From an uncultured Erysipelotrichaceae bacterium (GTDB lineage Bacteria; Bacillota_I; Bacilli_A; RF39; UBA660): 64,000 bases of DNA. Made by a program: the position numbers and the translations under genes. The stretch spans positions 1 through 64,000 of the forward strand of contig CAOJUX010000002.1 of the NCBI GenBank assembly GCA_948444795.1, read 5' to 3'. Within the stretch, counting starts at the first letter, position 1. The number at the start of each line of letters is the position of its first letter. The notes beneath the pieces are model-generated. The model saw only the letters and a program-made list of their open reading frames with translations, had not been told where the DNA came from and did no database searches. Below are positions 1 to 64,000 of this stretch, one piece after another.

Positions 1-55
1 ATTATGAATAATAGTAGGTTATAATAGGTATAGAAAATAGGAGGAGAAATAAAAA
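1..55 (+). promoter_or_regulatory. surface-gene leader, copy A (promoter and RBS)
   Basis: The -10 box TATAAT is at 20-25 and the Shine-Dalgarno GGAGG at 41-45, ahead of the ATG at 56. The -35 box (TTGAAT in the other copies, 17 bp upstream) is cut by the window edge. The same leader recurs at 59503, 48694 and, shortened, at 19840. It is read as the constitutive-type promoter of a family of surface-protein genes. Confidence 0.75.
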
Positions 56-1502
56 ATGAAAAAATTTAAAAAGAATAAAAAACTAAAATACACCCTCCTA
101 AGCGTAATAGCCCTAGTACTAGTACTGGGGGGGGGGTATTTTAGTATATAGAAGTTTTGCATTATTTGAAACAAGTAAAACATTTAATATACTAGAAGGA
201 AAAGTACCAAACTTTAGTAAAGGCGATATAACACTAGCAGTAATAGTAGATGGAGAAAAGAAAGAAGAGTTTCCCGATAAAAATGGATATAAATATGTCG
301 GATATGAATGTAATAACGATGCTAAACTAACATGGAATAATGAAACATGGAGAGTATTAATAGATACAGATAAACCCACAATATGTACTCTAAAGTTTGA
401 AACAAAGAATAATAGTTTAAATGGAAGTGAACCAGTAGTAAAAGAAGGATTAATACCTGTCACTATAGCAAATGATGGAACAGTTACTAAAACAGAAGAG
501 AATAATAGTAATTGGTATGATTATAATGAAAGTAAATGGGCCAATGCAGTAATACTAAATGAGGCAGATAATTATAAAGAAGGAGAAATAATACCAGAAT
601 CAGATATAAATGCATATTTTGTATGGATCCCAAAATATAGATATAAATTATTTAATGTCGAAGGAAATAAAATAGAGCCACAAGAAATAGAGATAGAATT
701 TGGTACTACAAATACAGTAGATTCTGAAACAGAGTGTATTGCTACAAATAAAAGTGGAGATAATGGAACATGTGAAAATGGCAAATGGATGACGCATCCA
801 GCATTTACATCACTTGGATTAAATGGAATGTGGGTAGGAAAATTTGAAACAACAGGAAGTACATCATCACTTACAGTAAAACCAAATGAAACAAGTTTAA
901 GAAATATAAATATAAGTACAATGTATAATACTTCATATAGCTATAAAAGAAGTTTAGATAGTCATATGATGAAGAATACTGAATGGGGAGCACTTGGCTA
1001 TTTAACAAATTCCAAATATGGAAGAGGAAATACAGAAGTATGGATAAATAATAGTAGTACGTATATAACAGGATGTGCAGGATCAAGTGTATCAGCATCT
1101 GAATATAGCGGATGTCAAAATGCTTATAATACAGGGTTAGGATATCATGCATCAACAACAGATAACATTTCGGGAATATATGATACAAGTGGAGGAGCAT
1201 GGGAATATGTAATGGGAAATCATGATAATAAAGAAGTTTCATCAGGGATAAATCCCTCTATCTTACCTGATAAATATATAGATAGATATATAGGAACTGA
1301 TTTAAATTCTAAAATATTAGGAGATACAATAAGTGAATCAATAGATTGGAATGAAGACTTTTCTGATTTTAACTCTTCTAGTGGTCCTTGGCTTAGACGA
1401 GGAGGCAGTTATTCTAACAATTATAAATCAGGAACATTTGCTGTTCATCATAATAATGGTGATCCTCTATCTGGTAATACTTTCCGTATAGTTTTAGATT
1501 AA
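56..1502 (+). CDS. poly-G phase-variable surface protein A with C-type-lectin/FGE-like C-terminus (out of frame here)
   Basis: The start ATG follows GGAGG. The first frame encodes a lysine-rich N-terminus and one hydrophobic segment (about residues 12-27, SVIALVLVLGGG). It then runs into a ten-G tract and stops after 31 codons. Removing one G joins it to the second frame, open to 1502, giving 481 residues. The downstream part has an extracellular look: many Asn/Thr/Ser, paired Cys, and a C-terminal stretch (GPWLRRGGSY then TFRIVLD) typical of formylglycine-generating-enzyme/C-type-lectin folds used as DGR targets. The first ~100 residues closely match gene D at 59566. It is inferred to be a membrane-anchored adhesin or ligand-binding protein switched on and off by slipped-strand mispairing. 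The ligand is unknown. A sequencing error in the homopolymer is the main alternative, but the tract recurs in independent genes. Confidence 0.8.
127..136 (+). repeat. poly-G tract (G10) in surface gene A
   Basis: Ten consecutive G lie in the codons for the end of the membrane anchor. With ten G the frame ends at TAG (149-151). With nine (or twelve) the frame continues to 1502. The expected mechanism is replication slippage. Confidence 0.9.
1381..1490 (+). other. candidate DGR variable region (VR) in surface gene A
   Basis: The last ~35 codons have the DGR-target pattern. Two blocks of codons all end in T or C (1407-1424, six codons; 1437-1466, ten codons such as TTT GCT GTT CAT CAT AAT). This is what results when AAY codons of a template repeat are mutated at A. 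They are flanked by the conserved PWLRRGG and FRIVL motifs of C-type-lectin variable regions. No matching template repeat was found in the window, so the assignment rests on the codon pattern and fold type only. Confidence 0.45.
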
Positions 1503-1531
1503 GGATTTAAATGATTTTTAAATCTTTTTTT
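1503..1531. terminator. intrinsic terminator between convergent genes
   Basis: Stem GATTTAAA/TTTAAATC with a short loop, followed by seven T on the plus strand. It ends gene A and overlaps the last codons of the minus-strand gene at 1507. Confidence 0.75.
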
Positions 1532-1950
1532 AGCTTTAAAAATTCGAGATCAAATAAATTTTCATTTAATTCATAAGATACTATGAATCCATTACTTACT
1601 AAACTTATATAATTATTTCTTTCTTTATCTATATTAATAAGTAATAATATTATTTCCATATATTTATTAATAAAATTTATTGATGAAGTATTTGAAAATT
1701 TTTTTAGATATCTTTTTAAAAAAATGATTATTTCAAATTCAGTTTTTAATACTTTTAAATTAGTATTATAAATTTTTTCTTTACTACAAAACATTTCTTC
1801 CAATTTATAATAAATAGCAATTATTATTAAAGACAAGATATATTTATACATATCTTTTATAAATATTTTTGTTTCTGCTTGTAAATAAATAATTTTGAGT
1901 TCATCTTTACTATTAATAATATCTTTAGCATAATTTATAAATTGATCCAA
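1507..1950 (-). CDS. hypothetical protein, 147 aa
   Basis: TTG start preceded by a good GGAGGG. The product is Lys/Ile/Leu-rich and probably helical, with one modestly hydrophobic stretch near residues 37-47. No catalytic motif or known domain was recognised. It stands alone, convergent with surface gene A and downstream of the phosphorelay genes with a terminator between. Function unknown. The reading frame itself is well supported by its RBS and length. Confidence 0.6.
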   Translation of the reverse strand: MDQFINYAKDIINSKDELKIIYLQAETKIFIKDMYKYILSLIIIAIYYKLEEMFCSKEKIYNTNLKVLKTEFEIIIFLKRYLKKFSNTSSINFINKYMEIILLLINIDKERNNYISLVSNGFIVSYELNENLFDLEFLKLKKDLKII

Positions 1951-1997
1951 AAAAATCCCTCCAAGTGGTATCTATTATAACAAATTAAAACTAAAAT

Positions 1998-2020
1998 AAA
2001 AAGGCTTTTTAAGCCTTTTT
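1998..2020 (-). terminator. terminator of the phosphorelay operon
   Basis: Perfect stem AAAAAGGCTT / AAGCCTTTTT with a three-base loop, followed on the minus strand by a T-rich run. It overlaps the stop of the gene at 2009. Confidence 0.8.
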
Positions 2021-2755
2021 ATCATAAAATTCTTTAATAGAAGAAAATACTCTTTCTATATTAGCATCATTAAATGGTTTATTTAAAACATCAATAATAG
2101 GGTAGCTAAAGGCTTTTTTGATAGTTTCTTCAGAATCATCGCCAGTGATAATTACTACGGGGTATCTGTTAATTAAACAATTATTATTTAAATAATCTAG
2201 TACTTCAAATCCACTAAATGAAGGCATATTTAAATCTAGTAAAATAGCATATATATCATTATTTGCAATAAGTGATAAAACATCATTACCATTGGTTGCT
2301 TTTAATACTTCATACTTATCTTTCATACTTTTTTCTAAAAAACTTAAGATTATACTAGAATCATCAGCAATAATTATCTTCTTTAAACTTTTAGTTGAAG
2401 TTCCTATATAATTATTAATTACTTGGATTATATCATTTGCAGTATTTTTAAGACTATTAAAATTATCATTAATAAAACTTGAATTATATTCTTTTCCAGC
2501 TTTTTCATGTCCCAAAAAAACTTCTGCTTTTTCATAAAAACCTAGATACTTTAATTCGCTTTTAATACTATGAGCAAGTATTCCATAATTTTCATAATCG
2601 CTATTGTTTTTATAATTTTCTAAATCATTTATTTTAGAATTTAATGAATCTTTAAATTCTTTTAATGCTTCATTATAAGCATCTATTTCACCCCATAACT
2701 CTAAAGCTTTATCAACCAAAACATTATTATTTATTAAATATTCTTTATTCATCAT
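2009..2755 (-). CDS. Hpt-REC phosphotransfer/response-regulator protein
   Basis: 248 aa with two signalling domains. Residues ~20-115 look like a histidine phosphotransfer domain with the motif HSIKSELKYLG (H62). Residues ~125-248 are a receiver domain with acidic pair D131/D132, phospho-acceptor D174 (LLDLNMP) and K226 (NKPF). There is no DNA-binding or enzymatic output domain. Its start overlaps the stop of the hybrid kinase gene by 4 bp (ATGA), so the two are translationally coupled and probably form a His-Asp-His-Asp relay. The cellular output is not visible here. Confidence 0.85.
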   Translation of the reverse strand: MMNKEYLINNNVLVDKALELWGEIDAYNEALKEFKDSLNSKINDLENYKNNSDYENYGILAHSIKSELKYLGFYEKAEVFLGHEKAGKEYNSSFINDNFNSLKNTANDIIQVINNYIGTSTKSLKKIIIADDSSIILSFLEKSMKDKYEVLKATNGNDVLSLIANNDIYAILLDLNMPSFSGFEVLDYLNNNCLINRYPVVIITGDDSEETIKKAFSYPIIDVLNKPFNDANIERVFSSIKEFYDKKA

Positions 2756-4581
2756 AAATCACTCCTTAAATATTTATTTAATATATCATTTAGTTTATTT
2801 TTATCAATTGGCTTGGATAAATAATCATTAAACCCAGCATTCATATATTTTTCATCACTACCTTCTATAGCATCTGCAGTAAGAGCAATAATAGGTGTAT
2901 CAAATTCATCTTGCATTTTTAATCTTCTAAGGGTTTCAATTCCATTCATTTTAGGCATCATAATATCTAGTAAAATTAAATCAAAACTAGAAGATTCTAT
3001 AATTTCTAAAGCTTCATAACCGCTATCACATGTAGTAATATTAAAATTATAAGGTTTAAGTATTTGACAAGCAACTTTTAAGTTAATTTTTGAATCGTCT
3101 ACTATTAAAATATTCTTATTTTTAAGCAATCCATAATCTATTTCTTTTGTTTTTTCTAAATCTTCTATACTTTCCATACTTATAATTTCTTGTTTTAATT
3201 GAACACTAAATTTAGATCCTTTTTCAAATTTGGACTGGACACTTATCTTACCATTCATCATTTCTACTAAATTTTTAGTAATAGCAAGACCTAATCCTGT
3301 TCCTTCAACAGTTGTATTTCTTTCAATATCAAGGCGTTCAAATCTTGTGAATAATTTATCAATATTTTCTTCTTTAATACCTTTACCCGTATCTTCAACT
3401 AAAATATTTAAAGTACAAAATTTATCTTTATTAATGCAATTAACAATCAATTTTACATACCCTTTATTTGTATACTTTATAGCATTAGTAAGTAGATTTA
3501 ATATTATTTGTTTAACTTTGTTTACATCACCTTTGAGTATTCCAGGTAAATCAGGTGGTATTGCCAAACTGAATTCTATATTTTTCTCTCCAATTCTAGA
3601 TTTGGCCAAATTTGCTAAAGAATTAAATATATTTTTTGGATTATATTCTTTTAATATTACATCCATTTTACCAGCTTCTATTTTTGATATATCAAGAATT
3701 CCATTTACTATTTCTAAAAGATTATTAGAAGCATCAACCACATCGGCTGCAAATCCATGCATTTCTTGTGGATTATTAGAAGATAACATACATTCTGAAA
3801 AACCTACTATAGCATTTAAAGGGGTTCTAATTTCATGACTCATACTAGATAAAAAATCCGTTTTAGCGCTATTTGCTTTTTCGGCTTGATCTTTTGCAAT
3901 TTCTAATTGTTGAATCATATTTAAATCAGGATTTTCAATTGTAAAATACATTAAGTAACATAATAAGCTTAATATTAAATCGTAAATATTAAATTGGGGA
4001 TGGAACATTACAAAAGCTCCTAATAAAAAAATTAATGGTATGATAAAATAAATAGCATTATATCTTTTGTCATATTTTTTAATATGGAATAGAGCAATTA
4101 TAAGAGAAATAATTAAATTTATAAATGCGAGGACAAATGTTAAAATAATTGCAGATCCTTTTCCGCTAGTTATACCATTAATCTGATAAACATTGAAATC
4201 TAATAAGAAAATTAATATTCCCACAATAATATATAAGCCAATACAAATAACATTATTTCTTTTAAAATTGCTTCGAAATTTTTCGTAACTAATATATAAT
4301 ATGTAGGCTAAAATATTTATAGTAATTGCTACAATAAATATAGATCCAATTTTATTTATTGTGGCAAAAAAATTTGCAAATAAATCACTAATATTATTTT
4401 TTGCATAAACACTAGCTATATAATGAGATATAAAATTAGTTATATGAACTAATAAAGTAAATATTAATATATTTTTATAATAATAATTTTCTTTTATTTC
4501 AACTTTTTTCTTACCAAAAAAAGCAATTGAAATTAATGAAGTATATATTAAACATACAAAAGGAATTTCAAACTCTAACAT
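2752..4581 (-). CDS. membrane hybrid sensor histidine kinase
   Basis: 609 aa. Residues 1-215 contain about seven hydrophobic membrane segments forming the sensor. Then come HisKA with SHEIRTP (H249), a HATPase domain (N box NLLTNAIKYTN; DTGKGI; GTGLGLAITKN), and a C-terminal receiver (D495/D496, D539 in LLDIMMP, K590). It should autophosphorylate, pass phosphate to its own receiver, and from there to the Hpt domain of the protein encoded directly downstream. SD AAGGTGA and a good promoter lie ahead of it. The signal sensed is unknown; the N-terminus is an integral-membrane sensor without an obvious extracellular loop domain. Confidence 0.92.
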   Translation of the reverse strand: MLEFEIPFVCLIYTSLISIAFFGKKKVEIKENYYYKNILIFTLLVHITNFISHYIASVYAKNNISDLFANFFATINKIGSIFIVAITINILAYILYISYEKFRSNFKRNNVICIGLYIIVGILIFLLDFNVYQINGITSGKGSAIILTFVLAFINLIISLIIALFHIKKYDKRYNAIYFIIPLIFLLGAFVMFHPQFNIYDLILSLLCYLMYFTIENPDLNMIQQLEIAKDQAEKANSAKTDFLSSMSHEIRTPLNAIVGFSECMLSSNNPQEMHGFAADVVDASNNLLEIVNGILDISKIEAGKMDVILKEYNPKNIFNSLANLAKSRIGEKNIEFSLAIPPDLPGILKGDVNKVKQIILNLLTNAIKYTNKGYVKLIVNCINKDKFCTLNILVEDTGKGIKEENIDKLFTRFERLDIERNTTVEGTGLGLAITKNLVEMMNGKISVQSKFEKGSKFSVQLKQEIISMESIEDLEKTKEIDYGLLKNKNILIVDDSKINLKVACQILKPYNFNITTCDSGYEALEIIESSSFDLILLDIMMPKMNGIETLRRLKMQDEFDTPIIALTADAIEGSDEKYMNAGFNDYLSKPIDKNKLNDILNKYLRSDL

Positions 4582-4601
4582 TGTAATATCACCTTGTATT
4601 C

Positions 4602-4630
4602 ATATTATCATATTTAAAAAATTTTTACAA
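4602..4630 (-). promoter_or_regulatory. promoter of the hybrid kinase operon
   Basis: Read on the minus strand: TTGTAA, 17-bp spacer, TAATAT, about 20 bp before the ATG. A consensus-like housekeeping promoter. Confidence 0.65.
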
Positions 4631-4659
4631 AAAAAATAAAGAGCTATTAGTGTCTCTTT
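4629..4659 (-). terminator. terminator of the acyltransferase gene
   Basis: On the minus strand AAAGAG-N10-CTCTTT followed by a long T run, overlapping the stop of the gene at 4647. Confidence 0.65.
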
Positions 4660-5813
4660 AAAAATCTTTTTCTTTGTAGTTTATCATCTTGTTGTTTCAA
4701 CCAATAATTTCTCATAAAAGAAGGTACATCATTATCAATTAAATCTTTTTCTCTTTGAATCCAAAATGCCCAATCACGACTATTCAATAAGCCTTCTTTT
4801 AAAATATTTTTGGGTAAACGTAAATTTGTAAGATTTTTAACTATATCTTCGTATTCTCTTTCATCTTTATCTTTTTTAACTAAATATTCGGCATCAAAAA
4901 CGTCATGTTTCCATTTTAATCCAGAAAAAGCTTCTTTGATATATTTATCTCTAAAATATTTAGCAATATTTTCGTAATCCTTTCGGCATAATTTATCAAA
5001 GTGTCTTATAGTGATATAATATTCTGCTGTTGCCATTAAATCTCTTATATAACTACTTAAAGATTTTATATAATATTTTTCGCTATTTGGAGCAAAAGGA
5101 TAATATGTTTGTATATCAATTGCAAGGGAAGATACATTTATAGGATTACTAGCATCAATATAAGAAATATTATTTTCTTTATCTCTTACAAGCGTTAAAA
5201 CAACTATTTCTCTTCCAGTTTGTAAAGCTGTATTAATAGCTCCATCATATAAAGGATTAATTATATTTTTATAATCATAGTTATGAGAACCTTCAGGGAA
5301 TATTAATATACTATTAGTTTTTAATACTCTTACCATTTTAGGAATTAAATCATTTCTTTCTTTATCATTTAAAATATCAAATGGTATCATTCCATTTAAC
5401 CATAATAAATACATTTCAGGATTATATTTTAGGGATTCAATTGACCCAAGAACAAGGTATGCATTACGATCAATTATATTAAGTACTGTTTCTATATCTT
5501 CAGGACAAGTATGATTACAAACAAATATATAAGGTACATTTTTCTTTAATCTAGGATATCTTTCTAAAATAATATTATTTTTATTTTCTACTAATGGATA
5601 ACTAGTAATTGGAATTTTTTCATAATCTAAATTTTTAAAATACTCAAAATTATCTAAACTATAGTCTTGATCGATTTTAATAATATTGGCATTAGTAAAA
5701 CTGTTACATGCTTTTTTAAATGGAGTATTAAAAGATTTTCTTAATTTAAGTCCTATATCAGTAGTAAAATGATCTACATCTTTTTCGTTTAAATTATTTA
5801 TAAACAAATTCAT
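4647..5813 (-). CDS. PlsC-like 1-acylglycerol-phosphate acyltransferase family protein
   Basis: 388 aa. The acyltransferase HX4D motif is present (NHTCPEDIE, near residue 100), followed by a FPEGSHNY motif that matches the substrate-binding EGT/EGS block. Family members transfer an acyl chain onto lysophospholipid or a related acceptor at the membrane. The protein is longer than a minimal PlsC (about 240 aa), with a charged C-terminal extension of unknown role, so the acceptor is uncertain. The start at 5813 is preferred because GAGATGAT is correctly spaced before it. An in-frame ATG at 5822 would add three residues. It is divergently oriented from the poly-G promoter at 5892. Confidence 0.75.
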   Translation of the reverse strand: MNLFINNLNEKDVDHFTTDIGLKLRKSFNTPFKKACNSFTNANIIKIDQDYSLDNFEYFKNLDYEKIPITSYPLVENKNNIILERYPRLKKNVPYIFVCNHTCPEDIETVLNIIDRNAYLVLGSIESLKYNPEMYLLWLNGMIPFDILNDKERNDLIPKMVRVLKTNSILIFPEGSHNYDYKNIINPLYDGAINTALQTGREIVVLTLVRDKENNISYIDASNPINVSSLAIDIQTYYPFAPNSEKYYIKSLSSYIRDLMATAEYYITIRHFDKLCRKDYENIAKYFRDKYIKEAFSGLKWKHDVFDAEYLVKKDKDEREYEDIVKNLTNLRLPKNILKEGLLNSRDWAFWIQREKDLIDNDVPSFMRNYWLKQQDDKLQRKRFLKRH

Positions 5814-5839
5814 GATAATCATCTCATTTCTTAAAACTT

Positions 5840-5869
5840 ATAGTAGCATAAATACATCTATAAAGTCAA
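5840..5869 (-). promoter_or_regulatory. promoter of the acyltransferase gene
   Basis: Minus strand TTGACT, 18-bp spacer, TACTAT. It lies back-to-back with the phase-variable promoter of the gene at 5945. Confidence 0.6.
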
Positions 5870-5891
5870 AATTTAATTTAACAAAATTAAT

Positions 5892-5920
5892 TTGACATCG
5901 GGGGGGGGGTATGTTAGAAT
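5892..5920 (+). promoter_or_regulatory. phase-variable promoter with poly-G spacer
   Basis: Consensus -35 TTGACA (5892-5897) and extended -10 TGT-TAGAAT (5912-5920) are separated by exactly 17 bp. Ten of these 17 bases are a pure G run. Adding or losing G would move the spacing off the optimum, so tract length should set transcription. As read here the spacing is the ON value. A G6 Shine-Dalgarno run (5934-5939) follows before the ATG at 5945. Confidence 0.8.
5900..5909 (+). repeat. poly-G tract (G10) in promoter spacer
   Basis: Ten G between the -35 and -10 boxes of the promoter for the gene at 5945. It is the only one of the five long G tracts that lies outside a coding region. Confidence 0.9.
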
Positions 5921-5944
5921 ACTTTTTGATTTAGGGGGGATTTT

Positions 5945-7219
5945 ATGCCAAATGTAGTGCAAAGATTAAAATTAGAACTTGAAAGACTTATTAAAGAAAC
6001 AGGAGAGATATGTAATCAATTTAATAACCAAGCTTATAAAATATTGAAAAACAAATATATTAATAATATTACGGAAAATAACAAAATTATTATAAATGGT
6101 ACAATGGAAGAGTTTATTCAAAATGGTGAAACTGCTAGAGACTTTTTAGGGAAAATTTGTGGGTTATTAGGCTTTTTAGAAGCTGATGTTACTAAAAATT
6201 TAAATTATTATTCTAATTTTTATTTTTTAAGTTATATAATAGAAAATTTAAATTTTCCCATAGATGATTGTCTAGAAATAATAGCTTTTGTTATTATTAA
6301 AGATTTATCAAATCCTGCAATAAATAGCTCACAGCCCATGGTTGCTTTTAATGCTGAAGATTTTGAAGCTTTAGGAATTACTGGAAATAAAATAAAAAGA
6401 GTTTTAGATATTTTAAAATATCAAGATCCTAAGACTGGTACTATTGATTTAGAAAATGTAAATGAAGAAGATATAAAATTATTTTATAAAGTAGCTAACT
6501 ATAAAAATGATAAACAAGATTTTGTTAATAAAGAAAAAATAAAAGCGATGCAATCTTTTAAAAAATGTTTTGTTGATAGAGGATACGAAGAGGAAGATAT
6601 TGAAATAATAATTAATAATCTTAATTTTCTTGGGGTAAAGCCTAGTTTGCTAGATAAAATAAAGGGTCATTTATATAAAACTATAAATAAAATAAATAAA
6701 CAAGAAACAGCCAAAGAACAAGTGAGTCTAAATTTCGAAAAAGAAACTGTAATAAAAAAAGAAAAAACTCTTAGTAAAAAAGAATATTTTGAAGTTTTAG
6801 AAAAAATAAGTATTATGTATGATTTAAAAGAAAATGTTCCAACAAAACTACTTGATTTAAATGAACTAATTTATTTAATAAATTTATTATATAAAGCTGG
6901 TTTCAAAGATGAAGAAATAAAAAGAGTTATATTAAATACTTATAAAGCATTTAAAACTAAGGAAAAATATTATGCTATTGGTTTATTTAATTGTTTTTAT
7001 GAAAAATTATTATTTTATAGTGATAGATATCCTGAAATAAAAGAATCAATAGAATTTATAAAATCATGCTTGCAAGAGATGATGATAGCAAATGATGAAG
7101 ATTACGGTTTATGGAAAAGTATGATTATAGAAGAAATGAATAAGTATAATGATTTATTAAAACAAAAATATGAATATGAGATGGAAAGAGGAATATGGAA
7201 AGCATGTCAAAAGCAATAG
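5945..7219 (+). CDS. unknown cytosolic protein, paralog 1 (424 aa)
   Basis: No recognised domain. It is helical and charged, without signal peptide or membrane segment. Landmarks are a coiled-coil-like N-terminus (residues 1-30), a conserved central block (LDILKYQDPKTGTIDLENVN) matched in the neighbour as YDIFGRQNPKTGEIDRDLLK, a Lys/Glu linker around residue 260, and a C-terminal 60 residues nearly identical to the next gene. The start ATG follows AGGGGGGA. It overlaps the next gene by 25 bp. Transcription starts at the poly-G promoter, so the pair is inferred to be phase-variable at the RNA level. Phase-variable control often marks surface, phage-defence or antigen genes, but nothing in the sequence decides between these. 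Confidence 0.75.
   Translation: MPNVVQRLKLELERLIKETGEICNQFNNQAYKILKNKYINNITENNKIIINGTMEEFIQNGETARDFLGKICGLLGFLEADVTKNLNYYSNFYFLSYIIENLNFPIDDCLEIIAFVIIKDLSNPAINSSQPMVAFNAEDFEALGITGNKIKRVLDILKYQDPKTGTIDLENVNEEDIKLFYKVANYKNDKQDFVNKEKIKAMQSFKKCFVDRGYEEEDIEIIINNLNFLGVKPSLLDKIKGHLYKTINKINKQETAKEQVSLNFEKETVIKKEKTLSKKEYFEVLEKISIMYDLKENVPTKLLDLNELIYLINLLYKAGFKDEEIKRVILNTYKAFKTKEKYYAIGLFNCFYEKLLFYSDRYPEIKESIEFIKSCLQEMMIANDEDYGLWKSMIIEEMNKYNDLLKQKYEYEMERGIWKACQKQ
7011..7193 (+). repeat. 183-bp direct repeat, copy 1
   Basis: Differs from 8231-8413 at only one base that I can see (g/a at 7026/8246), although the rest of the two paralogs has diverged strongly. It encodes the shared C-terminus beginning near YPEIKESIEF. 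Confidence 0.9.
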
Positions 7220-8427
7220 ATAAAATCCAAAGAGAAATAAATGATATAATTATTAAACTTAAAAGTAGAGAAATTACCATATACAAAGAAATATTAGAAC
7301 TTAAAAAAATAACAAATAATAATTTAAATGATCTAGAAACAAATTCTTCTAAAATAAAAGAAGAAAGTTTGCGTTTAGATGATTATATTAATAAATTAAA
7401 CAAATTAAGTTATTTTTTTAATGTTAATCCTGATGAAAAAATAGCATATTTTTCAGATTTTAAAGTTTTAGATAGTTTATTAAAAAGGCCTATTTTTAGT
7501 ATTAAAGACTCACTTGAAATAATATCCTGTGTAATTAATAAGAATTTAAGCAACGATTTAATTAATTCTGGATTTTTTAATGGAGAAATAACAAAAGAAG
7601 ATTTTGATAGATTTAAAGTAAATGTTGAACAAAGAAAAAGAATCTATGATATTTTTGGAAGACAAAATCCTAAAACTGGAGAAATAGATAGAGATTTGTT
7701 AAAGGAAGATGAGGAACTACTAGATAGAATGATAAAATATAAAAACAAACATAGTAATCTTTTAGATCCTGATAAAAAAACAGCTATGCAAGTATTCAAA
7801 AGACATTACATAGATAAAGATTATACAAAAATTGATATAAAATTTATTATTTCTAGTTTAACTATTTTAGAATTTGATAAAGAGTTAGTTTTTAACATAA
7901 AAGGATATTTAGAAGAAGTATTAAAGAAAACTAAAATAAAAAAAGAAACGAAAGAAGAAAAGAAAGTAAAAGGAATAGAAATAAAATCAAGAGATTATAA
8001 AGAATATAATAAAATATACAACGAGATAGAAACAATGTATGATTTCGATACAAAATGGTTTAAAAAGCCAATTGATTTAGAGGAATTAATATATTTGATT
8101 AGTTTAATGAAAAAAGTAGATATTGATGAAAAAGTGATGAAGCAATGTATTTTAAATTTTAATAAAGATAAAATAACAAATAATAATTATAAGTCTAGTA
8201 AATCGTTTGAAATATATTTTAATAGATTAGTATTTTATAGTGATAAATATCCTGAAATAAAAGAATCAATAGAATTTATAAAATCATGCTTGCAAGAGAT
8301 GATGATAGCAAATGATGAAGATTACGGTTTATGGAAAAGTATGATTATAGAAGAAATGAATAAGTATAATGATTTATTAAAACAAAAATATGAATATGAG
8401 ATGGAAAGAGGAAGATCTTTAAATTAG
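7195..8427 (+). CDS. unknown cytosolic protein, paralog 2 (410 aa)
   Basis: Paralog of the preceding gene with the same architecture: N-terminal coiled-coil region (residues 1-60), a PKTGEID block mid-protein, a Lys/Glu-rich linker (~residues 240-265), and an almost identical last 60 residues. The start lies inside the end of paralog 1, so the genes are co-transcribed from the poly-G promoter. An in-frame ATG at 7204 is an equally plausible start. No known domain; no signal peptide. It is followed by a terminator overlapping its stop codon. Confidence 0.75.
   Translation: MESMSKAIDKIQREINDIIIKLKSREITIYKEILELKKITNNNLNDLETNSSKIKEESLRLDDYINKLNKLSYFFNVNPDEKIAYFSDFKVLDSLLKRPIFSIKDSLEIISCVINKNLSNDLINSGFFNGEITKEDFDRFKVNVEQRKRIYDIFGRQNPKTGEIDRDLLKEDEELLDRMIKYKNKHSNLLDPDKKTAMQVFKRHYIDKDYTKIDIKFIISSLTILEFDKELVFNIKGYLEEVLKKTKIKKETKEEKKVKGIEIKSRDYKEYNKIYNEIETMYDFDTKWFKKPIDLEELIYLISLMKKVDIDEKVMKQCILNFNKDKITNNNYKSSKSFEIYFNRLVFYSDKYPEIKESIEFIKSCLQEMMIANDEDYGLWKSMIIEEMNKYNDLLKQKYEYEMERGRSLN
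8231..8413 (+). repeat. 183-bp direct repeat, copy 2
   Basis: Second copy of 7011-7193. The offset is 1220 bp, so recombination between copies would delete paralog 2 and leave a fused paralog 1. Confidence 0.9.
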
Positions 8428-8446
8428 CTTTTGGGCTAATTTTTTA
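8422..8446 (+). terminator. terminator after the paralog pair
   Basis: Stem TTAGC / GGCTAA around TTTTG, followed by six T. It separates the pair from the heat-shock operon. Confidence 0.75.
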
Positions 8447-8470
8447 TTTAGTGTAAAAAAAATAAAAAAA

Positions 8471-8498
8471 TTAGCACTCATATATTGACAAGTGCTAA
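8471..8498 (+). promoter_or_regulatory. CIRCE operator 1 (HrcA binding site)
   Basis: TTAGCACTC, nine bases, then CAAGTGCTAA: the canonical CIRCE inverted repeat with one deviation. The -35 box lies inside it, so HrcA binding would block RNA polymerase. Confidence 0.93.
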
Positions 8499-8513
8499 GC
8501 ATAATATTATAAT
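8485..8513 (+). promoter_or_regulatory. heat-shock operon promoter
   Basis: TTGACA (8485-8490), 17-bp spacer, TATAAT (8508-8513), embedded between the two CIRCE elements. Confidence 0.9.
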
Positions 8514-8517
8514 GTAA

Positions 8518-8544
8518 TTAGCATTTTGAATTAACAAGTGCTAA
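8518..8544 (+). promoter_or_regulatory. CIRCE operator 2 (degenerate left arm)
   Basis: TTAGCATTT...CAAGTGCTAA: the right arm is intact and the left arm has two changes. It overlaps the expected 5' end of the mRNA and abuts the hrcA RBS. Confidence 0.8.
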
Positions 8545-8556
8545 GGAAGTGATTTT

Positions 8557-9567
8557 TTGATAGATGATAGACAAAAAAAATTGCTAAAAGAGATTGTAGA
8601 GTCTTATATTAAAACTGTAAAACCAGTTGGTTCTAAATCTTTATGTGAAAAATTTCATTGTTCTAGTGCAACAATTAGAAATGAAATGGCATTTTTAGAA
8701 AATCTAGGTTTACTAGAAAAAAACCATATATCTTCTGGAAGAATTCCTAGTGAAGCAGGTTATAAATATTATGTAAAGCATTTAATGAAACCTAAAGAGC
8801 TTACAGGAGAAGATGTTCTAAAACTTCAAACTATTTTTCATAATAACGAATTAGAATTATCGGATTCTATTACTAAATCAGTAGAGATAATTAGCGAACT
8901 TACTAATTATACTAGTATAATACTTGGTAAAAATTCTAAAGAAAATAAATTGCAGCAAGTAAGTATTATTCCTTTAAATAATGAGAAGATTGTTGCTCTT
9001 ATTTGTACTGACAAAGGAATTGTAGAAAATAAACAGTTTACTCTAAGTCCAAAAGATAATATAACCGAAATAGTTAAGACTAGTGAAATAATAAATAAAG
9101 AACTAGTTGGTACTCCAATTTCTCTTGTTACTGAAAGATTAGAATTTGAGATCAAACCAATCATAAGTCGACAAATTAGACAATATGAATCAGTGTATAA
9201 TATATTTGCTGATGCATTTAATGATTTTTTAAATAAAAAAGAATCAGTTTACTTTGGAGGCAAAACTAAAATATTTGATGCACCAGAATATAATAATGCT
9301 TTAGAAATTAAACAGTTAGCTTCCAAATTTGAAGACATGAATTTTATCAAAAAAATTGAAGATGAAGATGAAGGTGATGAACATTCTAATGTAAAAGTTT
9401 TTATTGGTAAAGAAAATGATTTTGATCCAAATGTAGCAGTTATAAAAAGTAAATATAAGATAAATGGAGAAGAAGGAACTATTGCAATTATTGGACCTAA
9501 AAGAATGGAATATGATAGGGTTGTAGGACTTTTAAGTTATATTCATGATGAATTAGATGATAAGTAA
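8557..9567 (+). CDS. hrcA: heat-inducible transcription repressor HrcA
   Basis: 336 aa, normal family length. The N-terminal winged-helix reads LLKEIVESYIKTVKPVGSKS and continues with the HrcA-typical CSSATIRNEMAFLE and SSGRIPSEAGY. HrcA represses hrcA-grpE-dnaK-dnaJ by binding CIRCE, with GroE-dependent folding as the known temperature sensor. The start is TTG after AAGGAAGTGA; no closer ATG exists in frame. First gene of the operon; its stop overlaps the grpE RBS. Confidence 0.96.
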   Translation: MIDDRQKKLLKEIVESYIKTVKPVGSKSLCEKFHCSSATIRNEMAFLENLGLLEKNHISSGRIPSEAGYKYYVKHLMKPKELTGEDVLKLQTIFHNNELELSDSITKSVEIISELTNYTSIILGKNSKENKLQQVSIIPLNNEKIVALICTDKGIVENKQFTLSPKDNITEIVKTSEIINKELVGTPISLVTERLEFEIKPIISRQIRQYESVYNIFADAFNDFLNKKESVYFGGKTKIFDAPEYNNALEIKQLASKFEDMNFIKKIEDEDEGDEHSNVKVFIGKENDFDPNVAVIKSKYKINGEEGTIAIIGPKRMEYDRVVGLLSYIHDELDDK

Positions 9568-9577
9568 GGAGGCATAC

Positions 9578-10099
9578 ATGGATACTAAAAATCAAGAGGA
9601 AAAAAAGATTAAGAAGAAAGAGGCTCCAAAAAAGCCAAAAGTTAATAAAGAAATGACAAAACTTTTGGAAGAAAATAAAGTTTTGAAAGAAAAAATATTA
9701 AGGATTAGTGCAGATACCCAAAATACTTTAAGAAGAAATGAAGAAGAAATAGCTAGAATAAGAAAATATGAGGGTACAGAAATAATTAAGGAAATCTTGC
9801 TAGTAGTAGATAATTTTGAAAGAGCTATTAAATTAGATGATGCTAATTTAGATGATGAGTTATCAAAATTCTTAAGCGGATTTAAAATGATTTATACTAA
9901 TTTAGTTAATATTTTAGAAAAATTAGAAGTTAAAGAAATTGAAGCAAAAGATAAAGATTTTGATCCAACTTTTATGGAAGCAGTATTGACTGAAAAAATA
10001 GAAAGTATGGAAAAAAATAAAGTAGTAGAAGTTTTGCAAAAAGGATATATATATAAAGATAAATTACTAAGACCTGCCATGGTTAAAGTAAGTGAATAA
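9578..10099 (+). CDS. grpE: nucleotide exchange factor GrpE
   Basis: 173 aa. A lysine-rich N-terminus and long coiled coil (residues ~25-75) are followed by the GrpE beta domain ending VLQKGYIYKDKLLRPAMVKVS. It releases ADP from DnaK. The start at 9578 is chosen because TAAGGAGG (9565-9572) is properly spaced before it; an in-frame ATG at 9557 lies upstream of that RBS. Order hrcA-grpE-dnaK as in other Bacilli. Confidence 0.95.
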   Translation: MDTKNQEEKKIKKKEAPKKPKVNKEMTKLLEENKVLKEKILRISADTQNTLRRNEEEIARIRKYEGTEIIKEILLVVDNFERAIKLDDANLDDELSKFLSGFKMIYTNLVNILEKLEVKEIEAKDKDFDPTFMEAVLTEKIESMEKNKVVEVLQKGYIYKDKLLRPAMVKVSE

Positions 10100-10115
10100 A
10101 GAAAGGAAATGATAA

Positions 10116-11963
<1,848 letters not shown>

Positions 11964-11968
11964 CCAGT

Positions 11969-11995
11969 TAAGGGAGAGCTAAACTCTCTCTTTAC
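11969..11995 (+). terminator. hairpin after dnaK (weak terminator or RNA-processing site)
   Basis: AAGGGAGAG / CTCTCTCTT with a CTAAA loop, with no strong T run after it. It may reduce read-through into pepF and dnaJ or stabilise the dnaK mRNA. Confidence 0.45.
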
Positions 11996-12016
11996 TTAGT
12001 TATTAGGAGGATAAGA

Positions 12017-13792
12017 ATGAAAGATAGAAAAGAAATAGACGATAAATTCAAATGGAATGTAAATCTTATAATTAAGAATGACAAAGAATATCAAGAAAAA
12101 AAAGAAAAAGCTAAATTATTAATAAACAAAATTATTGATTTTAAAGGCAAAATTTTAGAAAGTGCCAAAAATTTATTAGAATATTTAAAAATAAAAGATG
12201 ATTTAGATAAAATTATAAGAGATTTATATGTATATGTTAATTTACAAAGATATGAAGACTTAAGCAGTCAAAAAGCTATTAAAAAATCTATGGAAATTGA
12301 TGAGGTATTAAATGATTTAGATAATAAACTTAGCTTTGTAAATTCTGAGCTTTCTAAAATAGATGAAGAAAAAATGAATAAGTTTATTAAAGAAGAAAAA
12401 GAATTAAATACATATAGATTTATTTTAGAAAATATAATACGTTCTAAAAAACATATTTTAAACGAAGATGAAGAAAGTTTAGTCTCTTTACTTACTAGTT
12501 CCTATGGAACAACTGAAAAGATATTTGACATCTTAAATGACAGTGAAGAAAATATTGGAATAGTAGAAATTGATGGAGAAAACGTAAAAATAACTCAAAG
12601 TAATTACATAACCTTATTAAAAAATAAAGATCCTAAAATTAGAAAAAAAATTTTTAAAACTTATTATGATTTTTACAGAGCTCATAAAAATACAATATCT
12701 TCTTTATATGCTTTAAATGTAAGTGAAGATGTAAATATTGGTAAAGTTAGAAAATTTGATAATAGTTTAGAAATGGCTTTAGATAGTGAAAATATAAATC
12801 ATAAAGTTTATGAAAATTTGCTTTCAAAAGTAAATGATAATTTAGATCTTATTCATGAATTTCAAAAATTAAAAAATAAATTATTAGGTATTCAAAAGCC
12901 ACATATGTACGATAATTATTTAGAATATGGTATTCAAAATAGAGATGATTACGATATCGATAAATGCAAAGAGATTATTTTGTCAGCTTTATCCCCACTT
13001 GGAGAAGACTATATAAAAAAATGTAGGTTTATGTTTGATAGCCAATATATTGATTATTATCCTACCAAAAATAAAAGAAGTGGAGCATTTCAATGGCATC
13101 GCTTTGTTCTTTTAAATCATATGAATACATATGATTCATTAACAACGATGGCTCATGAACTTGGCCACGCTATTAATACTTTATATACTGAAGAATCTGT
13201 TCCATTTGTTTATCAAGAAAATCCAATATTTTTAGCCGAAATAGCTAGTACTTGTAATGAAGTATTAGTTAATCATTATTTATATCAAAATGTCAAAACA
13301 AAAGAAGAAAAAATTAGTTTGTTAATGGATTTTTTGACTCGTGTAAATGCTACTATTTATCGCCAAACACAACTCGCTGAATTTGAATATATAGCTCATA
13401 ATGCTAAGGAAAACAATATACCACTTACCTGTGAATATATGTGCGATAAATATTATAATCTAGTAAATAAATATATGGATGAAAGTATTATTAAAGATGA
13501 AGAAATAAAATATGAATGGATGAGAATTCCACATTTCTACACATCTTTTTATGTATATAAATATGCAATTGGTTTGATATGTTCACTTATATTTGCAAAT
13601 AGAATATTAAATGGAGATGAAAAAGCTAAAAATACTTATATTAAATTTTTGTCTCGTGGCTATTCCGATTATCCTCTTAATATATTAAAAGAAGCAAACA
13701 TAGATTTAAATGACAAATCTGTTTTTGATGAAGCATTTGATTTAATTAAAATTAAAATAGATGAATTAAAGGAAGTGATTGAAAGTGAATAA
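12017..13792 (+). CDS. pepF: M3-family oligoendopeptidase F (PepF)
   Basis: 591 aa, usual family size. The zinc site HELGHAIN lies in the second half (around residue 382), with the third ligand region [11 protein letters not shown] downstream, and the M3B C-terminus follows. It degrades short peptides in the cytoplasm. It sits between dnaK and dnaJ, where Bacilli usually have no gene, with a good RBS (TTAGGAGGA). The dnaJ start lies inside its end, so dnaJ translation is coupled to it and the peptidase joins the heat-shock operon. Confidence 0.92.
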
Positions 13793-14894
13793 AAAAGATT
13801 ATTATGAGGTTTTAGGAGTTTCTAAGACTGCCAGTGATGAAGAAATAAAAAGAGCTTTTAGAGTTCTTGCTAAAAAATATCATCCTGATGTAAATAAAGA
13901 ACCAGATGCAGAAGCTAAATTTAAAGAAATAGGAGAAGCTTACGCAATACTTTCTGATCCAGATAAAAGGCAAAAATATGATCAATTTGGTCACGCCGCC
14001 TTTGATGGAACAGGTGGTGGAGCAGGATTCTCTGGATTCGATGCCTCTGATATTGATTTATCTAGTATTTTTGATGAAATATTTGGTGATTCTTTTCATT
14101 TTGGCTTTGGAGGAAGAAATGCTAGAAATAGAAGTATGAAAGGTAAAGATCGTTTGGTAAGACTTGATTTATCATTTGAAGAGGCTGTTTTTGGGTGTAA
14201 AAAGACTATTAATATTGAATTAAATGAAAATTGTGATAAATGTTCAGGAAAGGGTGGATTTGGAGAAAAAAAATGTTCTGAATGTAATGGAACTGGAAGA
14301 ATTATTCAAGAACAAGCATCTATGTTTGGTATGTTTCAAACCCAAACTACTTGTAGAGATTGCGGGGGCTCTGGAGTCATTTTCGAAAAAAAATGTAGTG
14401 ATTGTCGTGGGACTGGGCAAAAACGTGTTAATAAAGAAATTGTTGTAACAATTCCAGAAGGAGTTGATACGGGATATCAATTACGTATTAGTGGCAAAGG
14501 AGAAGCTGGCAAAAATGGTGGTCCAAATGGTGATATCTATATTGAATTTAATGTAAAAGATCATGCCTTCTTTAAAAGAGATGAAGAAGATGTATATCTA
14601 GAAGTGCCACTTACTATTGCAGAGGCTGCTCTTGGGTGTAAAAAAGAAATACCAACCCTTTCTAATAATGTAGTTTTAGATATAAAAGCTGGGGCATCTA
14701 CTGGAGATAAACTAAAACTTAAAGGCAAAGGAATAAAAATCACTAATAGTTTAAGAAAAGGAGATTTATATGTAATTATAAATGTTATAACTCCAACTAA
14801 ATTAAATAGAAAACAAAAAAAATTATTAGAAGAACTAGCAAGCACTGGCTTAGATGATGAAGTAGAATTTAAAAACTTCAAAAAGTATTTATAA
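13785..14894 (+). CDS. dnaJ: chaperone DnaJ (Hsp40)
   Basis: 369 aa, class A DnaJ. The J domain has the HPD motif (KKYHPDVNK), then a Gly/Phe-rich linker and four CxxCxGxG zinc repeats ([32 protein letters not shown]), then the substrate-binding C-terminal domains. It delivers substrates to DnaK and stimulates its ATPase. The start is GTG at 13785, nine bases after GGAAG; a TTG at 13779 is too close to that RBS. It overlaps pepF by 8 bp. Confidence 0.97.
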
Positions 14895-14920
14895 AAAGAT
14901 ATTTTGGTAGTATCTTTTTT
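14893..14920 (+). terminator. terminator of the heat-shock operon
   Basis: AAAAAGATA / TATCTTTTTTT stem and T run directly after the dnaJ stop. Confidence 0.85.
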
Positions 14921-14983
14921 TATTGATTTTTAATATAAATTGAGATAGAATAAATTGAATTTTAAATAAAAGAGGTTATTTTG

Positions 14984-15823
14984 ATGGAAAAAATAGAAGA
15001 ATTTAGAGATAAATATAGTTTATATAATGAATCAAAAATATTTTTAGAAAAAATAAAAAATGGTGAAACTCCAATTGAATATATTCCAAGTGGTTTAAAT
15101 TTAATAAAACTAAGCCAAAATGGTAAAAGTGTGCAAAATATTATAAATCAGTATTTGAGCGATATTATTCAAAAAATTATTGATATTCATAAAGAAAATA
15201 TAGAAAACAAAAAACTATATATTGCTATAAATGAAAGAGATTACAATAAAATATTATGTACTTGTTATGCTTATGTTTTAATGTGTACTAATAATCTATT
15301 AACTGAAGAGCAAAGAAAATGTACTTGTCTTGTAGAACCTTTAAAATATAGAGACGTTGAGTTTATTCATGGTAACACTTTATCTATAGAACCTATTAGC
15401 GTAGAAACTTATAACATTATACAAAATATATCATATTGGACAAAAATAGACCATCTTATAGTACCTAAGTGTTATTTTCCAATATTATATTCTATAATAA
15501 ACACTAAAAGTTATACAGAATATATAAAATTAACTAAAGCTTATGAATTACAAGAAACAACTTCTGCTATAAAAGAGCTTGTATATTACAATAAAGTAGA
15601 AGAAGATTACTATCTTCAAAATCTACCTCAAAAAATAATACAAAGACGCCTAGATGCTGCCTACTTATTTGAAACAAATATAATCAAAAGTGTTATAAAT
15701 GACATTGCTATGAAAATGGTAGATGAAGAAGATCCATATCAAAATCAAGAAAGAATTGATAAAATTAGCATTTTAAACCAAGAATTAATTAAAAGAGAGA
15801 ATAAAACTAATTTAAAACATTAA
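14984..15823 (+). CDS. hypothetical protein, 279 aa
   Basis: ATG eight bases after AGAGG; a TTG at 14981 is in frame. Cytosolic, with no signal or membrane segment. Four Cys lie in the middle third (CTCYAYVLMC then CTC). The sequence is mixed helical and no catalytic signature was recognised. Between dnaJ (terminated) and a membrane-anchored surface protein, apparently monocistronic. Function unknown. Confidence 0.65.
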   Translation: MEKIEEFRDKYSLYNESKIFLEKIKNGETPIEYIPSGLNLIKLSQNGKSVQNIINQYLSDIIQKIIDIHKENIENKKLYIAINERDYNKILCTCYAYVLMCTNNLLTEEQRKCTCLVEPLKYRDVEFIHGNTLSIEPISVETYNIIQNISYWTKIDHLIVPKCYFPILYSIINTKSYTEYIKLTKAYELQETTSAIKELVYYNKVEEDYYLQNLPQKIIQRRLDAAYLFETNIIKSVINDIAMKMVDEEDPYQNQERIDKISILNQELIKRENKTNLKH

Positions 15824-15873
15824 TTAGTACTTGTAAAGCTCTTTTTTTATTTGACATAAATACCAAAACTTAT

Positions 15874-15903
15874 TTGACAAAGCTACTAATTTAAAGCTAT
15901 ACT
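15874..15903 (+). promoter_or_regulatory. promoter of the anchored protein at 15933
   Basis: TTGACA, 18-bp spacer, TATACT. A second TTGACA lies at 15851 without an obvious -10. Confidence 0.65.
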
Positions 15904-15932
15904 TAATATATAATAATAAAGGGTTTGATCAT

Positions 15933-17207
15933 ATGAGTAAGAAATATAAAATAATACTTATTTTAAATGGCATATTGCTAACCTTATCTTTATTTGTTGG
16001 AGCATCTTACCTATATTATTTACATAATTATGGCAATGATACTTCAATTGTTGAAGTAGTTGATGGTCTATCTATTAATTATTTAACAAATAAAGATATT
16101 AATTATGCTTTAAAAGAAGATACATATTCTTTCTCTGTAACTAATAATTCAGTAAATTCTTTAAATTATTATATATATTTAGACAATTTAGTATATAAAG
16201 AAGAAAATAATTATACTTTTGCCTTAACAGAAGTTAACAATAAGAAAAAAGAGATAATAGATTTAATTCCTAAAGAATCAAGTTATATAGCGAGTAATAT
16301 TGAAATTAATCCTAAAGAAACTCATACTTATAATTTGAAAATAACTGGAGGTAAATTTGACGATTTAAAAGCTCAAATTAAAATTGGTATAGAAGATAAT
16401 AAAGATGAAATATTTGCATCCACTATAATAAATCACAGTAAAATAAATAATGAACCTTTAACACGTGTATATGAATCTATTGCCACTTTAGATGAAGGTT
16501 TAATACCATCTTTAGATAAAGATGGTACATCATATTACTTCAGAGGAAATGTTCAAAATAATTATGTGGAATTTGCTGGTTTTAAATGGCGTATCGTTAA
16601 AATAAATGGTGATAATAGTATAAAACTTGTATTAGACGACTATATTAACGATACTGCTAATTTTTATCAAACAACTTCCAGTGCGTCTTTACAAGATAAA
16701 ATTAATTATAATAATTCAGGAGTTAAAACAACGTTAAATAATTGGTATTCTACTTACTTAAAGGAATATGAATCTAATATTGTGGCCAGTAAATATTGTG
16801 TTGATGATTCTATAAGTGGGGTAGATGGCAATAAAATTTACTATCTTGCTTATGCTAGAATAAACACTGATTATAATGAAACATATGAATGTTTAGGAAC
16901 TACTTATACTTCTAAAATCGGTTTATTATCTGCCGATGAAGTTGCATATGCGGGAGCTTCAAAAAATGCTGACAACATTGCATATTATTTATATAATAGT
17001 GGTAAAGATCAATCTTTTTGGACATTAACTCCAGGTTTTAGTGAAACAGATAATATAACTTATTATGAAGTAACTAATACAGGAAGACTTGCAACTGCCA
17101 CAATTGGAAGTTATTATAGAGGAATAAAACCAGTAATAAATTTAATTAAAAGTACATATGTATCTGGAAGTGGAACATCTTCTGATCCATATGTAATTAA
17201 AGAGTAG
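15933..17207 (+). CDS. membrane-anchored extracellular protein, 424 aa
   Basis: One N-terminal hydrophobic anchor (residues ~5-30, IILILNGILLTLSLFVG) and a long Asn/Tyr/Ser-rich extracellular part. The second half has the pattern of a widespread gut-Firmicute surface family: GFKWRIVKINGD, an Asn-Trp-Tyr block (NNWYSTYL), Cys residues near residues 290 and 320, FWTLTPG, and a C-terminal GIKPVINL-SGSGTSSDPYVI. The same general module ends gene D at 59566. Probably a surface-exposed binding protein; ligand unknown. No poly-G tract here. The start follows AAAGGGTTTGATC. Confidence 0.7.
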   Translation: MSKKYKIILILNGILLTLSLFVGASYLYYLHNYGNDTSIVEVVDGLSINYLTNKDINYALKEDTYSFSVTNNSVNSLNYYIYLDNLVYKEENNYTFALTEVNNKKKEIIDLIPKESSYIASNIEINPKETHTYNLKITGGKFDDLKAQIKIGIEDNKDEIFASTIINHSKINNEPLTRVYESIATLDEGLIPSLDKDGTSYYFRGNVQNNYVEFAGFKWRIVKINGDNSIKLVLDDYINDTANFYQTTSSASLQDKINYNNSGVKTTLNNWYSTYLKEYESNIVASKYCVDDSISGVDGNKIYYLAYARINTDYNETYECLGTTYTSKIGLLSADEVAYAGASKNADNIAYYLYNSGKDQSFWTLTPGFSETDNITYYEVTNTGRLATATIGSYYRGIKPVINLIKSTYVSGSGTSSDPYVIKE

Positions 17208-17252
17208 TTAAAAGAGTTAATATATGATAAAATTAGTTTAGGAAGTGATATT

Positions 17253-17705
17253 ATGTCTTCAATATTAAAAGATGTTATAGGTTTTTTAAAAAACTTTAGT
17301 CATATAGATTTACTTCTTTACATGGCTATTTTAGTATTGATTATTTTAGTAGTATCATTGATATATATTATTAGGATAAGTGATCAAGAAGAACCTGAAG
17401 AGACTGAAGATGTAAATTTAAAAGATGTTGTAAAAACAATTGAAAATAATGAACCCTCTACAATAGATTTAACTAATTATGAAAATGAGCAAGAAGAAAA
17501 AGCTATAATTAGTTATGATGAGCTTTTGAAAAGAAAAGAAGAAAAAAATATAAATTATAATGAAGAAAAAGTTATAGATGAAGGGGTACGTGTAAGACAA
17601 ATAAGTTTAGATAAAATAAAAAATCATTCTAAAAATATAAATTCTAAATATCAAAAAGAAGAAGAATTTTTAGCATATTTAAAAGAGCTTTCAAGTATTA
17701 AATAA
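17253..17705 (+). CDS. single-pass membrane protein with charged cytoplasmic tail
   Basis: 150 aa. One strong transmembrane helix at residues ~22-44 (LLYMAILVLIILVVSLIYII) is followed by an acidic/lysine-rich tail to the C-terminus. No known domain. AGGAAGTGA precedes the ATG. It lies between the anchored protein and mtaB, spacing about 20 bp to mtaB, so it is probably co-transcribed with mtaB. Could be a small scaffold of the envelope; unassigned. Confidence 0.65.
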   Translation: MSSILKDVIGFLKNFSHIDLLLYMAILVLIILVVSLIYIIRISDQEEPEETEDVNLKDVVKTIENNEPSTIDLTNYENEQEEKAIISYDELLKRKEEKNINYNEEKVIDEGVRVRQISLDKIKNHSKNINSKYQKEEEFLAYLKELSSIK

Positions 17706-17724
17706 ATATTATATAATAGACAAG

Positions 17725-19008
17725 ATGGATGTGGTTAGATTGAAGTTTTATATATATACTCTTGGTTGTAAAGTAAATACATATGAAAGTGAAGTAATAA
17801 AAGAAAAATTAATTAAAAAAGGTTTTATATATTCAGATTATATAGAATCTGAGATGGTTATTATAAATACTTGTTCTGTTACTAATATGGCTGATAATAA
17901 AAGTAAAAAAATTGTAAGAAGAAGCAAAAGAGACAAAAAAATAACCATTGTATGTGGCTGCTCTGCTGAAAATAAACAAGAAGAATATAAAAATATTGGT
18001 GTTAATATACTAATTGGAAATAAAGATAAAAGTAAGATAGATGAACTAATACTGGAATATGTTAAAGAACAAAAAAACATTACAAGGTTTTATAATGATA
18101 ATTTATATGAATTTGAAGATATGGAAATATCTCGTTTTTCCTCTCATACTAGAGCATTTATTAAAATCCAAGATGGTTGTAGTAATTATTGCAGTTATTG
18201 TATAATTCCTTATACTAGAAAAAATCCTCGCTGTAAAGATTTTGACAAAGTCATAAAAGAAGCCAAGAATCTGGTAGAAAATGGGCATAAAGAAATAGTT
18301 TTAACTGGTATTCATACTGGCTCTTATATTAATAATGGTAAAAATTTAAAAGACGTTTTATCTGCTCTAGAGAAAATTGAAGGTTTAAAGCGAATTAGGC
18401 TTTCAAGTATTGAAATTACTGAATTAAGTGAAGATATGTTAGATGAAATAAAAAATAATAAAAAGTTAGTTAACCATTTTCATATTCCTTTACAAAATGG
18501 AAGTGATGAAATTCTAAAAATTATGAATAGAAAATATAATTTAGAATATTTTGAAAATATTTTAAATAAAATTAGAAATATAAAACCTGATGTTAGTATT
18601 ACAACAGATGTTATAGTAGGGCATCCTTATGAAACAGATGAATTGTTTTTAAAAACACTAGAAACATGTAAAAATTATAATTTTGCTAAAATTCATGTTT
18701 TTCCTTATTCTAAAAGAGATGGTACTAAATCAAGTGAAATGCCAGATATAGATGATATTACTAAAAAAGGAAGAAGTAAACAATTAAATGAATTAAGCAA
18801 ATCATTAGAAAAAAAATACTATAAAGATCATATAAATAAAAATTTAGAAGTATTAATTGAAAAAGTATATGATGATTATTCTATTGGTTTTTCTTCTAAT
18901 TATATTAAAGTTAGGGTTAATAAAACACTTAATAAAAATGAGATATATAATGTTAAAATAATTAATTATAAAGATGGCTATTTATTAGGAGAAGTTATAA
19001 TTATATAA
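17725..19008 (+). CDS. mtaB: tRNA t6A37 methylthiotransferase MtaB
   Basis: 427 aa. The N-terminal UPF0004 domain carries LGCKVNTYES, VINTCSVTN and CGCSAE (three cluster Cys). The radical SAM motif CSNYCSYCIIPYTR binds the second [4Fe-4S] cluster, and a TRAM-like domain closes the protein. It converts t6A to ms2t6A at position 37 of ANN-decoding tRNAs. The LGCKVN signature separates MtaB from MiaB. An alternative TTG start at 17740 would remove five residues. Confidence 0.93.
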   Translation: MDVVRLKFYIYTLGCKVNTYESEVIKEKLIKKGFIYSDYIESEMVIINTCSVTNMADNKSKKIVRRSKRDKKITIVCGCSAENKQEEYKNIGVNILIGNKDKSKIDELILEYVKEQKNITRFYNDNLYEFEDMEISRFSSHTRAFIKIQDGCSNYCSYCIIPYTRKNPRCKDFDKVIKEAKNLVENGHKEIVLTGIHTGSYINNGKNLKDVLSALEKIEGLKRIRLSSIEITELSEDMLDEIKNNKKLVNHFHIPLQNGSDEILKIMNRKYNLEYFENILNKIRNIKPDVSITTDVIVGHPYETDELFLKTLETCKNYNFAKIHVFPYSKRDGTKSSEMPDIDDITKKGRSKQLNELSKSLEKKYYKDHINKNLEVLIEKVYDDYSIGFSSNYIKVRVNKTLNKNEIYNVKIINYKDGYLLGEVIII

Positions 19009-19095
19009 AAGCAATAATTTAGTTTACAAGTTTTTTTGTAAATGTTAAAATAATTTTAAGTTGTATAAATATCATAAAGAAGGGTGGTGTTTTAA

Positions 19096-19293
19096 GTGAA
19101 AATATCAGAAGAAGATATGGTTGAATCTGATATAGCTTATATAGAGTATCAAATTGCTATATTATATCAAGAATTAGCCGAAGAATCTGATATAATCAAA
19201 AAAAAATTAAAAAATAAAAAACTAGAGAGTTTAGAGAATAAACTTAATATGTTAAAAGAAAAAAACAATAATAACTCTATAGGAGGAAGATAG
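19096..19293 (+). CDS. small coiled-coil protein, 65 aa
   Basis: GTG start after GGGTGGTG. Highly charged helix-only sequence (IEYQIAILYQELAEES). It is the first of three tiny genes in a row ahead of the DGR cassette. No domain recognised; function unknown. Confidence 0.55.
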   Translation: MKISEEDMVESDIAYIEYQIAILYQELAEESDIIKKKLKNKKLESLENKLNMLKEKNNNNSIGGR

Positions 19294-19301
19294 GAGATTT
19301 T

Positions 19302-19532
19302 ATGTTAAAGAAAGAATTAATTAGATTAAAAATTAATATTATTGTTATAAAATTCAGAATAAAACAAGCTTTAATTGTGAGTGATGAAGATAGTGTGATT
19401 AATTTAAGAAATGAGTTGGCTACTTTAAGAGAAAAACTAAATGAGTTAAATCATTTAACAACAAGTACTATTTTAGCTTGGGATAAAGCAAAAAAGACAA
19501 GAGAATATTTTGGTTTACAAAAATCTAGATAA
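19302..19532 (+). CDS. small helical protein, 76 aa
   Basis: ATG after GGAGGAAGATAGGAG. Predicted two-helix, charged protein (LRNELATLREKLNELN). Eight bases after the preceding small gene, so the two are translationally linked. Function unknown. Confidence 0.55.
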   Translation: MLKKELIRLKINIIVIKFRIKQALIVSDEDSVINLRNELATLREKLNELNHLTTSTILAWDKAKKTREYFGLQKSR

Positions 19533-19568
19533 TTGTTACAATATATAACAATTATTGGAGGTATTTTT

Positions 19569-19796
19569 GTGGAACAAAAAGATGATAGAATTATACTAAA
19601 TGAACTTTCCGATTCGATTAAAGCATTTTCTATTATTGGGGCTAAAATGCAGGAACTATATAGCGAAAACCCAAAAGAAGATGTTAAAAGAAAACTAGAA
19701 AAGATAATGGTTGAATATAATATTATTTTTGATGAGCTTTCTAAAACTCGTGATGAATTTATAGATTTAGTAGAAAATGGTAGAGGTATAAGTTAA
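19569..19796 (+). CDS. small helical protein, 75 aa
   Basis: GTG start eight bases after TTGGAGG; an upstream in-frame TTG at 19533 lacks an RBS. Charged, helical (VKRKLEKIMVEYNIIFDELS). Third member of the tiny-gene run. These three could be accessory to the retroelement or independent; the sequence does not tell. Confidence 0.55.
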   Translation: MEQKDDRIILNELSDSIKAFSIIGAKMQELYSENPKEDVKRKLEKIMVEYNIIFDELSKTRDEFIDLVENGRGIS

Positions 19797-19839
19797 TTCT
19801 TATCCTTTTTTCTTTTGTTAATCTATAGTAAACTCTATT

Positions 19840-19868
19840 ATTACTAATTGAATTATGAATAATAATAG
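19840..19868 (+). promoter_or_regulatory. surface-gene leader, copy B (decayed, no gene)
   Basis: ATTACTAATTGAATTATGA as in copies C and D, then AATAGGAGG. The stretch containing the TATAAT box is missing, as if deleted between repeats of AAT. No signal-anchor gene follows. Confidence 0.7.
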
Positions 19869-20049
19869 GAGGTACAGGTAATACAAATCAAAACCAAGTT
19901 ATGCTAATTACCCTACAATTTACATCTAGTATTATTTTTCAACTTCGTAAAATTTAATGTAAATAAATAAATTATTTGCAAATAGTAATTGCAAACTTTA
20001 AAATTAAATTATAAACTTAAAATGTAGTAAATAGCAGTAAAAATATTTT

Positions 20050-20080
20050 AAGCAGTACATTTATTTTGTACTGCTTTATT
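20050..20080 (+). terminator. strong intrinsic terminator upstream of the DGR genes
   Basis: Perfect 10-bp stem AAGCAGTACA / TGTACTGCTT with a seven-base loop and a T-rich tail. It would end any transcript entering from the left. Confidence 0.8.
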
Positions 20081-20103
20081 TGTTGTAGGAAGGAAAAGAA
20101 GTT

Positions 20104-20460
20104 ATGAGTAAAATATACGATATGTATAAAAAACTAAAAAAAGAAAATAGCAGTAAACTTTATTTATTTAAAAATGGCAACTTTTATATATTTATAGATG
20201 ATGATGCCGATTTAATAAATAATTATGTAGTTTTAAAAAAATCAAAGTTTTGTAAAGAATGTGATAAATGTGGTTTCCCGGTCTCGAAATTAAATGATTA
20301 TTTAAAAGTATTTGAAAATCATAAACTTAATATTGAAGTTATAAATAATATAAATTTAGATAACAAAGATATTATTAAAAAGCTTGAAAAAATAGATATA
20401 AATAAAATAACGCCCTTTAAAGCATTAAGTATATTAAAGGAGTTAAAAGAATTAGTATGA
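20104..20460 (+). CDS. MutS-like (MSL) DGR accessory protein
   Basis: 118 aa. Residues ~18-70 resemble the mismatch-recognition domain I of MutS (KLYLFKNGNFYIFIDDDA, then CGFPVSKLNDYLKVFE). No MutS ATPase is attached. MutS-like small proteins are one of the reported accessory types of diversity-generating retroelements. Its stop overlaps the avd start (ATGA), so the genes are coupled. The role is inferred: it might bind the template RNA/cDNA heteroduplex. Confidence 0.7.
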   Translation: MSKIYDMYKKLKKENSSKLYLFKNGNFYIFIDDDADLINNYVVLKKSKFCKECDKCGFPVSKLNDYLKVFENHKLNIEVINNINLDNKDIIKKLEKIDINKITPFKALSILKELKELV

Positions 20461-20816
20461 ATACTAAAATAGAAGATTTAATTATTTATAAACAGTATTT
20501 AGAATTAATTTATTATACCGAAATGATTTTAGAAAAATATCCTAAAAATGAGCGACTATCATTAGTGACTAATATTAAAAATAATACTTATGAAGGAATG
20601 AAATATGTTATAAGTGCTTATAAAGGTTATAGCAAAGGAGAAAAAATGGATAATTTAAATCATTTAGATACTAATTTTAAAATGTTAAAAGTATTAGTAA
20701 GACTTTCTTATAAAAGACGATATATTAATTCTAAAAACTATACTGCTTGGAGTAAAAAAATTACTAATTTATGTAATTTATTAGGAGGTTGGATGAAGTC
20801 TTGTCAAAAACTATAA
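20457..20816 (+). CDS. avd: Avd-like four-helix-bundle DGR accessory protein
   Basis: 119 aa of four amphipathic, basic helices (IIYKQYLELIYYTEMILEKYP ... LSLVTNIKNNTYEGM ... LDTNFKMLKVLVRLSY ... WSKKITNLCNLLGGW). This matches the S23-intervening-protein/Avd fold. Avd forms a pentameric barrel that binds the DGR reverse transcriptase and template RNA and is needed for mutagenic homing. Immediately upstream of, and overlapping, the reverse transcriptase gene. Confidence 0.85.
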   Translation: MNTKIEDLIIYKQYLELIYYTEMILEKYPKNERLSLVTNIKNNTYEGMKYVISAYKGYSKGEKMDNLNHLDTNFKMLKVLVRLSYKRRYINSKNYTAWSKKITNLCNLLGGWMKSCQKL

Positions 20817-21841
20817 AAAAAAGCTTTTATGACAAATTAACATTTATTAAATTTATTGAAGCTCATAAAAGAGCAGCCGATGGTAAATATCAAAAAAGAG
20901 AAGTATTAAAGTTTGAAATGGATTTAGAAACGAATATTACAACTTTAATTTACAAAATAAAAAATAAAACTTATCATATGGGAAAATATCGTGAATTCTA
21001 TGTTTATGAGCCGAAAAAAAGACTTATAAAATCACTTCCCTATATAGATAGAGTAGTCCATCAGTGGTATGTCGAAGAATTTATAAAACCTTTTTTTATT
21101 CCTAGGTTTATTAAAGATACTTATGCTTGCATAGACGATAGAGGAGCTCATAAAGCGGTAGAAAGAATGCAGCACTATCTCCGGCTCATGAAAAGAAAAT
21201 ATGATTCTTATTACGTTTTAAAATGTGATATTAGAAAATATTTCTATAGTATTAATAAGGATATATTATTTAATATTTTAAAGAAAAAAATAAGTGATAA
21301 AGAATTACTATTATTTACAAGACTTTTAATTTACGATAATGATGATTCGGATACTGGCATTCCTATTGGCAATTATACAAGTCAGTATTTTGCTAACATT
21401 TATTTAAATGAACTTGACCATTTTGTCAAGGATAAATTAAAGATAAAATATTATATAAGATATATGGACGACTTTGTATTGCTTCTAAAAACTAAAGAAG
21501 AAGCAAAAGAATATATGAATATAATAATTAAATTTTTAGAAGAAAAATTAAAGCTAAAGCTTAATAATAAGAGTAAATATTATAAAAGTAATATGGGGGT
21601 TGATTTTTGTGGATATAGAATTTATGAAACACATCGCCTTTTACGAAAAAGATCAAAGAATAAAATAAAAAAATTAATTAAAAAATGGAATAAATTTTAT
21701 GATATTGATACCTTAAATTATAAAAGCGTACTTCTAAGGTGGAATTCCTGGAGAGGTCACGCAATGCACGCAAATACTTATAATTTAAGAAAGAAGTATC
21801 TAAATAAAGTAAAATTTAAAAATTATTTAGAAATAGAATAA
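20801..21841 (+). CDS. diversity-generating retroelement reverse transcriptase
   Basis: 346 aa from the TTG at 20801, 12 bases after AGGAGG; a TTG at 20789 abuts the RBS. RT motifs: KCDIRKYFYSI (catalytic D143), the DGR-type block GIPIGNYTSQYFANIYLN (~186-203), and YIRYMDDFVLL (YMDD 221-224), then a basic thumb. The IGN-TSQ block and the adjacent avd point to a DGR rather than a group II intron or retron; no maturase or endonuclease domain is present. It would copy a template RNA with A-specific errors and direct the cDNA into a variable region. The RT looks intact. The template repeat was not found. Confidence 0.9.
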   Translation: MSKTIKKSFYDKLTFIKFIEAHKRAADGKYQKREVLKFEMDLETNITTLIYKIKNKTYHMGKYREFYVYEPKKRLIKSLPYIDRVVHQWYVEEFIKPFFIPRFIKDTYACIDDRGAHKAVERMQHYLRLMKRKYDSYYVLKCDIRKYFYSINKDILFNILKKKISDKELLLFTRLLIYDNDDSDTGIPIGNYTSQYFANIYLNELDHFVKDKLKIKYYIRYMDDFVLLLKTKEEAKEYMNIIIKFLEEKLKLKLNNKSKYYKSNMGVDFCGYRIYETHRLLRKRSKNKIKKLIKKWNKFYDIDTLNYKSVLLRWNSWRGHAMHANTYNLRKKYLNKVKFKNYLEIE

Positions 21842-21911
21842 TTTTTAGAAGTTATGTCGAATATATATAATTTTATATAAAGATTTGCTAAACTAATTTT
21901 GGTGATAATAA

Positions 21912-22133
21912 ATGAATATATTTTATCAAAATGAAACACTTTATGTTAATATTGATATGGATTTAAATATGGATATGGTCTCTATGATGGAAAGAAGAAT
22001 TTTTAATATTGTAGAAGATTATGGTATTGATAAAATATCGATTAAAGTTTTAGGAAAATGTGATTTATTTGCTCTTAATAAATTTAAAAAAGACTACTAT
22101 CATAAATATAAAGGCTATTTAGTTATAAGATAG
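21912..22133 (+). CDS. small protein, 73 aa, weak STAS-like look
   Basis: ATG after TTTGGTGATAATA. The pattern ETLYVNIDMDLNMDMVSMMERRIFNIVEDYGIDKISIKVLG, read in two overlapping halves, alternates strand and helix as in anti-anti-sigma (STAS) proteins, but it is shorter than SpoIIAA and lacks a clear phospho-Ser motif. Downstream of the RT with its own terminator. Function unassigned. Confidence 0.5.
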   Translation: MNIFYQNETLYVNIDMDLNMDMVSMMERRIFNIVEDYGIDKISIKVLGKCDLFALNKFKKDYYHKYKGYLVIR

Positions 22134-22140
22134 CTTTTTT
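22112..22140 (+). terminator. terminator of the 73-aa gene
   Basis: GCTAT / ATAGC stem with six T, overlapping the stop codon. Confidence 0.65.
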
Positions 22141-22178
22141 ATTTTGAATTGAATTATATTTCAAAATCCAATAGAAAT

Positions 22179-22207
22179 TTGCATTTTTAAAAGTTCTCTG
22201 TTATAAT
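22179..22207 (+). promoter_or_regulatory. promoter of the TPR-repeat gene cluster
   Basis: TTGCAT (22179-22184), 17 bp, TATAAT (22202-22207). It is followed by the RBS GGAGGGGGG (22221-22229), whose G6 run could itself vary in length. Confidence 0.7.
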
Positions 22208-22232
22208 AACCAATCAAATTGGAGGGGGGTTA

Positions 22233-22842
22233 ATGACAATTAAAGAATTATCTAAAAAAGCAAAAGAATTGTATGAAAACCAAAAATATGATGAAGCTTT
22301 TGCATTACTTGATTTTGAAACAGATAATATAGATTTATTAGAGCAAAAAATATCAATATGTATAGTCAAAAAGGATTATATATCTGCCCTAAAATTTTAT
22401 TATATGATAAAGGATCCACAAAATTGTGATGAAAAAAACTATAGGATTTTAATAAATAAAATTTATAATAAATGTAAAAAATTATCCCAAAAAGGCAATA
22501 TAGAAGATGCATGGGTTATTTTAAATGCTGTAAGAGATAAAAAATTAAGAAGCAAATTAAAAATAGGTATTAAAACTAGTAATAAAGAAAAAGAGAGAGG
22601 AAAAGATAATATTTTTAAAAACTCAAGAAAGAAAACCTTTATTAATTCAAGATATTTATAAAATGGAAGTAAATGTACTTGAAAGATTAATAGATCAAGA
22701 AATAAAAAACGGCAATGAAGGGGCTTTATTAATGAAAGAAGAATTAAATATTATAAAAACAAATAACATAAATGATAAAACAAGTATAAATAAAATGATT
22801 ACGATGTTAGAGGGGTTTGACCTTTACAATAAAAAAATTTAG
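22233..22842 (+). pseudogene. TPR-like repeat gene, frameshifted
   Basis: Opens with a good RBS and repeats of the family in this cluster (KAKELYENQKYDEAFALLDFE, read in short pieces). The first frame ends at 22661. A second frame, open from 22567 to 22842, carries a further helical stretch (MEVNVLERLIDQEIKNG) but has no RBS of its own. Deleting one base between about 22570 and 22660 joins them to 202 aa. Candidate slip sites are the A5 at 22588-22592 and the (AG)4 at 22591-22598. Decayed gene, second contingency mechanism or sequence error cannot be told apart here. Confidence 0.6.
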
Positions 22843-22856
22843 AGAAGGGAAGTATT

Positions 22857-24116
22857 ATGGAATATTTAGAAAAAAAATTGGATTTATTTTTGAAACTATT
22901 AGAAGATAAAAATGTTACTTTATTAAAACAAAAAATGTTAATTTATATAATAAAAGGAGATTTCAAAAGCGCTTTTAAAATATATTATTCTATAAAAAAT
23001 AAGGATAGCATAACTGATAATTATTATTTATTATTAGAACGTGAAATATCTAAAAAAGTAAAAGAATTGTATGAAAATCAAAAATATGATGAAGCTCTTG
23101 CATTACTTGATTTTGAAACAGATAACACAGTCTTACTAAATCAAAAAATGAAAATTTATATTTTAAAAGATGATTTGATAAATGCTATAGAAATATACAA
23201 AACTATTATAAATAAAAATGATTATACTTTTCGAATTTATCAGACTTTAGAATATAAAGTATCTGATAAAGTAAAAAAAATTAAGGATGATAATCCCCAA
23301 GAGGCACTTTTCCTTCTTTCTCATTTTCCAAATAATTTAATTTTATTAAGTCAAAAAATGAATATTTATGTTAGGATTAAAAATTTTGGGGAAGCAATTA
23401 AAATTTATAATATCCTTAAACAAAATAATATAGGTATAAAAAATATAGAATGGTTTGAAATTGAACTTTCTAAAGAAATATCATCGTTGAGAAAACAAGA
23501 TAGAGGATTAGAAGCTCTTAATTTATTAGATCAAATTAACTGTAGTAGTAATGAAGTTTTAAACAATCAAAAATTCAGACTTTTATATGAAAATGAAAGG
23601 TTTGAAGAAGCATATTCTCTTGCTCAAAACCTTGATAAAGAAAATCCTTTATTTAAAATAAATTATGCTAATTTTGTTATTTTGTTAAATGAAAAGGTAG
23701 AGTTACATCTTCTTAAAGGTGAAGTAGAAGAAGCTATTTTATTAAATTCTTTGATTTCTGAAAGTATTTTATACGAAGAAAATAATAATGATTTAGTAAA
23801 GAATCTTTTTGATAAATTATATGATGGGACTTTGACTATAGAAGAAATAGATAGCAGTAATTTAGAAGATTATAAAAAAGAAACTTTAAAAGTAGCATAT
23901 TATAAAAAGTATAATTTAAATTATGATTCTAATAAGTTAAAAAAATTAAAGAAAAAATATATAGATAATGAAATTGTTATGTCTATTATAAATAAATTAT
24001 TGGATTATTTAAAAAGAAATATAAAAATATTTGATCTTGGATTCTTTGATGATTTATTTATTAAAGATAATACCAAACTTACAAGGGGTGTTTCAAATGA
24101 AAATAAAAAATTTTGA
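22857..24116 (+). CDS. TPR-like helical-repeat protein, 419 aa
   Basis: Made of ~70-residue units, each with the signature LLNQKM-(x)-IYI after an acidic turn such as LLDFETDNTV. These are TPR/Sel1-like helical hairpins. No signal peptide or membrane segment. The C-terminal ~110 residues (TIEEIDSSNLEDYKKE ... LFDLGFF-type ending) are shared with the gene at 25235, so they form a conserved end domain. RBS GAAGGGAAG. Overlaps the next gene by 20 bp. Helical-repeat proteins usually mediate protein-protein contacts; the partner is unknown. Confidence 0.75.
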   Translation: MEYLEKKLDLFLKLLEDKNVTLLKQKMLIYIIKGDFKSAFKIYYSIKNKDSITDNYYLLLEREISKKVKELYENQKYDEALALLDFETDNTVLLNQKMKIYILKDDLINAIEIYKTIINKNDYTFRIYQTLEYKVSDKVKKIKDDNPQEALFLLSHFPNNLILLSQKMNIYVRIKNFGEAIKIYNILKQNNIGIKNIEWFEIELSKEISSLRKQDRGLEALNLLDQINCSSNEVLNNQKFRLLYENERFEEAYSLAQNLDKENPLFKINYANFVILLNEKVELHLLKGEVEEAILLNSLISESILYEENNNDLVKNLFDKLYDGTLTIEEIDSSNLEDYKKETLKVAYYKKYNLNYDSNKLKKLKKKYIDNEIVMSIINKLLDYLKRNIKIFDLGFFDDLFIKDNTKLTRGVSNENKKF

Positions 24117-25260
24117 TGAATTAAAAGAAATATCTAAAGAAATAAAAAATCTTCGTGTTAAACATGATTATAAAAGAGCTTTAGTATTAGTAGATAGTAT
24201 TTCTAATATTGATGAATATAACAGTCTCTTAAATCAAAAAATAGCAATTCTAACAGATTTAGAAGAATTTGAAAAAGCCAAAGAAGTATATGAGAACATA
24301 AAAAATAAAGATGAATATAGTATTAAGGCCTATGAAAGCTTAGAAAAAAAGATTTCAATAAAAGTTAAAGATTATAAAGAAAATAAATTATATATTAAAG
24401 CTCTTAATTTACTTGATAAAATATCTTCTTCTAACCCTATACTAATAACTCAAAAATTAACTATTTTAATAGAAATGAAGGATATTAAAAAAGTATTTGA
24501 ATTTTATTATTCTTTAGAACATCCTAATACTATAATTCAAAAGAAATTTCTTCTTTATAAATGTGATTTAACAAACAAAATAGAAGAATTATTTGAAAAA
24601 GAATCTTATAAAGAGGCAATAAAAATATTAAAATTAATGGATTCAGAAAAAGACTATCTTGTTGCAGCAAAATTAATGTATGCTTATAGTTGTATTAGTG
24701 ATTTTGAAGGAGCAATTACTACATATTACAATATCCCTGGTTCTAATGAATTTTTGCAAAAGAAATTTCGTAATTTAAAAATAGATCTTTTAAAAGAAGT
24801 AACTAATCTAACAGAAGAAGGAAAAACTGTTGAAGCTTTATACTTAATATCTTTACTTCATGATTGTGATATAACTGATGCTTTAGAAGCAAAAAGATTT
24901 ATTATTTTAAAAGAAACTAATGATATACAGGGGGCTTTATCATCTTTTGAAAGAATTAATAATCCTAAATCAAAAGTTATTGAATTATATAATGAGCTAT
25001 TAGAATATAATAATTTATTAATTAAAAATTATTATGAAGATGAAATATTGAAACTAGAAAGTATTTTATATGCTGTTATACAAAGAAACAATCTTGCTGG
25101 TTTATCATTATTTGATAGAGTAGAAAATATTAAAAATAATAAAATTTATGATAGGAAAAGTATAAGGTATTTAAATGCTTTATTTGATTATTTTAAAATT
25201 GAAATAGAAACAGAAAAGGAAGGATGTGATTATAATGACAGAAGTAGAAATATCCGTTAA
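24097..25260 (+). CDS. TPR-like helical-repeat protein, 387 aa
   Basis: Same family as its neighbours, with four to five helical-hairpin units (SLLNQKIAIL, LITQKLTIL). ATG at 24097 follows CAAGGGG; the reading frame is open further upstream but inside the preceding gene. It lacks the shared IEEIDSSNLED end domain and ends with a unique tail. Overlaps the next gene by 26 bp, so the cluster is one transcript. Confidence 0.75.
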   Translation: MKIKNFDELKEISKEIKNLRVKHDYKRALVLVDSISNIDEYNSLLNQKIAILTDLEEFEKAKEVYENIKNKDEYSIKAYESLEKKISIKVKDYKENKLYIKALNLLDKISSSNPILITQKLTILIEMKDIKKVFEFYYSLEHPNTIIQKKFLLYKCDLTNKIEELFEKESYKEAIKILKLMDSEKDYLVAAKLMYAYSCISDFEGAITTYYNIPGSNEFLQKKFRNLKIDLLKEVTNLTEEGKTVEALYLISLLHDCDITDALEAKRFIILKETNDIQGALSSFERINNPKSKVIELYNELLEYNNLLIKNYYEDEILKLESILYAVIQRNNLAGLSLFDRVENIKNNKIYDRKSIRYLNALFDYFKIEIETEKEGCDYNDRSRNIR

Positions 25261-26982
25261 AGTTAAGGAATTATTTCAAAGTAAAAATTATGATGAAGCA
25301 TTAACTTTACTTGACTTTGAAACATATAATACAGTTTTATTAAATCAAAAGATGTCTATATTTATAGCTACAAAAGATTTTGCAAAAGCAAAAGAGGTAT
25401 ATGATTCAATAAAGAAACCAGATCATTGTTCTTTCAAATACTATAAAATTTTGAAAACTGAAATTTCAAAAGAAGCCACTTCATTAGCCGGTACGGGGGG
25501 GGGTATGTAGATGCTATTAACACTCTTAGTTTAATTGATGATGATACAAGATTATTAAATCAGCAAATGTTTATGCATTTAAAAAATGAAAATTATAGTA
25601 AAGTTATGGAAGTTTATAATCAAATAAAAAAACCAGATCAATATACTTTTAAAAACTTTAATCAAGCCATTTTTGAAATATCTCGTAAAGTAAAAATACT
25701 ATGTGAAGATGACCAATCTTTTGATGATGCTTTAATATTTATTAATGCACTTCCAGAAAATATTTTTGCGTTAAATGAAAAATTATTTATATATATATCT
25801 AAAAAAGATTTTAAAACTGCTGTGGAAATATATAAATCTATCAAAAATCCTAATAAAAAAACACAAGAATATTACTTTAAATTAAAAAAAGAATTATCAA
25901 AAGAGGTAACTAATTTATGTGAAAAAGAAAGTTTTGATGAAGCTTTAGATCTTTTAAATTTAATAGACACTCAAAATACAGTTTTATTAAACCAAAAGAT
26001 GTCTATTTATAAAAATAAAAAAGACTTTCACCGTGCAATAGAAGTTTATAAACAAATAAAAAGGCCTGATCAAATAACAAAAAAATATTATGAAATTATA
26101 ATAAAAGAAATACCTAAAGAAGCGATGATATTATGTCAAAAAGAAGATTTTGGTGAAGCGTTATCTTTAATTTCATTATTAGATCCAAATGATTCTATCA
26201 AGTTAATAATGCAAATGTTGATATATTCTTTAAAAAAAGAATTTGAAAAAGCTTTAGATATTTATATTTTTCTAGATAAAAATGATGAATATGTAAAAAA
26301 AGTCTACCATACTCTTGAATTTAAATTATCTTGTGAAGTAAAAGATCTTACGGATAAAAAACTTTATAATGAAGCTTTAGAACTTTTAAATTTATTAGAT
26401 ACTCAAAATACAGTTTTATTAAACCAAAAGATGTCTGTTTATATATCTTTAAAGGAATATAAAAAAGCTAAAGAGGTATATGATAATATTTTGAATGCTA
26501 ACAATAAAACTATAGAATATTATGGAGTTTTACAAAATGAACTAATGACTGTTATTGATAGCCTAGTAAATGAAGGAAATGTAGGTGGGACTTTAGAATA
26601 TGCAGAATTATTAGAAGAGAGTACATACAAAAAACAAATTATGTCTTTATTCACTTCAAAAAAATTAGAAGATAACGAAGCAAGTTTTTATTTAACTAAA
26701 TTATATAATGACACTTTGATTATAGAAGAAATAGATAGTAGTAATTTAGAAGATTATAAAAAAGAAATATTTAAGATGGCTTATTGTGAAAAATACAATT
26801 TAAATTATAATATAAATGCTTTAAAAAAATTAAAAAGTGTTTATGAAGAAAACAAAAAGGTTTTAAAAATTATAAATAAATTACTTGTGCACTCTAAAAG
26901 AAAATTAAAATTATTTGATTTTGGTTTTTATGAAGAAGTTTTATCATGTGAAATATCTTTAGAAAATGAAATGAAATTTTAG
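25235..26982 (+). CDS. poly-G phase-variable TPR-like protein (out of frame here)
   Basis: ATG after AAGGAAGG (a GTG at 25226 is also in frame). The first frame gives two repeat units and then hits nine G and a TAG stop at 25508. Adding one G joins it to the second frame, open to 26982, for 582 aa. The repeat register is then restored exactly: SLAGTGGGYVDAINTL aligns with SLCEKESFDEALDLL of the later units. The second part has at least five further units with LLNQKMS-type motifs, the shared IEEIDSSNLEDYKKE end domain and a FDFGFYEE tail. No signal peptide, so a cytosolic protein is switched, which is unusual for contingency loci. Confidence 0.8.
25495..25503 (+). repeat. poly-G tract (G9) in the TPR gene
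   Basis: Nine G at the turn between two helices of a repeat unit, where Gly insertion is tolerated. G10 (or G7) restores the frame. Confidence 0.9.
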
Positions 26983-27016
26983 TTTTGATTTTAAAAAACT
27001 AGCATATTATTTATAA

Positions 27017-27045
27017 AAAGTACTTGTTAAAAGTACTTCTTTTTG
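27017..27045 (+). terminator. terminator of the TPR cluster
   Basis: AAGTAC / GTACTT stem with a T5 tail. A TTGTTA-17-TAAAAT promoter for rpsB overlaps it (27024-27052). Confidence 0.65.
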
Positions 27046-27093
27046 ATAAAATACTAATGGCTATTAAATTAGCAAATAGGCATGTTTTGGGAG

Positions 27094-27128
27094 TTTTATT
27101 ATCGAGTGCCGAAGAGGTGATAATAAAA
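27094..27128 (+). promoter_or_regulatory. rpsB leader hairpin (possible S2 autoregulatory leader)
   Basis: Perfect 10-bp inverted repeat TTTTATTATC / GATAATAAAA around the loop GAGTGCCGAAGAGGT, within the ~110-nt untranslated leader of rpsB. Ribosomal S2 operons in Firmicutes often carry a leader bound by S2. I cannot confirm a match to the described motif by eye. Confidence 0.5.
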
Positions 27129-27169
27129 TGTTGATGAAAACAGATGACTAACAAAAGGAGGAATAAATT

Positions 27170-28087
27170 ATGGCCGTTGTTTCTATGAGTTGTTTATTAG
27201 AAGCAGGAGTTCATTTTGGCCATCAAACTAAAAGATGGAATCCCAAAATGAAAGAATATATTTTTGCTGCAAGAGATGAAATTCATATTATTGATTTACA
27301 AAAAACTGCAGAAAAATTAGAAAGTGCATATAGTGAAATCAAAACTATTGCTGATAATGGAGGTACATTCTTATTTGTAGGTACTAAAAAGCAAGCTAGT
27401 GAAGTTTGCCGTGATGAGGCAATTAGAAGTAATTCATTCTATGTATGTGAAAGATGGTTAGGCGGAACCCTTACTAATTTTAGAACTATTAGAAGAAGAG
27501 TTAAAAGATTAGAAGAAATTGAAACTATGGAAAGTAATGGTACATTTGATGTACTACCTAAAAAGGAAGTCATTGGACTTAAAAAAGAATATGAAAAATT
27601 AAATAGAGTTCTATGTGGAATAAGAGAAATGTATAAATTACCACAAGCTATTATTGTTGTAGATCCTAAAAAAGAGATAAATGCAATTAGGGAAGCTAAG
27701 AAGTTAAATATTCCTGTATTTGGACTTGTTGATACAAATTGTGATCCTGATGATGTAGATTTTTGTATTCCAGCTAATGATGATGCAGTTCGTTCTGTAA
27801 AAGTTGTTGTTGGAGTTTTAGCAAATGCTATCTGTGAATCACGTAATTTAGAAATGGTTGATTATGTTACTGAGGAAGATAAAACTAAAAAAACAGTTAA
27901 AGAAGAAAAACATGAAGTAAAAAAAGAAGAAAAGATACAAGATAAAATTAAAGAAGATCAAAAAGAAGAAGAACCAAATGATTATAGTAAGATGACATTA
28001 GCAGATTTAAAAAAGATTGCTAAAGAGCAAGGGGTAAAAGGTTATTCTACTATGAAAAAAGATGAATTAATTAGTAATTTAAAATAA
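27170..28087 (+). CDS. rpsB: 30S ribosomal protein S2, C-terminally extended
   Basis: 305 aa. The body is classical S2 ([47 protein letters not shown]). Typical S2 ends near residue 240. Here a Lys/Glu linker follows and then a ~35-residue domain ([19 protein letters not shown]) resembling the Rho N-terminal/SAP helix-extended-helix fold, a nucleic-acid-binding module. Good RBS (AAAGGAGGAA). First gene of rpsB-tsf. Confidence 0.96.
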
Positions 28088-28101
28088 AGGAGAATCAAAT
28101 T

Positions 28102-28980
28102 ATGGAAATAACTGCAAGTTTAGTAAAAGAACTACGTGAAAAAAGTGGCGCTGGAATGATGGATTGTAAAAAAGCTTTAGCAGAAACAAATGGAGATTTA
28201 AATGCTGCTATTGATTATTTAAGAGAAAAAGGTAAAGCAAAAGCTACTAAAAAAGAAGGTAGAATTGCAGCTGAAGGTCTTGCCAATATTTATATTAAAG
28301 GTAATAAGGCTATCATTTTAGAAGTTAATAGTGAAACTGATTTTGTTTCTAAAAATGAAGAATTTATAAATATGATTGATACTATTGGTAATACTATATT
28401 AAATTCTAATGCAAGCGATTTACCAAGTGCCTTAGAAGTTAATTATGAGGCAGGAAATATCAACGATTTAATTGTTGCCAAAACTGCCAAAATAGGTGAA
28501 AAATTAACTTTAAGAAGATTAGAAATTATAGAAAAAACTGATGATGAAGTTTTTGGCGCGTATTTACATATGGGTGGTAAAATTGCTACATTAGTTGTTC
28601 TAAAAGGAGCAAGTGAAGATGTTGCCAAAGACGTTGCTATGCAAGCTGCAGCAATGCGCCCAGAATATACATTTATTAGCGATGTAGAACCAGAAAGAAT
28701 CGAACGTGAAAAAGAAATATTAAAAGAACAAACTATGAATGAAGGAAAACCAGCAGACATAGCTGAGAAAATGGTCGAAGGAAGACTTAAAAAGTTCTTT
28801 AAAGAAGTTTGTTTAGAAGAACAAGTTTTTATTAAAGATAGTAGTATTAATATAAAAACATATGTTGCAAATAATGGTGGAGAACTTAAAAATATGATTC
28901 GCTTTGAAGTCGGAGAAGGTATAGAAAAAAGAGAAGAAGATTTCATGCAAGAAGTAATGAATCAAGTTAATAATAATTAG
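28102..28980 (+). CDS. tsf: elongation factor Ts
   Basis: 292 aa, full length. N-terminal UBA-like domain with the signature LREKSGAGMMDCKKALAE, then DLNAAIDYLREKG and NSETDFVSKNE of the core. It exchanges GDP for GTP on EF-Tu. Fourteen bases after rpsB. pyrH, which often follows tsf, is not here. Confidence 0.98.
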   Translation: MEITASLVKELREKSGAGMMDCKKALAETNGDLNAAIDYLREKGKAKATKKEGRIAAEGLANIYIKGNKAIILEVNSETDFVSKNEEFINMIDTIGNTILNSNASDLPSALEVNYEAGNINDLIVAKTAKIGEKLTLRRLEIIEKTDDEVFGAYLHMGGKIATLVVLKGASEDVAKDVAMQAAAMRPEYTFISDVEPERIEREKEILKEQTMNEGKPADIAEKMVEGRLKKFFKEVCLEEQVFIKDSSINIKTYVANNGGELKNMIRFEVGEGIEKREEDFMQEVMNQVNNN

Positions 28981-28982
28981 TT

Positions 28983-29010
28983 AGACATTTGTTTTACAAA
29001 TGTCTTTTTT
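28983..29010 (+). terminator. terminator of rpsB-tsf
   Basis: Perfect AGACATTTG / ACAAATGTCT-type stem with a TTTT loop and T7 tail. Confidence 0.9.
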
Positions 29011-29060
29011 TATTACAGAGTTTATTTCTTTACTATGGTATAATAAAAATAGTGGTGAAT

Positions 29061-29645
29061 ATGAAAAAAAATATATTAAAGAAAACTATTTGTTTTATTC
29101 TATTTATTATAATGGGGTATTTGTTTATTTATTTTGGAACTAAAAATTATACTAAAGAAGTAGCTGATAATATCAGATTTTCACAAGAATTTAGTGATGT
29201 GTCAGAAAATAATTTATATAAATATATTAATGCTGATCAAATATTAGATTTAATAAATAATCAAGAAGATGCTATAATTTTAATGGGATTTTCATCTAAT
29301 ACGTGGTCTCATAAATATGCAAGCATTTTAAATGATGTAGCGCTTTTAAGAAAAATAAACAAATTATATTATTATGATTTTAAAAAAGATCGAGGATTAA
29401 ATGTTAAGACATATAATAATATTGTTAAATATTTAGATGATTATTTATATATAAATGATACTTCTGAAAAAGATTTATCAGCTCCAACTATAGTGATTAT
29501 AAAAAACGGTAAAATATTATATTTTAATAATGATATTAAAACAATTAAAGGTAATATTACTGCGGATGAATATTTTGATGATTATCATAAAAATTTACTT
29601 ATAAATGAGCTTGATTTAGCTATAAAAAATTATTTAGGAGAATAA
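29061..29645 (+). CDS. membrane-anchored thioredoxin-like protein without CxxC
   Basis: 194 aa. One N-terminal transmembrane helix (ICFILFIIMGYLFIYFG). The rest has a thioredoxin-fold pattern: DAIILMGFSSNTWSHKY at the place of the active site, and SAPTIVIIKNGK, containing the cis-proline strand, later. The CxxC pair is absent (SNTW), so it is not a standard redox enzyme. An extended -10 promoter TGGTATAAT at 29036-29044 and GTGGTGA RBS precede it. Three bases from the next gene. Confidence 0.6.
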   Translation: MKKNILKKTICFILFIIMGYLFIYFGTKNYTKEVADNIRFSQEFSDVSENNLYKYINADQILDLINNQEDAIILMGFSSNTWSHKYASILNDVALLRKINKLYYYDFKKDRGLNVKTYNNIVKYLDDYLYINDTSEKDLSAPTIVIIKNGKILYFNNDIKTIKGNITADEYFDDYHKNLLINELDLAIKNYLGE

Positions 29646-29647
29646 TT

Positions 29648-30388
29648 ATGAGAGATGAAAAATCAAATTATACGAGCTTTATTTTATTTTTTTTACTTAT
29701 AGTATTTATTGTTATAATAGGATCATTTACAATTTATAAAATGAAATATAATGAATTAAGCCAAAAAAAAGTTATGGATAATAAAATAATAATAAGTGAT
29801 AAATTAAAAAAAAATAAAGATAAAGATTTTGTTTTTTATAAAGATAAGGAATTATTAAGTGAAGAATTAAATATACTCTATACATATCCCATAATAAATT
29901 TAGACAGTACCAGCGCTAATGAAATAAATAACATTTTAAAAGCAAATGCTGATAGTGTTAAAAATTCTATAGTTAAAGATATATGTGAAAATAATCAAGA
30001 AAATATAAAATCTGCTATTAATATAGATTATAATAATTATTTATATCAAGAATATTTAAGTATTTTAGTAAATAAAAATAATTATGAATGCAATAATAAT
30101 TATAATTTAAGTGAAATTAACTCTTATACTTTTAACGTTTTAACAGGAAAATTAATAACTTATGAAGAACTTTTGAATAAATATAACTACACTTATACTA
30201 AAGTATTAGATTTAATTAAATCTAATTTAGAAAGTGATAATTCAGAAATTGATATAGATAATACTATAAATAATTTAAGAGAGAATAAAACATATAATAT
30301 TTATATAGATGAAGTAGGTAAATTAGCAATAAAGTATATTGTAAAAACAAATGGTTTAGATTATAATGATATTATTAGGTTAAATTAA
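29648..30388 (+). CDS. membrane-anchored protein, RsiV/DUF3298-like (tentative)
   Basis: 246 aa. Transmembrane helix at residues ~9-30 (FILFFLLIVFIVIIGSFTIY). The extracytoplasmic part has a run of the form SINIDYNNYLYQEYLSI, then NVLTGKLITYEELL, as in DUF3298/RsiV domains that bind ligands outside the membrane. The assignment is by pattern only. It forms a two-gene unit with the thioredoxin-like protein; frr follows 11 bases later. Confidence 0.55.
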   Translation: MRDEKSNYTSFILFFLLIVFIVIIGSFTIYKMKYNELSQKKVMDNKIIISDKLKKNKDKDFVFYKDKELLSEELNILYTYPIINLDSTSANEINNILKANADSVKNSIVKDICENNQENIKSAINIDYNNYLYQEYLSILVNKNNYECNNNYNLSEINSYTFNVLTGKLITYEELLNKYNYTYTKVLDLIKSNLESDNSEIDIDNTINNLRENKTYNIYIDEVGKLAIKYIVKTNGLDYNDIIRLN

Positions 30389-30399
30389 GGAGGAAGATT

Positions 30400-30927
30400 A
30401 TGGATATTAATAATAAAATGAATAAAGCTATAGAAAGCTTAGAAAATAGATTTATAAATATAAGAGCTGGTAGAGCAAATCCTGCAATGTTAAATGGTAT
30501 AAATGTAGAATATTATGGTACATCTACATCTATTCAAGCTCTTGCTAACATAACTGTACCAGAAGCAAGGCAATTAATGATTAAGCCTTTTGATAGAAAT
30601 ACTTTAAAAGATATAGAAAGAGCTATTAATGAAGCTAATCTAGGAATTGCTCCAACTAATAACGGAGAAGTGATAATACTTACTATACCAGAACTTACTG
30701 AAGATAAAAGGAAAGAATATGTAAAAATGGCAAGAGAAGTTGCAGAAGAAGCAAGAGTTGCTTTAAGAAATATTAGACAAGATGAAAATAATTCTATAAA
30801 GCGTGAAGAACTTCCAGAAGATGAAGAAAAAAAATTATTAGATGAAGTACAAGAAACTATAAATAAATATAACAAAATAGTTGACGAAAAATTAAAAGAA
30901 AAAGAACAAGAATTAATGACAGTGTAA
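30400..30927 (+). CDS. frr: ribosome recycling factor
   Basis: 175 aa, usual length ~185. Motifs LENRFINIRAGRANPAML, GTSTSIQALANITVPEAR and IRRxx-type VALRNIRQDENN. With EF-G it splits post-termination ribosomes. RBS AAGGAGGAA. Usually preceded by pyrH, which is missing at this place. Confidence 0.97.
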   Translation: MDINNKMNKAIESLENRFINIRAGRANPAMLNGINVEYYGTSTSIQALANITVPEARQLMIKPFDRNTLKDIERAINEANLGIAPTNNGEVIILTIPELTEDKRKEYVKMAREVAEEARVALRNIRQDENNSIKREELPEDEEKKLLDEVQETINKYNKIVDEKLKEKEQELMTV

Positions 30928-30948
30928 AGTAGAGAAATCTACTTTTTT
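30926..30948 (+). terminator. terminator of frr
   Basis: AAAGTAGA / TCTACTTT perfect stem, GAAA tetraloop, T run. Confidence 0.92.
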
Positions 30949-30989
30949 ATATTATTGCGTTATGATACAAGGGTGGTATTCTATCCTGA

Positions 30990-31640
30990 TGGTATTTTCT
31001 AACTAAATTAACCTTCCAAAAAAGGAAAGATAGAAATATAGTATATGCCTGTCTAATTTATGGAAGAGGACTTTTATATGGAGATAGAACATATGGAAAT
31101 ATAAGAACAACAATCCAGTTAAATTTCAATACAAAGATAAAAAATAAACATGAAGTAATAGAAAGCTATTATTTAAGAAATAAATATGAAGAAAAATTAA
31201 GTGAAAAACTAAAAATAGAAATGATAGATGTAGAAAAAGGAGCAATAAAGTGTTATAATGAACCTAGAAATGCAAAATATCAGTGGTGTAGATTATTAAA
31301 GACAAAAAGTGTAGAAGAACAAGAAGATATTTTAAGGAAAATAGGTGAGGAAGTAATGGGAAAAGAAGTAAAAGAAAGACTAAAAAAAGAGACAAAGAAA
31401 TATAGTGAAGATGAACAGACTTATGAATTATATACAGAATTATCCCATGAAGAAATAGTAAAAAACACAATAAGAGCCAATTCTTTAGAAGAAGGAATAA
31501 ATAAAGGAATATCTATTGGCGAAAAAAATGGCGAGGCCAAAGCAAAAATTGAACTAGCTAAGAATATGCTTAAAAAGGATATACCTATTCAAGATATTAT
31601 AGATATTACAGGTCTATCCAAAGAAGAAATAATATCATAA
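30990..31640 (+). pseudogene. truncated Rpn-family/PD-(D/E)XK transposase-like remnant
   Basis: The open frame starts just after a TGA at 30987 with no start codon or RBS; the first ATG is at 31221. The translated part (DRNIVYACLIYGRGLLYGD, TTIQLNFNTKIKNKHEV, then a charged C-terminus with the GLSKEEI ending) matches the middle and end of Rpn/PD-(D/E)XK family transposase proteins. The N-terminal nuclease residues are lost. A relic of a common mobile-type gene inserted between frr and nusB; probably not expressed. Confidence 0.7.
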
Positions 31641-31705
31641 AAATAAATGCCTATTTTTAGTAGGTTTTTTCTCTGGATTATGATATAATTTTTGTGGTGG
31701 TTATA

Positions 31706-32086
31706 ATGACTAAAAGAAGTGAATTGCGAGAAAAATGTATGATTATTTTGTACCAATATTATTTACTTGATAAGCCTAATATAGAATATTTACTGAAAGA
31801 TAATTTGGATATAGAAAATGAATATGTTAAAGATATTGTATATGGTGTCATTAAAAATATAAATGAATTAGATATTCTGGCTAATAAATATATTAAAGAT
31901 TGGACAATTGATAGATTAGACAAAACTGGAGCAGCTATTTTAAGAATAGCATTATATGAACTTAAATATACAGATACTCCTGAAATAGTAGTTATTAATG
32001 AAGCAATAGAACTTGCTAAAAAATATAGTGACGAATCTGTTCGAAAAATTATTAATGCGGTTTTAGATAAAATAATTAGAGAATAA
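31706..32086 (+). CDS. nusB: transcription antitermination factor NusB
   Basis: 126 aa. NusB features: RSELREKCMIILYQYYLLD, WTIDRLDKTGAAILRIALYEL, and VVINEAIELAKKYSDE. It acts with NusE in rRNA antitermination. ATG at 31706 follows GTGGTGG; an upstream in-frame start lies inside that RBS. The promoter has an extended -10 TGATATAAT just before. Leads nusB-xseA-xseB-proS. Confidence 0.95.
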   Translation: MTKRSELREKCMIILYQYYLLDKPNIEYLLKDNLDIENEYVKDIVYGVIKNINELDILANKYIKDWTIDRLDKTGAAILRIALYELKYTDTPEIVVINEAIELAKKYSDESVRKIINAVLDKIIRE

Positions 32087-32097
32087 GGTGAAAAAAT

Positions 32098-33426
32098 TTG
32101 AATAATGAATATATTAAAATAAGTGACTTAAATAACTATATTAAAATAATGTTTGAAGAAAATAACTATTTGAGAAAAGTTTATTTAAAGGGTGAGATAT
32201 CTAATTTTAAAAATCATACGAGAGGACATTTATATTTTACTTTAAAAGATGATACTTCAAGAATTAGTGCCGTAATGTTTTATGGAAATACTCACAATTT
32301 AAGCTTTAAACCAGAAGATGGAATGAATGTTTTAGTAGAAGGACGTATTTCTTGTTATCCTACGGCTGGTACTTACCAAATATATGTTGAAAAGATGGAT
32401 TTAGATGGTTTAGGTAATCTTTATGTTGAATATGAAAAATTAAAGAAAAAATTAGCGGGCGAAGGTTTATTCGATTCTAGATATAAGAAAAAAATTCCAA
32501 AATATCCAGAGAAAATAGGTATTATTACTGCAAGTACAGGAGCAGCTATTAGAGATATTTTAAGTACAATTAAAAGAAGATATCCTTTATGCCAAACAAT
32601 TCTTTTTCCTTCTTTAGTACAAGGTAAAAGTGCTGCATCTTCAATTGTATTAAAAATTAACGAAGCTCAAAATTATGATTTAGATATCTTAATAGTTGGA
32701 CGTGGTGGTGGATCTATTGAAGATTTGTGGGCATTTAATGAAGAAATTGTAGCAAGAGCGATATTTGAATCTAATGTCCCAATAATAAGTGCGGTGGGAC
32801 ATGAAGTTGATTTTACAATAGCAGATTTTGTAGCGGATATGCGGGCTCCAACTCCTACAGGAGCAGCCGAAATGGCTGTACCTACTAAAATAGATTTATT
32901 AAATTTGTTAAATGAAAAAAAGCAAAGATTAAATAATATAATAATTAATAATATCAAAACCAAGCAAAATAAAATTAAAGCCTTAGAAAATAGTTATATT
33001 TTAAAAAATCCCATTTCTTTATATGAAGTAAAAGAACAAAAGCTTGATACTTTAATTGATAAAATTAATAATAATATGTTAAAACAAATAGATTTATATA
33101 CAAATAAATTAAATCTTTTAAAAAATAGTTATGCTTTAAAAAATCCTTTAAATATGTATGAAAACTATAAAAAAGATTTAAAAGGAGTAGAAGAAAGACT
33201 TTTAAATAATATAACTAAAATTATTTCTGATAAAGATTATAAAAAAAATTTATACATAAATAAACTTAAATTATTAAATCCGCTAAATGTGCTTGATAGA
33301 GGATATAGTTTAGTAAAATTAGATGATAGAATTATAAAAAATAGCAATGATTTAAAATTAAATGATAAATTAAATATTAAATTTAAAAATGGTGAGATAA
33401 TCGCTAAAGTAGAGGAGATTATATAA
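32098..33426 (+). CDS. xseA: exodeoxyribonuclease VII large subunit
   Basis: 442 aa. N-terminal OB fold (LKGEISNFKNHTRGHLYFTL), then the catalytic domain with GIITASTGAAIRDILSTIKRR, VGRGGGSIEDLWAFNEE and SAVGHEVDFTIADFVAD, and coiled-coil C-terminus. It degrades single-stranded DNA with XseB. TTG start after AAGGTGA. Stop overlaps the xseB start by one base. Confidence 0.96.
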   Translation: MNNEYIKISDLNNYIKIMFEENNYLRKVYLKGEISNFKNHTRGHLYFTLKDDTSRISAVMFYGNTHNLSFKPEDGMNVLVEGRISCYPTAGTYQIYVEKMDLDGLGNLYVEYEKLKKKLAGEGLFDSRYKKKIPKYPEKIGIITASTGAAIRDILSTIKRRYPLCQTILFPSLVQGKSAASSIVLKINEAQNYDLDILIVGRGGGSIEDLWAFNEEIVARAIFESNVPIISAVGHEVDFTIADFVADMRAPTPTGAAEMAVPTKIDLLNLLNEKKQRLNNIIINNIKTKQNKIKALENSYILKNPISLYEVKEQKLDTLIDKINNNMLKQIDLYTNKLNLLKNSYALKNPLNMYENYKKDLKGVEERLLNNITKIISDKDYKKNLYINKLKLLNPLNVLDRGYSLVKLDDRIIKNSNDLKLNDKLNIKFKNGEIIAKVEEII

Positions 33427-33650
33427 TGGAAAATGAATTAAAATTTGAAAGTGCTCTAGAAGAACTTGAAAAAATAATAAACGAACTTGAAAGTGGAAAT
33501 ACCCCACTAGATGATGCAATAAATAAATATAATAAAGCAATGCAATTAGTTAAATTTTGCAGTGATAAACTATCTAATGCAACAGAAGTTGTTAATAAAA
33601 TAATGAGTGAAGCTGGATCTTTGGAAGATTTTAAAATAGATGATGAGTAG
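33426..33650 (+). CDS. xseB: exodeoxyribonuclease VII small subunit
   Basis: 74 aa, normal size. FESALEELEKIINELESGNTPLDDAINKY is the family signature (read in two parts: FESALEELEKIINELESG, then TPLDDAINKY). A two-helix hairpin that coats the XseA coiled coil. Translationally coupled to xseA. Confidence 0.95.
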   Translation: MENELKFESALEELEKIINELESGNTPLDDAINKYNKAMQLVKFCSDKLSNATEVVNKIMSEAGSLEDFKIDDE

Positions 33651-33660
33651 GTGATATATA

Positions 33661-35079
33661 ATGCAAAATGTAGATAAAATAACAAAAAGAGATGAGGATT
33701 TTGCTCTTTGGTATACCGATGTTGTTAAAGCAGCGGACTTAGCAGACTATGGAAGTATTAAAGGCAGTATGATTATAAGGCCAAATGGGTATGCCTTATG
33801 GGAAGAAATAGTAAAAGTTTTAGATAATGAATTTAAAAAAACTAATCATAAGAATCTGCAAATGCCAATGTTAATTCCTGAATCTTTATTAAATGTTGAA
33901 AAAAATCATGTAGAAGGTTTTGCTCCAGAAGCAGCTTGGGTGACTTATGGAGGAGATAATAAATTAGAAGAAAGATTATGTATAAGACCTACTAGTGAAG
34001 TTTTATTTTGTGTTCACTTTAAAAAAATAGTTAATTCTTATCGTGATTTACCACTTTTATATAATCAGTGGTGCACTATAATGAGATGGGAAAAAACAAC
34101 ACGTCCTTTTTTACGAAGTAGAGAAATTTTATGGCAAGAAGGACATACAATGCATGAAACAGAAAAAGAAGCAAGATCTGAAACCCTTAAAATGCTCCAT
34201 ATATACGAAGATTTTCAAAGAAATTATTTAGCTCTTCCAGTTATTGTTGGAAGAAAAACTGAAAAAGAAAAATTTGCAGGTGCTGTTGAAACATATACTA
34301 TTGAAGCTATGATGTATAATGGATATGCTCTTCAAAATGGAACTAGTCATTATTTCGGACAAAATTTTTCCAAAGCTTTTAATATTGAATTTCTAAATAA
34401 AGATAATAAATTAGCAAATCCTTATCAAACGAGCTGGGGAGTAACAACTAGAATGATTGGGGCTATAATTATGACCCATAGCGACGATCATGGACTTGTG
34501 ATTCCTCCAAAAATTGCTCCAATTAAAGTTAATTTAGTACCAATTGGAAAAGATAAAGAAATTATTAATAAAATAGAAAATCTTAAAATTAATCTTTTAA
34601 AAAATTCTATTACTTGTGATATTAATGATAAAGATAAAACTCCAGGATTCAAATTTGCTGAATCAGAAGTTTTAGGATATCCAATTAGACTTGAACTTGG
34701 TAAAAGAGATTTAAGAGAAGATAAATGTACTTTGGTAAGAAGAGATACTTTAGAAAAAATAATTGTTAAACTTGATGATATTGTAGAGACTATCAAAACA
34801 TTATTAGAAGACATTCAAGAAAATTTATATAATAGAGCTCTTAAAAAACGTGATTCTATGTTGTATGAAGCAAAGACTTATGATGAATTTAAAAAGATTG
34901 CTCAAGAAAAACCAGGATTTATAAAGATTAATTGGTGTGGTAATACATCATGTGAAGATAAAATCAAAGAGGAAACTGGCCTTAAATCTCGTTGTATAAT
35001 TGAAGAAGCAGCTGATGGTCCTTGTCCAATTTGCTTGCAAAAAGCAAAACAAAAAATATATTTTGGCAAACAATACTAA
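33661..35079 (+). CDS. proS: prolyl-tRNA synthetase (short, archaeal/eukaryal-like type)
   Basis: 472 aa. Class II motifs: motif 2 region IRPTSEVLFC ... QWCTIMRWEKTTRPFLRSREILWQEGHT (in pieces), motif 3 GVTTRMIGAIIMTHSDDHG. It has the C-terminal zinc-type domain with Cys (WCGNTSCED, CIIEEAADGPCPICL) and ends in a Tyr, and lacks the large editing insertion of the long bacterial form. It charges tRNA-Pro. GGTGATATA RBS eleven bases after xseB. Confidence 0.96.
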   Translation: MQNVDKITKRDEDFALWYTDVVKAADLADYGSIKGSMIIRPNGYALWEEIVKVLDNEFKKTNHKNLQMPMLIPESLLNVEKNHVEGFAPEAAWVTYGGDNKLEERLCIRPTSEVLFCVHFKKIVNSYRDLPLLYNQWCTIMRWEKTTRPFLRSREILWQEGHTMHETEKEARSETLKMLHIYEDFQRNYLALPVIVGRKTEKEKFAGAVETYTIEAMMYNGYALQNGTSHYFGQNFSKAFNIEFLNKDNKLANPYQTSWGVTTRMIGAIIMTHSDDHGLVIPPKIAPIKVNLVPIGKDKEIINKIENLKINLLKNSITCDINDKDKTPGFKFAESEVLGYPIRLELGKRDLREDKCTLVRRDTLEKIIVKLDDIVETIKTLLEDIQENLYNRALKKRDSMLYEAKTYDEFKKIAQEKPGFIKINWCGNTSCEDKIKEETGLKSRCIIEEAADGPCPICLQKAKQKIYFGKQY

Positions 35080-35112
35080 CAATATTTGGCAACTTCCAAA
35101 TATTGTTTTTTT
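35079..35112 (+). terminator. terminator of proS operon
   Basis: ACAATATTTGG / CCAAATATTGT stem, six-base loop, T7. Confidence 0.93.
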
Positions 35113-35160
35113 AATACTGAAATTATAGGTAATAATAATGTTGTAAGGAAAGGGATGTAT

Positions 35161-36129
35161 ATGAAAAAATTAAAATTATTATTGGTTCTCTTCTTAATAC
35201 CAACTCAGGTTTTTGCCTATTCAAATAGAATAATAGCAGGTGGCGAGAATATAGGGATAAATGTAACATCTAATGGAATTTTAGTAGTAGGTTTTTATAA
35301 AGTTGACGGTAAAAATATTAAAAGTAACCCAGAAATTTTAGTTGGAGATTACATAATTAAAATAAATGATAAATCAGTTAACAATATAAGTGAATTAACA
35401 ACTGAAATAGAAAATAATATAAAAGAACAAAGTGTAAATATGACTATTAGAAGAAACAATGAAGAAAAAAATATAAAAATGGACTTAATATTAAGCGATG
35501 GGATATACAAAACAGGTTTATATGTTAAAGATAATTTATCTGGTATTGGAACTCTTACTTATATAGACCCCGAAACAAAGAAATTTGGTAGTTTAGGTCA
35601 TGAGATAATTGAATCTAATAGTAATACTAAAATTGAAGTAAAAACTGGAACTATATTTAATAGTATTGTAACAGGGATTACTAAATCAACAGATGGAAAT
35701 CCTGGGGAAAAAGAAGCTAAACTAAATAGTAGCGAAGTATATGGTAAAATAACTAAAAATACTAAATATGGTTTATTTGGGGATTTTACTAATAATTTGC
35801 CAGGGAAAAAAATATATGATGTCGCAAAGATTGCAGATATAAAAATTGGTGATGCTAAAATACTTACTACTTTGAAAGATAATAATATTAAGGAATATAG
35901 TATTAATATAACTAAAATTAATGAGTATAATAAAACAAAAAATATTTATTTTGAAATAACAGATAAAAAATTATTAGAAGAAACTGGAGGAATTGTCCAA
36001 GGCATGAGCGGAAGTCCTATAATTCAAGATAATAAAATAATAGGTGCAGTAACTCATGTAATAGTAGATAATGTTAAAACAGGTTATGGAATATTTATTA
36101 CTACTATGTTAGAAGAAGGAGAAAATTAA
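35161..36129 (+). CDS. spoIVB: SpoIVB-type S55 serine peptidase
   Basis: 322 aa. A hydrophobic signal/anchor (LLLVLFLIPTQVFA) is followed by a PDZ domain (~residues 28-105) and the S55 peptidase domain with H147 (FGSLGHEI), D268 (EITDKKLL) and the serine motif GMSGSP (S283). In spore formers SpoIVB signals from forespore to mother cell by cleaving SpoIVFA. The partners are encoded at 38345 and 38919. The family is shorter here than in Bacillus (about 425 aa), mainly before the PDZ. Start at 35161 follows AAGGAAAGGG. Confidence 0.9.
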   Translation: MKKLKLLLVLFLIPTQVFAYSNRIIAGGENIGINVTSNGILVVGFYKVDGKNIKSNPEILVGDYIIKINDKSVNNISELTTEIENNIKEQSVNMTIRRNNEEKNIKMDLILSDGIYKTGLYVKDNLSGIGTLTYIDPETKKFGSLGHEIIESNSNTKIEVKTGTIFNSIVTGITKSTDGNPGEKEAKLNSSEVYGKITKNTKYGLFGDFTNNLPGKKIYDVAKIADIKIGDAKILTTLKDNNIKEYSINITKINEYNKTKNIYFEITDKKLLEETGGIVQGMSGSPIIQDNKIIGAVTHVIVDNVKTGYGIFITTMLEEGEN

Positions 36130-36189
36130 TTCTTCTTTTTTTGACATTTTTTTTAAAATATATATGATATAACATAATTGGTGATTTTT

Positions 36190-36612
36190 ATGAAAACTTA
36201 TTTAAAAATAATCTTCGCATCTATTTTTATAGGTTGTATTCTATCTTTAGTTTTTTTATTTAATTTTAAAAATAAAGTTGAAGCTAAAACAAACAATATT
36301 TTATATACTTTTCAAGTAGGAGTTTATAAAACTTATGATAATGCTTTAAAGGCTGGTAAAGAATATAATATATATAAAATAGTAAAAGATATAGATTATT
36401 ATAGAGTGATAATAGGTGCTACAGTAAATAATTTAGATTTTTATAAAAAAAAATTAAGTGAATCAGGGATAAGTTATTATGTTAAAGAGATTTATTTGAA
36501 CGAGGATATAATTAAAAATATAAAAAAATATGATGAACTCATATTATCTAGCAATGTATCTTTAAATGATGCATTTAAAAATACATTAGAATATCTTCCT
36601 GATGAATTATAA
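36190..36612 (+). CDS. membrane-anchored SPOR-domain protein
   Basis: 140 aa. N-terminal transmembrane helix (IIFASIFIGCILSLVFLF), then a SPOR-like fold (YTFQVGVYKTYDNALKAGKEY ... YYRVIIGATVNNLDFY). SPOR domains bind glycan strands of peptidoglycan at septa or, as in SpoIIB, engulfing membranes. Preceded by a TTGACA box and GGTGATTTTT RBS. The radC start lies inside its end. Confidence 0.7.
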   Translation: MKTYLKIIFASIFIGCILSLVFLFNFKNKVEAKTNNILYTFQVGVYKTYDNALKAGKEYNIYKIVKDIDYYRVIIGATVNNLDFYKKKLSESGISYYVKEIYLNEDIIKNIKKYDELILSSNVSLNDAFKNTLEYLPDEL

Positions 36613-37282
36613 AATAAAAGATTTACCTCTTAATGAAAGACCTCGTGAAAAACTAATTAATTTTGGCAAAGAGAGTTTATCTTTAGAAGAATTACTTGCT
36701 ATTTTAATAAATACAGGCACTCGTGAAAAATCAAGTAAAGATGTTGCTATAGAAGTAATAAAAAGTTTAGAAAATTATCAAAATTTAAAAGATATAACTA
36801 TTAATGAGCTTATTAAAATAGATGGAATAAAAGAAGCAAAAGCTATTAAAATTCTTGCAGCAATAGAACTCGGCAAACGTCTTTCGCAGCCTAATAATTT
36901 TCGCAAATATAAAGTGACAAAAGCAGAAGATATATATATTTTTTTTAAAAATCAAATAAGTGGTCTAAAACAAGAAAGATTATATGCTATATTTCTTAAT
37001 ACTAAAAATGAAATTATAGGATATAAAATAATATTTATTGGAACTCAAAATACGAGTATTACTCATCCACGAGAAATATTTAATGAAGCTATTAAAGCAA
37101 GTGCTATAAAAGTAATTATAATGCATAATCATCCTGGGGGAGATAATTATCCAAGTAATGCTGATATTGATTTTACTAAAAATATTGTAAAAGCTGGAAA
37201 TCTTTTAAAAATTCCTATAGTTGATCATATAATTTTAACAGAAAATAATTTTTTTAGTTTTTATGAAAATGAACTGCTTTAA
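36602..37282 (+). CDS. radC: RadC-family JAMM protein
   Basis: 226 aa. N-terminal helix-hairpin-helix (INELIKIDGIKEAKAIKILAA), C-terminal JAMM metalloprotease-like motif (IMHNHPGGDNYPSNADIDFT: HNH...SxxD zinc ligands). Widely conserved before mreBCD in Firmicutes; precise function not settled. ATG overlaps the preceding stop by 11 bp. Confidence 0.95.
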   Translation: MNYKIKDLPLNERPREKLINFGKESLSLEELLAILINTGTREKSSKDVAIEVIKSLENYQNLKDITINELIKIDGIKEAKAIKILAAIELGKRLSQPNNFRKYKVTKAEDIYIFFKNQISGLKQERLYAIFLNTKNEIIGYKIIFIGTQNTSITHPREIFNEAIKASAIKVIIMHNHPGGDNYPSNADIDFTKNIVKAGNLLKIPIVDHIILTENNFFSFYENELL

Positions 37283-37320
37283 ATTTAAAAAAATTAACCA
37301 TAATAATATTAGGTGGTTAT

Positions 37321-37989
37321 ATGACTAAAAAAAGAAAAATATGTTTAATACTAGTTATTATAACTTTACTTCTTTCTAAAGAAGAAATATATGCTTTTTT
37401 ACACCGTAATATAATTTTAAAAAAAATAAATGATTATAACTGTGAAGTGAAAAATAAAACTTTAGAAGACAATTATAATAGCTTAATTAATATGTATAAA
37501 TTTGATGATAATATTCCCTATAATATAACTTATTCTAAAGTACTATTTAGAGATGTATATAGTTTTAGTAATATTATCACAATATATAAAGGAAATAATG
37601 ATAAAATTTTAAAAGATAACTTAGTTATTAATGATTTAGGATTAATTGGTCTTGTAAAAAATACATTCCAAAATAGTAGTGAAGTTATATTACTTACTAA
37701 TGAAGATATAACTTTATCAGTAAAAATAAATGATGTTTATGGAATATTAAAATATAAAAATAATAAATTATTTATAGATGGTATTACTAATAATTCTAAT
37801 ATTAATATAGGGGATAAAATATATACCAGTGATTTATCTAAATATCCTAGTAATATATTAGTTGGTAAAGTAAAAAATATTGAAACTAATAAATATGAAA
37901 TAGAAAAAACTTTGGAAGTAGAAGCAGCTGTTGATTTTAATAATATTAAATATGTAGGAGTTATTACTGATTTAAGAGGTCAAGAATGA
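37321..37989 (+). CDS. mreC: rod-shape-determining protein MreC
   Basis: 222 aa. Very short hydrophobic N-terminus, Asn-rich linker, then the MreC beta domain (VVIND-type VINDLGLIGLVKNTFQNSSEVILL, GDKIYTSDLSKYPSNILVGKV, VEAAVDFNNIKYVGVI; read in pieces). It scaffolds the elongation machinery outside the membrane. The N-terminal coiled coil is shorter than usual and mreB is not adjacent. AGGTGGTT RBS; ends in ATGA overlap with mreD. Confidence 0.85.
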   Translation: MTKKRKICLILVIITLLLSKEEIYAFLHRNIILKKINDYNCEVKNKTLEDNYNSLINMYKFDDNIPYNITYSKVLFRDVYSFSNIITIYKGNNDKILKDNLVINDLGLIGLVKNTFQNSSEVILLTNEDITLSVKINDVYGILKYKNNKLFIDGITNNSNINIGDKIYTSDLSKYPSNILVGKVKNIETNKYEIEKTLEVEAAVDFNNIKYVGVITDLRGQE

Positions 37990-38315
37990 ATTTTTTATAT
38001 TTAATATTAGATATTTTATTTTTTAACTTTACTAATTTTAAAACTTCTTTAATAATATTTTCTATAATATCAAAAAAAAATAAATACTTTGAAATAGTTT
38101 TACTTGCTTTAATAATTGATTTATTTATCACTCATATAATATATTTTATTTTATTAATGCCTTTATTAAAATTTATTAATGGTAAAATTAAAAAATTTAA
38201 TTTTTATATAATATGTTTTTTATATATAATTATAACTTTTATAATATTTAAAGAAATTCCTATTAATTTATTAGGCATTATTATAAATTTATTCTTTTTG
38301 TACTTAATTTTTTAA
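37986..38315 (+). CDS. mreD: MreD-like membrane protein (short)
   Basis: 109 aa, four or so hydrophobic helices, no polar loops. Its position directly after mreC with a 4-bp overlap and its size class support MreD, though it is shorter than the usual ~160 aa. Recognition is mainly by synteny. Confidence 0.7.
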   Translation: MNFLYLILDILFFNFTNFKTSLIIFSIISKKNKYFEIVLLALIIDLFITHIIYFILLMPLLKFINGKIKKFNFYIICFLYIIITFIIFKEIPINLLGIIINLFFLYLIF

Positions 38316-38344
38316 AAATTTAATATAATTTATTGGTGATATAT

Positions 38345-38953
38345 ATGGATGATACTATTAATGAAGCAAAAAAAAGAATAAGAAATAAAAGAAATAATAT
38401 AACTTTAGAAAATTCTAAACAAAATTCTAATTATATTAGCAATTTATTTACAAGAACACTTTTAAGTGTAATACTTCTTTTACTCATTTGTATTTATACT
38501 AATAGTAGTGATAATAATTTATTATTTTTTAAAAATCATTTATTTAATGAAACTTTATCTTTTACAAAAATAAATAATTTATATAATAAGTATTTCGGAA
38601 GCATCGTTCCAGCTAAAAATGAAGAGGCGGCAGTATTTAAAACCGATAAAAGTTATAATTCTATAGAAAAAGTAGATAATTCCTATAAGTTTATTTTAAA
38701 TAATAATACCTTTTCTTATTTAGAAAGTGGAATAGTAGTTTTTGCTGGAATTAAAGAAGGACTTGGCAACACTATAATTATTCAAGGTGTAGATGGAGTT
38801 GATATTTGGTATTCTAATTTAGCAAGTATTAATGAAACTTTATATGACTATATTGAAAAAGATAAATTAGTAGGAGAATTTATAGACAAAACTGCTATTT
38901 TAACTTTTATGAAAAATAATGAGTATCAATCATATGAAACATATATTTCCTAA
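38345..38953 (+). CDS. spoIVFA: SpoIVFA-like membrane protein with M23-type fold
   Basis: 202 aa. Basic cytoplasmic N-terminus, one transmembrane helix near residues 42-57 (LLSVILLLLICIYT), and a C-terminal lysostaphin/M23-like domain without catalytic His (SGIVVFAGIKEGLGNTIIIQGVDG, in pieces; DIWYSNLASINETLYDYI). SpoIVFA inhibits SpoIVFB until cut by SpoIVB. Position directly before the M50 protease gene supports the call. Start 38345 follows TTGGTGAT. Confidence 0.75.
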   Translation: MDDTINEAKKRIRNKRNNITLENSKQNSNYISNLFTRTLLSVILLLLICIYTNSSDNNLLFFKNHLFNETLSFTKINNLYNKYFGSIVPAKNEEAAVFKTDKSYNSIEKVDNSYKFILNNNTFSYLESGIVVFAGIKEGLGNTIIIQGVDGVDIWYSNLASINETLYDYIEKDKLVGEFIDKTAILTFMKNNEYQSYETYIS

Positions 38954-39713
38954 GTTTAAAATTAATAAAATAACATATTTAATATTTTTAAGTTTTTTAT
39001 TAACTGGCTATATAAAACATATAATTATTATTTTTACTATTATAATTTTTCATGAAATGGGACATATAATGTTATTAAAGTTATTTAAAATAGAAATAAT
39101 TAGTGTAGAAATTTATCCCTTTGGTGGTATCACTTCTAGTAATAAATTAATTAATACTTCAGTAAATCGTGATATTATCATTTATTTAGGAGGAATTATA
39201 AATCAAGTTTTTTTATGTTTATTTTTTACATTTCTTTATAAAAAAAATATTATAACTTATACAACATTAGAAATATTTAATATGTATAATAAATCTATTC
39301 TAATATTTAATATCCTTCCTATAAAACCATTAGATGGTGGAGAAATAGTAAGACTCATTCTAGAAAAATTTATTTCCTTTAAAAAAGCATATTATATTTC
39401 TAATATAATATCTATAATAAGCTTAATGATTTTTATAATTTATAATATAACTTATAATTTAAACGAATATGTAATAATAAGTTTTTTATTTTTTAAATTA
39501 TTAATTACTATTAGAGAAGAAGCAAAAATATTTAATAAATTTTTACTTGAACGTTTTTTATATAATATATCTTATAAAAAAATTCAATATAATAGAAAGG
39601 TAAATTTAAAAAAACTGAAAAAAGAAACTTATCATTATTTTAAAACTAATAATAAAGTTATTAGTGAAACTACAGTTTTAAATAATAGATTTGACATAAA
39701 TAAGAATATTTGA
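38919..39713 (+). CDS. spoIVFB: SpoIVFB-type M50 intramembrane metalloprotease
   Basis: 264 aa. Polytopic, with the zinc motif HEMGH (IIFHEMGHIMLLKLF) in an early transmembrane helix and the second site NILPIKPLDGGEIVRLIL. This is the site-2 protease that cleaves pro-sigma-K in spore formers. Overlaps the SpoIVFA-like gene; an alternative ATG at 38934 has no better RBS. The -35 and -10 boxes of the rplU promoter lie in its last codons. Confidence 0.87.
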   Translation: MSINHMKHIFPKFKINKITYLIFLSFLLTGYIKHIIIIFTIIIFHEMGHIMLLKLFKIEIISVEIYPFGGITSSNKLINTSVNRDIIIYLGGIINQVFLCLFFTFLYKKNIITYTTLEIFNMYNKSILIFNILPIKPLDGGEIVRLILEKFISFKKAYYISNIISIISLMIFIIYNITYNLNEYVIISFLFFKLLITIREEAKIFNKFLLERFLYNISYKKIQYNRKVNLKKLKKETYHYFKTNNKVISETTVLNNRFDINKNI

Positions 39714-39719
39714 TAAAAT
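39691..39719 (+). promoter_or_regulatory. promoter of rplU-prp-rpmA
   Basis: TTGACA, 17 bp, TAAAAT, about 12 bases before the L21 leader. Confidence 0.8.
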
Positions 39720-39731
39720 TATTATTGTTTT

Positions 39732-39812
39732 TAAAGGGCTTTCCTGTAAAAACCGCTTGGAAAAGGTTATAAGACTGATTGGCACCTTTACAGCGCGTCT
39801 TAAAATAAATAA
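39732..39812 (+). promoter_or_regulatory. ribosomal L21 leader RNA
   Basis: Contains the conserved blocks of the Firmicutes L21 leader: TTTCCTGTAAAAACCGCTTGG, GACTGATTGGCACC and ACAGCGCGTCTT (read as separate blocks), directly upstream of rplU. It is thought to let L21 or another ribosomal protein control the operon. Confidence 0.85.
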
Positions 39813-39824
39813 AGGAGGTATGAA

Positions 39825-40127
39825 ATGAAAGCTATATTCGTAACAGGTGGTAAACAATATTATGTTGCTGAAGGTGATGTGATATATGTAGAAAAACTTG
39901 AAAGTGAAGCTGGCAGTGATATTGTATTTGAAAATGTTTTATTTGCTGGTGGAAAGTATGGTAATCCATATTTAAAAGGAGCAAAAGTTACTTGCAGTGT
40001 TGAAAAACATGGAAAACAAAAGAAAATTGTTGTTTTTAAATATAGACCAAAAAAGAAATATCGTAAAACTCAAGGTCATAGACAACCTTATACTAAATTA
40101 GTTGTTAAAAAAATTGAATCTAAGTAA
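39825..40127 (+). CDS. rplU: 50S ribosomal protein L21
   Basis: 100 aa, full length. [38 protein letters not shown], and the basic [19 protein letters not shown] end. RBS AAAGGAGGT. Followed two bases later by prp. Confidence 0.98.
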
Positions 40128-40129
40128 TT

Positions 40130-40441
40130 ATGATAAAAGTAAAAGTTAAATATAAAAATAATAAATTTTTTGAAATCAGTATATCTGGTCATTCTGGATA
40201 TAGTGAAAAAGGCAGTGATATTGTGTGTGCTGCTGTATCAAGTATTATTACTACTTCTGTTAACGGTATATTATCTATTAAAGAAACAATAAATGTTACT
40301 GATGATGGAAATATTTTAAAAATAAAGATACTAGATCTTGATAATATAACAGAGAAATTACTTGATAATATGATTAAATTATTTAAAGGAATAGAAACTC
40401 AATATAAAAATAATTTAAAAGTTATTAAGGAAGGAGAATAG
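40130..40441 (+). CDS. prp: ribosomal-processing cysteine protease Prp
   Basis: 103 aa. Catalytic His and Cys in ISGHSGYSEKGSDIVCAAVS (H21, C33), the family signature (formerly YsxB). It removes the N-terminal extension of L27 in Firmicutes. Between rplU and rpmA as expected. Confidence 0.95.
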   Translation: MIKVKVKYKNNKFFEISISGHSGYSEKGSDIVCAAVSSIITTSVNGILSIKETINVTDDGNILKIKILDLDNITEKLLDNMIKLFKGIETQYKNNLKVIKEGE

Positions 40442-40444
40442 AAT

Positions 40445-40729
40445 ATGTTAAGTTATATATATAATTTACAACGTTTTGCTCATATTAAATCTCAAGGTTC
40501 TACTAAAAATGGCCGTGATAGTGCTGGTAGAAGACTTGGAGCTAAAGCAAGTGATGGAGAATTCGTTACAGCTGGTTCTATTTTATATAGACAACGTGGA
40601 ACCAAAATTTATCCTGGAACTAATGTAGGGATGGGAAAAGATCACACTTTATTTGCTAAAATAGATGGTGTTGTAAAATTTGAAAGATGTGGAAAGAATA
40701 AGAAAAAAGTAAGCGTTTACGAAAAGTAA
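40445..40729 (+). CDS. rpmA: 50S ribosomal protein L27 precursor
   Basis: 94 aa. The mature part [22 protein letters not shown] is typical (shown in parts in the family). An N-terminal extension [16 protein letters not shown] is present where most Firmicutes have MLKLNLQFFASKK. The cleavage motif is thus altered (NLQRFAH instead of NLQFFAS). Processing by Prp is still expected because prp is adjacent. Confidence 0.97.
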
Positions 40730-40789
40730 AGGCTTTTTATATAGGATAAACCATAAGTCTAAGAAATTGGTGATGTTTTATATTGCTAG

Positions 40790-40813
40790 CAAGTGTATAA
40801 TACTTGTTTTTTT
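40790..40813 (+). terminator. terminator after rpmA
   Basis: CAAGT / ACTTG stem with T7 tail. Confidence 0.7.
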
Positions 40814-40857
40814 CTTGTTTAAATGATACGATATTTAAGCATTAAAGGTGATTAGAA

Positions 40858-41475
40858 ATGGGAAATGAATTATTTATTATATATGAAGCTGGATTATTAA
40901 AAATCGATGAAGAAAAAATTGCTTATTTATTAAATGAGTATCTTAAAACCTTAGGAGATAATTATCTAAAATCTGGTAGAATAACTGAAAATATATCTTG
41001 CTTTTATCTTACCCCAAAAGGCAATAGATTTGGTCATAAAGGTGCTAGTTGTGCTTTTAATTATGATAAAAATAGTTTTAAAAATATTACTTATTTAAAT
41101 AATTGTAATTTAGAAGATGTAGATAGTATTATAAACAATTATTATCAAAGATATGGAATTAGATATTTTGAAAAATTAGGTAAATATTTAAATTTTTCAA
41201 GTGTTATATTTGATATTTACAATAAGGATTTTATTGCGGGAGTAGTAAATGGTAAAAAAGCAGGCATTAAATTATTTAAGGGGATTTCCAAAAATAACAA
41301 GTATATCTATTCTAATTGTAAGGAAATATTAAATGAAGTATGTAGTATAGTTATAGAAATTTCTGATAATTCTTACACAGTAGGAGATGAAATATTTTAT
41401 ATAAAATCAAATGAAAATGAATATACCAGAAAATTATGGCATAAACTAGAAGAATATGTTGAAAATATTGATTAA
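40858..41475 (+). CDS. hypothetical protein, 205 aa
   Basis: AAAGGTGATTAGAA precedes the ATG. Soluble, mixed alpha/beta, no signal or membrane segment, no recognised motif. Between rpmA (terminated) and trmB. The central stretch with Phe/Asn/Tyr and three Cys is not diagnostic. Function unknown. Confidence 0.65.
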   Translation: MGNELFIIYEAGLLKIDEEKIAYLLNEYLKTLGDNYLKSGRITENISCFYLTPKGNRFGHKGASCAFNYDKNSFKNITYLNNCNLEDVDSIINNYYQRYGIRYFEKLGKYLNFSSVIFDIYNKDFIAGVVNGKKAGIKLFKGISKNNKYIYSNCKEILNEVCSIVIEISDNSYTVGDEIFYIKSNENEYTRKLWHKLEEYVENID

Positions 41476-41504
41476 TAAATGGTAAAATAAGTTAGGTGAT
41501 TTTA

Positions 41505-42143
41505 ATGCGTTATAATGTTGTTTCAGGAGCAAAAGAAATATTAAATAAAAGTGAATATTTAGTTAAAAATCCTGAAAAAAATAAAAATAATTGGAATAAG
41601 GTTTTTGGCAACAATAATAAAATTAATTTAGAACTAGGTATGGGCAGAGGTTCATTTATAATAGAAATGGCCTTACAAAACCCTCAAATTAATTATATTG
41701 GTTTAGAACTTGATATTTCACAAACTGCAACAGCTATTAAAAATATTCGTGATAGAAGAATACCTAATTTAAGATTTATTAATGCTGATGCTAGCTTGCT
41801 TGCAAATTTTTTTGGTAAAGAAATTGATACAATTTATTTAACATTTTCAGAACCTTGGCCAAAAAGACAAGATGAAAAGAAAAGATTTACCCATATAAAT
41901 TATTTAAAAATATATGACAGAATATTTAAAAAAAATAAGCACATTATATTAAAAACAGACAATAAAATATTATTTGCATCTAGTTTAGAGTCATTATCAA
42001 GTTATTGGTATACTTTTGATAAAGTTAGTCTTGATTTACATAGAGATGAAAGAAATATTAAAAATATAATGACTGATTTTGAAAAAGAGTATTTTAAAGA
42101 AAAAAGAAATATATATTATTTAGATGCAACTTTTAAAAACTAA
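41505..42143 (+). CDS. trmB: tRNA (guanine-N7-)-methyltransferase
   Basis: 212 aa. SAM-binding LELGMGRGSFI, YIGLELD, and the TrmB signature YLTFSEPWPKRQDEKKRFTH. It makes m7G46 in tRNA. ATG 41505 follows AGGTGATTTT. Thirteen bases before obgE. Confidence 0.95.
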   Translation: MRYNVVSGAKEILNKSEYLVKNPEKNKNNWNKVFGNNNKINLELGMGRGSFIIEMALQNPQINYIGLELDISQTATAIKNIRDRRIPNLRFINADASLLANFFGKEIDTIYLTFSEPWPKRQDEKKRFTHINYLKIYDRIFKKNKHIILKTDNKILFASSLESLSSYWYTFDKVSLDLHRDERNIKNIMTDFEKEYFKEKRNIYYLDATFKN

Positions 42144-42156
42144 AGGTGGTAATAAT

Positions 42157-43431
42157 ATGTTTGTAGATGAAATTAAAATAAAATTAATTGCCGGAAAAGG
42201 CGGCGATGGTTGTACCTCTTTTAGACGTGAGAAATTTGTTCCTATGGGTGGACCAGATGGAGGAAATGGTGGAGCAGGGGCATCAATTATATTTGAAGTT
42301 GATAAAGGCCTTAAAACTTTAGTTGATTTAAAGTATAAAAAGCAAATTAAAGGAGATAAAGGAGTAAATGGTAAAGGCAGCACAAGAAATGGTGCAAATG
42401 CTTTTGATGTCATTTTAAAGGTTCCTGAAGGTACAACTGTTTATAATGCTGAAACAGGGAAAATTTTATGTGATTTAACAAAAGATAAACAAAGATTTAT
42501 AGTAGCTCATGGTGGTCGTGGAGGTCGAGGTAATAAAGCTTTTGCAACTCATAGCGAACCAGCTCCTAAATTTTCGGAACTTGGCTGTCCTGGAGAAGAA
42601 ATACTTGTAAAATGTGAACTTAAAGTTATGGCAGATGTTGGGTTAATAGGTCTTCCAAGTGTGGGTAAATCTACTATTTTAAGCATGATTACAAGTGCCA
42701 ATCCTAAAATAGGAGCTTATCATTTTACTACTTTAAACCCTAATTTAGGTGTTATAAAATTAAAAGATAATCGTTCTTTTGTGATGGCTGATTTACCAGG
42801 ATTAATTGAAGGAGCTAGTAACGGAGCTGGTCTTGGGCATAAATTTTTACGTCATGCTATGCGTACTAAAATACTCGCTCATGTTATAGATATGGGGTCA
42901 TCTGAAGGAAGAGATCCAATAGATGATTATAATATCATCAGAAGAGAAATTGATTCTTATAGTGATAAACTAAAAAATAAAAAAGAAATAATTATTGCTA
43001 ATAAAATGGATTTAAATAATGCTTTAGAAAATCTAGAGAGATTTAAGAAAAAATATAAAAATTTAGAGATTTATGAAATTAGTGCTATTAACAATAAAGG
43101 AATGGATGTTGTAATAAAACATCTTGCTGATATGCTTGATAATTTAGAAGAAGATTCTTTGTATAAAGAAGAAGACTATGAAGATTATGTAGTATATAAA
43201 TATGAAAATAAAGCGCCATTTACAATTACAAATGATAATGGGGTTTGGGTTTTAGAAGGAAAAGAAATAGAAAAATTATTTTATATGACTAGATTTACTG
43301 AACATGAAGCAGTAGAAAGGTTTGGCAGAAAATTAAAAGGAATGGGCGTTGATGAAGAATTAAAAAGATTGGGTGCCAATTATGGAGATGAAGTGCAAAT
43401 ACTTGATTACGTATTTGAATTCAAAGAGTAG
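42157..43431 (+). CDS. obgE: GTPase Obg/CgtA
   Basis: 424 aa. Gly-rich Obg fold at the N-terminus (GGKGGDGCTSFRREKFVPMG-type), G domain (GLPSVGKST, DLPGLIEGAS, NKMD), and the C-terminal OCT domain (VWVLEGKEIEKLF ... YGDEVQI). Essential GTPase of ribosome assembly and stress control. RBS AAAGGTGGT. Confidence 0.97.
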   Translation: MFVDEIKIKLIAGKGGDGCTSFRREKFVPMGGPDGGNGGAGASIIFEVDKGLKTLVDLKYKKQIKGDKGVNGKGSTRNGANAFDVILKVPEGTTVYNAETGKILCDLTKDKQRFIVAHGGRGGRGNKAFATHSEPAPKFSELGCPGEEILVKCELKVMADVGLIGLPSVGKSTILSMITSANPKIGAYHFTTLNPNLGVIKLKDNRSFVMADLPGLIEGASNGAGLGHKFLRHAMRTKILAHVIDMGSSEGRDPIDDYNIIRREIDSYSDKLKNKKEIIIANKMDLNNALENLERFKKKYKNLEIYEISAINNKGMDVVIKHLADMLDNLEEDSLYKEEDYEDYVVYKYENKAPFTITNDNGVWVLEGKEIEKLFYMTRFTEHEAVERFGRKLKGMGVDEELKRLGANYGDEVQILDYVFEFKE

Positions 43432-43479
43432 ATGATATAAGCCATTATTTTGTTTGGTCACTATGTTGAGGTGTTTTTA

Positions 43480-44220
43480 GTGAGTATTGAGAATAATTTA
43501 ATTGTTAAAAAAATTTATTTAGACAAGTATAAAATAGATGATTTTGATAAATATCCATTTAATATCAAAGTTGTAAGAAACTTTGAAGAATTGCAATTCA
43601 CTTCACCTGTTACTTTTTTTGTTGGAGAAAATGGAATTGGAAAATCTACCTTTATTGAAGCACTTGCGGTTTCATTAGGCTTGCCAGCAGAAGGAGGAAC
43701 AGAAAATTTTCGATATCATCCCAAAAATACAGCATCAAATTTATCAAATTATTTAAGAGTTTGCACTTTTAATAAAGCAAAGACTAAATTTTTTTTAAGA
43801 GCAGAAAGTTTTTATAATTTTTCTACTGAAGTTCAACGATTAGTTAGAGAGAATGGTTTTGTTAGTTTGTATAATTCATATGGAGGTAATTTGCTTGAAT
43901 GTTCTCATGGAGAATCATTTCTAAAATTAGTTCAAAACAGATTTACTGATCATGGATTATATATTTTAGATGAACCAGAAGCCGCTTTATCACCGCAAAG
44001 ACAATTATCTTTACTTTGTCTTATAAATCAATTAGTAAAAGAAGGAAGCCAATTTATAATTGCCACTCATTCTCCAATTTTAATTAGTTATAGAGATGGA
44101 GAGATTTTAGATTTAAATAATGATTTCGCAAAAATAAAGTATAAAGATACATCGATTTATTCAATATATAAAATGTATTTGGATAATCCTGATGCTATGC
44201 AACATAGATTATTTGATTAA
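43480..44220 (+). CDS. AAA-type ATPase (AAA_15/AAA_21-like)
   Basis: 246 aa from GTG 43480 after TTGAGGTG. Walker A GENGIGKST, ABC-like signature region SHGESFLKLV, Walker B LYILDEPEAALSP and switch His IATHSP. Predicted soluble P-loop ATPases of this kind resemble the RecF/OLD class and have no fixed function; no nuclease partner gene is next to it. Confidence 0.8.
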   Translation: MSIENNLIVKKIYLDKYKIDDFDKYPFNIKVVRNFEELQFTSPVTFFVGENGIGKSTFIEALAVSLGLPAEGGTENFRYHPKNTASNLSNYLRVCTFNKAKTKFFLRAESFYNFSTEVQRLVRENGFVSLYNSYGGNLLECSHGESFLKLVQNRFTDHGLYILDEPEAALSPQRQLSLLCLINQLVKEGSQFIIATHSPILISYRDGEILDLNNDFAKIKYKDTSIYSIYKMYLDNPDAMQHRLFD

Positions 44221-44274
44221 TAAGTATAAGTACTTTAGAATTTAAAGATTAGCTTATTGCTAATATCTAAATAA

Positions 44275-44303
44275 TTGACTTTAACTAAAATTTATTATAT
44301 TAT
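44275..44303 (+). promoter_or_regulatory. promoter of the Tad-like operon
   Basis: TTGACT, 17 bp, TATTAT. The likely start of transcription is about 30 bases before the ATG at 44342. Confidence 0.65.
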
Positions 44304-44341
44304 TTATTAAGATAGAGAAAATGAAAAGGAAATTAAGGGCT

Positions 44342-45109
44342 ATGACTAAAAAAGGAATATCAATGTGCATTACAAGTGCTAAAGGAGGAGTTGGAAAAAC
44401 TACTACAACTCTTAATTTAGCAGGAATTTATGAGCAATTAGAAAAAAAAGTTTTAATTATTGATTTAGATTTATATGGTGGAGGTATAAGTATATCTCTT
44501 AATAAAGAAGCAAAAAAAAGTTTATTTAGCTTCGTTGATGATTATAATAATAATCGTTATAAAGATTTTAGTGATTATGTAACTAAATATGATGATTATA
44601 TTGATTTTTTAGCAAGCCCTAAAGATCCTAGATATGCAAGTAAAATAACTTCGGAATATATAGATATAATTATTTCTAAAGCAATATTTAATTATGATTT
44701 TGTTTTAATAGATACTAATCATATTTTAAATGAATCTAATTTGACTGCTCTAGATAAAGTAGATAATATTCTATTTATAATTACTAATGATCCAGTAGAT
44801 TTAAAAAATATGAAATCTTTAATTACTATATTTAAAGAGAATAAAATTAAAAATTATAAAATATTACTTAATAATAGTCAAAACCCTTTTAAAGAGTATT
44901 TCTCATTATATGATATTAAAAGTATCATAAATGCCAATATCGATTATACCTTATCTTCATCATTTTTTTTGAAAAACATAGATAGTTATGTTATGGACGG
45001 AAAAATTATATCATTAGATAAAAAGATGCCTTCAACTTTCTCAAGTGATTATAAGACATTTATGCAGATTGCCCTTGATACAATAGACGAGGAGGCAAAC
45101 AATGAATAA
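44342..45109 (+). CDS. tadZ: ParA/MinD-type ATPase, TadZ/CpaE-like
   Basis: 255 aa. Deviant Walker A SAKGGVGKTTTTLNLAG and Walker B VLIIDLDLYGGG. Such ATPases locate Tad pili machinery to the pole. No receiver domain in front, so it is a short TadZ-type protein. ATG 44342 is chosen because it leaves a normal leader; an in-frame ATG at 44321 would add seven residues. Overlaps cpaF by 8 bp. Confidence 0.8.
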   Translation: MTKKGISMCITSAKGGVGKTTTTLNLAGIYEQLEKKVLIIDLDLYGGGISISLNKEAKKSLFSFVDDYNNNRYKDFSDYVTKYDDYIDFLASPKDPRYASKITSEYIDIIISKAIFNYDFVLIDTNHILNESNLTALDKVDNILFIITNDPVDLKNMKSLITIFKENKIKNYKILLNNSQNPFKEYFSLYDIKSIINANIDYTLSSSFFLKNIDSYVMDGKIISLDKKMPSTFSSDYKTFMQIALDTIDEEANNE

Positions 45110-46427
45110 GAAAAGTTTATTAGATATATTTGAGATTGAAAGAAAGAAAAAACAAATAGATAATGTATCAGATTATGATGTCTTTTCTGATAAAGATTTA
45201 TTAGATGAAATTAGAACAAAAATTGTTGAAAATCTAATTGATAAAGAAATTCCCAAGGAATATTTAAATGATTTTATTAATGATGAAATAGATACTATTA
45301 CTAGTGGATATGATTTGTCTGACTTAGAAAGAAATCATTTATATAATTTAATAGATAATGAAATAAATGGGTATGGTCCAATAACTGAACTTTTAAATAG
45401 CAAGAATGTTACTGAAATTATGGTTAACAGTCCTCATGATATTTATATTGAAACTGATGGTAAAATAGTTAAAGATGAAAGTGTATCATTTATTAATGAA
45501 GAACATATTTATCGAACAATAAGACGTTTAATTGAACCACTTGGTAGAACTATTAATTCAGCACATCCAATGGTTGATTCTAGACTTTTAGATGGTTCAA
45601 GAATTAATGCTATAATCCCACCATTATCCGTAAAAGGCCCTGTAATGACTATTCGAAAATTTATTGATACTAAAGAAGGAATGGATGATTTACTTAGAAT
45701 GGGTACTCTTACTCCATATATGGCAAGATTTTTAGAAAGTGCAGTAAAAGCTAAGTTAAATATAATTATAGTTGGAGCAGCAGGCTCTGGAAAAACAACA
45801 CTTTTAAATATTTTAAGTAGTTTTATTGGAGAAGATGAAAGAATTATAACAATTGAAGATGCTGCAGAATTAAAACTTAGACAAAACCATGTAATTTCTT
45901 TAGAAACTAGAGTAAATAATTATGAAAATAGTGATGAGGTAACAATAAGAGATTTAATAATAAATTCATTAAGAATGAGACCAGATCGAATTATTATAGG
46001 AGAAGTTCGTGGCAAAGAAGCTTTTGATATGTTACAGGCAATGAATACTGGTCATAATGGATCTTTAACAACTATGCATGGAAGTAGCAAAGAAGATGCT
46101 CTAAATAGACTAGAAGCTATGGTTTTAATGAACGGTCTTGATATACCTATAAAAGCAATTAGAGAATATATTTTAAACGCTATAGACTTAATAGTATGTA
46201 TTGATAGATTAAGCGATGGTAAAAGAAAGATAACTTCTATATCTGAACTTGATGGTTTTAATAAAGAAAATATAAAATTAAAAGAAATATTTAAATTTAG
46301 CCAAAAAGGACTAACAGATGGAGGAGAAGTAAACGGAGAATATATTTTATTAGATGGTATACCTAATGTATACAAAAAAATAGTATCTAGAGGAATAACT
46401 GATTTAGACGATATGTTCAGAAAATAG
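45102..46427 (+). CDS. cpaF: CpaF/TadA-type secretion ATPase
   Basis: 441 aa. Walker A GAAGSGKTTLLNIL, Asp box IITIEDAAELKLRQ, Walker B MRPDRIIIGEVRG and His box MNTGHNGSLTTMHG. A hexameric ATPase that powers Tad pilus or secretion assembly. It follows the ParA-like gene and precedes two TadB/TadC-type membrane proteins. Confidence 0.93.
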   Translation: MNKKSLLDIFEIERKKKQIDNVSDYDVFSDKDLLDEIRTKIVENLIDKEIPKEYLNDFINDEIDTITSGYDLSDLERNHLYNLIDNEINGYGPITELLNSKNVTEIMVNSPHDIYIETDGKIVKDESVSFINEEHIYRTIRRLIEPLGRTINSAHPMVDSRLLDGSRINAIIPPLSVKGPVMTIRKFIDTKEGMDDLLRMGTLTPYMARFLESAVKAKLNIIIVGAAGSGKTTLLNILSSFIGEDERIITIEDAAELKLRQNHVISLETRVNNYENSDEVTIRDLIINSLRMRPDRIIIGEVRGKEAFDMLQAMNTGHNGSLTTMHGSSKEDALNRLEAMVLMNGLDIPIKAIREYILNAIDLIVCIDRLSDGKRKITSISELDGFNKENIKLKEIFKFSQKGLTDGGEVNGEYILLDGIPNVYKKIVSRGITDLDDMFRK

Positions 46428-46442
46428 GAAAGAAGGATAATA

Positions 46443-47456
46443 ATGAAGGAAGTAATAATGAACGTACTATTAACTCAAATAACTTTTATTATTATATTAC
46501 TAGGCTTAATTTACTTTTTAATTAGACTTTTTTCTAGTGTTAATTACCAAAAAAAATTTGATAAGTTCAGTCTTACTTCTTCAAAAAATAAGAGTTTATC
46601 AATATTTGATAAAATATTAGTAAAATTCTGGAAATTTATACGTAAAATATCAAAAATACTTTTAAAATCTAAACTTTTAGTAAAATATAGCATGCAATAT
46701 GATAAGTATATTACTTATGAAGAACAAGAAGATAAAGATAGCTTAAATTATATTTCATTAAAGCTATTTTTAGTATTTTTATTTTTGCTTTTAAATATTT
46801 TAACTGCTATTTTAAAAATTCATAAATTTAGTATTGTAAGTTTTCTTTTTACTATTATAATTAGTTTTTTTGCTCCAGATATAGTATTAAAAATAAAATT
46901 CCAAAGCAAAAGAAAAAGAGTAAACGAAGATTTATATTCTGCTATTTTGATTATGAATAATAGTTTTAAAAAAGGTGAAAATATTTTAAAATCCATAGAA
47001 GCTGTCATTAGAAAAATGGATGGGCCTATTAAAGATGAATTTAAGAAAATTCATACTGATATTTCATATGGTTTAAGTTTAGAAATAGCTTTTAATAGGT
47101 TTTATAAAAGGGTAAAATTATCTGATGCTAAAATTTTGTCAAACTATCTTTCGTTATTAAGTAAAAGTGAAGGTAATATGGATGCTATCTTTTTTGTTAT
47201 TGAAAAAACCTTATATGCTAAAAAAGAAATTAATGATGAAGTAGAAAGTATTTATATATCAAGTAAATTTGTTTTAAAGTTTTTAATATTTATTCCATTA
47301 TTATTTTTAATAGTATTTTATTTAGTAAAAAAAGCATATTTTGAAGTTTTATTTACAACTAATTTAGGTTTAATATTAATATCAATTTTTATTATTTTAT
47401 ATACTATGAGTATTTTACTATTTATGAAAGTTTTGAAGGTGAAGATAGATGAATAA
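46443..47456 (+). CDS. tadB: TadB-like inner-membrane platform protein
   Basis: 337 aa. Hydrophobic segments at the N-terminus, at ~100-140 and two at the C-terminus, with a cytoplasmic T2SSF domain between (LYSAILIMNNSFKKGENILKSIEA, in pieces). RBS AAAGAAGGAT. A second in-frame ATG at 46458 is possible. Works with TadC as membrane platform. Confidence 0.85.
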   Translation: MKEVIMNVLLTQITFIIILLGLIYFLIRLFSSVNYQKKFDKFSLTSSKNKSLSIFDKILVKFWKFIRKISKILLKSKLLVKYSMQYDKYITYEEQEDKDSLNYISLKLFLVFLFLLLNILTAILKIHKFSIVSFLFTIIISFFAPDIVLKIKFQSKRKRVNEDLYSAILIMNNSFKKGENILKSIEAVIRKMDGPIKDEFKKIHTDISYGLSLEIAFNRFYKRVKLSDAKILSNYLSLLSKSEGNMDAIFFVIEKTLYAKKEINDEVESIYISSKFVLKFLIFIPLLFLIVFYLVKKAYFEVLFTTNLGLILISIFIILYTMSILLFMKVLKVKIDE

Positions 47457-48135
47457 TAAATTATATCGTAATAAAACACTTAATAGAATAGATATCAAAA
47501 CTAAATTTTTAGGCTCTAATAAGCACTTAAATATTTTTACATTTTTAAATATAAGATTAGTTATAACTTTATTATTATTTATTTTCTTTTTAACAGAATT
47601 TAAATATGGCTATTTTTTAGCTCCTCTAATATCTATATTATTTTATATTTTAATAGAATTTTTTGTATATGATATTCCCATTAGAATAAGAAAAAAAGAA
47701 CTTGAAAAAGATGCCCTAATATTTTTTGAATTTTTAGCTTTAACTTTAAAAACAGGCCATAACTTGCGAGAATCACTTACTATTGCTACCCAAAATATGA
47801 ATAATGAATTATCATTTGAAATAGAAAAAGTATTGTTAGAAGTTAATTTAGGTAAAAGTCTAAAAGAGGCTTTAGAAAATTTAAAAAAACGGATACCAAG
47901 TGATAGTATTAATAATATAATAATGAATTTAATTGCTGCTAATAATTATGGTACTAATATAAATGAAGATTTAAAGATAAGTCTTGACTATTTAAAAAGA
48001 AAAAAAATACTTCAAAATAAAATTAAAATATCTAAAATCCCAGTTAAAATAGGATTAGTTTATGTATTATTATATATTCCAACCATTGTTTTTATTACTC
48101 TAGCTCCTTTATTAGTTAATTATTTATTAAAATAG
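47449..48135 (+). CDS. tadC: TadC-like inner-membrane platform protein
   Basis: 228 aa. T2SSF domain (FFEFLALTLKTGHNLRESL ... EVNLGKSLKEALENL) with membrane segments at residues ~35-65 and at the C-terminus. Overlaps tadB by 8 bp. Last gene of the operon; no prepilin, prepilin peptidase or secretin-like gene follows. Confidence 0.85.
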   Translation: MNNKLYRNKTLNRIDIKTKFLGSNKHLNIFTFLNIRLVITLLLFIFFLTEFKYGYFLAPLISILFYILIEFFVYDIPIRIRKKELEKDALIFFEFLALTLKTGHNLRESLTIATQNMNNELSFEIEKVLLEVNLGKSLKEALENLKKRIPSDSINNIIMNLIAANNYGTNINEDLKISLDYLKRKKILQNKIKISKIPVKIGLVYVLLYIPTIVFITLAPLLVNYLLK

Positions 48136-48160
48136 GAATTTGGCTTTTTCCTATATTTTT
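48132..48160 (+). terminator. terminator of the Tad-like operon
   Basis: ATAGGAA / TTCCTAT stem followed by T5 after an A. Confidence 0.75.
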
Positions 48161-48288
48161 GCTAGGATATACCACTAAAAAAAGGATTTAAATGATATTT
48201 AAAAATCCAGTTATGAGTGAATTTGCAAATCTTGATATTGTAAGAAGAAGTAATGAATATAAATTATAAATTTATATTCATAAAAAAC

Positions 48289-48317
48289 TTGTATAGAAAA
48301 AAATAATATGATAATAT
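48289..48317 (+). promoter_or_regulatory. plus-strand promoter, candidate antitoxin RNA
   Basis: TTGTAT, 17-bp spacer, TAATAT. It directs a short transcript from about 48324 toward the hairpin at 48394-48444, antisense to the end of the small toxin-like frame. Confidence 0.55.
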
Positions 48318-48352
48318 GTATGTAGATGAAGGAAACTTCATAAAATAAAAAT

Positions 48353-48390
48353 GTGTTACAAGAAAACTTTTGATAACACTTTGCTTTTAT
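48353..48390 (+). repeat. 38-bp inverted repeat, left arm
   Basis: Pairs with 48580-48617: 31 of 38 positions match, including uninterrupted blocks of 7, 10 and 12. Both arms lie near the 5' ends of the two predicted convergent RNAs. Confidence 0.8.
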
Positions 48391-48393
48391 GCT

Positions 48394-48444
48394 AAAGCGT
48401 TATGCTCATACATCGGTCAAATGTATATGTGAGCTAACGCTTTT
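48394..48444. terminator. shared hairpin of convergent RNAs
   Basis: Long imperfect stem AAAGCGTT...CATACAT / ATGTATATG...AACGCTTTT with a seven-base loop. It covers the last codons of the small frame on the minus strand and could end transcription in both directions. Confidence 0.55.
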
Positions 48445-48515
48445 ATCATGTCTAATACTATAAGTAGAATAATGATAACTATAAGAAATAGGATTAAGAA
48501 ATCTTTCTTTCCCAT
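48417..48515 (-). CDS. 32-aa hydrophobic peptide, candidate type I toxin
   Basis: MGKKDFLILFLIVIII continues as a single transmembrane helix and ends DMIKALAHIYI. Charged residues flank the helix, as in Fst/TxpA/BsrG-type toxins. RBS GGAGG ten bases before the ATG. The gene has its own strong promoter (48626-48653), a ~100-nt leader, and a hairpin overlapping its 3' end, all typical of small membrane toxins. No family assignment by sequence is possible at this size. Confidence 0.5.
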   Translation of the reverse strand: MGKKDFLILFLIVIIILLIVLDMIKALAHIYI

Positions 48516-48579
48516 AGACTAATAACCTCCTTTTTATCCTTTCGAAGTTTGACCAAAACCCCTCCTGAATAAAAATTTG

Positions 48580-48617
48580 ATAAAAGCAAAGCGCTCCAAA
48601 AAGTTTTCGAGTAACAC
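48580..48617 (-). repeat. 38-bp inverted repeat, right arm
   Basis: Reverse-complement partner of 48353-48390. It sits at the expected 5' end of the toxin-like mRNA, so the mRNA ends could pair and hide the RBS. Confidence 0.8.
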
Positions 48618-48625
48618 AAGATATT

Positions 48626-48653
48626 ATTATAAAGACTAAAATAAATAAAGCAA
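48626..48653 (-). promoter_or_regulatory. promoter of the toxin-like mRNA
   Basis: Minus strand TTGCTT, 16-bp spacer, TATAAT, about eight bases before the repeat arm. Confidence 0.65.
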
Positions 48654-48693
48654 GAGAATAATTTGTCGTATTTTGTAAGACGTAAAATTATAA

Positions 48694-48752
48694 ATTACTA
48701 ATTGAATTATGAATAATATTGGTATATAATAAGAATATAGAAAATAGGAGGA
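48694..48752 (+). promoter_or_regulatory. surface-gene leader, copy C (no gene)
   Basis: Same sequence as leaders A and D: TTGAAT (48702-48707), 17 bp, TATAAT (48725-48730), then TAGGAGGAG. Instead of a signal-anchor gene, a terminator follows at once. Probably the remains of a deleted surface gene, or a landing site. Confidence 0.8.
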
Positions 48753-48757
48753 GCAAT

Positions 48758-48803
48758 AAAAAAACGATATTTAGATATAAAATCTATTTATCGTTTTTTA
48801 TTT
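48758..48803. terminator. bidirectional terminator
   Basis: AAAACGATA / TATCGTTTT with a paired inner part TTTAGAT/ATCTA, flanked by A and T runs. It ends the yhgE-like gene from the right and the orphan leader transcript from the left. Confidence 0.85.
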
Positions 48804-50763
48804 TTTTCTTATCAATTAAATCTAATACAAGATTAATTAATGCAAATGCTATAAGTATACCAAGTGTAATTAATAAATATTTTGTAAATAAATTTTTCTC
48901 AAATGTAATTAGTACTTCTTTTAATAATTTATTTGTATAAGTCATAGGTAATACTGGATTTAACCATCTAAACCCTTTAGTAACTGTTTCAATAGGGAAG
49001 GTACCACCTGCTGCAGCAAGTTGTAAAACTAAGATAATTAAACCTATAAATTTACCTACATCTCCAAATTTAGTTATTAAGAAATTCATAATTGCCATAA
49101 ATGTATTAGCAACTAAAATAAGCACTATATAATATAAGAGTGTATTAGTTATATTAAAATCTAAGAATAATTGTAATAAAACTCCAAGAATTATAGCAGA
49201 TATACTAATGAAAGCATGATATGCTATACTTCTTTGTAAATGATTTTTATTATTTATACCAAATATTTTGAATTTTTCTTCTTTATCATAATATAAAACC
49301 ATATAAGCCATTAAAGAACCAACCCATAAAGCAATTGATATAAACATTGGACTAAAAGCAGTCCCATAACTTAAAACCTCATTGACTGGGTTTGTATCTA
49401 TATTCACTGGTTCTTTGCTATAATTACTTAAGCCTTCAGCTTTTTTAACTTCTTTCTTAGTATTGTTAATATTATTATCTAAATCTTTTTTGGCTTTAAC
49501 AACACTAGAGTTTAAAGTGGAAGCCCCATTATACAAAGTACTAATACCGCTATTTAAATCATTTGTTCCTTTATATAAAGTAAATATACCATTATTAAGA
49601 CTATTAATACCATTATTTATTTTAAGTGAATTACTATATAAATTATCAGCTCCATCACTTAAAGAATTAACTCCTTTTTGTAAGCTTGCTAATTTGTCAT
49701 TTACCACATCTAATTTACCAAGGCTACTATTCAAAGTACTAATACCATTATTTATTTCGCTATATTTACTAGTTAATGTCTTACCACTTGTCTTTAAAGT
49801 GCTTATACTAGAAGTATCCATACTACTAAGCATAGTACAAACTTTTATTATTTCTGGATTATTTTTAGTAGCATCAAGATTTAATAACATAGGGCATATA
49901 CTTTTATCAAAATTGACTAAGGATTCAGTTAGTTCTAAAGATTTATTTACTCCAGTAACATAGGAATTAAGTCCTTTAGCATAAACGTTGCTACCAGATT
50001 TTAAAGTAGAAACTCCATTTTTTAAAGTGTCTACAGAAGAACTTATACTATCTAATTTCTTAACTTCAGTATTTAATTTATTAGCTCCGTCTTTTAAACT
50101 TTTAATACCATCATTAAAAGTATTATAATTAGTGTTTAAGGTATTACTTCCATCAAATAAAGTTTTAGCCCCATTATTTAATGATTTAGCCCCATTTTTT
50201 AAAGAACTTGTACCATTTTCTAATTTTTTAGTACCATTATTTAATTTAGTAAAACCGTCACTAATAGTAGACAATTTATCAGGAACTGAAGTAACATTAT
50301 CTTCTAAACTTTTAATTATTTCTTTATTTACTTCATTATCTAAGTTTTTTTCAACTACATTTACAACATTATTAATTATTTGGCTAGCTAAATAATTAGA
50401 TTTTTGATTTGGAGAATATGTTATTGTAGGATGAATTTTTTCTTCTTCTTTAGCACTCTCTAGGTTACTAGTAAAATCTTTTGGAATATTAATGATAGCA
50501 TAATAATCTCCATTATTAAGGCCATTCTCTGCTTCTATACTGTCTAAAACAGTAATTTTAAGTTTTTTACTATCTTTAATATTTTTAATAATATTGTTAC
50601 CTTTATCTCCAATATCTTCATTAACAATAGCTACTGGTAAATTGTCAATATTTCCTTCTCCATATGGATTCCAATAAGCTTTCAAATAGAAAAAACTATA
50701 CATAAAAGGAATAATAAGCACAGCAATCATGATTACATATTTAAATTTATTATTATTTTTCAT
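48784..50763 (-). CDS. yhgE: YhgE/Pip-family membrane protein
   Basis: 659 aa. One N-terminal helix (KYVIMIAVLIIPFMYSFFY), the YhgE signature NLPVAIVNEDIG, then a long region of repeated LNNGTKSLxxGA-type heptads (residues ~170-450) forming an extended extracellular coil. Five to six C-terminal membrane helices of the ABC-2 type follow, with AAAGGTFPIET. The family includes the phage infection protein Pip and ESX-linked membrane components. ATG at 50763 is nine bases after AAGGAG. Co-transcribed behind its TetR regulator. Confidence 0.9.
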   Translation of the reverse strand: MKNNNKFKYVIMIAVLIIPFMYSFFYLKAYWNPYGEGNIDNLPVAIVNEDIGDKGNNIIKNIKDSKKLKITVLDSIEAENGLNNGDYYAIINIPKDFTSNLESAKEEEKIHPTITYSPNQKSNYLASQIINNVVNVVEKNLDNEVNKEIIKSLEDNVTSVPDKLSTISDGFTKLNNGTKKLENGTSSLKNGAKSLNNGAKTLFDGSNTLNTNYNTFNDGIKSLKDGANKLNTEVKKLDSISSSVDTLKNGVSTLKSGSNVYAKGLNSYVTGVNKSLELTESLVNFDKSICPMLLNLDATKNNPEIIKVCTMLSSMDTSSISTLKTSGKTLTSKYSEINNGISTLNSSLGKLDVVNDKLASLQKGVNSLSDGADNLYSNSLKINNGINSLNNGIFTLYKGTNDLNSGISTLYNGASTLNSSVVKAKKDLDNNINNTKKEVKKAEGLSNYSKEPVNIDTNPVNEVLSYGTAFSPMFISIALWVGSLMAYMVLYYDKEEKFKIFGINNKNHLQRSIAYHAFISISAIILGVLLQLFLDFNITNTLLYYIVLILVANTFMAIMNFLITKFGDVGKFIGLIILVLQLAAAGGTFPIETVTKGFRWLNPVLPMTYTNKLLKEVLITFEKNLFTKYLLITLGILIAFALINLVLDLIDKKKIKNDK

Positions 50764-50781
50764 AAAAAACATCTCCTTACT

Positions 50782-51315
50782 TTAATTTAATAAACCACTT
50801 TTTAATATAGAAGTAATTTCTTTAGTGACTTTTTCTTCATCTAATTCTTTAGAATACTCAAACATTATAGCTATATATATTTTGTATATAATAAAGGAAG
50901 TTAAATGAGAATCACAATTTTTAATAGTTTTTTTATTAATTTGTTCTTTAATTTTTTCTTCTATGAATTTCAGCATTTCGTCATCATATAATTTTAGAAA
51001 AAATGTATTTTCCTTTTCATTTAAGATATTAGCAAAAAAAGGACTATTTTTTCTTAATTTTAATATATGATAAATACTTGATGATACTTTTTCAATAAAT
51101 GATAAATCACAGCTTTCATCAAATTCCTTTTTAATGCTTTCAAGTTCTTCAAAGATAAAGTAACTAAATAATTCTTGTTTATCTTTAAAATAAGTATAAA
51201 TAGTTTTTTTGGTTACTTTAGCTTTTTGAGCTATTTCATCCATAGATACTTTTTTATAACCATATTTAGTAAATAACTCTCGTGCCGTATTAATAACTAT
51301 TTCCTTTTTATTCAT
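50782..51315 (-). CDS. TetR-family transcriptional regulator
   Basis: 177 aa. N-terminal helix-turn-helix (VINTARELFTKYGYKKVSMDEIAQKAKVTKKTIYTYFKDK, read in family pieces), variable helical ligand domain. RBS GTGGTGA before ATG 51315. It is the first gene of a two-gene unit with yhgE and is followed 18 bp later by it. A palindromic operator lies just upstream, so it likely represses itself and yhgE. Confidence 0.92.
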   Translation of the reverse strand: MNKKEIVINTARELFTKYGYKKVSMDEIAQKAKVTKKTIYTYFKDKQELFSYFIFEELESIKKEFDESCDLSFIEKVSSSIYHILKLRKNSPFFANILNEKENTFFLKLYDDEMLKFIEEKIKEQINKKTIKNCDSHLTSFIIYKIYIAIMFEYSKELDEEKVTKEITSILKSGLLN

Positions 51316-51335
51316 TTTAATCACCACTATACTAA

Positions 51336-51352
51336 TATACCGTTTCGGTATA
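51336..51352. promoter_or_regulatory. TetR operator (palindrome)
   Basis: TATACCG-TTT-CGGTATA, a perfect inverted repeat just downstream of the -10 box at the expected transcription start. Its GC core stands out from the AT-rich surroundings. Confidence 0.8.
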
Positions 51353-51359
51353 CCAGTAT

Positions 51360-51388
51360 ATTATATGCATCAAGTTTAAAAAAGTCAA
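51360..51388 (-). promoter_or_regulatory. promoter of tetR-yhgE
   Basis: Minus strand TTGACT, 17 bp, TATAAT. The operator at 51336-51352 would block initiation. Confidence 0.8.
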
Positions 51389-51500
51389 CTAAATTTTAAT
51401 ATATGCAATCATTATTTTATTTTAAGAGAATTAAAAGGAACCTATTTTCTTCCTTGCATCCTAAACATATGTATGATATTATTTTTTTAGGTGATAAAAT

Positions 51501-52052
51501 ATGTTAGATTTCTTAACGGGGAAAATAGCAGATGCTCAGAAAAATTATATTGTTTTAGATATTAATGGCATAGGTTTTTTAGTATATGTTGCTAATCCTT
51601 TTAGATTTAAAATAGGAGATGTTAAAACTATATATATTTTTATGCATATAAGAGAAGATGATATAAGTTTATATGGCTTTGAAAAAATAGAAGAAAAAGA
51701 TTTATTCTTAAGACTTATAGCAGTTAAAGGTTTAGGTCCAAAAATGGCACTGCCAATGTTTTCAACTGGTAGCGTAGCAGGAATAATAGATGCCATTGAT
51801 CGAGAAAATATTTTATATTTGACTAAATTTCCTAAGATTGGAGATAAAATAGCTAGACAAATTATATTAGACTTAAAAGGTAAATTAAGTACTGATAAAG
51901 AAGAAAATAATAATGATTTTTCAGAAGTTACTGAAGTTTTAGAAAGTTTAGGATATAAAAAGAATGATATTAAAAAGGTGCTGCCTAAACTAAGTAGTAA
52001 TGCTGAAGTAGATATACAAGTAAAGGAAGCTTTAAAGCTAATGCTTAAATAA
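51501..52052 (+). CDS. ruvA: Holliday junction branch migration subunit RuvA
   Basis: 183 aa. MLDFLTGKIADAQKNYIVLD (OB fold), helix-hairpin-helix KGLGPKMALPMFS and FPKIGDKIARQIILDLKGKL, and a C-terminal RuvB-contact domain. RBS TAGGTGAT. The next gene starts inside its stop. Confidence 0.96.
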   Translation: MLDFLTGKIADAQKNYIVLDINGIGFLVYVANPFRFKIGDVKTIYIFMHIREDDISLYGFEKIEEKDLFLRLIAVKGLGPKMALPMFSTGSVAGIIDAIDRENILYLTKFPKIGDKIARQIILDLKGKLSTDKEENNNDFSEVTEVLESLGYKKNDIKKVLPKLSSNAEVDIQVKEALKLMLK

Positions 52053-52597
52053 TGAAAATTGGTATAGATATAGATGATACTACTACTAAAACAAAAGAGA
52101 TTTATGATAAGTATCGAAATAAATATTTTAAAGAACATAATATTAATGAATTTAGTAAAGAAGCTTTAATAGATTTTTTAAATTTATATGGACAAAATAT
52201 ATATGAAAATATAAAATATAAAAAAAATGCCATTAAATATATTAATAAATTATATAATGAAGGTCATGAAATATACTTTGTAACTGCAAGAAGTACTAAA
52301 TATTTTAAAGATATGATAAATGCTACTAAAAAATCATTTATAAAGAATAATGTTTTGTTTAATGATATAATATTTGATGCTAAAGACAAAAATAAAGCAT
52401 CTTATGATTTAAAACTTGATATATTTATTGATGATAGAGAAAAGGTACTTGATAGTTTTTATAATGGAAATTTAGATATATATCTAATATTAATAAGAAG
52501 TTTTAAAACTCAAAAAAGTAATTATGATTTAGCAAATAATTGGAAAGAAATATATAAATTAATTAAAAATTATGAAAGGAAGAATTATGGAGGATAG
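52052..52597 (+). CDS. HAD-superfamily 5'(3')-deoxyribonucleotidase-like protein
   Basis: 181 aa. HAD motif [10 protein letters not shown] at the very N-terminus, motif II VTARST, motif [12 protein letters not shown]. Resembles the NT5C/YqfW-type nucleotidases. Lies between ruvA and ruvB with overlaps on both sides, so it is fully inside the ruv operon. Substrate unproven. Confidence 0.82.
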
Positions 52598-53582
52598 AAT
52601 AATAGATGCTGAGGAGAAAAGCGAGGATGTATTTGAAAAAAATATCAGGCCTCAAAGTATTGATGAATATATAGGACAAACTGAATTAAAAGAAAACTTA
52701 AGAGTATTTATTAAAGCGGCTTTAATAAGAGAAGAGCCCCTTGATCATGTTTTACTTTATGGTCCACCCGGACTTGGTAAAACTACAATGGCTCATATTA
52801 TAGCAAATGAACTTGGTTCTAATTTAAGATGCGCTAGTGGCCCTTCAATTGAAAAAACAGGTGATTTAGCAGCCATTCTTTCTACTTTAGAGCCAGGAGA
52901 TGTTTTATTTATAGATGAAATTCATCGAATACCTAAATATATTGAAGAAGTATTATATCCCGCTATGGAAGACTTTGAACTTCAATTAGTAGTGGGAAGC
53001 GAAGGTAAATCTAGAAGTATAAAAATTGATTTACCCCCTTTTACTTTAGTTGGGGCTACAACTAGGGCAGGAGATATTTCATCTCCTTTAAGAGATAGAT
53101 TTGGAATAATTTCAAAATTAGAATATTACAAAGATGAAGAACTTGAAAGGATTATTAATAGAACTAGTAAAGTACTTGATATGGAAATAGAGAATAAAGC
53201 CGCTAAAGAATTAAGTAAAAGATGTAGAAAAACACCTAGAATTGCTAATAGATTATTTAAAAGAGTTAGAGACTTTGCTTTAGTAGATGGTTCATCTTAT
53301 ATAACTTATGATTTAGCTTTAATATCTCTAGATAGATTAAAAGTTGATCAATTTGGTCTAGACGGAGTTGATATTGACTATTTAAAAAGTTTAATTACTA
53401 AATTTAATGGCGGTCCTGTTGGAATTGAAACTATTGCAACATCTATTGGAGAAGAAGTATCAACCATTGAAGATGTTGTAGAGCCTTTTTTACTTCAAGA
53501 AGGCTTTATTAAAAGAACTCCAAGAGGAAGAGTTGCTTGCAAGAAAGCTTATGAGCATTTAGGATTTGATTATAATAAATAG
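52587..53582 (+). CDS. ruvB: Holliday junction branch migration helicase RuvB
   Basis: 331 aa. [18 protein letters not shown], Walker [13 protein letters not shown], Walker B FIDEIHR, sensor [18 protein letters not shown], and winged helix ending [16 protein letters not shown]+ motor for RuvA-bound junctions. ATG 52587 follows GAAAGGA; ruvC is not nearby. Confidence 0.98.
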
Positions 53583-53595
53583 AGGTTAATTAAAG

Positions 53596-54159
53596 ATGGA
53601 AAAGAATAAACTAATAATTATTGAAGGACCACAAGGTACAGGAAAAACAACTCTAACAAATTATTTGCGTGATAATATAGCAGGAAGTAATTTGTATAGA
53701 TTATCGGGTCAAAAAATTAAAACAATAGAAGGAAAATTATTAAGCCAAAAAATGTATGATGCTTTACTTAATTATTTAAAATCAATGCAAGATATTCCAA
53801 TGAATTTAATATTTGATAGAACTTTCTTTACCGAAGAAGTATATGCAAGACTTGGTTATAAAGAATATACCTTTAAAGATGTATATGATAATTTAGTATC
53901 TAGATTAAAAGATTTAAACTATGAAATATTTTTAGTAATTCTTTATTTAGAAGATACTAGTTTATATAAAAAAAGACTCGAAAGAGAACATCATCATAAT
54001 TATCAGAGTTTTAGTGTTCAAAATAGTATTAATCAACAAAATGTTTATCTAAAAATCGCCAATGAACTTGAAGATACCAATATTAAAGTAATTAAAATAG
54101 CAATGGATGATTTTACTAAATCTTATCAAAAAATAGATGAAATATTTTATATAAAGTAG
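53596..54159 (+). CDS. thymidylate-kinase-like P-loop nucleotide kinase
   Basis: 187 aa. Walker A EGPQGTGKTTL, DR motif LIFDRTFFTEE and LID-type Arg (KKRLEREHHHNYQ). Similar to Tmk/deoxynucleoside kinases but not close enough to name the substrate. Sits between ruvB and an unknown gene in the same direction. Confidence 0.75.
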   Translation: MEKNKLIIIEGPQGTGKTTLTNYLRDNIAGSNLYRLSGQKIKTIEGKLLSQKMYDALLNYLKSMQDIPMNLIFDRTFFTEEVYARLGYKEYTFKDVYDNLVSRLKDLNYEIFLVILYLEDTSLYKKRLEREHHHNYQSFSVQNSINQQNVYLKIANELEDTNIKVIKIAMDDFTKSYQKIDEIFYIK

Positions 54160-54214
54160 TTTGGTTTTTAAAAAATTAGAAATTATAGTTAAATAATTAC
54201 GAGGAGGATTTAAA

Positions 54215-55003
54215 ATGACATTAGACTGTATTCTTATATCAAGCGACAATCAGAGAATATATTGTAAATATTATGAAATTGAAAGTAAATGTATAGAAAT
54301 AATTGAAAAATATTGTAATCAGAGTGAAGAAAATTGGATGGAATTTAATCAATTTTCTAAAGATTATAATACTTTTAAACCATATTTTGATTTTGTTATT
54401 TGTCGTTTAAAGTATAAATTACAAAATACTCAAATGGAATTAGGAAAAACTTTGTCAAGTGAAGGCTCTGAAAATTATATGTATGTTTATGACAATGATA
54501 GTATGAAAAAAGAAAAAACATTTAGGTATAGTTTAAGTGATGATACAACTATGAATATCTATCCTATGTCTTTAAATAATATAACAGAAGATTGTGTGAT
54601 AGATGGTAATAATAACCATATTATGCCAAATAATATGAAAGGCCATGTACCAGTTCTAAATCAATTATTAAATTTATTGTTAATTTCTAATAAAAATGCC
54701 TGTGAAGAATTTTTAGATTATAAGTACGATGTTCATTCTTTTTTAAGCAGCTATTTATCATTGATGTGTTTTCGAGTAGATATTCAAAAAAGAACTATTA
54801 TAACTCAAACTAGTTATAGGGGTACAAATATAACAAAAACTCAAAGATCCTTTATTGAAGAACTTTTAGATAATCGATACACATATCCATCATATCTTTA
54901 TGATATAGATACACTACATCCAAATACTATAAATGTAAATGTTTCATTAAAATATAGTAATCAATATATAGAGAGGAAAAATAATGAGTACAGAAGATTT
55001 TAA
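54215..55003 (+). CDS. hypothetical protein, 262 aa
   Basis: RBS GAGGAGGAT, ATG 54215. Soluble; no domain recognised. The first ~100 residues are helical and charged, the rest mixed. It overlaps queA by 20 bp, which suggests translational coupling with tRNA-modification genes, but no functional link is visible. Function unknown. Confidence 0.65.
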
Positions 55004-56024
55004 TTATAATTTACCAGAACATTTAATTGCACAATTTCCATTAGATGATAGATCATCATCAAAATTAATGGTTATGGATAGAACAACAGGTGGAATTTCT
55101 CATCATCATTTTAAAGATATTATAAAATTTTTAAAAAAAGGAGATGTATTAGTACTTAATGATACCAAAGTTATTCCAGCGAGAATAATTGGAGAAAAAG
55201 AAGAAACTAAAGCTATGATAGAACTTTTACTTTTAAAAGATTTAGGAAATGACGTATGGGAGTGTTTATCAAGACCCCAAAAAAGACTTAAAATTGGCAC
55301 CATAATAAATTTTGGCAATAACAGTTTAAAAGCAAAGGTATTAGAAAAGAAAGAAGAAGGTATTACCAATGTCAAATTTATATATGATGGAATATTCTTA
55401 GAAATACTAAGTAAATTAGGAGAAATGCCTCTTCCACCATACATACATAAAAAACTAGAGAATAAAGATAGATATCAAACTGTTTATGCTAAAAATTTGG
55501 GATCAAGTGCAGCTCCAACTGCTGGCCTTCATTTTACTAAAGAGCTTTTAGAAAAAATTGAAACTATGGGAGTAGAAGTATTATATGTTACACTTCATGT
55601 AGGTCTTGGTACATTTAGGCCTGTGGAAGTTGATAACGTTAAAAAACACACTATGCATTCAGAATACTTTATAATGAATGAAGATGTAGCAAATAAATTA
55701 AATGAAGCTAAAAAAGAAAATAGAAGAATTATAGCAGTTGGAACTACATCAACAAGAGTACTGGAAACTGTAGCATCTAAATATAATGGTTGTTTTAAAA
55801 AATGTTCAGGTAACACTGATATATTTATTTATCCTGGATATGAATTTAAGGGAATTGATTCTTTAATAACTAATTTTCATTTACCAAAAAGTACTCTTTT
55901 AATGTTAGTATCAGCTCTTGCTGGTAAAACAAATATATTAAATGCTTATAACGAAGCAATTAAAAATGATTATCGTTTCTTTTCTTTTGGCGATGCCATG
56001 TTTATTACAAATTTAGAAAAATAA
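54984..56024 (+). CDS. queA: S-adenosylmethionine:tRNA ribosyltransferase-isomerase QueA
   Basis: 346 aa. [25 protein letters not shown] start (read in parts), [30 protein letters not shown], and [10 protein letters not shown]. It makes epoxyqueuosine at tRNA position 34. The next step's partner gene tgt lies 2 kb downstream with two unrelated genes in between. Confidence 0.97.
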
Positions 56025-56036
56025 TAAAAATATAAT

Positions 56037-56065
56037 TTGACATATCAAATACATAATGTTACTAT
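56037..56065 (+). promoter_or_regulatory. promoter of the fic gene
   Basis: TTGACA, 17 bp, TACTAT; then AAAGGGG as RBS. Confidence 0.75.
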
Positions 56066-56091
56066 AACCCTGCCTGAAAGGGGTTCTAATT

Positions 56092-56900
56092 ATGAAAAAT
56101 TCTGAAGCAAGAAAGTTTATTAAATACATATTTGATTCTTTCAAAAAAAGAGGTAATCATTATTTATCTACTAATACCTCACTTTTTAAAAATATAATAA
56201 GTATCTATTTAACTTGTGTAAAGAAACCTGAATTTGAAACAATAATAAATAATTATAAGGAAGAATATATTTTTAATGAATCAAGAATAGATAAAAATAT
56301 CACTATTGAAGAGCAATTAGGAATTGGAGAAATGTATGATTATATTTGCAGTTTTGACTTTTATAAAGATAATTTTAATATATTTACAACTTCGTTAATA
56401 TTGCATTCTAAATTATATTCAAAATGTTTATATAAAGAATATGGTGGTAAATTACGAGATACAACTGTTTATTTATTTGATACAAATATTGAAGTAGTTG
56501 ATCCTATAGTGGCTCAAAAATATTTTAACAGTTTAATACCTGTTTCAAACCAAATCTTTGCCCCTTTGAATGAAACCTCGGGGGGGGGCACTTCACTTAT
56601 ATAGATAATTCTATTAAGCAAATTGTAAATTTAATTAAAGTACAACCATTTATTGATGGCAATAAAAGAACTTTTAGAGCATTATTAAATCTTTTACTGA
56701 AAAGAATTAATATTCCACCTATTTATATTGAATTAGAAGAGGCTACAATTTATAAAAATGCATTATTTAAAGCAATTAAAGAAAACGATTATAGTGATAT
56801 TATTAATTTTTATTATTATAAAATTTGTGAAGCTATTGTAATTACTTTAAATATTGATAAATCTATTATTAAATTTGACAATTCAGAATTAAAGTATTAA
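56092..56900 (+). CDS. poly-G phase-variable Fic-domain protein (out of frame here)
   Basis: The first frame encodes a Fic N-terminal half (YGGKLRDTTVYLFDTNIEVV, typical of the strand before the active site) and ends after G9 at TAG 56602. Adding one G joins it to the second frame, open to 56900, giving 269 aa. That part carries the Fic core KVQPFIDGNKRTFRALLNLL. The catalytic His of HPFxDGN(G/K)R is Gln here. Fic proteins usually attach AMP or another nucleotide to target proteins; loss of the His would normally prevent this. Its promoter resembles that of the HExxH gene next door. Both genes interrupt queA-tgt. A switchable, probably non-canonical Fic protein. Confidence 0.85.
56580..56588 (+). 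repeat. poly-G tract (G9) in the fic gene
   Basis: Nine G in a predicted loop just before the helix carrying the Fic motif. G10 (or G7) restores the frame into HFTYIDNSIK. Confidence 0.9.
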
Positions 56901-56947
56901 AAACCAAATTAGAGATTTTAACAATTCTTTAAAGAAATCTTGCTAAT

Positions 56948-56977
56948 TTGACAAGTATAAGGAAGATATGCTAGAAT
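56948..56977 (+). promoter_or_regulatory. promoter of the HExxH gene
   Basis: TTGACA, 18-bp spacer, extended -10 TGC-TAGAAT, then GGGGG RBS. The boxes, the extended -10 and the leader text (ATCTAATTTAAGGGGGATT) parallel the poly-G promoter at 5892, but the spacer has no G run. Confidence 0.75.
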
Positions 56978-57000
56978 AACATCTAATTTAAGGGGGATTT

Positions 57001-57978
57001 ATGAGTCAAATATTAGAAGTAGATTTATTATATTATCATGACATAATTGTAGGTTATGTTGGTAGAGATTTAAAAACAAAGAAAATAAACTATTATACTT
57101 ATATAAACGAATTTAATGAAATAACTCCCAAACTACGAAAAATAAATTCAAAAACATGCAGTGCTTTAGTAAAACAAATTGTTAAGAATTATCAAGAAGA
57201 AAAAATATTATCCAAACGAAAAATACCTAAGGAAATAATGTGGTATATTAAAGAATATTTAGAAAAAATTAAAAGATTTAATATAAATCATAGCTTGCCT
57301 ATAACTAATTTAGAAAATAATTTATCATATTTAAGCCTAGTTAGTATATTGCCATCAAAGGTAGCTAATGAAGGAGTATATATAATACCTACAAATGAGA
57401 TTGAAATTTATATAACAAAAGAAATATGGAATTCTTATTCAAAATTTGAAAAAAAATCAATAAAACAGACGATATTACATGAACTTATTCATATGGAAGC
57501 ATCTTATTATCCGATACATATAGAAGGTAATAGTTTAATAATAAAATGTGGCTTTGCTAAATGTAAATTTAATTTAGAATCAATTAAAATATCAGAACAA
57601 GACATGTTTTATAAAATAGAAAATTGTGAAAGCAATGAAAAAGAACAAATTTTAGAAGAAATAATAAATGAATATAAATGTAGTCTTATAATGCCAAACT
57701 ATATTATGTCATATCCTAATTTTGGTAAAACAATAAACGAACTTTGTAATAATAAATTATTAACAGCTAGATATAATGCTGGAATAGATATTTATTATGA
57801 TTCTTTAATATCTATTATACCAAATAGTGATATGTCAAATGATCTTTTAGGGCATTTAATTTCATGTCATAATGCCATGATTACAGGTAATAAAACAGAG
57901 ATATTAAGAGAAAAAGAAAAAGTAAATAGTTTAATTAAAACTTATAAAGATGCAGATAAAAAAATAAATGATAGATAG
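57001..57978 (+). CDS. HExxH-motif protein, possible zinc metallopeptidase
   Basis: 325 aa. A single zinc-peptidase motif HELIHME (TILHELIHMEASYYPIH) near residue 163 within a region of ~100 residues typical of M78/ImmA-like folds; no helix-turn-helix. No signal peptide. N-terminal ~70 residues begin EVDLLYYHDIIVGYVGRDL and have no match I recognise. Cys pairs follow the motif. Next to the fic gene and with a promoter similar to the poly-G-controlled unit at 5945, so possibly the same regulon or genomic island. The peptidase call is by motif only. Confidence 0.6.
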   Translation: MSQILEVDLLYYHDIIVGYVGRDLKTKKINYYTYINEFNEITPKLRKINSKTCSALVKQIVKNYQEEKILSKRKIPKEIMWYIKEYLEKIKRFNINHSLPITNLENNLSYLSLVSILPSKVANEGVYIIPTNEIEIYITKEIWNSYSKFEKKSIKQTILHELIHMEASYYPIHIEGNSLIIKCGFAKCKFNLESIKISEQDMFYKIENCESNEKEQILEEIINEYKCSLIMPNYIMSYPNFGKTINELCNNKLLTARYNAGIDIYYDSLISIIPNSDMSNDLLGHLISCHNAMITGNKTEILREKEKVNSLIKTYKDADKKINDR

Positions 57979-58010
57979 TATTTATTTTTTTTTTATGTTA
58001 AAATGAGTAA

Positions 58011-59448
<1,438 letters not shown>

Positions 59449-59502
59449 TATATATACTAATATTGGTATTTTTTTAATTTAATTAAATATAAAAATTAAT
59501 AG

Positions 59503-59565
59503 ATTACTAATTGAATTATGAATAATAGTGGGTTATAATATTGATATAAAATAGGAGGAAGAAAA
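59503..59565 (+). promoter_or_regulatory. surface-gene leader, copy D (promoter and RBS)
   Basis: TTGAAT (59511-59516), 17 bp, TATAAT (59534-59539), then TAGGAGGAAG and ATG 59566. Complete reference copy of the leader family. Confidence 0.85.
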
Positions 59566-60600
59566 ATGAAAAAATATGAAAAGAATAAAAAACTAAAATA
59601 CACCCTCCTAAGCGTAATAGCCCTAGTCCTAGTACTGGGGGGGGGGTATTTTAGTATATAGAAGTTTTGCATTATTTGAAACAAGTAAAACATTTAATAT
59701 ACTAGAAGGAAGGATACCAAACTTTACCAAAGGAGATATAACTCTAGCAGTATTAGTAGATGGAGAAAAGAAAGAAGAGTTTCCAGATAAGAATGGACAT
59801 AAATATGTTGGATATGAATGTAATAATGATGCTGAAATAGAATTTGATAAAACAAATTGGGAAGTGAATTTGAAAACTACTAAACCCACAATATGTACCT
59901 TAAAGTTTGAAACAAAAATTAAGTGTAATTTATATGATGAAGCTGAGTTAGGAGATTATGTAGTCTATAAACCAAGTAATGAAAGTTATACAATAAGTAA
60001 AGATTTAACAGGAGGTAGTAAAGATGCTACAATAATACCTAGTAATTTTTCTGAATGGAGAGTCATAAGAAAAACTGCTGATAGTATTGAAGTTGTTGCT
60101 GATAAGACAGGCGATGGATGGATTGAATTTGGAAGTGACATAGGCTATAAAAATTTAATTGGAATTTTAAATTTAGCATCTAAACAAATGGAAACACCTG
60201 GAATAACTACTGGCTCAAGACATATGGGTTATTCTAATCAAACTGAATATTGTACTGATTTGTGTGCTGGAGATACTGGATATCAACTTGATGTAGATTT
60301 AGTTGAAAATTCAATAGGTTCTTTGAGTGGGTATGCAGAGAGAGATATTTTTTGGCATCAAGATATAGAGGAAACTACACGTCTGGAGGATATAATTATA
60401 TATTTAGATGGATTCAAGAAGGGGGAGAACCTACACCTATGATAGTTGAATGGGAATATGGCATGTATTATAGTCTGTATGGTGTTGGTACTGCTAACTG
60501 GGCTTATATTCGACCGATAGTTGCCATTTCTAAAGATGCTTTAGCTTACTCTAATGGTGAATATAACTCTAAACAAAAATTCACATTAATTCAAGATTAA
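59566..60600 (+). CDS. poly-G phase-variable surface protein D (two frameshifts here)
   Basis: Same leader and almost the same first ~100 residues as gene A: Lys-rich start, hydrophobic anchor, G10, then TFNILEG..., GDITLAVLVDGEKKEEFPDKNG (in pieces), and KYVGYECNND. As read, G10 puts the frame into a stop; G9 would restore it. A second shift follows at a T6 run (60348-60353): one more T gives FLASRYRGNYTSGGYN and a frame to 60600, matching the LASR-type motif of this surface family. With both repaired it is 344 aa. The C-terminal half differs fully from gene A, so the family is modular: constant anchor, variable exposed part. Confidence 0.8.
59637..59646 (+). repeat. poly-G tract (G10) in surface gene D
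   Basis: Same place and same length as in gene A, 71 bases after the start codon. The frame is open with nine G. Confidence 0.9.
60348..60353 (+). repeat. T6 run at a second frameshift of gene D
   Basis: Six T where seven would join the two long frames (FLASRYRG). It may be decay, sequence error or an extra slip site. Confidence 0.6.
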
Positions 60601-60679
60601 AATTACTTCAAAATAGTGATTTGTAGTTTCATACATGTTCGTATAGTTTTAACATAAAATGAGTAAATAAAAATCAACT

Positions 60680-61039
60680 TTATTGTTGATTTTTGTTTAT
60701 ACCTAAAATAGATCCTATAACAGAAGATGCAAGTAATATTAAATAATAACATAAATTACTAGTTTTAAAATTATGATAAATAATTAAATTAAATAAAAAT
60801 AATATTAAAATGAATAGTAAACCTTGTTTTAACCCTAACATATATCCATTCTTTTCAATCTTTTTACTATTTTTAAAAGCAAATATAAAAAAGATCAAAA
60901 TCATATATATCAAACTTATTATTGTAACTGTATTCTTACTAAAAAATAAGTAATACATTATACTAGTTAAGACAGATCCAAGTACTAAACAAATTAGAAA
61001 TTTTCCTGTCAAAATTCCTATTTTTTTGGCTTTTTCCAT
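60680..61039 (-). CDS. TIGR04086-like small membrane protein
   Basis: 119 aa; four transmembrane helices (GKFLICLVLGSVLTSIMYYLF... to ILLASSVIGSILGI). Similar in size and helix pattern to the TIGR04086 family of spore-former membrane proteins. ATG 61039 after GGGTGATT. Terminator AAATCAAC/GTTGATTTTT overlaps its end. No catalytic residues. Confidence 0.55.
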   Translation of the reverse strand: MEKAKKIGILTGKFLICLVLGSVLTSIMYYLFFSKNTVTIISLIYMILIFFIFAFKNSKKIEKNGYMLGLKQGLLFILILFLFNLIIYHNFKTSNLCYYLILLASSVIGSILGINKNQQ

Positions 61040-61118
61040 TTTAATCACCCTAATAAATTTATATGAAAATGATTAAAAAAATATGTTTTTGCTCATAATA
61101 ATGTTAAGAGGTGATTTC

Positions 61119-61769
61119 ATGGAATTATTATCTGTCATATTAAGAACAACTTTTTTTTATTTTTTTATCGTTTTAGCTTATCGTATAATGGGAAAAAGAG
61201 AAATAGGCCAATTAGGTATAATTGATTTAATTGTATCAATTTTAATAGCGGAATTAGTAGCAATTAGTATCGAAAATTTAAATGATCCAATATATCTGAC
61301 AATTGTCCCAATAGCATTGCTCGTAATACTTGAATTGGTTTTAGCTTTTATAAGTATCAAATCTAGAACTTTTAGAACTATATTTGGTGGTAAACCATCT
61401 TTAATAATAGCAAATGGTACTGTTAACTATAAAGAAATGGTAAAACAAAGATATAGTATGGATGATTTACTTTTGTCAATGCGTCAAAAAGAAATTAAAA
61501 GCATTGATGAAATTGAATATGCTTTTTTAGAACCAAATGGTAAGCTTTCAATATTTAAATATAATTTCTTTAAAACTAAAGGCAATTATCCGATGCCTTT
61601 AATATTAGATGGCGAAATTCAAAAAAAAGCTTTAGAACATATTAGAAAAACTAAAATGTGGTTGGAATCAGAACTTGCTAAAAAGAATCTAGAAATTAAA
61701 GATGTATTTTATGCTTTTAAAAAGAAAAATAAAATATTTATTATTCGTAAAAACTCTCTATCAAAATAA
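61119..61769 (+). CDS. DUF421/YetF-family membrane protein
   Basis: 216 aa. Two to three N-terminal helices with RIMGKREIGQLGIIDLIVSILIAELVA-type signature (YRIMGKREIGQLG, then DLIVSIL), and a C-terminal YetF domain (KPSLIIANGTVNYKEM, MDDLLLSMRQKEIKS, AFLEPNGKLS). YetF family; role unclear, found in Firmicutes and often linked to sporulation. ATG 61119 after AGAGGTGATTT. Confidence 0.9.
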   Translation: MELLSVILRTTFFYFFIVLAYRIMGKREIGQLGIIDLIVSILIAELVAISIENLNDPIYLTIVPIALLVILELVLAFISIKSRTFRTIFGGKPSLIIANGTVNYKEMVKQRYSMDDLLLSMRQKEIKSIDEIEYAFLEPNGKLSIFKYNFFKTKGNYPMPLILDGEIQKKALEHIRKTKMWLESELAKKNLEIKDVFYAFKKKNKIFIIRKNSLSK

Positions 61770-61808
61770 TAAAAATATGTGTTATAATGTTACTATAGGT
61801 GATTCAAT

Positions 61809-62249
61809 ATGAAAATGGTAACTAAAAAACTAAAATATGTTATTGTAGGTTTTATATTATTGATTATAATTATTTTTATTTTATTAGGTGGCCATTTAAA
61901 TAACATAAAAAATAGTAAAGCTTTTAATGATTTTACAAATAAATCTAAATATGAAATAGTTTTAATTAAAGATGATAATTGTTTTAATGAGAAAATAAAG
62001 TTATTTAAAACTAACGAATATAATGTTTATGGCTTTTGTATCAAAGATGTTTTTGTTAGTTATAAAAATGAATATAAAAGGTTAGAAGATTTAATTAACA
62101 ACAATAAAATAACTATACGTGATTTAATTAACAAAGGAGATATTATAGATAATAAAGAAAATATTAAAGATTATAAAATAGATAATAAAATAAAAATTAG
62201 AATTGATGAATCATTAAAAAGTTATAAGGAAATAGTTTTTATTAGTTAA
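61809..62249 (+). CDS. hypothetical single-pass membrane protein, 146 aa
   Basis: Transmembrane helix at residues ~10-27 (YVIVGFILLIIIIFILL), charged extracytoplasmic part with two Cys (DDNCFNEK ... YGFCIKDVF), which could form a disulfide. Promoter TATAAT and AGGTGATT RBS precede it. Function unknown. Confidence 0.6.
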   Translation: MKMVTKKLKYVIVGFILLIIIIFILLGGHLNNIKNSKAFNDFTNKSKYEIVLIKDDNCFNEKIKLFKTNEYNVYGFCIKDVFVSYKNEYKRLEDLINNNKITIRDLINKGDIIDNKENIKDYKIDNKIKIRIDESLKSYKEIVFIS

Positions 62250-62410
62250 AACTATTTTTTCGTTTACAAATAAAGCTAAATTGCAATTAAAATTTTCCTT
62301 CACAAAAAACTTATTTAAAAATTTACTATATTTTGTTTTAAAAACGACAAAATATTTACTTTTGATCTGTTAGTATAATAAACATTTCTAAAGAAAGAGA
62401 TGAATTTTAA

Positions 62411-63316
62411 ATGAACTATTATGAAGAAGTAGAAAACTTAATCAAAAGAAATGAAGTAAATAAAAGAGCTAGAATCCTTGAAGAAAACTCTGATATTGTA
62501 AATACTTACTGGAATATAGGAAAACTTTTAGTAGAAGCTCAAGGTGGAGAAGCAAGAGCAAAGTATGGGAATGGCTTAATTAAAGAATGGTCAGAAAAAT
62601 TCACCAAGAAATATGGTAGTGGTTATGACGCTAGTAATTTAAAACGTTTTAGGCAATTTTTCATCATTTTTCCAAAAGGTGGCCCAACGGGCCACTTATC
62701 TTGGACTCATATAAGATATATGTTACCAATTAAAGACGAAAATAAAAGAAACTATTACATAAATCTATGTATAAAAAGAAACTTATCTAAAAGAGATTTA
62801 ATTAAAGAAATAAAAAATAATGCCTATGAAAGACTTATAGACAAACCAGAAAAAATTGAAATAATAGGATATAAAGAAAAAAATAATATTAAAAATAATA
62901 TAATGAATCCCATCATACTAGAACTTTGGGATAATCAAAAAATAGAATCAGAAAAAGATTTAGAATTAATAATATTATCTCAATTAAAAAACTTTTTTAG
63001 TCAACTAGGAAATGGCTTTGCTCTTATAGGAAATCAATACAAGATAGTTTACAACAATAAAAAATATTTTATAGATATTTTATTATTTAATGTAAAATTA
63101 AATTGTTATGTAGTAGTAGAACTAAAGTTAAGAGAATTGCAAAAAGAAGATAAAGGTCAAATAGAGTTTTATATGAATTTAATAGATAAAGAAATAAAAG
63201 AAACTTTTCACAATAAAACAATAGGAATAATAATCTCAAAGAAACAAGATAAATTTATAGCAGAATTTGTAGGAAGCGCCGAAATAATTCCTCTTACTTA
63301 TCAAACTGTTAAGTAA
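62411..63316 (+). CDS. yhcG: YhcG-family PDDEXK nuclease (DUF1016)
   Basis: 301 aa, a little shorter than most members. N-terminal winged-helix domain (VNTYWNIGKLLVEAQGGEARAKYG, in parts; LKRFRQFF; LSWTHIRYMLPI) and C-terminal nuclease domain with YFIDILLFN (Asp) and VVVELKL (Glu-x-Lys). Found beside restriction and phage-defence genes in many genomes; here alone. Promoter TATAAT around 62376. The Gly-Pro segment near residue 93 (KGGPTGHLS) is an insertion. Confidence 0.9.
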   Translation: MNYYEEVENLIKRNEVNKRARILEENSDIVNTYWNIGKLLVEAQGGEARAKYGNGLIKEWSEKFTKKYGSGYDASNLKRFRQFFIIFPKGGPTGHLSWTHIRYMLPIKDENKRNYYINLCIKRNLSKRDLIKEIKNNAYERLIDKPEKIEIIGYKEKNNIKNNIMNPIILELWDNQKIESEKDLELIILSQLKNFFSQLGNGFALIGNQYKIVYNNKKYFIDILLFNVKLNCYVVVELKLRELQKEDKGQIEFYMNLIDKEIKETFHNKTIGIIISKKQDKFIAEFVGSAEIIPLTYQTVK

Positions 63317-64000
63317 TTATCTTTTTAATTTCTTTATAATTAAGTCCTACTACAAATATAATATTGACTATCTCAGATATAACAAGACCATATATACCTA
63401 TTTTAAATAAAGATAAAATAGTCATTACTATAGTTTTTATTATGACTCCCCAAAAAGTTATTTTCATTGTATAATCTGATTTTCCAATTGCTTGCAAAGT
63501 ACTTATAATAGGGGATTCCAAATAAAATAAAACAAAGAAAGGAGCAAGAACTTTGATATAATCACTTCCGCTTTTCGTATTATATAAAATATTTAGTAAA
63601 TTATCTCTAAATATGAATATTATAATAGAAAAGGATATCCCCAATAAAACAGAAAAAAGTAATGCTTGATTAAATCTTCTTTTTACCATTTTCATATTTC
63701 TTTTTTCATAAAACTTACTTACTTCAGGAATTAAAGAATTTGATATTGCTCCAACAAAAAAGTTAGGCATGGAAAGTAGTGCAATTGAATAAGCATTATA
63801 TGCTCCATACTGGGACATAATAAATTCATTAGAATAGCCTTTAAATAATAAAATATTAGTTAAAATTATTGGTTCAAAAAAGAATCCAATATTACCAATA
63901 AATCTAGAAGAAACAGTAGGGAGGCTAACGCCCAAAACATTTTTAATTGTTTTAATATCTGGTTTTATTTCTTTCATATTAATAGTAACTTTTTTTGGGA
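63309..64000 (-). CDS. SpoVB/MATE-type polysaccharide flippase, C-terminal part (runs off the window)
   Basis: At least 222 residues; the frame is open to the window edge upstream of the ATG at 63977, so the N-terminus is outside. At least six transmembrane helices; GNIGFFFEPIILTNILL ... YGAYNAYSIALLSMPNFFVGAISNSLIPEVSKFYE (in parts) fits the SpoVB/Wzx branch of the MATE superfamily. It moves lipid-linked or other substrates across the membrane; the substrate is unknown. Convergent with yhcG, overlapping 8 bp. Confidence 0.78.
   Translation of the reverse strand, partial: PKKVTINMKEIKPDIKTIKNVLGVSLPTVSSRFIGNIGFFFEPIILTNILLFKGYSNEFIMSQYGAYNAYSIALLSMPNFFVGAISNSLIPEVSKFYEKRNMKMVKRRFNQALLFSVLLGISFSIIIFIFRDNLLNILYNTKSGSDYIKVLAPFFVLFYLESPIISTLQAIGKSDYTMKITFWGVIIKTIVMTILSLFKIGIYGLVISEIVNIIFVVGLNYKEIKKIIT

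Follow-up and report, generated by a model that had tools for sequence, protein, structure and literature searches.

A promoter-spacer poly-G tract as a very probable slippage switch of transcription in an uncultured gut member of the Bacilli

In a 64,000-nucleotide stretch of DNA (hereafter the window) from an uncultured member of the Bacilli, whose genus is assigned a gut origin from the names of matching records, a run of ten G's separates the two boxes of a promoter that precedes a two-gene operon. This raises the question of whether the run switches transcription by changing its length, serves as a fixed part of the promoter, is unstable but without effect, or is an accident of sequence or assembly.

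Anatomy of the promoter and its operon

The promoter and the operon that follows it comprise these features:

5892-5920, forward strand: promoter, TTGACA TC GGGGGGGGGG TATGT TAGAAT
5892-5897, forward strand: -35 box TTGACA, a perfect match
5898-5914, forward strand: 17-bp spacer, made up of TC (5898-5899), the G10 tract (5900-5909) and TATGT (5910-5914)
5912-5920, forward strand: extended -10 element TGT-TAGAAT, with TG at 5912-5913 and the hexamer TAGAAT at 5915-5920
5926-5928, forward strand: predicted transcription start, placed by geometry about 7 nt past the -10 box
5934-5939, forward strand: GGGGGG, probable ribosome-binding site, 5 nt 5' of the ATG
5945-7219, forward strand: first operon gene, 424 aa, predicted all-helical (low confidence)
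7195-8427, forward strand: second operon gene, 410 aa, paralog of the first, which it overlaps by 25 nt
8421-8446, forward strand: probable intrinsic terminator, identified by eye as AAATTAGC - loop - GCTAATTT, then T's

This anatomy agrees exactly with what the sequence-only reading had proposed, namely TTGACA and an extended TAGAAT separated by a 17-bp spacer that includes ten G's. Its description of the two genes as paralogous is likewise borne out, with 40% identity between their proteins, neither of which belongs to a Pfam or NCBIfam family. The homopolymer lies between recognisable -35 and -10 boxes, as in the porA and tp0126 promoters discussed below, and the 17 bp obtained with G10 is near the sigma-70/sigma-A optimum, 17 being also the median for tract-free TTGACA/TATAAT pairs of the genome. 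The extended -10 element stops 24 nt 5' of the ATG at 5945. Translational (coding-frame) phase variation was considered and rejected, since the tract ends 36 nt before the start codon (median 37 nt in the promoters of the genus) and upstream of the predicted transcription start.

With a GC content of 24%, a G run as long as G10 is not expected by chance in this DNA: the window has five places with a run of at least nine G's, where dinucleotide-preserving shuffles predict 0.01. The combination TTGACA-N15,19-TANAAT is found 4 times, with 0.86 expected. A comparison promoter, TTGACA-18-TAGAAT at 56948-56977 (inside TATGCTAGAAT), precedes an ORF at 57001 whose encoded protein contains HELIH. The sequence-only reading had invoked this promoter as support for the boxes; both the promoter and the ORF exist, but the support is weak when taken alone. 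The next unit after the operon, hrcA-grpE-dnaK, has a CIRCE-like operator and its own TTGACA-17-TATAAT promoter, which suggests that the consensus is in use here. An Rfam search of the window found no RNA elements.

Searches of the operon proteins against Pfam, NCBIfam and PDB sequences found no family matches, and a structure model based on a two-sequence alignment is all-helical with low confidence (mean pLDDT 55.8). Distant homologs of the first protein are present in six other genomes of the genus and in one genome of another genus of the family, and a search with this protein against a genome-contig collection found no related loci. One homolog of the operon genes, in genome G014 (22% identical), is also preceded by a poly-G promoter, TTGACA-N7-G9-TATAAT; the flanks of this promoter are unlike those at 5892-5920, as would fit an independent acquisition. 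That the operon genes have no known surface role was counted against interpreting the tract as a switch. As a separate observation, the DNA at the 3' ends of the two genes (approximately 7028-7196 and 8248-8415) is nearly identical over about 170 bp, compared with about 40% protein identity elsewhere, and this looks like the outcome of recent gene conversion between the operon paralogs.

Recurrence and spacing across the genus

Twenty-two genomes of the genus were examined with the pattern TTGAC-N1,16-G8-N0,10-TANNNT, and a poly-G tract between -35 and -10 was detected in 19 of them, at 73 distinct promoters. The reversed pattern, used as a control, gave 0 matches in the same 22 genomes. The pattern with C8 also gave 0, so the G's of these promoter tracts always lie on the non-template strand in the genus; a C-tract form of the architecture was rejected on this result.

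These counts also bear on the possibility of an assembly or sequencing artefact, or of a chance meeting between a G-run and promoter-like hexamers. Two-colour Illumina chemistry can generate false poly-G, and the source metagenome-assembled genome (MAG; 1.46 Mb) is fragmented into 74 contigs, with several of its other tracts near contig ends. However, the tract is bordered on either side by unique sequence and lies about 5.9 kb into a contig of 75.7 kb, the controls returned 0 matches against 73 promoters, and the same architecture occurs in MAGs from other studies and in cultured isolates. An accident of this kind is extremely improbable. In particular, a contig-edge artefact was rejected from the position of the tract well within its contig, and chance coincidence from the empty reversed control.

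Among the 73 promoters, tract length ranges from 8 to 11, most being G10 (44/73). The numbers of bases to the left and to the right of the tract both vary widely, but a larger number on one side goes with a smaller one on the other (r = -0.86); total spacing is thereby concentrated at 17-19 bp even though the position of the tract moves. When the right offsets were shuffled among promoters, the variance of spacing rose from 2.5 to 13.1, and 0 of 10,000 shuffles were as low as the observed value; counted against this result is a mild preference for about 17.5 bp in the choice of the -10 box when the 73 promoters were parsed. A feature independent of how promoters or -10 boxes were picked is TGn at the -10 element. 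Of the 11 genus promoters in which the tract adjoins the -35 box, as it does at 5892, 8 have TG where an extended -10 requires it; the frequency of TG in the window is 5%, and 8/11 for TGn has a binomial p of about 2e-8 at 6%.

An alternative accepts the promoter as real and gives the G-tract, instead of the role of a length switch, that of an element with a fixed structure or regulatory function, be it a protein site, an A-like geometry of the DNA or a G-quadruplex. The constant strand of the G's and the predominance of G10 would both suit such an element, as would the length of the spacers: poly-G promoters of the genus have a mean of 17.6 bp and a median of 18, compared with 16.9 and 17 for tract-free TTGACA/TATAAT pairs of the source genome (p = 0.007), a difference of about 1 bp that suggests a geometry of the tract's own. 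Neither the shifting position of the tract within the spacer nor the variation among same-flank promoters, by one G or from 9 to 14, would be expected of a fixed binding site, and we judge this alternative unlikely.

Spacers longer than 17 bp also prevail beyond the genus. In a strict set obtained by searching 386 genomes of the family, a total spacing of 17 bp is found in only 2 of 82 promoters; where the tract abuts TATAAT, exactly 17 bp is scarce (these same 2/82) and 18-19 bp is common. In the genome-contig set, 17 bp occurs in 5 of about 124 among the matches listed and 18-19 bp is again common, with a smaller group at 15-16 bp and possible sampling bias. The excess at 18-19 bp means either that the geometry of the G-tract may shift the optimum or that the assembled majority alleles may often be one step off the strongest state.

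Length variation and the proposed switch

Differences in tract length are evident among closely related promoters. In G033, a genome of the same family, eight promoters follow TTGACAAATAT(G/A)C-Gn-TAT(C/T)CT with n = 9, 9, 10, 11, 11, 13, 14 and 14. Where the gene behind such a promoter could be read, its product has a hydrophobic segment at the N-terminus, and several of these products are close paralogs. In G139, n runs from 8 to 13 across near-identical flanks, a range that omits one tract of 15 running into low-complexity sequence near a contig end. A stricter search of the 386 family genomes found nine sets of promoters that have identical left flanks within one genome and differ by exactly one G. 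All of these differences were observed between paralogous promoters of one assembly, not at one promoter across a population; the nine sets and the ranges in the two genomes are the pattern that slippage would predict.

According to the proposed mechanism, replication slippage (slipped-strand mispairing) in the G10 tract would add or remove G's and thereby shift the distance between -35 and -10 from 17 bp to 16, 18 and so on. The changed spacing would alter polymerase binding and move transcription of 5945-8427 up or down in a reversible manner. Since G10 gives 17 bp, the active state, or nearly so, is predicted at the assembled length, with altered activity at G9 and G11 and weak activity at G8 and G12. 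If the geometry of the tract shifts the optimum, the strongest allele at 5892-5920 would be G11 and not G10. Heterogeneous expression of the operon may be advantageous.

A further explanation is that the tract is unstable but neutral, either because the operon is mainly under another promoter or because one G more or less makes hardly any difference. A -35 box that is weak or out of place is tolerated in promoters with an extended -10, and the promoter at 5892-5920 has TGn. In addition, some DrrA-like ABC ATPase orthologs of the genus possess, at a shorter distance from the gene, another extended -10 that lacks a tract. On the other hand, no second promoter for the operon is evident within 5921-5944, the 5' side of the divergent gene ends at 5822, and neutrality does not explain why tracts are kept inside spacers in 19 genomes with conserved total spacing. 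Neutrality therefore appears very improbable.

Considering that relatives have this design at dozens of promoters, where the length of the run varies by one G or more, the tract is very probably a slippage-based expression switch, acting on/off or up/down. With high probability, 5892-5920 is a housekeeping-sigma promoter whose spacer carries a slippage-prone G10 and which switches the operon at 5945-8427 reversibly. The central claim of the sequence-only reading, a transcriptional phase switch, has thus gained in weight through the recurrence in 19 of 22 genomes, the empty reversed control, the preserved spacing, the TGn enrichment and the same-flank length differences; for 5900-5909 itself, we infer length variation by slippage and its effect on expression from the sequence.

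Precedents, distribution and other G-tracts

The likeness to known promoter-based phase variation, which had also been suggested at the outset, holds for two described systems. In porA of Neisseria meningitidis, poly-G lies between -35 and -10, and transcription changes when one G is gained or lost (PMC2791445, PMC3899988). The window promoter similarly has poly-G inside its spacer, but porA is a single outer-membrane porin gene of a Gram-negative pathogen, whereas the present promoter, whose effect on transcription is predicted, serves a two-gene operon in an uncultured lineage of gut Bacilli that has many promoters of this type in each genome. In tp0126 of Treponema pallidum, poly-G is also located in the spacer, with an optimum at 17 nt total spacing (PMC7864442), the value found in the window with G10. 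In contrast, tp0126 encodes an OmpW-like surface protein of a spirochaete and its switching was measured, while switching here is predicted; moreover, most poly-G promoters of the family are at 18-19 bp and not at this optimum.

Two further systems are relevant. Helicobacter canadensis has promoter and coding G-tracts in one genome, with lengths that vary in reads (PMC2823697). The source genome likewise carries both kinds; only five possible promoter tracts were noted in H. canadensis, whereas placement between the boxes was tested here across a genus. The pilus switch of Bifidobacterium breve reportedly has its tract in or near the coding sequence and not in a promoter spacer, and it is closer to the coding tracts of the source genome than to 5892-5920. 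In this gut commensal, surface pili are turned ON or OFF through replication slippage (PMC9187656).

Searches of open-licence PMC papers found no account of switching by promoter poly-G in this group. The mechanism is already known; the lineage, uncultured gut Bacilli, and the scale, many promoters of the kind in each genome, are undescribed as far as the searched literature shows.

A loose pattern matched 67 of 193 genomes of the family (59 of 148 genera), some with more than 30 matches when overlapping parses are included, and 63 of 395 genomes sampled from the class. In the genome-contig collection, the strict pattern was found in at least 119 stretches, which derive from gut Clostridia, Bacilli and Saccharibacteria MAGs and from cultured isolates; 'uncultured Tenericutes bacterium SRR15604608_bin.9' and 'uncultured Bacilli bacterium Lapin-026__bin87' carry a promoter identical to that of genus genomes. 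Isolates with TTGACA-N-G9+-TATAAT, mostly 5' of a gene, include Streptobacillus notomytis, Hydrogenoanaerobacterium saccharovorans, Blautia luti, Lactococcus hircilactis, Streptococcus henryi, and Gemella and Streptococcus sp. (loci L117, L121, L150, L171, L180, L187, L200 and L201).

In six species of the genus, a DrrA-like ABC ATPase gene is under a poly-G promoter. Other genes under such promoters encode proteins with Ig-like domains, a calcineurin-like phosphoesterase, a UbiA prenyltransferase, a protein bearing a prepilin methylation motif and many proteins with no assigned function; judged by these annotations, the set is more than surface proteins. Among the DrrA-like ABC ATPase orthologs (L276-L289; L238, L259, L263, L268, L270, L078), the poly-G promoter is present only in some species, and the tract-free extended -10 closer to the gene is conserved in some. 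This comparison, which rests on part of 14 upstream regions, those readable in the right orientation, shows that the putative switch was gained or lost, and it has no direct bearing on the window locus.

For this family of uncultured gut Bacilli, it seems rather likely that spacer poly-G is a main phase-variation device, with up to several dozen independently switchable promoters per genome creating combinatorial transcriptional heterogeneity. To our knowledge, coding-frame tracts of host-associated bacteria (Campylobacter and Neisseria, for example) are the only ones for which heterogeneity on such a scale has been described. If true, the switched set of the family would consist of surface proteins, transporters and unknown cytosolic proteins, and porA-type transcriptional phase variation would extend to a large group of uncultured gut Bacilli with many promoters per genome. 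Tract-length distributions could be read from existing metagenomic and metatranscriptomic reads, and the presence of the architecture in isolates (B. luti, L. hircilactis and S. henryi) makes it accessible at the bench.

The source genome contains 30 G-tracts, each 9-10 nt long. That many of them put a reading frame out of register was counted in favour of a switch at 5892-5920, and that 26 of the 30 are exactly G10 was counted against it. Sorted into classes by hand, five lie between -35 and -10 (5900 in the window, L032, L045, L051 and L055, with parsed spacers of 17, 20, 20, 15 and 17 bp among the five), one just 5' of a start codon (L034), seven in unrelated coding frames and 17 within signal-peptide codons of one surface-protein family (127-136 and 59637-59646 in the window; L033, L035-L039, L042, L043, L046, L047, L049, L052-L054 and L056). 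By inspection, coding tracts have G on the non-template (sense) strand. Within the surface-protein family, G10 copies are out of frame past the tract, and the sole G9 copy (L038) is in frame with 485 aa. A homolog in genome G013 (L084) is instead under a poly-G promoter, which points to two switching modes for one protein family.

Several individual tracts deserve mention. The gene at 56092-56897 of the window is split by a G9 tract (56580-56588), and its second part matches the Fic family (PF02661); with its two parts in different frames as assembled, it is probably switched off. At 25495-25503, G9 lies between an upstream open frame and a long TPR-repeat frame, out of frame as assembled. In L053 (tract 1992-2001, reverse-complement coordinates), a surface-protein copy starts at G10 with unrelated sequence upstream and without the usual signal peptide; it could represent a silent cassette, recombination at the tract or an assembly chimera. 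In L034 (tract 2041-2050, reverse-complement coordinates), G10 is located in the leader, 5 nt before the ATG and downstream of a TTGACA/TATGATAAAAT-like sequence, where it might tune translation rather than transcription.
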